Below, piece after piece: positions 1 to 33,218 of a DNA stretch of 33,218 nt. The notes beneath the pieces were generated by a model that had not been told where the DNA came from, did not search any database, and was given only the letters and a program-made list of their open reading frames with translations. The stretch is from Deltaproteobacteria bacterium (lineage in GTDB: Bacteria; Myxococcota_A; Bradymonadia; REDH01): NCBI GenBank assembly GCA_007693585.1, contig REDH01000124.1, forward strand, positions 1 through 33,218, read 5' to 3'. The number at the start of each line of letters is the position of its first letter. Position 1 is the stretch's first letter. The position numbers were made by a program, and so were the translations under genes.

Positions 1-1
1 G

Positions 2-469
2 GCGGCGGGTCGGGTGGGTTCGGGCGGGGTGTGGCTGGCGGTGGGGGTGGCGACGGTGGCGTTGCTGGGGCTGTACGGGCTGTCGGCGCGGCTGAACCTG
101 CTGAGTCTGGGGGACGACGAGGCGGCGGCGCTGGGGGTTCGGCCGGCGGTGCTGCGGACGGTGCTGTTCGTGCTGACGTCGTTGCTGGTGGCGTGTGCGG
201 TGGCGTTCACGGGTCTGATCGGGTTTGTGGGGCTGGTGGTGCCGCACCTGGTGCGGCTGGCGCTGGGGGCGGACCACCGGCTTCTGATTCCGGCGTGCAC
301 GCCGGTGGGGGCGGCGTTTCTGGTGGGGAGCGATGCGCTGGCGCGGGGGATGTTTCCGTGGACGGGTGCGGTGCTTCCGGTGGGGGCGGTGACGGCGGTA
401 CTGGGGGCGCCGCTCTTCTTCGCGCTGCTGATCCGCAGCCTGCGGCGCGGGGAGGGGGGTGGTCCATGA
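2..469 (+). CDS. FecCD/BtuC-family ABC importer permease, C-terminal part (5' truncated by window edge)
   Basis: This is the C-terminal half of an inner-membrane permease that imports an iron-siderophore, heme or cobalamin-type ligand, working with the ATPase encoded directly downstream. The reading frame is open at the left edge, so the first transmembrane helices are missing; about 155 residues remain. They hold several hydrophobic helices and the family hallmark GLIGFVGLVVPHLVRL, which corresponds to the conserved G-x-I-G-F-[IV]-G-L-[IV]-x-P-H segment of BtuC and FecD near the cytoplasmic coupling region. The stop TGA overlaps the ATG of the ATPase gene (ATGA, 4 bases), so the two are translationally coupled. 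The substrate cannot be decided here, because the binding-protein gene would lie to the left. Codon use is strongly G-ending. Confidence 0.9.
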   Translation, partial: AAGRVGSGGVWLAVGVATVALLGLYGLSARLNLLSLGDDEAAALGVRPAVLRTVLFVLTSLLVACAVAFTGLIGFVGLVVPHLVRLALGADHRLLIPACTPVGAAFLVGSDALARGMFPWTGAVLPVGAVTAVLGAPLFFALLIRSLRRGEGGGP

Positions 470-1257
470 CGGCGCTTCTGCGGACACGGGGGCTGGAGGT
501 GACGGTGGGGGGCCGTCGGCTGCTGGGGTCGCTGGACCTGACGGTGCAGGCGGGGGAGTGCGTGGCGGTGATCGGTCCGAACGGCGCGGGGAAGTCGACG
601 CTGTTGCGGACGCTGGCGGGGTTGTGCCGGCCGGGTGGGGGGGCGGTGGAGGTCTCGGGGCGGGACGTGCACGGTCTGGATCCGCGGCGGCGGTCGCGGG
701 AGGTGGCATTCCTGTCGCAGCAGCCGGAGGTGCCGTTCCCGTTCACGGCGCTGGAGACGGTGCTGCTGGGTCGTTCGCCGCACCTGGGGCTGTTCGGGAT
801 GCCTGGGGCGGGCGAGGAGGCGCGGGGTCGCGCGTGGCTGGAGCGGCTGGAGGCGGGCCATCTGGCGGAGGTGCCGTTGCAGCGGCTGAGCGGGGGGGAG
901 CGTCAGCGGGTGCACGTGGCGCGGGTGCTGGTGCAGGACACGGGTCTGCTGCTTCTGGACGAGCCGACGAGCGCGCAGGATTTCCGGGGGACGTCGCTGA
1001 TCCTCGAGGCGTTGCGGGACCGGGCGTCCTCCGGGGTGGGGGTGGTGATGGCGCTGCACGACCTGAACCTCGCGCCGCGGTTCTTCGATCGGGCGTGGCT
1101 GGTGGCGGACGGCGCGCTGCTGGCGGACGGGGATCCGTCGGAGGTGCTGGCGTCCCCGGCGGTGCGGTGCGCGTGGGGGGACGGTGTGGAGCAGTCGACG
1201 CTGGGAGACGGGACGCCGGTGGTGCTTCCCCGTCGTCGCGGGCCATCTTCGACCTAG
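466..1257 (+). CDS. ABC transporter ATP-binding protein (FecE/BtuD/HmuV type)
   Basis: This 263-residue cytoplasmic ATPase drives the permease upstream. Walker A is GPNGAGKST at residues 37-45, the signature LSGGE starts at 141, Walker B LLLLDEP has its Asp/Glu at 165-166, and the H-loop His is at 198 (ALHDLNLA). These are the motifs of the iron-siderophore, heme and cobalamin import family (COG1120), and the length is typical. The start is the ATG overlapping the permease stop. The longer upstream frame is only the shadow of the permease gene. No specificity-determining residues distinguish heme from B12 or ferric siderophore, so no gene symbol is given. The next gene lies convergent on the minus strand. 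Confidence 0.92.
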   Translation: MTALLRTRGLEVTVGGRRLLGSLDLTVQAGECVAVIGPNGAGKSTLLRTLAGLCRPGGGAVEVSGRDVHGLDPRRRSREVAFLSQQPEVPFPFTALETVLLGRSPHLGLFGMPGAGEEARGRAWLERLEAGHLAEVPLQRLSGGERQRVHVARVLVQDTGLLLLDEPTSAQDFRGTSLILEALRDRASSGVGVVMALHDLNLAPRFFDRAWLVADGALLADGDPSEVLASPAVRCAWGDGVEQSTLGDGTPVVLPRRRGPSST

Positions 1258-1272
1258 CGTGGGCCGATCATC

Positions 1273-1400
1273 CCGGGAGCGCGATCGGTGCGTGTCTTCT
1301 GCGTCGCCGCGGGGGGCCGGGTCGGACCCTGCGCGCGGACCTTCGCCGGAGCGGGATGGGTGCGCGTCGTCTCCGTCGTCGCGGGTCGCCGGGTCAGAAG
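1273..1400 (+). repeat. Imperfect direct repeat of about 50 bp downstream of the ABC genes
   Basis: Two copies of a roughly 50-bp unit with about 73-bp periodicity lie mainly in the gap between the convergent ABC ATPase and outer-membrane protein genes. Copy 1 begins near 1273 (ccgggagcgcgatcggtgcg) and copy 2 near 1346 (ccggagcgggatgggtgcg). Both then run through a cgtc-rich stretch ending in gccgggtc. The second copy runs into the last codons of the minus-strand gene. Identity is partial and the sequence is of low complexity, so a chance or slippage origin is possible. Confidence 0.4.
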
Positions 1401-2320
1401 TATCCGAGGAGAGAGAAGGCGAAGGCGATGTCGCGGGGTGTGGAGGGGTTGGCGACGATGGCCGCGTCGATGCCGCCTTCGGGGGTACGGTAGCCGATGC
1501 CGCCGGTGAGGACGTTGCGGTCGGTGAGTCCTTCGTGGCGGAATCCGGCGCGGACGGGGACGGTGTTGGCGATGCTGATCTCGGTGCCGACGGCGAAGGT
1601 GCTGGTGGTGTCGTCGGCGGAGTCGAAGTCGGCGCCGTAGTCGAGTTCGAGGTGGAGGGGGCCGAGGAAGAGCGCGGTGCCGGCGCGGAGGGTTCGGGGG
1701 AGGTTGGCGTCCTCGGGTGCGCCGAGGTTGAGGAAGGAGACGCCGACGGCGAACTCGGGGATGACGGCGGCGATGAGGCCGAGGTCGAAGCCGAAGCCGT
1801 AGGCGCGGAACTGGTTGGCGGCGAGTTCCTCTCGGGTGCCGCGGCTGAAGTTCACGTAGCGGGTACCGAAGCCGAAGGTGATGCGCTGGGGGACGATGGG
1901 GACGGTGAGCGCGGCGCGGAGGTCGTGGTCTCGGGTGCCTTCGAGTCCGTCGTCTCCGAAGCGTCCGTCGCCGATGGTGAGGTTGTAGGCGATGGCGCCG
2001 CCGAAGTTGGGGTTGGTGGCGCCGTCGGCGATGCCCACGCCGAGGGTGTGGAGGTTGGGTCCGATGTTGTGGAGGTATCCGAGCTCGGCGGAGTAGATGG
2101 GGGCGAGGGAGATTCCGGCGGGGTTGTGGTAGATGGCGCTGGTGCCGCTGCCGCCGCCGACGAAGGCGTCGGCCATGCCCATGGCGCGCAGTCCGGTCCA
2201 GGGTTGCTGCTGGGCGGCGGCGGGTGCGGCGAGTCCTGCGAGGAGGACGAGGGCGGCGAGGGCGGTGGCGGCACGCGGGGTGTGTCCGCGGTGGGGAGTG
2301 CTGTGGAGCTCGGGTGCCAT
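1394..2320 (-). CDS. Outer-membrane beta-barrel protein, PorV/FadL-like
   Basis: This is a predicted exported protein of 308 residues. A signal peptide covers about residues 1-36, with a hydrophobic run ending APAAA before QQQ. The mature start GLRAMGMADAFVGGGSGTSAIYHNPAGI matches the conserved opening of PorV, UPF0164 and FadL-type barrels, where an Asn-Pro-Ala-Gly segment follows a Gly-rich turn. The rest alternates polar and hydrophobic residues in barrel-like strands, and the chain ends in an aromatic residue (LLGYF), as expected for BAM-dependent insertion. The chosen ATG has GAGG nine bases upstream; the longer upstream frame is not supported. It diverges from gyrA. The substrate or role (transport, or a type IX-like accessory) cannot be decided. 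Confidence 0.75.
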   Translation of the reverse strand: MAPELHSTPHRGHTPRAATALAALVLLAGLAAPAAAQQQPWTGLRAMGMADAFVGGGSGTSAIYHNPAGISLAPIYSAELGYLHNIGPNLHTLGVGIADGATNPNFGGAIAYNLTIGDGRFGDDGLEGTRDHDLRAALTVPIVPQRITFGFGTRYVNFSRGTREELAANQFRAYGFGFDLGLIAAVIPEFAVGVSFLNLGAPEDANLPRTLRAGTALFLGPLHLELDYGADFDSADDTTSTFAVGTEISIANTVPVRAGFRHEGLTDRNVLTGGIGYRTPEGGIDAAIVANPSTPRDIAFAFSLLGYF

Positions 2321-2449
2321 GGGAGCCGTCCTCGGGGCGGATGGGAGTGTGGGACATGGCCGTCGGCGTGCGGTGCATCGCCGTGTGCTGCGGGGGTACC
2401 CCGAACGGATCGGCCGGTCAAATAGCCGATCGGTGTCGGTGCTGCGGGC

Positions 2450-2461
2450 GGGGGGGGGGGG
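2450..2461. repeat. Homopolymeric 12-G tract between divergent genes
   Basis: Twelve consecutive G residues lie in the spacer between the outer-membrane protein gene (minus) and gyrA (plus). They are 18 bases upstream of the gyrA -35 hexamer and about 28 bases upstream of a possible minus-strand TTGACC at 2421-2416. A tract of this length is prone to slipped-strand mispairing. Confidence 0.9.
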
Positions 2462-2479
2462 CGGTGGTCGCACCTGTGC

Positions 2480-2509
2480 TTGACCAATGCGGAGCGGGCT
2501 CTCTATGCT
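2480..2509 (+). promoter_or_regulatory. Sigma-70-type promoter of gyrA
   Basis: A -35 hexamer TTGACC (2480-2485) and a -10 hexamer TATGCT (2504-2509) are separated by 18 bases. Transcription would begin near 2516, leaving a leader of about 115 bases before the gyrA ATG. Confidence 0.65.
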
Positions 2510-2630
2510 CCGGCGACTCTGCGCCCGCCGGCGGCCATTCGCCCGGGTGCGTCGTCGTGACGAGGCGCCCCGGAGTGCCGTCCTGCGGGCGGTGTCCGGG
2601 CATCCCCTTCCTTCACCCTGGCCACTTTCC

Positions 2631-5306
2631 ATGTCCGAGAACGAACTTCCCGCGAACGCCTCCGTGGTTCCTGTCCGCATCGAGGATGAGATGCGGAGTT
2701 CGTATCTCGATTACGCGATGAGCGTGATCATTGGCCGTGCGCTTCCCGACGTGCGGGACGGGCTCAAGCCGGTGCACCGTCGCATCCTGTTCGCGATGTA
2801 CGAGCAGGGGAACACGTACAACCGTGCGTTCAAGAAGAGCGCGCGCATCGTGGGCGACGTGATCGGCAAGTACCATCCGCACGGCGACTCGGCGGTGTAC
2901 GATGCGCTGGTGCGCATGGCGCAGGGGTTCTCGATGCGTGCGCCGCTGGTGGACGGTCAGGGGAATTTCGGTTCGGTGGACGGGGATCCGGCGGCGGCGA
3001 TGCGGTACACCGAGGTCCGCATGACGCGGGTGACGTCGGAGCTGCTGGCGGACATCGAGAAGGAGACGGTGGACTACGCGCCGAACTACGATGGTTCGGA
3101 GCAGGAGCCGGTGGTGTTGCCCACGCGTTTTCCGAACCTGCTGGTGAACGGTTCGGAGGGCATCGCGGTCGGGATGGCGACGAAGATTCCGCCGCACAAC
3201 CTCGGTGAGGTGCTGGCGGCGACGATCCTGCTGATCGATCATCCGGACGCGACGCTGGACGATCTGATGGAGCTGCTGCCGGGTCCGGACTTCCCGACGG
3301 CGGGGTACCTGTACGGCCTCGACGGGATCCGGGATGCGTACGAGGGGGGCCGCGGGGTGATCCGCATCCGTGCGCGCACGGACGTGGAGGTGGACGAGCG
3401 GACGCAGAAGCCGTCGATCATCGTGACGGAGCTTCCGTACCAGGTGAACAAGGCGCGGCTGCTGGAGAAGATCGCGGAGCTGGTCCGGGATCGGGCGGTG
3501 GAGGGCATCACGGATCTTCGGGACGAGTCGGACCGCCGCGGGATGCGGATGGTGATCGAGTGTCGTCGCGACGTGAACACGCAGGTGCTGCTCAACCAGC
3601 TCTTCCGGAAGACGCAGCTCGAGGTGAGCTTCGGCATCAACATGCTGGCGATCGTGGCGGGTCAGCCGCGGGTGCTGGGTCTGCGGGAGGTCCTGACGAG
3701 CTTCATCGACTTCCGCCGGGACGTGGTGACGCGCCGGTGCCTGCACGAGCTTCGGAAGGCCGAGGACCGGATGCACATCCTCCATGGCCTGAAGAAGGCC
3801 CTGGACATGATCGACGAGGTCATCCGGACCATCCGCGCGAGCGCCAACGTGGGCGAGGCGCGCGAGGGGCTGATGGCGCTGCTGGAGATCGACGCGGTGC
3901 AGGCGCAGGCCATCCTGGACATGCGCCTGCAGAAGCTGACGAGCCTGGAGATCAACAAGCTCATCGACGAGATCAACCAGGTGCAGCAGGAGATCGACCG
4001 GCTGCGGAGGATCCTGAGCGACGAGAACGAGCTCCTGTCGGTGATCCGGACGGAGCTGGTGGAGGTTCGCGACGCGTATGCGGACGAGCGCCGGACGGAG
4101 ATCCTGCCCTTCAGCGGCGAGCTGACGATCGAGGACCTCATCGCGAACGAGGACGAGGTCGTCACGATCACGCATGCGGGCTACATCAAGCGGACGGTGA
4201 TCGGCGAGTACCGCACGCAGAAGCGCGGCGGAAAGGGGTCCAAGGGCATCGACACGAAGGACGAGGACGTGGTGGCGAACGTCTTCGTCACGACAACGCA
4301 CTCGTCGCTGCTGATCTTCACGACCACGGGCAAGTGCTACCGCCTGAAGGTCCACGAGCTCCCTGCGGGAGGGCGGGCCACCCGCGGACGTCCCATCATC
4401 AACCTGATCCCGGTGACGGCGGAGGAGCGGGTCGCGGCGGTGCTGCCGTTCGACGACTTCGCCGAGGACACGTACATCCTGAGCATCACGCGCAACGGGA
4501 CGGTGAAGAAGAGCCCGCTGGTGGCCTACCAGAACATCCACTCCGGGGGCCTGATCGGCGTGTCGATTCCCGAGGGGGACGAGCTGATCGACGTGCGGCT
4601 GTGCCATCCCGGCGACGAGATCATGCTGACGACGCTGGACGGCCAGTCGATCCGGTTCGACCAGGACGACGTGCGGCCGACGGGGCGCAACACGATGGGT
4701 GTGCGGGGCGTGCGGCTTCGCGAAGGGGACCACGTGGTCTCGGTGGTGGTGCTCAGCCGGGAGATCCTGGAGGAGGACGCGGCGCTCGAGGCGGAGGAAG
4801 GCGGGGACGCCGGCAAGGCGACCCGTCGCAACACGGTGCTGACCATCACCGAGAACGGGTACGGCAAGCGCACGCACCTTCCCGAGTACCCGCTGCAGGG
4901 GCGGGGCGGCCTCGGCGTCATCACGATGAAGACGTCGGACCGGAACGGCCAGGTGGCGGCGGCGCGGTTCGTGGCGCCGGACGACCAGCTCATCGTCATC
5001 ACCAACCGTGGCCAGACGATCCGGACGCCGATCGCCGACGTCTCCGTGCTCGGGCGCAACACGCAGGGCGTGCGCATCATCAACCTGGACGGCAGCGAGA
5101 AGGTGGTGGGCGTGGCGCGGTTCTCGGAGCGCGAGGAGGAGGAGCTGGAGGGCGAGGGGACCGAGGACCTCGAGGGGGCCGAGGACGGTTCCGCCGAGGA
5201 CGGTTCCGCGGAGGCTGCGGGCAACGCGGAAGTCGGCGCCGAGGACGGGGCTGACGCCAGTGCGAACGCGGCGCCCGAGGGGGACCCCACCGGGGACGAG
5301 CGCTGA
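2631..5306 (+). CDS. gyrA: DNA gyrase subunit A
   Basis: This is the type II topoisomerase subunit that cleaves and rejoins the gate segment and, with GyrB, introduces negative supercoils. It has 891 residues. The winged-helix domain carries the catalytic Tyr126 ([10 protein letters not shown], equivalent to E. coli Tyr122), and the quinolone pocket HGDSAVYD keeps Ser87 and Asp91, the drug-sensitive residues. The GyrA box QKRGGKG at 530-536 marks a DNA-wrapping C-terminal beta-pinwheel, so this is gyrase and not topoisomerase IV ParC. The last 55 or so residues form an acidic tail rich in Glu, Asp, Ala and Gly with an AEDGS duplication, a feature known to modulate supercoiling in other GyrA proteins. 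The start is the ATG just before SENELPAN; the in-frame extension upstream would overlap the promoter. There is no obvious Shine-Dalgarno. gyrB is not in the window. Confidence 0.98.
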
Positions 5307-5381
5307 TTCCGCATCCGGGGGTGGGACGCCTGCCCAACGCGGTCGTGTCCCGCCATCGGGCGTGATGCCGTCAGGTCACGC

Positions 5382-5410
5382 TTGCGGTGAACCGCGGGGC
5401 GCGCCACAAT
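5382..5410 (+). promoter_or_regulatory. Possible promoter of the lipoprotein gene
   Basis: TTGCGG (5382-5387) and CACAAT (5405-5410) are separated by 17 bases. The -10 matches four of six consensus positions and the -35 three. It lies 72 bases upstream of the lipoprotein ATG, in the only gap between gyrA and that gene. Confidence 0.4.
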
Positions 5411-5481
5411 GCGAGGGTGCATGACTCTGCGCGTCATGACGGCTCCTGCCCGTGCGGCCTCCCCCCAGCCCCCCACTGCAC

Positions 5482-6603
5482 ATGACCCGACTGCCCTCGA
5501 ACCGCCTGACGCTGCTGTGTGCCGTTCTTCTGTCCTCCGCGGGCCTCGCGCTCGCAGGCTGCGGAGACGATGACACCGGCACCACCCCGACCGCGTCGGC
5601 CGAGAGCGAGCCGAGCGGGGTGTCGAGCTCGGAGCGCCTGTCGTCGGATGTGGACGCGACGGAGCCCACCGAACCGACGACGGAGGACCCGGGGGATGCG
5701 ACGGACCCGACCGGGCCGACCGAGCCCTCGGAACCGACCGAGCCGACGGAGCCCATCGAACCGACCGAGCCGACGGAGCCCAGCGACCCGCCGGAGCCGG
5801 AGCCCGAGCAACGGGCGTGCGACGACGAGGCACCTCCGGCGGAGGACGGCTGCCTGCCGGGCTGGCTGTGCATGGACGGCCTGTGCCGGGTACCGCTTCA
5901 GGGGCAGGTCTATGGCGAGACGGAGTTCGAGATTCTCCAGCCGATGAGCCTTGGCCGGCTGCTGGACACCTTCAAGGGTCTGGCGGACGCGACGTTCCTG
6001 GTGCTCGACGGTCGGCGGGGCGAGAACGAGGAGCGGGTGATTCAGGTGCGCTATGGCGCGGCGGACTTCGTGGATCAGAACCAGATCCCGCCGCAGGTGC
6101 GCTGGCAGCTCGGCCTGTTCGGGGACGAGCAGATCGACGAGACGTTCATGAAGCCGGCGCCGGAGGAGGAGTTCCGGGGGCATCGTCGCTGGGTGACGGT
6201 GGAGCCCTTCCGGTACCGGCTGGCGGGGATCGCGCAGGTGGGCAACCAGCGGGCCGGGTTCGAGATGCCTGCCGAGCAGGTGACGTTCGACGTGACGTTC
6301 GACGTCGACACCCACGGTGCGGGGATCGTCGTCGAGGGCCTGGTGACCCGCGAGGAGGCGGAGACCCGCCGGCTGGGGACGCGTGACGACATCGTGCTGC
6401 TGGACTTCCTGATGCGGGGCGAGCTGTGCAGCGTGAACAACTACCAGCCGGCGGGCGAGGAGTGGATGCTGGCGGACGTGCTGGACTGCAACGAGGTGGA
6501 GATGGATCGGGACTTCTCCGGGGACGGGGAGCTCGACGCGTACTTCGTCCGCATCCAGGGCCGTCTGGCGCGGATGCAGCTCGTGCGGCCGTTCGGTTTC
6601 TGA
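5482..6603 (+). CDS. Putative lipoprotein with Thr-Glu-Pro linker, function unknown
   Basis: The product has 373 residues. The signal peptide ends in a lipobox LALAGC, with lipidated Cys27 followed by GDDD, which suggests outer-membrane retention. Residues of about 30-112 are a low-complexity spacer dominated by TEP, SEP and TDP units. A short Cys-rich segment follows (CDDEAPP, CLPGWLCMDGLC), reminiscent of the small disulfide modules found in myxobacterial surface lipoproteins. The remainder is a globular domain I do not recognise, with a calcium-loop-like stretch near the C-terminus (DFSGDGELDAY, spaced like a dockerin or EF-hand loop). The start is the ATG before TRLPSNRL, because it opens a proper signal peptide. 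The gene stands alone between gyrA and hemL. A surface-exposed or stalked binding protein is an inference from architecture only. Confidence 0.75.
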   Translation: MTRLPSNRLTLLCAVLLSSAGLALAGCGDDDTGTTPTASAESEPSGVSSSERLSSDVDATEPTEPTTEDPGDATDPTGPTEPSEPTEPTEPIEPTEPTEPSDPPEPEPEQRACDDEAPPAEDGCLPGWLCMDGLCRVPLQGQVYGETEFEILQPMSLGRLLDTFKGLADATFLVLDGRRGENEERVIQVRYGAADFVDQNQIPPQVRWQLGLFGDEQIDETFMKPAPEEEFRGHRRWVTVEPFRYRLAGIAQVGNQRAGFEMPAEQVTFDVTFDVDTHGAGIVVEGLVTREEAETRRLGTRDDIVLLDFLMRGELCSVNNYQPAGEEWMLADVLDCNEVEMDRDFSGDGELDAYFVRIQGRLARMQLVRPFGF

Positions 6604-6822
6604 GCGACGGCCAGGGGGGAGTGTTCGGGGAGGGTGACGGGTGGCCGACCCGGCGCGACTCCGTCGCCCCGGGGATGGCGCGGTACCGGGGGGTCTTCGC
6701 GCCTTTCGTTCCGAGGTCTCGCGAGCGACCGGGGGGTGCGCCATGCCCCGTGCGTTCGTATAGGCTCGCCGCGAGGGGGGGGCCGTCGCGTCCCGGGGGC
6801 GGGGCAAACGCACGAACGCACT

Positions 6823-6830
6823 GGAGGAGG
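6823..6830 (+). promoter_or_regulatory. Strong ribosome binding site of hemL
   Basis: GGAGGAGG lies five bases before the hemL ATG. It is one of the strongest Shine-Dalgarno sequences in the window and fixes the start. Confidence 0.8.
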
Positions 6831-6835
6831 TCCGC

Positions 6836-8146
6836 ATGGTACGAGAGCGATCCGAGGCCCTGTACGAGCGCGCCTGCGCGCTGATGCCCGGCGGGGTGAA
6901 CAGCCCGGTCCGCGCCTTCCGGGGGGTGGGCGGGACGCCGGTGTTCGTCCGTCGCGCGAGCGGCGCTCTCATCGAGGACGAGGACGGCCACTCGTACATC
7001 GACTACGTGGCGTCGTGGGGCCCGATGATTCTCGGTCATGCGCACCCGGAGGTCATCGCGGCGGTGGTGGACGCGGCGGCGGGGGGCACCTCGTTCGGGG
7101 CGCCGACGGCGCGGGAGAACGTGTTCGCGGAGCGGATCATCGCGATGGTGCCCTCGGTGGAGAAGGTGCGGCTGGTGAACAGCGGCACGGAGGCGACGCT
7201 GAGCGCGATCCGGCTGGCGCGCGGGTTCACCGGCCGGCCGAAGCTGCTGAAGTTCGAGGGCTGCTACCACGGCCACGGGGACAGTCTTCTGGTGGACGCG
7301 GGCAGCGGGGTCGCCACGCTGGGGATTCCGGGAACGCCGGGGGTTCTGCCGGAGGTGGCGCGCAACACGATCACCCTGCCGTTCAACGACGAGGGCGCGC
7401 TGGAGGAGGCGTTCGCGCGACATGGCGCGGAGCTGGCGGCGGCGATCATCGAGCCGGTGGCGGGCAACATGGGCTGCGTGCCCCCGCGTCCGGGTTATCT
7501 GGAGGCGCTGCGGCGGTTGTGTACGGTGCACGGCGCGGTGCTGATCTTCGACGAGGTGATGACGGGGTTCCGTGTGGCGCCGGGCGGGGTGCAGGAGCGG
7601 GTGGGGGTGACCCCCGACCTGACGACGCTCGGGAAGATCGTGGGCGGCGGGCTGCCGCTCGCGGCGTACGGGGGCCGTCGGGACATCATGGACCACATCG
7701 CGCCGGCCGGTCCGGTGTACCAGGCGGGCACCCTGAGCGGGAATCCGCTGGCGGTGGCCGCGGGTCTTCGGACCCTGGAGTTGCTCGGCGAGGATCCCGG
7801 GCTGTACGTGCGGCTCGAGGAGACCTCGTCGCGGCTCTTCCGCGGGTTGACGGAGGCGGCGGTTGAGGTCGGGGTGTCGGTGACGGGTCACCAGGTGGGG
7901 GCGATGTTCAGCCTGTACTTCTCGGACGCGGAGGTGTGGTCGTTCGCGGACGCGAAGGCGAGCCGGACGGACCTCTATGCCACGTTCTTCCACGGGATGC
8001 TGGACCGCGGGGTGTATCTGGCGCCGAGCGCGTTCGAGGCGCTGTTCCCGGGGGCGGCGCACACGGACGCGCACGTGGACCGGACGATCGCGGCGGCGCG
8101 CGAGGCGTTCGGGGACGTGCTTCGGGCGGCGTCCGCTGCGGGCTGA
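6836..8146 (+). CDS. hemL: Glutamate-1-semialdehyde 2,1-aminomutase
   Basis: This PLP enzyme converts glutamate-1-semialdehyde to 5-aminolevulinate in the C5 route of tetrapyrrole synthesis. At 436 residues it has the usual length. The N-terminal [12 protein letters not shown] is the family signature, NSGTEA and CYHGHGDS lie around the cofactor phosphate site, and FDEVMTGFR supplies the Asp that contacts the pyridine ring. Lys267 in [10 protein letters not shown] is the Schiff-base lysine (E. coli Lys265). The ATG is preceded by a strong ribosome binding site. The gene is alone here, without hemA or hemB. Codon use is unusually G-ending (gcg, gtg, ctg) compared with the C-ending cysS and uvrB. 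Other class III aminotransferases are excluded by the [10 protein letters not shown] and Lys-loop sequences. Confidence 0.97.
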
Positions 8147-8559
8147 CGGACTGGGTTGGCGGGGGGGCTGTCCGAGACGGACCAACACGTACATCGCGCT
8201 GCTTCCGGCACACCTCATCCACCCCGGCGCATCCCTGTCCGATACCACCTCCCCTCACGGCACGGCCCCTCCGGCACTCGACGGCAGCCCTGTTGCACGG
8301 GAGACGTGCGCCGAGCAGCGCGAGTGCACGGGCCACGGGCGCCGAAACGCCGCGGACGGGGCAACCCCGTCGCCCCCCGGGGTTGCCGTGAACGACCGAA
8401 GCTGGTGGCCCCCCGTGCTCCATGCTCCAGGCGCTCGACCAGCAGCCATCGCTGCTCGCACGAGCGTATCGGCGGACACTCCGCCCTGCAACGCGAGGCC
8501 GCTTTCGCCGATTCACCAGGCCGCAGCAAGTAATGGCGGTCACGGGAAGGAGAGCACGG
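8147..8559. other. Non-coding gap between hemL and the Rpn-like gene
   Basis: These 413 bases hold no gene I can support. The open frames here are short or are extensions of the downstream gene upstream of its ribosome binding site. The one structured element is an inverted repeat at 8360-8387, listed separately. The C-rich sequence of 8215-8330 shows no codon-like pattern. Confidence 0.6.
8360..8387. terminator. Hairpin, possible hemL transcript end
   Basis: GGCAACCCC (8360-8368) and GGGGTTGCC (8379-8387) form a perfect 9-bp stem with a 10-base loop. There is no T tract on either side, so this is either a weak or Rho-assisted terminator or a stand-alone palindromic element. It lies about 210 bases past the hemL stop. 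Confidence 0.4.
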
Positions 8560-9612
8560 ATGTCCGGAAAGCGGAAACGCGCGGCGCGGGGTCGCGGTCG
8601 CGACCTCTGCCGAGACGAGCTCGCCCGCTGGGCGATGCAGATGGCTCCGGAGCACCTCTTCGCCATGCTGACGACGGACGCCTCCTGCGTCGACGAGGCG
8701 GTTCCCGGCGAGGCGGTCCGGCTGGACACGCAGGCCGCCACGAACCCATGGCGTGTCGACGGACTCTACCTGCGCACGGTCGGCCCGCAGGCGGAGCTCT
8801 GGCTGGTCGAGATGCAGACGCGCGCCGTTCGGCGGGAGCCCCGCCGAACGGCTGCGGTGCTCCGGGCCGCGCTTCGCCAGATCGCTCCAGCCGTGGACGA
8901 GGAAGTACCCCTGCAGGTGATGCTCGTGGAGGTGCGCACTGGACAGTCCGCCAGAAGGAACCGAGCGGCGAACGCGGTGCGCAATGCCGCCGGCGAGCCC
9001 CTGGAGGACTGCGACGCCGTGGCTCCCATCGACTTTGTCGTCAACAACCGTCTGCTCTTCGCTGGACCGTGGACGCAGGTGCTGCTGGCCCATGCTCCCG
9101 CCTGGCCGCTGTGGGCATTTGGCCGGAGCGTCACCGCGGACAGGATTCTGGATCTCGTGGCCACGATCCACCCAGCCGAGCGCTACGCGGGTTCCATTGC
9201 TGCCTTGCTGCGCGCCATTGGCCGAGTTAGATATCCGGAGGACGAGCGATTCCGGAGGGTTCCGGAGGAGGAGGAAGAGACCATGGCACGCGCACTGGCA
9301 CAGCTCGAGGAAGACGGCCGGATCACGTCCGAGGAGCGCAAGGCACGCGTCCGGCAGTATCTCGCGCGGCTCGACGAGCAGGAGCAGCGGCACGTCAGCA
9401 GGGGGCGGGAGCAAGGACTGGCAGAGGGGCGCGAGCGTGGCCGCGCAGAGGGACGAGAGGAGGGACGAGAAGAGGGACGGCGCGAGACGCTCCTCACCCT
9501 GCTCGGCAGCATCGACCCTGAGCAGGCTGAAGAACTCGGCGCACGCGATGACCTCGACACGCTCGAGGAGGCCGTGAAGCGCCTGCTGGTGAAGAAGCCG
9601 ATCAGCGGCTAG
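8560..9612 (+). CDS. Rpn/PD-(D/E)XK nuclease-family protein with Glu-Gly-Arg repeat tail
   Basis: The product has 350 residues. The N-terminal 200 or so resemble the Rpn (YhgA-like, 'putative transposase') division of the PD-(D/E)XK nucleases. Asp67 in WRVDGLYL is followed by a beta-strand with Glu84-x-Gln86 (LVEMQTR), the D...E-x-Q pattern of that family. The C-terminal part is a charged helix (EEEEETMARALAQLEEDGRI) ending in near-tandem REEGREEG and RERGRAEG units, a hallmark of these proteins in cyanobacteria, planctomycetes and myxobacteria. The ATG before SGKRKRAA is chosen because AAGGAGA lies seven bases upstream; the longer frame has no such site. E. coli Rpn proteins are DNA endonucleases that stimulate RecA-independent recombination; activity here is inferred. 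Long non-coding flanks suggest an accessory insertion. Confidence 0.65.
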   Translation: MSGKRKRAARGRGRDLCRDELARWAMQMAPEHLFAMLTTDASCVDEAVPGEAVRLDTQAATNPWRVDGLYLRTVGPQAELWLVEMQTRAVRREPRRTAAVLRAALRQIAPAVDEEVPLQVMLVEVRTGQSARRNRAANAVRNAAGEPLEDCDAVAPIDFVVNNRLLFAGPWTQVLLAHAPAWPLWAFGRSVTADRILDLVATIHPAERYAGSIAALLRAIGRVRYPEDERFRRVPEEEEETMARALAQLEEDGRITSEERKARVRQYLARLDEQEQRHVSRGREQGLAEGRERGRAEGREEGREEGRRETLLTLLGSIDPEQAEELGARDDLDTLEEAVKRLLVKKPISG

Positions 9613-10017
9613 CACAGGATCGAAGCGACCGATGGAGTTTTCCCGGGCGCGGATCGTGTCCAGCAGAGTTCATCGTCGACAAGGTCCGGCGAGGACTTCT
9701 CCGAGCCCCGGTCCGCAGCACCGTGCCTGTCATCACATCATCACCGATGCACGCCCGCGGGCCAGGGTGCGCAATGCAGCGCAGCACAGGACTCCAGCGA
9801 ACCACGTTCACGCCGGATCGGCGAAGATGTCTGGTTCCCATCGGAAGTGCATCGGCCATCGTGATCGGCATACCCGTTCACGTGATTCGTGGGGCGAGTT
9901 CAGTCCTCATGGCGGTCCGAGAGTTGAGTCCCGGCATCCTTGTTCCACAGGCTCACATGACCTTGAGGGTATTGAATGGGGACACGCTGCTTCCGAGGCA
10001 GGGGCCATTTCGTCGCC
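9613..10017. other. Non-coding gap upstream of the ATP synthase F0 operon
   Basis: About 400 bases follow the Rpn-like gene before the F0 operon promoter. Base composition is visibly less GC-rich than in the surrounding genes (runs such as ggagttttcc, catcacatcatcacc, attgaatgggg). The open frames here (the longest about 130 codons) show no recognisable protein, no ribosome binding site and no codon bias. It may be decayed accessory DNA linked to the Rpn-like gene. Confidence 0.55.
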
Positions 10018-10046
10018 TTGACGCCTTGGGGGGCGCGTGCTAGACA
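10018..10046 (+). promoter_or_regulatory. Sigma-70-type promoter of the atpZ-atpI-atpB-atpE operon
   Basis: TTGACG (10018-10023) and TAGACA (10041-10046) are separated by exactly 17 bases, with TGC directly before the -10 (extended -10). The start of transcription would be near 10053, giving a leader of about 97 bases. The leader contains a small hairpin (CGATTTCC / GGAAAATCG, 10075-10094, one bulged A). Confidence 0.7.
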
Positions 10047-10149
10047 CCGCGCGCCAGCGCGGGCGCCCCCGCGACGATTTCCTCGGGAAAATCGAGTATG
10101 TGGCGCCGCCCGACCGTGAAATCCCGTAGCGTTCCCGGACCCTTCGATC

Positions 10150-10395
10150 ATGGCCAAGACCCAACGCGAGCGTGAGCTGGAGCGTCGCCGCCTGGAGATG
10201 CGCATGAGCGCCATCGGCATCCAGTTCGGGATCTCGGTGGTGATCGGCGCGGTGTTCGGCTGGTTCCTGGATCAGCGGTTCGGGACGGGCCCGTGGTTGC
10301 TGCTGGTGGGCGTGACGCTGGGTGCAGCGGCGGCCTACCGGGATCTGTGGGATCTGAACCGCCGTCTTCGGCAGACCTCGGAGTCGGGCGAATGA
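10150..10395 (+). CDS. atpZ: AtpZ/AtpI-family small membrane protein of the F-type ATP synthase operon
   Basis: This is an 81-residue protein with a charged N-terminus (KTQRERELERRRLEMR) and two transmembrane hairpin helices joined by FLDQRFGTGPW, the layout of the small AtpZ proteins ('putative F0F1-ATPase subunit, Ca2+/Mg2+ transporter') at the head of atp operons. AtpZ with AtpI has been proposed to act as a Mg2+/Ca2+ importer and as a helper of c-ring assembly. The ATG lies about 100 bases after the promoter start. The stop overlaps the next ATG (ATGA), coupling it to atpI. Short, divergent members of this family are hard to separate from AtpI, so the symbol is tentative. Confidence 0.75.
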   Translation: MAKTQRERELERRRLEMRMSAIGIQFGISVVIGAVFGWFLDQRFGTGPWLLLVGVTLGAAAAYRDLWDLNRRLRQTSESGE

Positions 10396-10790
10396 GCGTT
10401 CGGATGACCACGGAGCGAACGGACTACTTCGCGGTGGCTGCCGGTGTGGTGGCTGCGGTGGTGAGCGCGCTGGTGATCGATCTGCGGTTTGCGGCGAGCG
10501 TGCTCGCCGGCGCGGGCATCGGTGTCCTGAACTTCGCGCTGATGCGCATGTTCGTGGGGGCCATCCTGCAGCGCACGGGTCCGGACCGGCAGCGTGCGGT
10601 GGGCCTCCTTGTGGTCAAGGTCATCGCGCTGATGGCCGTTCTGTATCTTCTTCTCGTGGTCGTCGGCCTCCCTGTGCTGGCGTTCGGCCTCGGTTTCATG
10701 TCCACCCCGCTCGCGATCGTGATCGACGGCCTCGTCTGGCATGGACGCGGCCCGGACGCGCGGGCGGAACAGCACGGTGAGCTTCACTGA
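10392..10790 (+). CDS. atpI: ATP synthase subunit I (AtpI)
   Basis: This 132-residue membrane protein has four predicted helices: after DYFAVAAG, around VLAGAGIGVLNFALM, at AVGLLVVKVIALMAVLYLLLVV, and near the C-terminus. Position and topology match AtpI, an assembly factor for the F0 c-ring rather than a structural subunit. It starts with an ATG overlapping the atpZ stop by four bases. Its own stop TGA overlaps the atpB ATG by one base (TGATG), so translation of the three genes is chained. The sequence is poorly conserved in this family; the assignment rests on context as much as on the pattern of hydrophobic segments. Confidence 0.8.
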   Translation: MSVRMTTERTDYFAVAAGVVAAVVSALVIDLRFAASVLAGAGIGVLNFALMRMFVGAILQRTGPDRQRAVGLLVVKVIALMAVLYLLLVVVGLPVLAFGLGFMSTPLAIVIDGLVWHGRGPDARAEQHGELH

Positions 10791-11674
10791 TGTCACTCGG
10801 CATGGCCTTTGGAGGGAGCGCGCCGCTGATCGCGGCGGAGTTCACGCTCCTGCACTTCATTCCGAACTTCGAGGAGCTGGACAAGCGGCTCGCGCAGCTC
10901 TTCCCGGTGCTTCCGGAGAACGACGCGCTCCCGCTGTACAACCCGGAGGTCTACTCCGTCCTGCACCTGTTCCTGGCGCTGGTGTCCGTGGCGATCATCC
11001 TCGTCCTGGTGGCCCTGACGCGGATGTCCTGGGCTCGGGAGAAGCAGCCGGAACTTCCGGAGCCGAAGTTCAGTGCCCGGAATTTCCTCGAGACCGCCCT
11101 CGATCTGATGATCAACCTGGGCGAGCAGGTGTTCGCGAGCCGGGAGAAGGCGCTGCGCTACCTGCCGCTGATCGGCTCGCTGGCGATCTTCATCTTCGTC
11201 TCGAATGCGCTGGCGCTGTTCCCGGCGATGGCGCCGCCGACGGACGCCTTCAGCATCACGGTGGCTCCGGCGCTGGTGGTCTTCTTCCTGACGCACTGGC
11301 ACGGGCTCCGCGAGAACGGGATGCACCACATCACGCACCTCTTCGGCCCTGCGCTGTACACCGGCTCCAAGACCAGCCCGCTGTTCTTCGCGCTGCTGTT
11401 GCCGCTGCTGATCTTCCACGTGCTCTTCTTCATCATCGAGGTCATCAGTCACCTCGCGCGCCCGCTCTCGCTGTCGCTGCGTCTCATGGGCAACATGACC
11501 GGGGACCACATGGTTCTTGGCGTATTCATGGGACTTGCCGCGTGGCCGCTGATCTTCCCGGTCCCGATTCTCTTCATCGGGACCATCGTCGTCACCGTGC
11601 AGACCGTGGTCTTCTGCGTCCTGTCCATGGTGTACATCGCATTGGCTATTGAACATTCGGAAGAAGCCCACTAA
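10790..11674 (+). CDS. atpB: F-type ATP synthase subunit a
   Basis: This F0 subunit forms the two half-channels and carries the arginine that interacts with the rotating c-ring. It has 294 residues with five or six transmembrane helices. Arg231 in SLSLRLMGNMTGDH is the equivalent of the essential E. coli Arg210, in the diagnostic R-L-x-x-N context. FVSNALALFPAM in the middle helix matches the conserved N-x-x-x-x-x-P region. The soluble N-terminal part (residues of about 1-60) is long and carries an extended loop (PVLPENDALPLYNPE). The gene is translationally coupled to atpI. A 96-base gap separates it from atpE, which has its own strong ribosome binding site, consistent with the extra subunit c that is needed. 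Confidence 0.95.
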   Translation: MSLGMAFGGSAPLIAAEFTLLHFIPNFEELDKRLAQLFPVLPENDALPLYNPEVYSVLHLFLALVSVAIILVLVALTRMSWAREKQPELPEPKFSARNFLETALDLMINLGEQVFASREKALRYLPLIGSLAIFIFVSNALALFPAMAPPTDAFSITVAPALVVFFLTHWHGLRENGMHHITHLFGPALYTGSKTSPLFFALLLPLLIFHVLFFIIEVISHLARPLSLSLRLMGNMTGDHMVLGVFMGLAAWPLIFPVPILFIGTIVVTVQTVVFCVLSMVYIALAIEHSEEAH

Positions 11675-11756
11675 CACCGCGCGCGGCTTGCTGGCCAGGC
11701 GCACTTCACGCCCCCCGTTTTCGTTCCGGTCTCCCCGATTCCGGCGTAAACCCCAC

Positions 11757-11761
11757 GGAGG
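11757..11761 (+). promoter_or_regulatory. Strong ribosome binding site of atpE
   Basis: GGAGG lies nine bases before the atpE ATG. The three upstream genes of the operon rely on stop-start overlap, so this independent site may raise subunit c output relative to subunit a. Confidence 0.65.
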
Positions 11762-11770
11762 ATCTCCGAC

Positions 11771-12094
11771 ATGAATCGCATCAAGCTTCTCGGTCTCGGC
11801 GCGTTCGTTGCCGCTCTCACGGCCTCTTCCACCGCCTTCGCTCAGGACGGCGCGGCAGAAGACGGCTCCGGTCGTGGCCTCGTCGCCCTCGCCGCCGCCC
11901 TGGCCATCGGCCTCGCCGCCCTCGGCGGGACCACCGCGCAGGGCCGTGCCGCCAGCCATGCCCTCGAGGGCATCGCGCGCAACCCCGGCGCCGCCGACAA
12001 GATGTTCACCCCGCTCCTCCTCAGCCTCGCGCTCATGGAGTCGCTCGTGATCTTCTCGCTGCTCATCGCGTTCACCCTCGCGGGCAACGTCTGA
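11771..12094 (+). CDS. atpE: F-type ATP synthase subunit c with signal-peptide-like N-terminus
   Basis: This is the ring-forming proteolipid of F0, with 107 residues against a usual 70-90. The extra N-terminal part (about residues 1-24) looks like a cleavable signal peptide: Lys5, a hydrophobic core, then STAFA before QDG. The mature hairpin has helix 1 (about 36-58), a polar loop with Arg70-Asn71-Pro72 (the F1-facing loop) and helix 2 with the ion-binding Glu90 followed by Ser91. Gln57 in helix 1 is present as well. The usual Gly-x-Gly repeat of helix 1 is only partly kept ([10 protein letters not shown]). Gln plus Glu-Ser occurs in both sodium and proton c-rings, so ion specificity is not settled. 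This is the last gene of the operon. Confidence 0.93.
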
Positions 12095-12130
12095 GCATCG
12101 CGCTGCCTTCGGGCGGCCCGAGCGACCATC

Positions 12131-12164
12131 GTCAGGGGAGTTCGCCAGCGCGGGCTCCCCTGGC
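12131..12164 (+). terminator. Hairpin at the end of the atp operon
   Basis: CAGGGGAG (12133-12140) pairs perfectly with CTCCCCTG (12155-12162), and the stem extends to 10 bp with one G-T pair. It lies 37 bases after the atpE stop. It is followed by gtgttcttg, a weak T-rich run, so termination may be only partly intrinsic. Confidence 0.6.
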
Positions 12165-12215
12165 GTGTTCTTGCCCGATGCGCTTGCCCGGCCGCCGTGG
12201 CTCGCCGCGCCGGGC

Positions 12216-12253
12216 GTGTGGCGCCAGGGCGTGCGGCGCCAGGGCTGCCCTGG
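12216..12253 (-). terminator. Tandem 15-bp repeat and palindrome after pdxA
   Basis: Two 15-bp units differing at one base (gtgtggcgccagggc at 12216, gtgcggcgccagggc at 12231) run into the palindrome CCAGGGC-T-GCCCTGG (12239-12253). This is the only structured element between the pdxA stop and the atp terminator. It may end the minus-strand transcript, though no T run follows. Confidence 0.35.
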
Positions 12254-12277
12254 TTCGTTCCTGCCCCCAGCGTTCGC

Positions 12278-13372
12278 TCAGCCGGTGCGTCGCGCCGTGA
12301 CCATCCGCCGCGCCGCGGCGATCGCCCACACGAAGCTGCCCACGTCCGCGACGCCGCGCCCGGCGATGTCGCGGGCCGTGCCGTGATCGACGCTGGTGCG
12401 GACGAAGGGGAGCCCGAGGGTGATGTTCGCGCTCTCGCCGAAGTGGACGGTCTTGAGCGGGACGAGCCCCTGGTCGTGGTACATGGCGAGCACGGCATCG
12501 GCGGCGAATCGCCCTGCGACGATCCGGGGGAAGAGGGTGTCCGCCGGCCAGGGTCCGGAGACGGCGTATCCGCGGTTGCGGGCGCGTTCGACGGCCGGAG
12601 CGATGATGCGGTCGTCCTCGTCTCCGAGCACGCCGCCCTCCCCGGCATGCGGATTGAGCCCACAGACGGCGATGTGGGGCCCGGGGATGCCGAAGTCCTG
12701 CACGAGGCCATCGTGCAGGGTGGCGAGGGTGGCGACGAGGCCATCGGTGGTCAGGCGCGACGGGACGGCGGAGAGGGGGATGTGAGCGGTGGCGAGGGCC
12801 ACGCGCAGGAGATCGCCGGCGAGGAGCATGACGGCGCCGGGTCGGCCACTGCGTTCGGCGAGGACCTCGGTGTGGCCGGTGGGCGGCAAGTTGGCGCGGC
12901 CGAGGAGCCCCTTGTCCCACGGGGCGGTCACGATCCCGGCGACGGCGCCGTCGAGGGCGAGGTCGATGGCCTGGCAGAGGGCTTCGAGCTGCAGGCGGGC
13001 GGCGGCGGCGAGGGGCTGTCCCCACGGGTAGGCGTCGGTGGTGCGGTCGGGCAGGGCCTCGTGGGCGACCGGGGGAGGCAGGGGGCCGGTGAGCTCGCCG
13101 TGCCGGACCTGGAGGACGGGGAGCACGCCGGGCGGCACGTGAGCCGCGTCTCGGGGTGTGTCGATGACGGCTGCGCGGACGCGGGTGAGGGTGTGGTCCG
13201 CGGCGGCGAGGTGTCTCCGCGCCGCCTCGAGGGCGGGGAGGTCCCCGACGACGAGGCAGGGTCCATGGGTGCGCAGGGCGTCGACGGAGCGCCAGATCAG
13301 CTCCGGGCCCACCCCGGCGATGTCGCCGGCGGTGATGGCGAGCACCGCCGGTTCAGAACTCGAAGGTGTCAC
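12278..13372 (-). CDS. pdxA: 4-hydroxythreonine-4-phosphate dehydrogenase
   Basis: This is a pyridoxal-phosphate synthesis enzyme (DXP-dependent route) that oxidises 4-phosphohydroxy-threonine. It has 364 residues. TAGDIAGVGPE corresponds to the usual T-P-G-D-P-A-G-[IV]-G-P-E opening. The three metal-ligand histidines are in PPTGHTEVLAE, LNPHAGEGG and MYHDQGLVPLK, and GLPFVRTSVDHGTA is the conserved C-terminal block. The long start is a GTG lying 20 bases inside the end of the surA-like gene. An alternative GTG at 13345, seven bases after that stop, would remove nine residues; neither has a clear ribosome binding site. The surA-pdxA order is also seen in E. coli, supporting one transcript. 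PdxA2-type homologues act in other catabolic pathways, but the neighbour argues for B6 synthesis. Confidence 0.92.
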   Translation of the reverse strand: MTPSSSEPAVLAITAGDIAGVGPELIWRSVDALRTHGPCLVVGDLPALEAARRHLAAADHTLTRVRAAVIDTPRDAAHVPPGVLPVLQVRHGELTGPLPPPVAHEALPDRTTDAYPWGQPLAAAARLQLEALCQAIDLALDGAVAGIVTAPWDKGLLGRANLPPTGHTEVLAERSGRPGAVMLLAGDLLRVALATAHIPLSAVPSRLTTDGLVATLATLHDGLVQDFGIPGPHIAVCGLNPHAGEGGVLGDEDDRIIAPAVERARNRGYAVSGPWPADTLFPRIVAGRFAADAVLAMYHDQGLVPLKTVHFGESANITLGLPFVRTSVDHGTARDIAGRGVADVGSFVWAIAAARRMVTARRTG

Positions 13373-14402
13373 TGACGATCTCGACCCAGGCGTTGTTTCG
13401 CAGCTGCTCGAGGTAGAGAGCCTCCTGCTGCACGGCCTCGCGCTGGTGGAGGCTCATGTGGACGCGCTCGCGGAGCTGCGCGGCGTTGTCGACGGCCTGC
13501 TCCTCGCGGGCGTCGAGGCGGATGAGGTGGAAACCGAAGGAGGAACGCACGGGTCCGACGATGTCTCCCACGTCGGCGGCGAGGGCGGCGCGTTCGTAGT
13601 CGGGGTCGAGGTCACCGAGCCGGGTGCGTCCGATGCGTCCGCCGGTGCGTGCGGAGGCGTCGGGGTTGACGTCTGCGGCGACGGCCTCGAACGGGCGACC
13701 GGCGTCGATCTCGGCGCGGAGCTCCCGGGCGCGGGCTTCGGCTGCGTCGACCTGTTCGGCGGAGGCGCCGCGGGGCACCTGAACGAGGACGTGGCTGGTG
13801 GTGAGGAGGATCTCGCGGAGACCGTCGGGGAAGCGTTCGCGCAGGGCCTGGTCGATCTGTTCGTCGGAGATCTGGATGCGGGCGTAGACGTCGAACTGCA
13901 CGAGGCGGTAGCGGGTGAGGTATCCGTGGATGAAGTCGCGGAAGTCGTCGGGGGCGATGCCCTCGCTGGCGAGGGCGCGCTCGAAGTCGTCCGGAGCGAG
14001 TCCGAGGCGCTGGCGCTGTTCGTCGACGTAGCGCTGGACCTCCTGGCTGCTGACGGCGACGCCGCGGTCGTCGGCTTCTGCGGTGAGGAGCGAGGCGACG
14101 ATGAGGTGGTCGAGGACTTCGCGGGCGACTTCCTCGCGGCCATCGCGGGTTCTGAGCAGGGCGGGGTCGACGCCGACGACCTGGACGTAGGAGGGGATGG
14201 CGCGGATCACGTCGCCCTGGGTGATGATGTCCTGTTCGACGCGTGCGGCGATGCGGTCGACGAGGCGCCAGCCGTCGGTCTCGGCTGCGGCGACGGTGGC
14301 GGGCGCGCCTTCGCTCGCGGAGGACACCGCGGGGAAGCCGAGCAGGAGGGCGAGCGCGAGCGCTGCGCCCGTTCGGTTGCGGGCGGGAGGTGTGAAGGTC
14401 AT
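13353..14402 (-). CDS. surA: SurA-like periplasmic peptidyl-prolyl cis-trans isomerase
   Basis: This is a periplasmic chaperone and PPIase expected to escort outer-membrane proteins. It has 349 residues. A signal peptide covers residues 1-29 (AVSSA before SEG). The SurA N-terminal helical domain begins at RIAARVEQDIITQGDV, matching the usual V-A-x-V-[ND]-x-x-x-[IV]-[LIT] opening. A single parvulin domain follows, with SHVLV, GGRIG, and FGFHLIRLD near its end. The chain ends VEIVSDTFEF. E. coli SurA has two parvulin domains; here there is one, as in many deltaproteobacterial versions. The ATG overlaps the upstream parvulin-like gene's stop (ATGA). The symbol is given by domain order and by the pdxA neighbour; PrsA/PpiC-type naming would also be defensible. 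Confidence 0.85.
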   Translation of the reverse strand: MTFTPPARNRTGAALALALLLGFPAVSSASEGAPATVAAAETDGWRLVDRIAARVEQDIITQGDVIRAIPSYVQVVGVDPALLRTRDGREEVAREVLDHLIVASLLTAEADDRGVAVSSQEVQRYVDEQRQRLGLAPDDFERALASEGIAPDDFRDFIHGYLTRYRLVQFDVYARIQISDEQIDQALRERFPDGLREILLTTSHVLVQVPRGASAEQVDAAEARARELRAEIDAGRPFEAVAADVNPDASARTGGRIGRTRLGDLDPDYERAALAADVGDIVGPVRSSFGFHLIRLDAREEQAVDNAAQLRERVHMSLHQREAVQQEALYLEQLRNNAWVEIVSDTFEF

Positions 14403-15601
14403 TCGGGTCCGTTGTCCGGAGGGTCGTCTGGGGCCGGTTCGGCTTCTTCGCGCGTCCACCGGTCGAGGGTGTCGCGGGAGTCCTCGACGGTGCCGAGGCG
14501 CTGTCGCCAGCGGGTGATGTCGGCGGCGGCCTGTCGGCCGAGGACGGCGGCGGGTTCGTCGGCGAGCCGCTCGGGGTCGAAGAGGCGGGGGAGGTCCGGG
14601 TCGATGCTGCGGGTGTCTCCACGCAGGGCGGCGAGTCGTTCGATGCGGGCTTCGTCGCGGGTCACGGTGACCTGTTGCAGGGCTTCCTCGACGCGTGCTC
14701 GTGCGGCGGTGGCGCTGCGCTGTCGGAGGAGGCGGTCGCGGGCGCGCAGGCGGACGATCGCCTCGGGGGGGTCCACCTCGGGGGTGTCGATGCCGACCCA
14801 CAGGACGGCCCAGCGGTCGTCGGCGGGGACGGGTTCGTGGAGGCGGAGTTCACCGCGGGCGAAGGCCTGGCGGCGGATCCACTCCGGCACATCCTCCCGG
14901 GCGGGGGAGACGGGGCCGAGGTCGCCGGTCCACGGGGGCGGGGCCGGCGTGTCGTCGTGCCACCGTTCGAGCGCATCGCGGAGTGCGGCTCGCCAGCCGT
15001 GGGGGTGGAGGTCCATGGCGCGGTCGAGCGTGGCGTGAAAGCCGCGGGCGGCGTCCGGGTCGTCGAAGGAGAAGGCCACGATCTCGCGGTGGTTGGGGAC
15101 CCGGATTCGGGACGGGTCCTCGGCGAGGAAGGTGTCGATGTCCTCGTCGCGGACCGGGGTATCCGGCCGTGCGGAACGCAGGAGGTGGAGGGCTGCGGTG
15201 AGCTCCGCGTGGAGGCGGACCTCGGGGTGGTCGTCCGGGAGCCCGGCGGCGGCGGCGGCCATGATCTCGATGTCGAGAATCGTGGCGAGGAGGTCGTCGC
15301 GGTGGCCGGGCTCGTGGTACCAGGTGCGGGCGAGGAGGGAGGCGGTCTCGAGCTGTCGTTCGACCCCCTCGACGGTCAGCACGCGGTCGCCGATCCAGGC
15401 GACGGGGCGTTCCTCGACGAGTCCTGCTTCGGCGGCGGCGAGCCGCTCCTCGACGGTGAGGGCGACGCTCTCGCCGGGCAGGCGGTCGGGTCGGCACGCG
15501 CCGAGCACGACGAGTCCGGCGATGGCCAGCGCGAGGATGGTCCGGGGGGCGATCCGGGGCGGGCCGTAGGGGCCATGTGCAGCGCGCGTTGCCTGGGCCA
15601 T
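14399..15601 (-). CDS. Parvulin-like (PpiC/SurA-type) lipoprotein
   Basis: The product has 400 residues. The signal sequence ends in the lipobox VVLGAC, with Cys36 as the lipid attachment site. A helical N-terminal part (residues of about 45-150) begins AWIGDRVLTVEGVERQL, like the SurA_N/PpiC family. Residues of about 165-280 read as a weak parvulin domain: NHREIVAFSFDD, then WTGDLGPVS and AFARGELRLHEPV in place of the usual G-G-[DL]-[LI]-G and F-x-x-G-x-[IV]-x-x-P-[IV] blocks. The PPIase active site is therefore degenerate and the role may be purely chaperone-like. It starts at an ATG 14 bases after the mfd stop codon and ends overlapping the surA-like ATG by four bases. Two consecutive parvulin-type genes after mfd are common in deltaproteobacteria. 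Confidence 0.75.
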   Translation of the reverse strand: MAQATRAAHGPYGPPRIAPRTILALAIAGLVVLGACRPDRLPGESVALTVEERLAAAEAGLVEERPVAWIGDRVLTVEGVERQLETASLLARTWYHEPGHRDDLLATILDIEIMAAAAAGLPDDHPEVRLHAELTAALHLLRSARPDTPVRDEDIDTFLAEDPSRIRVPNHREIVAFSFDDPDAARGFHATLDRAMDLHPHGWRAALRDALERWHDDTPAPPPWTGDLGPVSPAREDVPEWIRRQAFARGELRLHEPVPADDRWAVLWVGIDTPEVDPPEAIVRLRARDRLLRQRSATAARARVEEALQQVTVTRDEARIERLAALRGDTRSIDPDLPRLFDPERLADEPAAVLGRQAAADITRWRQRLGTVEDSRDTLDRWTREEAEPAPDDPPDNGPE

Positions 15602-15615
15602 GGTCGGGTCTCTCG

Positions 15616-18600
15616 TCAGCCGTTGGACCGGCAGCGCAGCAGCGCGCGGCCGGCCTCGAGGGCGGTGGCGACGATAGCGGTGGACTCGTGACCCTTCAAG
15701 TGGCGGATCAGCTTCATCTCGGGCCGGAATTCCCATTGTCCGGCCGAGGCGGTGATCAGCTCGATGACGCGGTCGGGGTCGAGTCGGGTCTGCGGGGGAA
15801 GTTCGAGGACGATGGCCTTCGGCCCTGCCTCGATGCGCGTGGCGCGGATCTGCCGCAGGAGGATCTTGAGGGTGACGATGTCGCGCAGCACGCGCGCGGG
15901 TTCGGGGGCGGGACCATAGCGGTCTTCGAGCTCGGCGAAGAGGTCGTGGAGGGTGCCGTCGTCGGAGGCGGCGCTGAAGCGCTTGTAGAAGGCGAGCCGC
16001 TGGCCGACGTCCTCGACGTAGTCTTCGGGGATGTAGGCGGTCACGGGCAGCTTCACCTCGGGCTCCGGCTCCCGGTCGACGGGCTCTCCGCGCAGGTCGG
16101 CGATCGCGTCCTGGAGCAGTTCGGCGTAGAGCTCGAATCCGATGGACTCGATGTGGCCGCTCTGATCGCGACCGAGCAGGTTTCCGGCGCCGCGGATGTC
16201 GAGATCCTGCTGGGCGATCTGGAGACCGGCGCCGAGCTCGGTGTGCTGCTGGAGGACCTCGAGCCGTCGTCTGGCGTCGTCGTTCAGCGTGCGGGGTTCG
16301 TTGACGAGGAGGTAGCAGAAGCCGCGGTCGGAGCCTCGGCCGACGCGACCGCGGAGCTGATGGAGCTGTGCGAGCCCGAAGGTGTCGGCGCGGTTGATGA
16401 AGATGGTGTTGGCGGTGGCGATGTCGATGCCGGACTCGATGATGGTGGTGGAGAGGAGGACGTTGGCCTCGCGGCTCAGGAACCGCAGCATGACCTTCTC
16501 GAGCTCGGTGTCGCTGAGCTGGGCGTGTCCGATGGCGATACGCGCCTGCGGGACCATGCGCTGGAGTTCCTCGGCGACGGCGTGGATGCTGTCGACGCGG
16601 TTGTGGACGAAGAAGACCTGCCCGCCGCGTTCGAACTCGCTGGTCATGGCCTCGCGGATGATGTTCTCGCGAAAGCGGGCGAGGTGGGTCCGCACGGCGA
16701 GGCGTCCGGGAGGCGGGGTCATGATGACGGACATGTCGCGTACGCCGAGCAGGCTCATCTCGAGGGTGCGCGGGATGGGCGTGGCGGTCATGGTGAGGAC
16801 GTCGATCGATGCGCGCAGCGTCTTGATCCGCTCCTTGTGGGTGACGCCGAAGCGCTGTTCCTCGTCGATGATGAGGAGGCCGAGGTCGCGGTAGCGGACG
16901 TCCTCCGAGAGCAGGCGGTGTGTGCCGATGAGGATGTCGACCTTTCCGGCGGCGGTGTCGTCGACGATCTGGCGCATCTCGCGGGTGGAGCGGAAGCGGG
17001 AGAGGCTCTCGACGCGCACGGGGAAGCCGCTGAAGCGTTCGCGGAAGGACTTGAGGTGCTGTTCGGCGAGCACGGTGGTGGGCACGAGGACGGCGACCTG
17101 CGCCCCATCGACGACGGCCTTGCAGGCGGCCCGCATGGCGACCTCGGTCTTTCCGAAGCCGACATCACCGCACAGCAGCCGGTCCATGGGGCGTGCGCTC
17201 TGCATGTCGGCGAGGATCTCCTCGATCGCCTGGGCCTGGTGGGGTGTCTCCTCGTGGGGAAACGCTGCTTCGAAGGCTCGGAAGACGTCATCGGGCGCGG
17301 AGAAGGCGCGGCCTTCCCGGGCGGCGCGCTCGGCCTGGATGCGGATGAGCTCCTCGGCCACATCGGCGAGCTGGCGTCGCACCCGTTCCTGGGTGCGTTC
17401 CCAGCCGGTGCCGCCGAGGCGGTCGAGGCTCGAGAACGACGGCGAGCCCACGTAGCGCTGGACGCGGTCGAGGCGGTGGACGGGGAGGAAGAGGCGGTCT
17501 CCGCCGGCGTATTCGAGGCTGAGGAAGTCGTTCTCGTAGCCGCCGACGTCCATGCGTTCGAGTCCGCTGTAGCGGGCGACGCCGTGGTCGATGTGGACCA
17601 CGAGGTCGCCGACGAGCAGCTCCCTGAAGGAGGCGATGGAGGCCGCTTCCTGGAACATCTCCGCGCCGCCGCGTCGCGAGGCGCGTCCGAAGACCTCGCG
17701 GTCGGTGACGACGGCGAGCCCCCGGCTCGGGCTGCGAAACCCTTCCTCCAGCTCGCCGATGCGCACCTCGATGCGGGCGCAGGGCGTGTCGCGCCGTTCG
17801 GCGGGGTCTAAGGCCTCCTCCTCGAGGCCGGCCTCGATCCCGTGCTGCACGAGCAGGCTGACGAGGCGCGTGGCCGCCCCGCGGCTGCCGCACAGGCAGA
17901 CGATCCGTCCGTACCATTCGCGCCAGCGGTCGAGGGTCTCGGCGATGGGTCCGTGAGCGGCGCCTTCGCCGTGCTGCTTGCGGATGCGCACGAGCTCGGC
18001 GTTGTCGAGGGCCGGGAAGTCGATGGGGGGGACCTCCGCGGGCGTCTCGCCGGTGTCGAGGGAGCGGACGTCGACCTGGAGGGTGTCCTTCGCGAGGGAC
18101 CGCGCCACCTCGGGGCGCAGGAAGAACTCCTCGGGGGGGAAGGCGAGCTCGCCGGCCTCGCACTCGCGCTGGAACTCGACGGTTCGGGCGTCGTGGAGGC
18201 GTTCGATTTCCTCGTCGATGGCCTCGGGTTCGACGAAGACGACGGCGGAGGTTCCCGGGATGCGGGAGGCGAGGGGTTCGAGGGTGTCGTGGAAGGCGGG
18301 GAGCAGGCTTTCGATGTTGAAGAAGCGCTGTCCGGACTCGAGGTCGTGCAGGAGAGCCTGGATGCGGTTGGAGGGGATGCGCAGCGCGCTGCCCTGCTCG
18401 ACGAGCCGACGCCGTGCGGTCTCGAGGGTGTCCGGGGTGAGCACCTCTTCGCGCACGGGTCCGAGGCGGACGGTCTCGAGGGCGTCTCCCGAGCGCTGGT
18501 CGCCGGGGTCGAAGGCACGGATGGACTCGATGAGGTCGCCGTAGAGGTCGATGCGGACGGGGCGGTCCCAGCCTGGGGCGTAGAGGTCGACGAGGCCGCC

Positions 18601-19182
18601 GCGGATGCTGAAGGTGCCGGGGTCCTCGACGAGGCCGACGGGGGAGTAGCCGCCGGCGACGAGGAGGGTCTGGAGGTGGTCGACGTCGAGTTCCTCCTCG
18701 ACGGCGAGGGTGATGGAGTGCTGGTCGAGGGTGGGTGCGGGGACGATGCGGCGCGCCCAGCCTGCGGCGGAGGTGACGAGGGCGTCGCCGTTGTGGAGGC
18801 TGGCTGCGGCGCGGGTGGCGTCGAGGCGGGCCATGGCGATGGCGCGGTCGGGGGAGGCGCCGGCGTAGGGGGAGACGTCGGGTGCGGGGAGCCAGTGGCT
18901 GGTGCGGCGATCGCCGTCGGCGCCGAGGGCGCGGAGGGCGGCAGCGAGGGCACGGGCCTGGCGGTTGCCTGGGGTGACGATGACGAGGGGGCGGTCGAGG
19001 GCGAGGGCCAGGTCGGTGAGGACGAGTCCGAGCCATGCGCCGCCGGCGCCGGTGAGGGAGGCGCGTCCGCTGCGCTCGAGCTGCTGCAGGAGTTCCTGCA
19101 GGGGGTAGCGGATGGCGGCGAGGGCGCGCTCGTCGTCGAGGCGTCGCCGGAGGTCCTCGGGGGAGGGGTCGTGGGCGGACAT
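15616..19182 (-). CDS. mfd: Transcription-repair coupling factor
   Basis: Mfd removes RNA polymerase stalled at DNA lesions and recruits UvrA. It has 1188 residues, near the usual length. The UvrB-homology part occupies about residues 1-400. The RNA-polymerase-interacting (CarD-like) domain lies at about 520-580, with Asp526 in GDLVVHIDHGVARYSG. The RecG-like translocase has Walker A GDVGFGKTE (Lys678) and DEEQRFGV (Asp773-Gln776). The QxxGRxGR block reads QLRGRVGRG. The TRCF C-terminal domain is complete. The start is the ATG before SAHDPSPEDL, 27 bases after the hflX stop, so the two are likely cotranscribed. The long plus-strand frames over this gene are shadows caused by its C-ending codons. 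uvrB, a partner in the same pathway, lies 5 kb away on the other strand. Confidence 0.98.
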   Translation of the reverse strand: MSAHDPSPEDLRRRLDDERALAAIRYPLQELLQQLERSGRASLTGAGGAWLGLVLTDLALALDRPLVIVTPGNRQARALAAALRALGADGDRRTSHWLPAPDVSPYAGASPDRAIAMARLDATRAAASLHNGDALVTSAAGWARRIVPAPTLDQHSITLAVEEELDVDHLQTLLVAGGYSPVGLVEDPGTFSIRGGLVDLYAPGWDRPVRIDLYGDLIESIRAFDPGDQRSGDALETVRLGPVREEVLTPDTLETARRRLVEQGSALRIPSNRIQALLHDLESGQRFFNIESLLPAFHDTLEPLASRIPGTSAVVFVEPEAIDEEIERLHDARTVEFQRECEAGELAFPPEEFFLRPEVARSLAKDTLQVDVRSLDTGETPAEVPPIDFPALDNAELVRIRKQHGEGAAHGPIAETLDRWREWYGRIVCLCGSRGAATRLVSLLVQHGIEAGLEEEALDPAERRDTPCARIEVRIGELEEGFRSPSRGLAVVTDREVFGRASRRGGAEMFQEAASIASFRELLVGDLVVHIDHGVARYSGLERMDVGGYENDFLSLEYAGGDRLFLPVHRLDRVQRYVGSPSFSSLDRLGGTGWERTQERVRRQLADVAEELIRIQAERAAREGRAFSAPDDVFRAFEAAFPHEETPHQAQAIEEILADMQSARPMDRLLCGDVGFGKTEVAMRAACKAVVDGAQVAVLVPTTVLAEQHLKSFRERFSGFPVRVESLSRFRSTREMRQIVDDTAAGKVDILIGTHRLLSEDVRYRDLGLLIIDEEQRFGVTHKERIKTLRASIDVLTMTATPIPRTLEMSLLGVRDMSVIMTPPPGRLAVRTHLARFRENIIREAMTSEFERGGQVFFVHNRVDSIHAVAEELQRMVPQARIAIGHAQLSDTELEKVMLRFLSREANVLLSTTIIESGIDIATANTIFINRADTFGLAQLHQLRGRVGRGSDRGFCYLLVNEPRTLNDDARRRLEVLQQHTELGAGLQIAQQDLDIRGAGNLLGRDQSGHIESIGFELYAELLQDAIADLRGEPVDREPEPEVKLPVTAYIPEDYVEDVGQRLAFYKRFSAASDDGTLHDLFAELEDRYGPAPEPARVLRDIVTLKILLRQIRATRIEAGPKAIVLELPPQTRLDPDRVIELITASAGQWEFRPEMKLIRHLKGHESTAIVATALEAGRALLRCRSNG

Positions 19183-19209
19183 CGCGTTGGGGGGGCAGGG
19201 CCGGAGGGG

Positions 19210-20748
19210 TCAGCCGTCGACGGGTGGTCCGGCGGGATCGTCGGCGACGGGGTCCGTGTCGTCGGAGGCTTCCTGGTGCGCAACGTGTGCGTCGCGCGCA
19301 CCCTGTGCGTCATGCGCAACGTGTGCGTCGCTGTCGGGTTCGTCGGGTTCGGTGTGGCCGCGATCGCGGGGGTCGTCGGGGACGAGCTCCGAGCGGCCGC
19401 GCTCGACGAGCCAGCGGTCGAGGGCGTCGACGAGGGGCCGGACGCCCTGTCGGTCGAGGGCACTGACCTGGATGCCGTCCTCGAGGAGGGCGAGATCGTT
19501 CTGCTCGACGGGTTCGAGGCGGTCGATCTTGTTGAAGACGCGCAGGGCGGGGAGATCACCGAGTTCGAGTTCCCGCAGGAGGGCGTCGGTGGACTGGGCG
19601 TGGGAGGGCCAGTTGGGGTCGGAGGCGTCGAGGACGTGGAGGAGGAGGTCGGCGTCGCCGAGTTCCTCGAGGGTGGCACGGAACGCTTCGCGCAGCTCGG
19701 CGGGGAGGTTTCGGATGAAGCCGACGGTGTCGGTGAGGACGACCTCGCGTTCCTGGGGGAGGCGGAGTCGTCGGCTGGTGGGGTCGAGGGTGGCGAAGAG
19801 CTTGTCCTCGCTGAGGACGGTGCTCTGGGTGAGGGTGTTGAGGAGGGTGCTTTTTCCGGCGTTGGTGTAGCCGACGATGGCGACGACGGGGACGCGGTTG
19901 TCGCGTCGTCCCTTGCGGCGGAGCTCGCGGTCGGCGCCGAGCCGATCGATGGCCTTCTCGAGCATTCGGATGCGGTCGCGAGCGCGTCGGCGGTCGATCT
20001 CGAGGCGGGTTTCGCCGGGTCCGCGTCCGCCGATTCCGCCGGCGAGCCTGCTCATGGCGGTGCCTCGTCCGGAGAGGCGCGGGAGGCGGTACTTGAGTTG
20101 GGCGAGTTCGACCTGCAGTTTTCCGCCGCGGGACTGTGCGCGCTGGGCGAAGATGTCGAGGATGAGCTGGGTGCGGTCGATGACGCGGAGCTGGGTGCGC
20201 TGGTTGATGGAGCGTCCCTGTGCGGGGGAGAGGTCCACGCCGAAGACGAGGAGTCCTGCGCCGAGCTGGAGTGCGCGGAGTTCGATCTCCTCGAGGGCGC
20301 CGGAGCCGACGGCGAATTTGGGGTCGAGCTGCGGCCTGCTCTGGGTGTAGGTCTCGAGAACCTCGACGCCCGCGGTGCGGCAGAGTTCCCGGAGTTCCGA
20401 GAGGTTCTGTTCGGCGTGCCGGTCGTCGCGGGTGCGGACGTAGACGAGCATGGCGCCTTCGCCCCCGGTGCGGACGGTGTCGTCGGTGGCGGCCTCGAAT
20501 TCGCTCTCGAGTTCGGCGATGAAGGTGCTGAAGGTCCAGTGGAGGTCGGTGACGTGCCGTTCGCGGTGGATGGCCCAGAGATTCCGTTCGGGGTTGTCGG
20601 GGACGAGGTGGGCCCAGACGACATCACCGGCGCGTCCGTCGTCCTCGGCGCGGATGGAGACGACGAGGTCGAGCTTGAGTCGGCTGAGGTCGGTGAGGTC
20701 GTCGCTGGCGAGTTCATCGCCGCGCAGTCGTGTTCGGATGAGTCGCAC
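19210..20748 (-). CDS. hflX: GTPase HflX (first canonical start; conserved N-terminus extends to about 21024)
   Basis: HflX is a ribosome-binding GTPase that splits stalled 70S particles after stress. From the GTG at 20748 there are 512 residues. The GTP-bdp N domain holds GSGALEEIELRALQLGA; the coiled linker and Gly-rich GGIGGRGPGE turn follow. The G domain has G1 GYTNAGKST (Lys299), G3 DTVGF and G4 NKID. The frame stays open upstream and translates to a recognisable N-terminal domain (HGQTRGLKASQRKAL, ELNKAIGALVDRRGN, LYLPDLGRTRAG) continuing into RFRGVRL. The real protein therefore almost surely begins about 90 residues earlier, near 21024, where no ATG, GTG or TTG exists in frame; ATC codons at 21024 and 21021 are candidates. 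The C-terminal tail is acidic and His-rich with three six-residue repeats. Confidence 0.93.
   Translation of the reverse strand: MRLIRTRLRGDELASDDLTDLSRLKLDLVVSIRAEDDGRAGDVVWAHLVPDNPERNLWAIHRERHVTDLHWTFSTFIAELESEFEAATDDTVRTGGEGAMLVYVRTRDDRHAEQNLSELRELCRTAGVEVLETYTQSRPQLDPKFAVGSGALEEIELRALQLGAGLLVFGVDLSPAQGRSINQRTQLRVIDRTQLILDIFAQRAQSRGGKLQVELAQLKYRLPRLSGRGTAMSRLAGGIGGRGPGETRLEIDRRRARDRIRMLEKAIDRLGADRELRRKGRRDNRVPVVAIVGYTNAGKSTLLNTLTQSTVLSEDKLFATLDPTSRRLRLPQEREVVLTDTVGFIRNLPAELREAFRATLEELGDADLLLHVLDASDPNWPSHAQSTDALLRELELGDLPALRVFNKIDRLEPVEQNDLALLEDGIQVSALDRQGVRPLVDALDRWLVERGRSELVPDDPRDRGHTEPDEPDSDAHVAHDAQGARDAHVAHQEASDDTDPVADDPAGPPVDG
19276..19329 (-). repeat. Three 18-bp tandem units in the hflX C-terminal tail
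   Basis: Units at 19276-19293, 19294-19311 and 19312-19329 encode DAHVAH, DAQGAR and DAHVAH on the minus strand. Units 1 and 3 are identical apart from the first base; unit 2 is diverged. They are in frame, so expansion or loss of a unit would not disrupt the gene. Confidence 0.8.
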
Positions 20749-21052
20749 GCCGCGGAAGCGTGTTCCGCCGGCTCGGGTGCGGCCGAGGTCGGGGAGGTAG
20801 AGTCGGTCGGCGGAGCCGACGACGAGCGCGGCGATGTTTCCGCGTCGGTCGACGAGCGCACCGATGGCCTTGTTGAGTTCGCGGGAGAGGGCGCAGAGTG
20901 CCTGTGCGAACTCGGGCTGGGTGGGGAGGTCCTGTCGGAGTCGCCGTGTGGCGAGCTTGTCGAGGGCCTTTCTCTGGCTGGCCTTCAGACCTCGGGTCTG
21001 GCCGTGGACGAGACGGGAGATGATGGATTCTCGTGTGCGAGGGGGCCTGTAA

Positions 21053-22831
21053 TCAGCGGCCGTGTTCGCGCAGGAAGTCTTCGAAGGTGGCCCGTCTCGG
21101 GTCGTTCGGTCGTGCGCGGAGGAAACGTTCGGCGGCCTGTGCGGCCCGGCTGTTGTTGCCGATGGCTCGGTAGTTCTGGAAGAGCATGGCGTCGAGGTCG
21201 GCGTCCCTGCTGTTGAGGGAGCGTGCTTCCTCGAGCATGCGGATGGCGGTCTGGTTGTCGCCGCGGATGGCGACGCGTCGTGCTTCGGCCTTGAGTTCGT
21301 TGGCTCGCGCGATGGGGTCGGCGGCTTCTTCGGCGGCGGCTGGTGGGTCTTCGGTGCCGGGTCTGGCGGGCCGTTCGGTACGCGCGGCGGTGGGGGATGC
21401 GTTGGCGGCCACCGGTCGTTCGGGGGCGGGGGTGCGTTCGGCGGTGGGGGTGCGTTCGGCGGTGGGGGTGCGTTCGGCGGTGCGTTCCCGGTTGGCGGCG
21501 AGTTGCTGGTCGAGCTCGCGGAGGCGCCGGACGAGCCGTTCGTCGGCGGGGGTGTGTCGTCGGGCGCCTTCGATGGTGGCCCGCGCTTCGCGGAGGTTTC
21601 CGACGTCCTCGAGCGCGTAGGAGGTCTCGACGGCTTCCTCGACGAGTCCGTCGAGGAGCTGCTGTTCGAGTCGTTCGTTGGCGGCGAGGGTGTGGTAGTA
21701 GGAGCCTGTGGGGAGTCCCCGGAGGAGGTCGAGTGCGTCGGTGTATTCGCCGAGTTCCTTCAGGGCCTGGATGTCGGCGTAGATGGACTCCCGGGCCATT
21801 TCGTTCTCGGCGCGCTGGCGGAGGCTCTGTGCGAAGGCGTGTTGCGGGTCTTCGCTGTCGACGCGGTCGAAGGCATCCATGGCGTCCTGCCAGCGTCCGT
21901 CGGCGATGAGTCGTTGTCCTTCGGAGATGTCCTCGGCGGCGCTGGAATCGCGGGCGGTGGAGGGAGTGGGTGCGGCGGGGGTGCGTTCGGCGGTGGGTGG
22001 CTCGGGGGTGGGTGTGTCCCCGCTTCGCAGGAAGAGGATGACGGCGAGGACGGCGAGGACGCCGGCGACGCCGAGGAAGGGCAGGAGCCATCCTGGCCGG
22101 GCGGCGGTTTCGGCGGCGGCGTCTTCGGGCGGAGGCCAGGCGAGGGCGTCGCCGCGCGCGATGTACTTGTAGGCGACCTGTCCGAACTCGACGCGGTCTC
22201 CGGTCTTGAGCCAGGCGGTGGAGATGGCTTCGCCGTTGACGAAGACGCCGTTGGCGCTGTTGAGGTCCTCGAGCACGTGTCCGGCGGCGTCGATGCGCAG
22301 GAGGGCGTGTCGTTTGGAGATGCTGCGGTGCTCGATCTGGATGTCGGCGGTCTCCCCGCGGCCGATGACAAGGATGGGCTGGTCGGGGAGATGGATGGGG
22401 TGTTCGTGGTCGGGGTCGGCGAAGCCGAGCAGGGCGCCGTGCCGGGAGGTTTCCTCGGTGTTTCCGGCGGCCATCGGGGGCAGCGCGGATCCGTGCGGCT
22501 CGGTGTCGGAGCTGGCGAACTCATCGCCGGGGGCCGCGGCGCTGTCGTCGCGTTTCAGGAAGAGGCGGTAGTCCCCGATGGTGATGACGTCGCCGATCTG
22601 GAACGGCGTATTGCTCTGGACCCGGCGGTTGTTCTTGCGGGTGCCGTACCGGGACAGGTCCTCGATCTGGTACTGGTCGCCGTCGCGCACGATCCGCACA
22701 TGTTCCCGGGAGACGTTCTCCTCGGTGAGGCGGATGGTGTTTCCCTCGCGGCGCCCGATCGTGATCTCTTCGCGGACGAGCGGGACGGACGTCCGTTGTC
22801 CCTGATCATCCTGTATGACGAGCTTCATCAT
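21053..22831 (-). CDS. Tandem-FHA membrane protein with helical (TPR-like) C-terminal part
   Basis: The product has 592 residues. FHA domain 1 covers about residues 3-95 (Gly26-Arg27, SREH at 41-44, then YGTRKNN). FHA domain 2 covers about 152-230 (IGRGE around Gly157, SKRHALL, SANGVFVNG). Both keep the Gly-Arg, Ser-x-x-His and Asn-Gly residues that bind phosphothreonine. A single transmembrane helix lies at about 248-270, followed by a Pro/Thr/Ala-rich linker and a helical region with TPR-like spacing (ALDLLRGLPTGSYYHTLA, and AIRMLEEARSLNSRDADL near the end). N-in topology would put the FHA domains in the cytoplasm and the helical part in the periplasm. A link to Ser/Thr kinase signalling is inferred; no kinase is in the window. 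Two adjacent ATGs start it. It heads the hflX-mfd series. Confidence 0.85.
   Translation of the reverse strand: MMKLVIQDDQGQRTSVPLVREEITIGRREGNTIRLTEENVSREHVRIVRDGDQYQIEDLSRYGTRKNNRRVQSNTPFQIGDVITIGDYRLFLKRDDSAAAPGDEFASSDTEPHGSALPPMAAGNTEETSRHGALLGFADPDHEHPIHLPDQPILVIGRGETADIQIEHRSISKRHALLRIDAAGHVLEDLNSANGVFVNGEAISTAWLKTGDRVEFGQVAYKYIARGDALAWPPPEDAAAETAARPGWLLPFLGVAGVLAVLAVILFLRSGDTPTPEPPTAERTPAAPTPSTARDSSAAEDISEGQRLIADGRWQDAMDAFDRVDSEDPQHAFAQSLRQRAENEMARESIYADIQALKELGEYTDALDLLRGLPTGSYYHTLAANERLEQQLLDGLVEEAVETSYALEDVGNLREARATIEGARRHTPADERLVRRLRELDQQLAANRERTAERTPTAERTPTAERTPAPERPVAANASPTAARTERPARPGTEDPPAAAEEAADPIARANELKAEARRVAIRGDNQTAIRMLEEARSLNSRDADLDAMLFQNYRAIGNNSRAAQAAERFLRARPNDPRRATFEDFLREHGR
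21431..21481 (-). repeat. 18-bp tandem repeat in the FHA protein linker
   Basis: The unit ggtgcgttcggcggtggg occurs at 21431-21448 and 21449-21466, with a partial third copy at 21467-21481. On the minus strand it encodes ERTPTA repeats. A related single copy lies near 21979 in the segment just after the transmembrane helix. Confidence 0.85.
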
Positions 22832-23083
22832 GGGGCGAGGATGTCCGTTGCGTTGGCGGCGGGCGAAGCGGTGTCCCGCATCCCTGCGGGGGGAGTTCCT
22901 AGCGCGACGGGAGAGCGTGGCACAAGGGAAATGCTACGTTCCCCGGACGCCGGACCGCGGTTATCCCACAGTTGCCCACCGGGCGACAAGTTCCATGTGG
23001 TGCGCGAACGCGGGCGTTGACTCCCCGCCCGGAACGTCGCAACAGGGCGGTCCGCCCGCGGCCGCTCCGCGGCCCGCCCCGAG

Positions 23084-23095
23084 TCCTCCGGAGGA
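23084..23095 (+). promoter_or_regulatory. Palindromic Shine-Dalgarno of cysS
   Basis: The perfect palindrome TCCTCCGGAGGA contains the ribosome binding site GGAGG (23090-23094), nine bases before the cysS ATG. In RNA the anti-Shine-Dalgarno half lies directly next to it. Intramolecular pairing would lack a loop, so any masking would need the flanking GC-rich leader or pairing between two transcripts. Confidence 0.5.
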
Positions 23096-23103
23096 CCGCG
23101 ACC

Positions 23104-24601
<1,498 letters not shown>

Positions 24602-24609
<8 letters not shown>

Positions 24610-26686
24610 CGCCGCGCCGCGCCCCCCGCGGGCGCATCGGCCCTTCGAGATCGTCTCCGACTTCGAGCCGACCGGGGACCAGCCGCGCGCCATCGGTGAG
24701 CTCGTCGAGGGCCTCGACCGCGGAGACCCGCATCAGGTGCTGCTCGGCGTCACCGGCTCCGGAAAGACGTTCACCATCGCCAACCTCGTCGAGCGGGTCC
24801 AGCGCCCCACCCTCGTGCTCGCCCACAACAAGACGCTCGCCGCGCAGCTCTACCAGGAGTTCAGGGCGTTCTTCCCGCACAACGCGGTCGAGTACTTCGT
24901 CTCGTACTACGACTACTACCAGCCCGAGGCGTACATTCCGTCCAGCGACACGTACATCGAGAAGGACTCGCAGATCAACGACGCCATCGACCGGATGCGC
25001 CTGTCGGCGACGCGCAGTCTGCTCGAGCGCCGGGATGTGCTGATCGTCGCCTCGGTGTCGTGCATCTACGGCCTCGGCTCGGCGGAGGCCTACCACGGCC
25101 AGCTCGCCCAGCTCGCGCGGGGAGCCACCGCGGACCGGGACGCGTTCCTGCGCCGGCTCGTCGCCATCCAGTACACCCGCCGCGATCACGACTTCCATCG
25201 GGGCACCTTCCGCGTGCGCGGCGACGTGGTCGACGTGTTTCCCGCCTACGAGGAGGACATCGCGCTGCGCGTCGAGTTCTTCGGCGACGAGGTCGAGCGG
25301 CTGTGCACCATCGATCCGCTCCGGGGCACGGTGATCGAGGAGCTCGACCGCATCGCCGTGTACCCCGCCTCCCACTACGTGCTCCCGCCGGAGCGGCGCC
25401 ATGCGGCGATGCAGGGCATTCGCGACGAGCTCCGCGAGCGCCTCGACGAGCTCCGCGGCGAGATGCGGCTCCTCGAGGCCCAGCGCCTTGACCAGCGCAC
25501 GAGTCAGGACCTGGAGATGCTCGCCACGATCGGCTTCTGCAAGGGCATCGAGAACTACTCGCGCCACCTCACCGGCCGCGCACCCGGCGACCCGCCGCCG
25601 TGCCTGCTCGACTACTTTCCGCCGGACTGGCTGCTGGTGGTCGACGAGAGCCACGTCACCATCCCGCAGGTGGGCGCGATGTACCGCGGCGACCGGTCGC
25701 GCAAGGAGACCCTTGTCAACCACGGGTTCCGCCTGCCGAGCGCGCTGGACAACCGGCCCCTGCGCTTCGAGGAGTTCCAGGCGACCGTTGGCCAGGCGAT
25801 CCATGTGAGCGCCACCCCGGGGGACTGGGAGCTCGAGCAGAGCGCCGGGGTCGTGGTGGAGCAGCTCATCCGCCCCACGGGACTTCTCGATCCGTTCATC
25901 GAGGTCCGCCCGGCGAGCACACAGGTCGATGATCTCATCGCCGAGATCCGGCATCACGTGGACGAGCTGGGCGACCGCGTGCTGGTGACGACCCTCACGA
26001 AGCGCATGGCCGAGGACCTGACGGAGTACCTCCGGGAGCTGCGCATCCGGGTGCGCTACCTGCACTCCGACATCGACACCATCGAGCGCAGCGAGCTGCT
26101 CCGCGGGCTGCGGCTCGGCGAGTTCGACGTGCTCGTGGGCATCAACCTGCTGCGGGAGGGGCTGGACCTTCCGGAGGTGTCGCTCGTCGCGGTCCTCGAC
26201 GCCGACAAGGAGGGGTTCCTGCGGGCCCACCGCAGCCTGATCCAGACCGCCGGCCGCGCCGCGCGAAACGAGCACGGGAGAGTGATCTTCTACGGGGACC
26301 GCGTGACGCGCTCCATGCAGGTGGCCATCGACGAGACCCTTCGCCGGCGCCGGACGCAGCAGGAGCACAACGAGGCTCACGGCATCGTGCCGCGCTCGAT
26401 CCGCAAGGCGATTCACGCTCTTGATGTCCCGGGGGACGAGGGCCCCCGACGTCCGCGGTCCGGACGTGATCGGACCGCCGCCGGGGATGGCGCGAACCGA
26501 GACGACCGCGTCCAGGCGCCCGATGTGCGCTCGCTATCGCCAGAGGCGATCGAGCAGGAGATCGCGCGGATCCGGGAGGCCATGCAGCAGGCGGCCCGCG
26601 AGCTCGAGTTCGAGGAGGCCGCTCGCCTGAGGGACCGGCTGCGCGCCCTGGAGGCCGCGGCGCTCGGCATGACCGACGGCGGCTGA
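24602..26686 (+). CDS. uvrB: UvrABC excinuclease subunit B
   Basis: UvrB is the damage-verifying helicase-like subunit of nucleotide excision repair. It is loaded by UvrA and then recruits UvrC. It has 694 residues, the usual length. Walker A is GVTGSGKT with Lys55. The beta-hairpin that clamps one DNA strand is [12 protein letters not shown]. The Walker B box is VVDESH, motif V/VI regions read [17 protein letters not shown] and TAGRAARN, and a C-terminal UVR motif for UvrC binding lies after about residue 650 ([21 protein letters not shown]). The ATG lies eight bases inside the end of cysS, so translation is probably coupled. uvrA and uvrC are not in the window. The linker before the UVR motif is Arg/Asp/Gly-rich and variable in the family. 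Confidence 0.98.
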
Positions 26687-26690
26687 GTGT

Positions 26691-26710
26691 CCGCCGTCGA
26701 CCGCCGTCGA
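26691..26710. repeat. 10-bp perfect tandem duplication after uvrB
   Basis: ccgccgtcga occurs twice in a row starting four bases after the uvrB stop codon. It shows no terminator-like features. Confidence 0.7.
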
Positions 26711-26754
26711 CGCACGGACCTACGATTTCGATGGCCTGCCGGGCCATGTGCCCG

Positions 26755-26783
26755 TTGACCTGTCGCTCGCGCGATGACACCAT
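26755..26783 (+). promoter_or_regulatory. Possible promoter of the zinc-ribbon gene
   Basis: TTGACC (26755-26760) is followed after 17 bases by CACCAT (26778-26783). The -35 is good but the -10 matches only three of six positions. It lies in the 192-base gap between uvrB and the zinc-ribbon gene. Confidence 0.35.
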
Positions 26784-26878
26784 GCGCCCAGCGTCGTGTC
26801 CCGGCCCGGACGTGGACTGCATTCTTCCCGGGGTCCGCGCGCTCGTCCCCCACAGAATTCCCCGCGTACGAGCTCCGA

Positions 26879-28306
26879 ATGATCGTTCAATGTCCCGCCT
26901 GCAGCTCCCGGTACCGGATCGCGGACGAGAAGATTCCGGCCAAGGGCGGAAACCTGAAGTGCCCCTCCTGCGGGCACGCCTTCTTCGTGAAGCGCCCGGA
27001 GGCAGAGGCCCCGAACGCCGCATCCGCCGGCCCGGCCGCCTCGTCCAGCTCGCCCTCACCCACTCCGGAGAAGGAGCCCGGCGCCCTCGACGAGGTCGCC
27101 AAGGCGCTGCTCAGCCAGCTCGATGACGACGACTGGCTCGGCGGCGGCACGGGCACCACCCCGGCGATCGAGCGCGAACCCGCACCCTCCCCGGCCGCAC
27201 CGGAACCCGCGCCCTCCCCGGCCGCGCCCGTCTCCGGCCGGCGCTCCATCCAGAGCGGCTCCACCGAGAGCCTCTCCCCGAAGCCGGGGCTCTCCGAGGA
27301 TGCGCTCAACCGCCTGGACGCCACCCTCGACTCGGACCTGGACGACGAGCTCGCCGCCGTTCTCGCCGCCGCCAGCGGCGCCGCCGAAGAGGACTCCGAC
27401 GATGCGGCGGACGAAGACGCCTCCGGCGCGGACGCCCCCGCCCCCACCCGCGAGCAGTGGAAGGTCAAGTCCGCCGCCGGGCTCGTCTTCGACTTCCCCG
27501 ACCGCGCCGCCCTGCGAAAGTGGCTCGGCGCCCGCGACAGCCACGAGGGCATCCTGATCACCCGGGACGGGGGAACCACCTGGACCGGCGTGACCGACAC
27601 CGACGGCGTCGACGACGTCAAGCCCTCCATGCTCCGCGCCAGCGCCGCCAGCCGACGGACCGGCGACAACCCCGCCCTCACCAGCGGCAGCCAGCCCACC
27701 GTCCGACGCGCCGCCGTCACCGGCAGCCAGCGCGCCGCCGGAGGCAAGGACACCAACGGACGCAAGGAACTGCAGATCGCCACCTCCGAGAGCCGGGCCG
27801 CGAAGCGAAGCGTGATGTGGTTCATCGTGCTCCTGCTCGTGCTCGGGGGCGTGTTCGGCCTTCATGTGGCCGGCATCGTGGACATCCCCGGGCTCCGCAG
27901 CAGCGCCCCGGCCCCGACCGTCCAGCCCGTGGACATCGCCCCTCGGCCCGAGCCCACACCCCCCCAGGTCGAGGAGACGATTCCGGAGGATGACTCGGGC
28001 ACCCGCACCGAGCGCGTCGGCACCCAGGAGCTCTACGCCGCCACACTGAGCCGAGCGCGACGACTCGTCCGCGAGGGCGACGTGGACGGCGGGCTGCGCA
28101 CCCTCGACGAAGCCATCGCCTTCATGCCGAACAATCCCGAGGCCTACTGCCTCGCCGCGGAGATCGCCCGCGACGCCGAGCTCCCGCTGGAGGACATCGA
28201 CGCCCGTCAGCAGCGGTGCAACGCCGCCCTGGAGGCCGCCGCAGCACGAGCGTCGCAGGGCGAGAACGGGGAGGATGACGACGGCAACGGGGCCGAAGAT
28301 CCCTGA
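26879..28306 (+). CDS. MJ0042-type zinc-ribbon membrane protein with TPR-like C-terminus
   Basis: The product has 475 residues. The N-terminus is a zinc ribbon with Cys5, Cys8, Cys28 and Cys31 (CPAC and CPSC knuckles around AKGGNLK), the MJ0042/'zinc-ribbon' module typical of deltaproteobacteria. After an Ala/Pro/Ser-rich acidic linker comes a small domain at about 194-245 (WKVKSAAGLVFDFPD, then LRKWLGARDSHEGILITRDGGTTW). This WKV...GLVFDFPD module recurs in myxobacterial regulatory proteins. A transmembrane helix lies at about 312-334. The C-terminal part has one clear TPR-like repeat (LVREGDVDGGLRTLDEAIAFMPNNPEAY). The start is the ATG just before IVQCPAC, since the ribbon always opens the protein. 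The function is not known; a membrane-anchored signalling or assembly scaffold is an inference. Confidence 0.8.
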   Translation: MIVQCPACSSRYRIADEKIPAKGGNLKCPSCGHAFFVKRPEAEAPNAASAGPAASSSSPSPTPEKEPGALDEVAKALLSQLDDDDWLGGGTGTTPAIEREPAPSPAAPEPAPSPAAPVSGRRSIQSGSTESLSPKPGLSEDALNRLDATLDSDLDDELAAVLAAASGAAEEDSDDAADEDASGADAPAPTREQWKVKSAAGLVFDFPDRAALRKWLGARDSHEGILITRDGGTTWTGVTDTDGVDDVKPSMLRASAASRRTGDNPALTSGSQPTVRRAAVTGSQRAAGGKDTNGRKELQIATSESRAAKRSVMWFIVLLLVLGGVFGLHVAGIVDIPGLRSSAPAPTVQPVDIAPRPEPTPPQVEETIPEDDSGTRTERVGTQELYAATLSRARRLVREGDVDGGLRTLDEAIAFMPNNPEAYCLAAEIARDAELPLEDIDARQQRCNAALEAAAARASQGENGEDDDGNGAEDP

Positions 28307-28338
28307 ACACCTCCCGAACAGGGTGATCCCGCCGGTAC

Positions 28339-28354
28339 GGGGCGCATCCGCCCC
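28339..28354 (+). terminator. Hairpin after the zinc-ribbon gene
   Basis: GGGGCG (28339-28344), loop CATC, CGCCCC (28349-28354), followed by ctcccttcc. It lies 32 bases past the stop codon. The stem is short but fully GC, and the run that follows is pyrimidine-rich rather than T-only. Confidence 0.5.
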
Positions 28355-28452
28355 CTCCCTTCCGCAACGGCCCTGCGCAACGGCCCATCGCACAACGCCC
28401 ACGCCCGGCGAAGCGCGCCCATCGCACGACGCCCGCGCCCGCCGCGGTGCGC

Positions 28453-28471
28453 CTGACGTCGCCGACGTCAG
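28453..28471 (-). terminator. Hairpin overlapping the ribA stop codon
   Basis: CTGACGTC (28453-28460), three-base loop, GACGTCAG (28464-28471) form a perfect 8-bp inverted repeat. It includes the ribA stop codon (28468-28470). It could end the minus-strand transcript or shield its 3' end; no T run follows. Confidence 0.5.
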
Positions 28472-29139
28472 AGGTCGAGCAGGTGTCCGGACTTGCGGCG
28501 TTTCGTGACGAGGTAGAAGCGGTTGTGCGGGTTCGGGTCGCACTGGATGGGGGCGCGGGTGGCGACGGCCACGCCGTGCGAGCGCAGGCCGGCGACCTTG
28601 TTCGGGTTGTTGGTGTACAGCTCGACGGACCGGATGCCGAGGAGGTGGATCATGCCCGCGGCGACGTCGTACTCGCGGAGGTCGTCGTCGAAGCCCAGGT
28701 GCAGATTGGCCTCCACGGTGTCCATGCCGCGGTCCTGCAGGCTGTAGGCCTTGATCTTGTTGGCGAGCCCGATGCCTCGCCCCTCCTGCCTCAGGTAGAG
28801 GACGACACCGAAGTCCCGCGTGGCGACGGCGTCGATTCCCGCCTCGAGCTGGTCCCGGCAGTCGCACTTGAGGGAGCCGAAGACATCACCGGTGAGGCAT
28901 TCGGAGTGCAGGCGCACGGGCACGGCTTCGCGGCCGGCGACGTCGCCTCGGACGAGCGCCACATGATCGAGCGAGTCCTTGGTGTTGCGGAAGGCCACCA
29001 TCTCGAAGCTGCCGTTGCGGGTGGGCAACTGGGCGCGGGCGAATATCTCGACGCGCAGTCCGTCCGCGAGGTCGATGACCTCACCGGGCTGCCCCGTGAA
29101 CTCCGGTCCGATGTCGGCGAGGAGGGGTTGTGCGCTCAT
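28468..29139 (-). CDS. ribA: GTP cyclohydrolase II
   Basis: RibA opens GTP to 2,5-diamino-6-ribosylamino-4(3H)-pyrimidinone 5'-phosphate, the first committed step of riboflavin synthesis. It has 223 residues, the length of a stand-alone enzyme with no DHBP-synthase (RibB) domain. The zinc site is Cys81 (HSECLTGD), Cys92 and Cys94 (KCDC). The GTP-binding loop is LRQEGRGIGL. GIRSVELYTNNPNKV is the conserved C-terminal block. The ATG before SAQPLLAD is chosen because the upstream frame (THLPTAEPHPCG) is not protein-like; its ribosome binding site is poor. Other riboflavin genes are not adjacent and no FMN riboswitch is seen upstream. The Fic-like gene lies 73 bases upstream on the same strand. 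Confidence 0.96.
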   Translation of the reverse strand: MSAQPLLADIGPEFTGQPGEVIDLADGLRVEIFARAQLPTRNGSFEMVAFRNTKDSLDHVALVRGDVAGREAVPVRLHSECLTGDVFGSLKCDCRDQLEAGIDAVATRDFGVVLYLRQEGRGIGLANKIKAYSLQDRGMDTVEANLHLGFDDDLREYDVAAGMIHLLGIRSVELYTNNPNKVAGLRSHGVAVATRAPIQCDPNPHNRFYLVTKRRKSGHLLDL

Positions 29140-29212
29140 GGTCGGATGCCTGTTGTCGCTGGGGGGAGATGCACTCGGCACTGTTGTGCACGGGCTCCCA
29201 CAGGGATGCGGT

Positions 29213-30043
29213 TCAGCGGTCGGGAGGTGCGTCACCGCGGTGCAGAAAGCGATCCAGCAGGCTGGCCTGCTGCTTCCACGCTTCCGCGCTCACCTCGGTA
29301 AGTCTCCTGATGTCGTAGTGAAGGGACTGGTAGTACGCATGCCGCATGCTGGCCGGAATCACGGGGGCCGGGAAGCCCTGCGCCTCGAGGACGAGTGCGG
29401 CGATGCCGCGCGCGAGAATGCCGCTTCCCGTCTCCCAGGGCCAGAGTCGGGCGTATCGGTGATGGGCCTCCACGGCGAGCTGCAGCGGTGGGCGGGTGTA
29501 GAACGCCTCGGCGAGCCACTCGAAGAAGGCGGTTGTGGCCGTGGGGATCTCGCCGGGGGGCACGGTGTCGTGCTTGTACTGCTCGGTGGCCCCATCCGAG
29601 GTGCGAAGTGCGGCGCCGCCCTCCCCTCCCAGCCGGCCGGCGAAGTCCTCCCACAGCTCCGGTGACGGCGGTCCGGCCAGCGAGGCCGCCGCCTCGGTGA
29701 CGGAGACGACGACGCCGTGGATGGCGCGGATGTGGGCGAGGTGTCGGCCATCCACGTAGTCGCGCCCGGAGGAGCCCCCCAGCGCTCGCGCGATGTCGTC
29801 GTCCGCGAGGGTGACGCCCTCGACCCCCAGCTCGCTGGCCAGCCGGTAGCGGCTCCACTCCTGCGCCCACCGTTCGCGAACGTCGCCTGGCGCGTCCAGC
29901 AGTCGCTGCTGCAGCCGCTCGAGGGTCTCTTCCATCTCCAGGTACCAGGTCGCCACGCTCGCCTCGCTGCGATGGTCGCGCCCCGTCCGGGGCGGCAGGT
30001 CCGTGAACCTCGGGAAGCTAGACGCCGGACCGCCCCCGGTCAA
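29213..30043 (-). CDS. Fic-like protein with degenerate active-site loop (pseudo-Fic)
   Basis: The product has up to 276 residues from a TTG at 30043 (GGGGA eight bases upstream); a GTG at 29956 with GAGG five bases upstream is the alternative. The layout follows Fic (filamentation induced by cAMP) proteins: an N-terminal helix with LGVEGVTLADDDI where class II Fic proteins have the inhibitory S-x-x-x-E-G helix; HLAHIRAIHGVV; then TVPPGEIPTATTAFFEWLAEA where the flap-like P-P region lies; then AVEAHHRYARL and the loop WPWETGSGILAR. The canonical loop is H-P-F-x-[DE]-G-N-G-R-x-x-R. Trp201 replaces His, Thr205 the acidic residue, Ser207 the Asn and Ile209 the Arg, while Pro202, Gly206, Gly208 and Arg212 stay. 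AMP transfer is therefore unlikely. It lies between folK and ribA. Confidence 0.6.
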   Translation of the reverse strand: MTGGGPASSFPRFTDLPPRTGRDHRSEASVATWYLEMEETLERLQQRLLDAPGDVRERWAQEWSRYRLASELGVEGVTLADDDIARALGGSSGRDYVDGRHLAHIRAIHGVVVSVTEAAASLAGPPSPELWEDFAGRLGGEGGAALRTSDGATEQYKHDTVPPGEIPTATTAFFEWLAEAFYTRPPLQLAVEAHHRYARLWPWETGSGILARGIAALVLEAQGFPAPVIPASMRHAYYQSLHYDIRRLTEVSAEAWKQQASLLDRFLHRGDAPPDR

Positions 30044-30093
30044 CCGGACATCCCCGCAGCGGCGCCGCGGGCGCCCGGCCGCGCGTTCGCGGG

Positions 30094-30122
30094 TTGTCCA
30101 CCGTCGCCATCGGGACTAGGCA
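30094..30122 (+). promoter_or_regulatory. Sigma-70-type promoter of folK
   Basis: TTGTCC (30094-30099) and TAGGCA (30117-30122) are separated by 17 bases. It resembles the atp operon promoter. Transcription would start near 30129, about 60 bases before the folK ATG. Confidence 0.55.
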
Positions 30123-30189
30123 CGCGACGCGCGACGCCCGCGGTGCCTGCCGCAGCCCTCGTGCGCCCGCCCCGAACCCGCCGGAGTCC

Positions 30190-30735
30190 ATGCCCACCCC
30201 CACGCCCCGCACGGCGCTCGTCGCCCTCGGCAGCAACCTCGGCGACCGCCGCGCGCACCTCCGTCGCGCGCTCGACGCCCTCCCTGCCCTGGCCTGCGGC
30301 CCGGTGTCGGCGTCCGACGCGTGGGAGACGGCCCCCATGTACCTCGAGGAGCAGCCCCCTTTCCTCAACGCCGTCTGCCGCTTCGCCACCACGCTGCCGG
30401 CGTCGGTGCTGCTCGACGCCCTGCTCGGACTCGAGACGCGCCTCGGCCGCCGCCGTCTCCAGCGCAACGGCCCCCGCGCGATCGATCTCGACCTCCTCGA
30501 CCTCGGCGGCGAGCGCGTCGCCCTCGACGGTCTCACGCTGCCCCATCCGCGCCTGCACGAGCGCCCGTTCGTCCTCGTCCCCCTCCTCGAGCTGTGCCCG
30601 GAGTGGACCCACCCGGAGCTGGGTGCAGATCCGGAGGCGATGCTGCGCGCCCTCGGCCCCCTCGACGACCCCCCGCGACGCCATGGTTCCCTGACCTCCG
30701 CGACCCCTTCCGCCCTCCCCGGCTCTTCCCGATGA
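30190..30735 (+). CDS. folK: 2-amino-4-hydroxy-6-hydroxymethyldihydropteridine pyrophosphokinase
   Basis: FolK (HPPK) transfers pyrophosphate from ATP to the pterin in folate synthesis. It has 181 residues. LVALGSNLGDRRAHLRRAL is the family opening. ETAPMY follows. RNGPRAIDLDLLDLG holds the two magnesium-binding aspartates, and PHPRLHERPFVLVPLLEL is the substrate-closing block. The ATG has GGAG four bases upstream. The last 20 or so residues (RRHGSLTSATPSALPGSSR) are not part of the fold. The stop overlaps the next ATG (ATGA). folB and folP are not in the window. Confidence 0.96.
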   Translation: MPTPTPRTALVALGSNLGDRRAHLRRALDALPALACGPVSASDAWETAPMYLEEQPPFLNAVCRFATTLPASVLLDALLGLETRLGRRRLQRNGPRAIDLDLLDLGGERVALDGLTLPHPRLHERPFVLVPLLELCPEWTHPELGADPEAMLRALGPLDDPPRRHGSLTSATPSALPGSSR

Positions 30736-31382
30736 CTCGCCCATTTCCGATTTCCGGCGTGTTCCTCTCGCTGTTCCTCGGCAGCGCCGGTGCTCCCCTG
30801 GCGTGCGCCCCGGACGCCTCGGCGCCCCGGCAGGCGAACGCCATCGACCTCTCCAGCGGGTTTGCGCGGCCCATGGACAGCGACGCCGTTCGAGCGGCCG
30901 TCACGCCTCCGACAGACGCCGCGCCCCAGCAGGCGCAGCAGGTTCTCGCGCTCGTCCGCGACCAGGGGGTGCGCGTGTTCCTCGCGGAGCCTCCGCCGGA
31001 GTACCTCAACGAGATCGAGCTGAGCTTCTTTGCCGCGGGGGCGGTGCTCGAGCTGGCCGACCTGTATCTGGAGGCGGTCGAGGTCGCGGGCGAGGCGAGT
31101 CCGTTGCGCCCTCGCCTGGCCTGGCTCTACCAGCGCCTTGGGCTTTCGGCCGAGGCCCTCGCGCACAGCGAGCGTGCGCTGCGGGCGCGACCCGACGATG
31201 CCCAGGCCCACTTCGTCCATGGGTTCCTGCTCGGACAGGACCCGGATGCGAGCGACGAGACCCTCGCTCGGGTCGCGACGCACTTCGAGCGTGCGCTGGC
31301 CCTGGACGCGGGTTTCGTGGGCCCCGGGGGTGTGGACGCGGCGACCCTGCGTCGGGAGCTCAGGGCGTTGCGCCAGCGCTGA
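30732..31382 (+). CDS. Exported TPR-like protein, function unknown
   Basis: The product has 216 residues. The N-terminus is a signal peptide with GSAGAPLAC, where Cys25 could be lipidated, but Pro at -3 makes a poor lipobox. After a variable segment, residues of about 95-200 contain helix pairs with TPR spacing (PRLAWLYQRLGLSAEALAHSERALRARPDDAQAH, then HFVHGFLLGQD and THFERALALDAGF). The ATG overlaps the folK stop by four bases, so the two are coupled even though no functional link is evident. Its last 23 bases overlap the 3' end of the convergent lytic transglycosylase gene. A cell-envelope scaffold role is a guess from the TPR fold. Confidence 0.7.
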   Translation: MTRPFPISGVFLSLFLGSAGAPLACAPDASAPRQANAIDLSSGFARPMDSDAVRAAVTPPTDAAPQQAQQVLALVRDQGVRVFLAEPPPEYLNEIELSFFAAGAVLELADLYLEAVEVAGEASPLRPRLAWLYQRLGLSAEALAHSERALRARPDDAQAHFVHGFLLGQDPDASDETLARVATHFERALALDAGFVGPGGVDAATLRRELRALRQR

Positions 31383-33218
31383 CCTCCCAGGTCAGCAGCG
31401 GAAATGCTGCGCCGCCCTGGAGGGCCGCGTAGCGTTCCGCGGTGGTCACCACGTCGCGGACGTAGTGCCGGACGCCGGGGTAGGGGACCCACTCGAGCCA
31501 GAGCATGGCGTCGTCGATCCCTGCGGCGGCGGTCCATCGGGCCACGCGACCGTGACCGGTGCTGTAGGCGGCTGCGGTGCGGACGGCGCAGCCCTGCTTG
31601 CGGTGGGAGAGCCAGGCGAGGGTGGCCGCGCCGGCGCGCGTACCCTGTTCGGGGTCGAGGAGCGCCTGGCGCCAGGCGCCGCGCGGGGGACGCGGGCCGA
31701 GCACGAGGGCTGCGGTCGCGGGCTGCACCTGCATCAGTCCCCGGGCGCCGACGGGGGAGACGAGGCCTTCGCGGAAGGCGGATTCCCGCCGCATGATCGC
31801 GCGGAGGACGGGCGGAGCGATTCCGGACTCATGGGCGGCGGCGGCGAGAGCGGGTGCCCAGGGCCGGGGATGGAGTGCGAGGAATACGGCTCCGGCGAAG
31901 GCGGGCAGCTCTCGGGCGTCGCGTTCGGCGAGCCGGACGTGCACCTGTTCGAGCCTTGTGGCGAGAATGTCGGCTCCGGTGGCGGCGAGGTGCAGGGCGA
32001 GGATGGCCTGGGCGGCGGGGAGGTCTAGCCCGAGGTCGTGGACGAGGAAGGAGGCCTGGGAGGCGGCCTCGCCGAGGTGTCCGGAGGCGGCGAGGGTGAG
32101 GAGGGGCTCTTCCACGCCGTGCGGGCGGAAGGCTGGGGCGGCGTGGAGAAGCTCGGGCAGGGGATCGATGCCGCCGGTGCGCCGGGCGGCGAGGCGGCCG
32201 TAGAGGGAGAGCGGGGCGGCGGCGAGGGCGCGTTCGAGGGCAAGGCGGGCTTCCTGGGGGGCGGCGTTCTGCTCGGCGACCATGGCGTGCCACCAGGCGG
32301 CGCGTGCGCGCTGGAACGGAGAGGCTGTGTCCTCGCGGGAGAGTTCGCGCAGGCGCTGCAGGGCGGCGAGGGGATCACCGGAGCGGAGGAGGTGGAGTGC
32401 GAGGTCGAGGCGCCAGTCGAGGGTGCCGCGTTCGCGTCGGGTGGAGCGCAGCAGGAGGTCTCCTTCGGGGAGCCGGGCAGTGTCCTCGAAGGCGAGGAGG
32501 CAGCCTTCGGCGCGCGTGGGGGTGGCGATGCGCAGGGCGAGGACGACGCAGGCCTCGAGGGCTTCGAGGCGGGCGGCGGGGTCCCGGGCCAGGCGTTCGA
32601 GGCGGGCGGCGACGGCGAGCGCCTCGGGGTCGCGGTCGGCACGCCGGAGCTGGCGCAGGAGGATGCGCAGGGCTGCCGTTCGGTGGCGCGGGTCGGCGGC
32701 GAGGGCGGCGGCGAGGAGGCGGTCTCGTGCGGGGTCGTCCGGGCGCGTGCGGGCCATGGCGAGCAGCCATGGACGGGAGGCGGGGGGGGCTTCGCCGAGG
32801 CGGTCGAGCGCGCGGAGGGAGCGGAGAGCGGCGGAAGGATCGGCGGAGGAGGCGGCGTCGAGGAGGTCGATGTGCAGGACATGCTGGAGCGCCTGGCGCT
32901 CGATGGCGCCTGCGGACGTCAGGAGAGAACGGGTCGCGGAGTCGTCGGGGGTGTCGCGGAGTGCGTCGGCGAGGGTCCGGACGCGCAGGGGTGCGGCGCG
33001 GGGGTCGGTGGCGGCGGTCCCGAGGGGGTCGTGGAGGAGGGTGAGTCGGAGCCGGCGGGAGAGCGCCGGGCGGCGTGCGCGGTGGAGTCCATCGTCGAGG
33101 AGGGCGGCGAGGGCGAGGCGGGCGTGGGGGTCGAGGGAGCGCAGGCGCGCGTGTTCGCGGGCGAGGGAGCGGGCGGGAGAGGGCCCGAGGGGCAGGCACA
33201 GGGTGGGGTCGTGGCGGC
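31360..33218 (-). CDS. Soluble lytic murein transglycosylase, Slt70-like (5' end beyond window)
   Basis: This is a periplasmic enzyme expected to cleave the MurNAc-GlcNAc bond with formation of anhydro-MurNAc. At least 619 residues lie in the window and the frame is open at the right edge, so neither start nor signal peptide is visible. The ATG at 32757 is internal: the frame upstream continues without a stop in the same Ala/Leu/Arg-rich helical style (RRLRLTLLHDPLGTAATD, ALDRLGEAPP). The long helical part is the superhelical ring of Slt70-type enzymes. The C-terminal SLT domain has the catalytic Glu in MRRESAF (codon at 31783-31785), GARGLMQVQPATA, and AYSTGHGRV in place of the usual A-Y-N-A-G-P-G-R-[VA]. 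The Asn-to-Ser and Ala-to-Thr changes in this last motif are unusual. Codons are C-ending. Confidence 0.88.
   Translation of the reverse strand, partial: RHDPTLCLPLGPSPARSLAREHARLRSLDPHARLALAALLDDGLHRARRPALSRRLRLTLLHDPLGTAATDPRAAPLRVRTLADALRDTPDDSATRSLLTSAGAIERQALQHVLHIDLLDAASSADPSAALRSLRALDRLGEAPPASRPWLLAMARTRPDDPARDRLLAAALAADPRHRTAALRILLRQLRRADRDPEALAVAARLERLARDPAARLEALEACVVLALRIATPTRAEGCLLAFEDTARLPEGDLLLRSTRRERGTLDWRLDLALHLLRSGDPLAALQRLRELSREDTASPFQRARAAWWHAMVAEQNAAPQEARLALERALAAAPLSLYGRLAARRTGGIDPLPELLHAAPAFRPHGVEEPLLTLAASGHLGEAASQASFLVHDLGLDLPAAQAILALHLAATGADILATRLEQVHVRLAERDARELPAFAGAVFLALHPRPWAPALAAAAHESGIAPPVLRAIMRRESAFREGLVSPVGARGLMQVQPATAALVLGPRPPRGAWRQALLDPEQGTRAGAATLAWLSHRKQGCAVRTAAAYSTGHGRVARWTAAAGIDDAMLWLEWVPYPGVRHYVRDVVTTAERYAALQGGAAFPLLTWEVSAGATP

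Follow-up and report, generated by a model that had tools for sequence, protein, structure and literature searches.

Few bacterial genes are known to have conserved AUH or CUG start codons. Among the closest described systems is infC, which encodes initiation factor IF3, starts with AUU, AUC or AUA and is autoregulated by IF3 (PMC5472188, PMC13009471). In Streptomyces, the stress gene sigR starts with GTC behind a strong ribosome binding site and is conserved within its lineage; IF3 has been shown to repress the non-canonical start of sigR, and such repression is also described for infC (PMC5472188). The Staphylococcus aureus genes ccpN (AUA) and cvfC1 (AUU) combine a conserved weak codon with an extended Shine-Dalgarno (SD) sequence, and reporters with AUU or AUA starts gave reduced protein in this species (PMC13009471). 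In Escherichia coli a weak start was proposed for lepA, a translational GTPase, and shown for pcnB (PMC1780047). HflX splits 70S ribosomes, and IF3 is an anti-association factor that prevents their reassociation (PMC9067457). Among open-licence PMC papers, we found none linking hflX to AUC, ATT, ATC or any other rare or non-canonical start.

Here we analyzed the hflX locus of a 33,218-nt stretch of DNA (the window; contig REDH01000124.1 of a Deltaproteobacteria bacterium) together with its relatives. The locus resembles infC in having an aligned non-canonical codon among relatives, an SD sequence (weak in the window itself, score 8), a coding boundary, and no in-frame canonical alternative.

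Reading frame and candidate start of hflX

The hflX gene is on the minus strand with its frame ending at 19210, and RPPRTRESIISRLVHGQTRGLKASQRKALDK, SRELNKAIGALVDRRGN, and RLYLPDLGRTRAGGTRFRGVRL are read in the open frame. The product matched TIGR03156 (GTP_HflX) at 440.6 bits, above the equivalog cut-off of 216.75, and contained the GTP-bdg_N, GTP-bdg_M, and MMR_HSR1 domains. These matches identify the gene as hflX. Its product here is the long-form GTPase, with 70S splitting predicted from the family. No Pfam model matched the first 91 residues, and solved HflX chains matched only from profile position ~166, leaving the N-terminal region (20410–21021, minus strand) mostly uncovered.

ATG, GTG, and TTG were absent from the hflX frame for 338 codons, from the in-frame TGA at 21762 to the GTG at 20748, which extends a claim that a sequence-only reading of this DNA had made back to about 21360. 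The stretch upstream of that GTG reads IISRLVHGQTRGLKASQRKALDKLATRRL...SRELNKAIGALVDRRGN...RLYLPDLGRTRAGGTRFRG and is stop-free in the hflX frame, which stays open into the upstream gene fha. As the same reading had it, the fha stop (TGA, 21055–21053) lies 28 bases before the ATC at 21024. It had also recognized a conserved N-terminal domain upstream of GTG 20748, and this was borne out with 52 aligned homologues: the domain is encoded from ATC 21021/21024 onward, and a start at the GTG would cost 91 residues of an N-terminal region of ~200 residues conserved across them. A conserved start-codon column near the domain boundary, as an internal start for a short isoform would leave, was looked for in the alignment and none was found.

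The sequence-only reading had put forward the ATC codons at 21024 and 21021 alike. An ATC start held up; the equal standing of the two did not. The start in class-mates precedes the invariant Gly of H-G-[DN] by six codons, a position held in the window by ATC 21021–21019, and the sole SD-like match at normal spacing belongs to this codon and not to ATC 21024. Because of this position and this match, we prefer ATC 21021–21019 as most likely the best start in the window. Several class-mates (L010, L014, L020, and L023) likewise have a pair of neighboring ATH codons, of which the second again has the better-spaced SD. The SD in the window is weak, and how efficiently hflX is initiated there may therefore hinge on re-initiation following fha. 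Feature coordinates are given in Table 1.

Table 1 Features of the hflX start region, in positions of the window.
Feature	Positions	Strand	Basis
hflX coding sequence as proposed, ATC initiation, 603 codons plus stop	19210..21021	-	TIGR03156 match, open frame, class-wide alignment
Proposed start, ATC (AUC); initiator fMet-tRNA expected to read it	21019..21021	-	Alignment with ATC/ATT/ATA in 30/30 f1/f5/f7 genomes; SD spacing
Neighboring alternative ATC, less likely start	21022..21024	-	Lies one codon ahead of the start shared across the class; lacks a normally spaced SD-like match
Weak SD-like GAGA ahead of ATC 21021, weaker than in most relatives	21029..21032	-	Score 8, spacing 4
GTG, first canonical codon of the frame, 91 codons in; not accepted as the start	20746..20748	-	Conserved coding upstream; start codon not conserved at this internal position
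N-terminal domain of long-form HflX, ~200 residues	20410..21021	-	Conservation in the alignment of 52 homologues
fha, the upstream gene, with FHA and TPR domains; its stop is 31 bases ahead of ATC 21021	21053..22831	-	Frame and domain matches

Start codons in the class, beyond it, and in other genes

We located hflX in 57 genomes of the class, spanning seven families (f1 to f7), and read the start region in 50. The aligned first codon was ATC, ATT, or ATA in 30, CTG in 11, and canonical in nine. Families differed: the window's family (f1), f5, and f7 had ATC, ATT, or ATA in 30/30 genomes, f2 and f6 had CTG in 11/14, and f3 and f4 had ATG. The sequence-only reading had held that ATG or GTG at the equivalent place in relatives would speak against it, and the alignment of orthologous starts showed neither in any f1, f5, or f7 relative. 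More distant lineages do have canonical codons at this place, as one would expect if it is the start. An in-frame stop is often found 1–10 codons upstream of the weak codon (for example, TGA CCT ATC GCA CGC GAG ATC TAT GGC), and an earlier start in that frame is therefore impossible.

Outside the class the equivalent position is occupied by ATG, GTG, TTG, CTG, ATC, ATT, or ATA; many lineages have one of the first three, and the weak codon is not universal. Long-form loci of Acidobacteriota (L281–L294) have ATC or ATT in 13/14 cases, and a further phylum-level group that includes Corallococcus sequences (n = 30) divides into 14 weak, 14 canonical, and two ambiguous. After duplicate removal, 198 distinct loci from the Myxococcota-type groups and Acidobacteriota were assignable (four were ambiguous), with 114 non-canonical starts (68 ATC, 20 ATT, 20 CTG, and 6 ATA) and 84 canonical. 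In 79/114 weak loci the interval from the upstream stop to the weak codon contains no canonical codon at all. On a FastTree phylogeny of the HflX N-terminal region, the weak/canonical label changed at least 27 times, an approximate figure from a short alignment, compared with 64 on average when the labels were shuffled. By this comparison the weak start is inherited yet has been switched repeatedly, and is a multi-lineage feature of long-form hflX rather than one genome's peculiarity.

Some individual loci stood out. The hflX start of L176 is apparently ACG, while its close relatives L165, L170, and L174 have GTG. Corallococcus sicarius carries two long-form hflX copies in a single genome (L154/L244 and L207/L248); one, the L154 copy, has ATT behind AGGAGG, and the other has TTG. 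Two public MAG records with myxobacterial-type hflX, L141 and L189, are titled Bifidobacterium breve and Klebsiella pneumoniae and are probably mislabelled.

Other genes served as controls. Within the class, ychF starts with ATG in 30/30 genomes, obg with ATG or GTG except in f2 (ATT/ATC in 5/7), and infC mostly with ATG or TTG but in a few genomes with ATT or ATC; the weak start is thus not exclusive to hflX. In a syntenic 200-kb comparison of two f5 species (146 gene pairs), we saw no further gene in which coding clearly reached upstream of a canonical start, and the limited gene pairs compared in the window's family gave no clear case besides hflX. The G008/G035 comparison was left out because the two are not syntenic. 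Considered as further weak-start candidates, hemL and uvrB were rejected since both have good ATG starts. With f2 obg and some infC excepted, ychF, obg, infC, and both gene-pair surveys led us to reject generally sloppy start usage in these genomes. Across the genes compared, the weak start is rare, concentrated in hflX, and at times common to other ribosome-associated factors.

Details of the exceptions were as follows. The apparent ATT or ATC start of obg, which encodes the GTPase ObgE, was seen in f2 loci L265, L274, L276, L278, and L279 (e.g., CCC ATC AAG TTC ATC), with an in-frame stop a few codons upstream in L278; the equivalent start is ATG or GTG in f5 and f7 and GTG in two f2 members. 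For infC, loci L227, L237, L231, and L382, one of them outside the class, have ATT after AGGAGG or an apparent ATC, and several genomes carry two infC copies.

Shine-Dalgarno strength, coding boundary, and alternative readings

An SD score of at least 11 preceded 102/114 weak starts, mostly at a spacing of 1–5, and a fixed-window metric gave 90% at the weak start vs 13% at in-gene control positions. SDs were stronger at weak than at canonical starts (median 14 vs 9, Mann-Whitney p = 2e-16), a strength that at weak codons is partly selected by our assignment rule, which took the AUG-like codon before the conserved Gly and scored ties between weak codons by SD. The boundary test below and the upstream stops are independent of this rule. 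A blind SD test without spacing gave a moderate signal, with an AUG-like codon at the best-SD position in 46% of cases in frame vs 15% and 4% in the other frames.

In close pairs, the 12 codons before the weak codon differed at positions 1/2/3 in 109/140/129 cases, and the 29 codons after it in 65/51/230, with most changed codons synonymous. The third-position bias appears only after the weak codon, and translation therefore begins there, give or take a codon or so. The proposal that hflX, like infC, is initiated at a rare codon is supported in that relatives keep the codon or swap it only for AUG-like ones, with coding constraint and an SD at the same place. From these comparisons the start position, its conservation and recurrence, its SD, and the lack of a canonical alternative in most loci are well supported. 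We conclude that HflX is very probably translated from a conserved, selected weak start codon, most likely ATC 21021–21019.

Other readings place the start elsewhere. Translation from GTG 20748, with the upstream sequence not translated as HflX, is what a gene finder restricted to ATG, GTG, and TTG would choose; we consider it very unlikely, because protein conservation of the 91 upstream codons reaches from the class families to Acidobacteriota, with third-position bias from the weak codon on, and because the start codon is not conserved at the position of the GTG: among weak-start loci, the distance to the first canonical codon downstream varies from 3 to 126 codons. HflX might instead arise by a frameshift that extends the product of the upstream gene, or from a canonical start farther upstream: the frame in the window is open into fha, and 35/114 weak loci do have some canonical codon farther upstream. 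However, the 79 loci without one before the upstream in-frame stop, often 1–10 codons away, and a coding signature that stops at the weak codon make this highly improbable. That an ATG was lost through sequencing or assembly error would fit a window from a 223-contig draft assembly, but the same kind of codon occupies the same place in 29 other independently assembled f1, f5, and f7 genomes and in many further lineages. This reading is scarcely credible, and the base error for which the sequence-only reading had advised a check is excluded. We thus rejected a start at GTG 20748 on the grounds of conservation, a sequencing error on those of the relatives, a frameshift or fha fusion on those of the upstream stops, and a conserved second start inside the gene for lack of a start-codon column.

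One further reading accepts the same start site and differs only on regulation. The weak codon would merely reflect a low need for HflX, through drift or level tuning, and IF3 would not be a regulator. AUG-like codons do recurrently replace one another, and the S. aureus AUU and AUA reporters give less protein (PMC13009471). Pure relaxation should weaken the SD too, however; that SDs are instead stronger at weak starts speaks against an unimportant start having simply decayed. We regard low need as a real possibility, a little short of an even chance. Selection on the weak start, rather than accident, is what the SD and codon comparisons suggest for hflX initiation.

A possible link to IF3 and comparison with known systems

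In the mechanism we propose, hflX would be initiated at ATC by ordinary initiator fMet-tRNA. The selected arrangement is a near-cognate codon (AUC, AUU, or AUA; CUG in a sister family) with, in most lineages, a strong SD. IF3 rejects near-cognate codons and would keep HflX synthesis low; output would rise with an excess of 30S subunits over IF3 or with a loss of initiation fidelity. The supply of a factor that splits 70S ribosomes would thereby be tied to the state of the free-subunit pool, parallel to IF3 control of infC. By analogy, we tentatively suggest that HflX may be under IF3-dependent start-codon control in several phyla, with IF3 and HflX forming one homeostatic circuit that senses the free 30S:IF3 ratio and that the related GTPase Obg has joined in some lineages, although we hold this to be somewhat doubtful.

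The recurrent weak-start pattern was present in >100 genomes examined, and hflX adds a widely distributed ribosome-associated GTPase to the genes with such starts. Because gene finders accept only ATG, GTG, and TTG, many annotated HflX proteins probably lack part or all of this domain at their N terminus. Whether HflX supply is set by initiation fidelity and IF3 is now a concrete, testable question.

Compared with the known systems, hflX shares with infC an AUH codon conserved over long distances, SD assistance, and a product that acts on free ribosomal subunits (PMC5472188, PMC13009471). Since hflX does not encode IF3, its control would have to act in trans, and infC itself, unlike hflX, seldom departs from ATG or TTG in the window's class. 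The likeness to sigR lies in a non-canonical codon with a strong ribosome binding site (PMC5472188), whereas the sigR codon is GTC, is confined to one genus, and has been tested experimentally, the hflX start being predicted by sequence comparison. The S. aureus genes ccpN and cvfC1 offer the same pairing of conserved weak codon and SD (PMC13009471), in other genes, in Firmicutes, and with initiation mapped by Ribo-Ret. Finally, lepA and pcnB are akin to hflX in their weak starts, but they are isolated cases (PMC1780047), in contrast to the recurrent, multi-lineage pattern of hflX.

What the first reader, a model, noticed from the sequence alone, without database searches (positions are those of the whole stretch)
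29213..30043. Fic-fold protein that has lost the AMPylation loop: His, acidic, Asn and first Arg all replaced
Seen: around residues 194-212 the protein reads HHRYARL followed by WPWETGSGILAR, and is preceded by a YKHDTVPPGEIPTATTAFFEWLAEAF segment and followed by ALVLEAQGFP. Known: Fic enzymes need H-P-F-x-[DE]-G-N-G-R-x-x-R, with His as catalytic base, Asp/Glu for Mg2+, and Asn and Arg for phosphates. Here four of these are W, T, S and I, while P, both G and the last R stay. The same family's inhibitory helix is also present in altered form (LGVEGVTLADDDI). Inference: the fold is kept for another purpose, such as a nucleotide or protein sensor, a decoy, or a different transferase. It stands alone next to ribA and folK, without a toxin-antitoxin partner.
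Basis: partly seen in the sequence, partly recalled or inferred. Interest (0 to 1): 0.75.

Follow-up and report, generated by a model that had tools for sequence, protein, structure and literature searches.

The report
Myxobacterial Fic protein lacking catalytic residues
This gene encodes a protein with the fold of AMP-attaching Fic enzymes but none of their catalytic chemistry; it is not a dying gene, because a single conserved copy with the same losses occurs across a large part of the phylum Myxococcota, so the fold has probably been kept there for a binding or regulatory job that, as far as I could find, has not been described.

Summary
Its active loop is WPWETGSGILAR where active enzymes have HPFx[DE]GNGRxxR. 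An AlphaFold2 model (pLDDT 92) is closest by Foldseek to human FICD (TM 0.82-0.85); Pfam Fic matches at 24.7 bits, cut-off 24.

It is not decay. 46 of 57 genomes of the class (46 of 49 outside one family) carry one clearly separated copy, as do many other families of the phylum. In 127 distinct members the catalytic His is F, Y, W or M, never H, and the motif Asn is lost in 125. The inhibitory-helix Glu-Gly and the last loop Arg are invariant. Close pairs show dN/dS 0.04-0.26. The weaker homologues examined within the phylum are nearly all canonical HPFxDGNGR proteins. Neighbouring genes change between lineages, and near-complete single-contig genomes exist where this is the only Fic match, so no toxin-antitoxin partner is needed.

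Most likely: a vertically inherited pseudoenzyme derived from a class II Fic. The Glu-Arg lock persists as structure and the protein acts by binding a partner. Partner and function are unknown; another chemistry (as in AvrB) is not excluded. The window copy is one of the most diverged members.

The parts
29213..29956 (-). Fic-fold pseudoenzyme gene, 247 aa, GTG start, stop at 29213-29215
   Evidence: orthologues start at the same place; Pfam Fic; AF2 model pLDDT 92
29816..29821 (-). Codons of Glu46-Gly47, the inhibitory-helix pair (E-G of the class II motif [S/T]xxxE[G/N]; the S/T position is Glu42 here)
   Evidence: Invariant in 127 of 127 distinct members; lies at the C-terminal end of predicted helix 24-45
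29564..29605 (-). Flap region, residues 118-131 (RTSDGATEQYKHDT); in the main clade it reads R-[KR]-[DE]-x-P-x-H-R-x-Y-[FY]-H-[ED]-I
   Evidence: Arg118 invariant 127/127, Tyr127 position Y 123 / F 4
29408..29443 (-). Degenerate active loop, residues 172-183, WPWETGSGILAR (canonical HPFx[DE]GNGRxxR)
   Evidence: first position F60/Y59/W6/M2, never H; last Arg invariant
28468..29139 (-). ribA (GTP cyclohydrolase II, PF00925) downstream, same strand, about 77 nt gap; adjacency kept in Bradymonadales but not elsewhere
30190..30735 (+). folK (HPPK, PF01288), divergently transcribed neighbour; its start may lie further upstream; not part of the finding

Best explanation
The protein belongs to a previously unlabelled family of Fic pseudoenzymes, descended once from a class II Fic AMP-transferase and inherited as a single-copy gene in Myxococcota. 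SHOWN by sequence or prediction: it keeps the Fic fold, the N-terminal inhibitory helix with its Glu-Gly, and the last Arg of the loop (R2). It has lost the catalytic base His in every member (replaced by an aromatic in 125 of 127), the Asn in 125 of 127, and the Mg-binding acid in 90 of 127. INFERRED: the fold is permanently off as an AMP-transferase. The invariant Glu and R2, which form the autoinhibitory salt bridge in FICD, stay as a structural lock holding the closed form. The protein acts by binding, most likely a protein partner over the flap and pocket face, in the way the Fic domain of BepC recruits GEF-H1 without catalysis. In the main clade, a basic loop (K/R at the Mg-acid and R1 positions, as in YPWTKNSGKVAR) might still hold a phosphate ligand without Mg. 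The window's copy (T176, I180) has lost that too.
For: Fic fold: and an independent member 75, 82. Clean bimodal family: 46 of 57 class genomes at 205 bits or more, next matches at 80 bits or less; other families of the phylum at 129-234 bits. His column F60/Y59/W6/M2 in 127 distinct members; Glu-Gly, R118 and R2 127/127. The weaker homologues fetched are canonical HPFxDGNGR (one own-genome copy is QPFVDVNKR) and most carry the class II inhibitory motif. Purifying selection, dN/dS 0.04-0.26 in 16 close pairs. Members form one side of the tree, SH-aLRT 86, with the loop columns left out. No constant gene partner. 19 class genomes, two of them single-contig (G010, G042), hold it as their only Fic match. 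FICD Glu234-Arg374 salt bridge: PMC12974487. BepC non-catalytic Fic: PMC7842960.
Against: No partner, ligand or phenotype is known. Absence of known catalytic residues does not prove absence of catalysis: AvrB lacks the motif yet is a rhamnosyltransferase (PMC10866546). Root and ancestry rest on few, long-branched canonical outgroups, so 'one origin from class II' is moderately supported. I had no model coordinates, so the Glu46-Arg183 contact was not measured. For the window's own copy purifying selection could not be tested, since its nearest relatives are about 35% identical.
Confidence: 0.6

Rival explanations
1. Phosphate or nucleotide sensor: the loop's anion nest plus K/R residues and R2 bind a phosphorylated ligand without Mg, and binding competes with the inhibitory Glu, switching the shape seen by a partner.
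For: K/R at the Mg-acid position in 69 of 127 and K/R at R1 in 85 of 127; G2 kept in 122. BepC with Lys for the acid binds an ATP analogue through that Lys (PMC8401265, PMC7842960). The FICD pocket also accepts isoprenoid diphosphates (PMC12974487).
Against: The window protein has neither basic residue (T176, I180). Loop chemistry varies by lineage (K/R versus D/E), which is odd for one conserved ligand.
Confidence: 0.17
2. A transferase with a new chemistry that does not need the loop His, as AvrB (also a Fido fold without the motif) transfers rhamnose.
For: AvrB precedent (PMC10866546). Family-wide near-invariant polar residues outside the loop: H41, D/E42, R118, R205, Y208; in the main clade also flap His and Arg.
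Against: The window protein lacks H41 (Ser), W38 and N187. The flap His/Arg pair is missing in Bradymonadales and in the window's family. No shared metal-binding or base residue is left in all members apart from Glu46.
Confidence: 0.12
3. Antitoxin-like or competitive neutraliser of canonical Fic proteins in the same cell, through the inhibitory Glu in trans or hetero-dimerisation.
For: The Glu-Gly motif is invariant; Fic proteins can neutralise other Fic proteins, as Fic1 does Fic2 in Campylobacter fetus (PMC5651007). The window's genome has a canonical Fic (HPYLDGNGR) elsewhere.
Against: 19 of the 46 carrier genomes have no other Fic match, including single-contig genomes 96-99% complete. 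Never found next to a Fic gene in the neighbourhoods examined.
Confidence: 0.06
4. A deAMPylase: the Glu that activates water in FICD is kept, so the protein could remove AMP from targets.
For: Glu of the inhibitory helix invariant 127/127; in FICD this Glu aligns the hydrolytic water (PMC8373988).
Against: FICD deAMPylation also needs His363 and Mg held by Asp367; the His is absent in all 127 members and the acid in 90.
Confidence: 0.03
5. Decaying pseudogene in this one genome.
For: The window copy sits on the longest branch among members (1.71) and has lost W38, H41 and N187, which at least 96% of members keep.
Against: Intact ORF with confident predicted fold; relatives in the same taxonomic family also have W in place of His and an intact gene, with dN/dS 0.04-0.07 among four of them.
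Confidence: 0.05

Closest known systems
Class II Fic AMP-transferases and FICD/HYPE (PDB 6i7h, 4u04, 6i7g)
   Same: Fold (TM 0.82-0.85 on the query), N-terminal inhibitory helix ending in Glu-Gly, last loop Arg, Pro and second Gly of the loop, flap Arg
   Different: No catalytic His, no Mg acid, no Asn, no R1 in the window protein; S/T of the inhibitory motif is Asp or Glu; no TPR or other extra domain
BepC (Bartonella effector with HxFxKGNGRxxR)
   Same: Non-canonical loop with Lys in place of the Mg acid in many family members; a Fic domain that works by protein binding, not catalysis
   Different: BepC is class I, keeps His and GNGR, and has OB and BID domains for secretion; this family is a bare chromosomal Fic domain without His
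Bartonella Bep8-type domains (PFxxGNE)
   Same: Highly degenerate loop with canonical fold
   Different: They keep GN and put Glu at G2; unrelated lineage, secreted effectors with extra domains
Doc clade D2 of Khater and Mohanty (Qx[FY]x[DE][GV]NKR)
   Same: Catalytic His replaced throughout a clade
   Different: His to Gln with the rest of the motif kept; Doc type without the inhibitory helix seen here. The QPFVDVNKR protein on contig C1 of this genome fits that motif; the finding does not
AvrB (rhamnosyltransferase)
   Same: Fido fold without the Fic motif
   Different: Type III effector with its own extra domain; no detected sequence relationship was tested here
PADLOC PDC-S04 and SoFic (defence candidates)
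   Same: 51 of 52 family members match these profiles through the Fic domain
   Different: The window protein scores only E 0.044; the gene sits among housekeeping genes in single copy, not in defence-type surroundings

Membership tests
Fic domain (PF02661, Fido fold) | Pfam gathering score | tested here: met
   24.7 bits against 24; all 66 members of A3 match
Fic domain (PF02661, Fido fold) | Fic fold in a predicted structure | tested here: met
   pLDDT 92, Foldseek FICD E 1.3e-8; second member pLDDT 93, same result
Active Fic AMP-transferase | Catalytic His of HPFx[DE]GNGRxxR | tested here: not met
   W172; none of 127 distinct members has His
Active Fic AMP-transferase | Mg-binding D/E, Asn and R1 of the loop | tested here: not met
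   T176, S178, I180 in the window; no member has acid, Asn and K/R1 together
Class II Fic | Inhibitory Glu-[GN] on a helix N-terminal to the core | tested here: met
   Glu46-Gly47 at the end of predicted helix 24-45, invariant in the family
Class II Fic | S/T four residues before the Glu | tested here: not met
   Glu42 in the window; D 92 / E 35 across the family
Fic deAMPylase (FICD type) | Inhibitory Glu together with His and Mg acid | tested here: not met
   Glu kept, His absent in all, acid absent in the window and in 90 of 127
Fic toxin-antitoxin module | Adjacent antitoxin gene | tested here: not met
   Neighbours are ribA and folK here and other housekeeping genes elsewhere
Non-catalytic Fic protein-binding domain (BepC-like mode) | Function that survives loss of active-site residues, through a protein partner | not testable with these tools
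   Needs pull-downs and genetics
Fic pseudoenzyme family (this report) | Clade-wide loss of His with purifying selection | tested here: met
   for the window copy itself dN/dS could not be tested
PDC-S04 / SoFic defence | Profile match and defence-type surroundings | tested here: not met
   Window E 0.044; near-universal single copy among housekeeping genes

The most novel reading that the evidence does not exclude
The family is not dead: it carries out a new transfer or hydrolysis reaction on a Fic fold without the loop His, using residues conserved outside the loop (D/E42, Glu46, R118, R205, Y208, and in most lineages H41 and flap His/Arg), as a core function of Myxococcota.
Probability: 0.12. 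Interest if true: 0.8.

Novelty: new variant of a known kind. Interest (0 to 1): 0.5.

Why it matters
Known non-canonical Fic proteins are mostly scattered single cases, Doc-type clades or secreted effectors. Here a bacterial lineage has kept an inactive Fic domain as a near-universal, single-copy chromosomal gene with no toxin-antitoxin partner, and has kept exactly the autoinhibitory Glu-Arg pair while discarding the catalytic residues. That makes a clean test case for what a Fic fold does when it cannot modify anything, and relatives occur in cultured species (Lujinxingia vulgaris, Anaeromyxobacter oryzae). It also warns that Pfam 'Fic' annotation in Myxococcota should not be read as AMPylation.

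Tried and rejected
Pseudogene or local decay: rejected by class-wide and phylum-wide conservation. Antitoxin for a canonical Fic: rejected as a general role, since 19 carrier genomes have no other Fic match. A conserved operon partner: the neighbourhood comparison of 80 named loci found lineage-specific neighbours only (ribA in Bradymonadales and L136; in other lineages rsmH, an aminotransferase of class IV, an AP-endonuclease-like gene with a DHH protein, argH, a lysA-like decarboxylase, rpiA). ribA coupling: gaps of 77-463 nt, so no tight coupling. Defence system: see the PADLOC row. The NCBIfam matches XopAC/AvrAC and mobile mystery protein B are generic Fic-domain similarity below or without relevance to their cut-offs. 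A GTDB scan with the window protein alone found nothing; the alignment A2 worked. Naming genome G200 as Sandaracinus amylolyticus from its contig length was a recollection and could not be confirmed from the paper, so it is not used. Literature searches for Fic proteins in Myxococcota or Anaeromyxobacter gave no paper describing this family; the library misses most subscription papers, and searches were few.

Full report
WHAT IS THERE. The gene lies on the minus strand. All orthologues begin at the position of the GTG at 29956, so the protein is 247 aa. Numbering below is for the 247-aa form. The loop WPWETGSGILAR is residues 172-183; in phmmer alignments to PDB chains it falls exactly on Fic loops. 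The family match to Pfam Fic is real but just over the cut-off for this copy (24.7 against 24 bits); all 66 members of alignment A3 match, at E values down to 1.8e-15.

FOLD. AlphaFold2 with 66 family sequences gives mean pLDDT 92 and pTM 0.88. Foldseek against the PDB returns FICD/HYPE structures first (E 1.3e-8, TM 0.82-0.85 normalised by the query), then other class II Fic proteins. A second, independent member (Anaeromyxobacter oryzae, L088) gives pLDDT 93 and the same result. I had no coordinates, so contacts within the models were not measured.

FAMILY. With the window protein alone, 29 of 38 relatives match. With a 21-sequence profile, 46 of 57 genomes of the class hold one copy at 205-356 bits, and the next matches are at 80 bits or less. 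The eleven without it are eight genomes of one taxonomic family (f3) and three incomplete MAGs of f5. In 284 genomes of the phylum (which include the class), by my count 58 genomes outside the class have it at 129-234 bits, in whole taxonomic families (f14, f18, f28, f34, f42 and others), while other families lack it. A scan of 84,980 GTDB species found 91 relatives; the 80 listed are labelled Myxococcota, 'Deltaproteobacteria', 'Proteobacteria' or unnamed MAGs, plus one 'Bdellovibrionales' MAG that nests inside the myxococcotal clade. Named carriers include Lujinxingia vulgaris, order Bradymonadales, and Anaeromyxobacter oryzae. The window's genome is of the same class as L. vulgaris by the tool's kinship (G021 = L065).

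ACTIVE SITE ACROSS THE FAMILY. In 127 distinct members the catalytic-His column is F 60, Y 59, W 6, M 2. The Mg-acid column is D/E in 37 and K/R in 69. Asn is S 91, T 20, P 14, N 2. R1 is K/R in 85. The second Gly is kept in 122. The last Arg (R2) is 127/127. Glu46-Gly47 of the inhibitory helix is 127/127, Arg118 127/127, Arg205 and Tyr208 127/127. No member has acid, Asn and K/R1 together. By contrast, the homologues that fall below the family's score gap and were read are canonical HPFxDGNGR proteins (L176-L183, L030), most with a class II motif such as SNAIEGN; the window genome's own other two are HPYLDGNGR (L141) and QPFVDVNKR (L142).

SELECTION AND ANCESTRY. Sixteen close pairs give dN/dS between 0.04 and 0.26, which is purifying selection on proteins that already lack the catalytic residues. 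A tree without the loop columns puts the 108 retained members on one side and five canonical outgroups on the other, SH-aLRT 86, with long outgroup branches; a single origin from class II Fic is likely but not firmly shown. The window copy has the longest branch among members (1.71). It has lost W38 (Arg), H41 (Ser) and N187 (Ala), kept by at least 96% of members. It groups with its family (99, starred).

CONTEXT. Here the gene has ribA 77 nt downstream on the same strand and folK divergent upstream. ribA is the downstream neighbour in seven named Bradymonadales-type loci, the window and L136, with gaps of 77-463 nt; in L110 it lies on the other side and opposite strand. Elsewhere the neighbours are rsmH, a class IV aminotransferase, an AP-endonuclease-like gene with a DHH protein, argH, a decarboxylase of the lysA type or rpiA, according to lineage. 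No neighbour is universal. Nineteen carrier genomes of the class have no other Pfam Fic match, including G010 and G042, single contigs of 99% and 96% completeness. This rules out a required toxin-antitoxin or Fic-Fic partnership.

HOW IT MOST LIKELY WORKS. In FICD the inhibitory Glu234 forms a salt bridge with Arg374, the R2 of the motif (PMC12974487), and deAMPylation needs Glu234, His363 and Mg held by Asp367 (PMC8373988). The family keeps only the Glu and R2. I infer that they remain as a structural lock and that the protein acts by binding. A precedent is BepC, whose Fic domain recruits GEF-H1 even when four active-site residues are mutated (PMC7842960). In the main clade the flap is strongly conserved (YRK[DE]xPxHRxYFHE), consistent with one conserved partner, but it is altered in Bradymonadales and in the window's family, so the partner face may have shifted there. 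Shown: fold, distribution, losses, retained Glu and R2, purifying selection. Inferred: loss of AMP-transfer activity, salt-bridge lock, partner binding.

RIVALS. A Mg-free phosphate-ligand sensor is plausible for the main clade, since K/R at the acid position recalls BepC, where that Lys contacts the phosphates of an ATP analogue; it is weak for the window copy. A new chemistry is possible, as AvrB shows. A deAMPylase is unlikely because the His is gone. Decay is unlikely except as a caveat on this single diverged copy.

NOVELTY. Fic proteins with damaged loops are known: Bep8, BepC, C. fetus Fic2, Doc D2 clade, AvrB. I found no description of a chromosomal, single-copy Fic family without the His that is spread over a phylum, in a limited literature search. 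I file it as a new variant of a known kind.

Noticed in passing
Genome G000 contig C1:4057-4347 (locus L142): A second non-canonical Fic in the same genome reads QPFVDVNKR, which fits the His-to-Gln Doc clade D2 motif described by Khater and Mohanty 2015; a third (C173, L141) is HPYLDGNGR.
   Followed up: partly
Family flap, window residues 118-131 and equivalents in L061-L183: In most lineages the flap carries a conserved R-[KR]-[DE]-x-P-x-H-R-x-Y-[FY]-H-[ED]-I signature with several His and Arg; in Bradymonadales (SPGVYHLD) and the window (GATEQYKHD) it is different. Its role is unknown.
   Followed up: partly
L082: A MAG contig labelled Bdellovibrionales carries a member that nests within a myxococcotal clade (support 99), so it is probably a mislabelled or contaminated MAG, or a gene transfer.
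   Followed up: partly
Class family f3 (G007, G012, G015, G018, G020, G023, G026, G029): This one taxonomic family within the class has no member of the family at all; most of its genomes have canonical Fic proteins instead, which suggests a loss.
   Followed up: no
L061-L068 and window 28468-29139: ribA follows the pseudo-Fic gene in all seven Bradymonadales-type loci where both were seen, but with intergenic gaps of up to 463 nt; whether the link is functional is open.
   Followed up: partly
PADLOC profiles PDC-S04 on alignment A4: 51 of 52 scanned members match the defence-candidate profile PDC-S04, so defence-annotation pipelines may report this housekeeping-like gene as a phage defence candidate.
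   Followed up: partly
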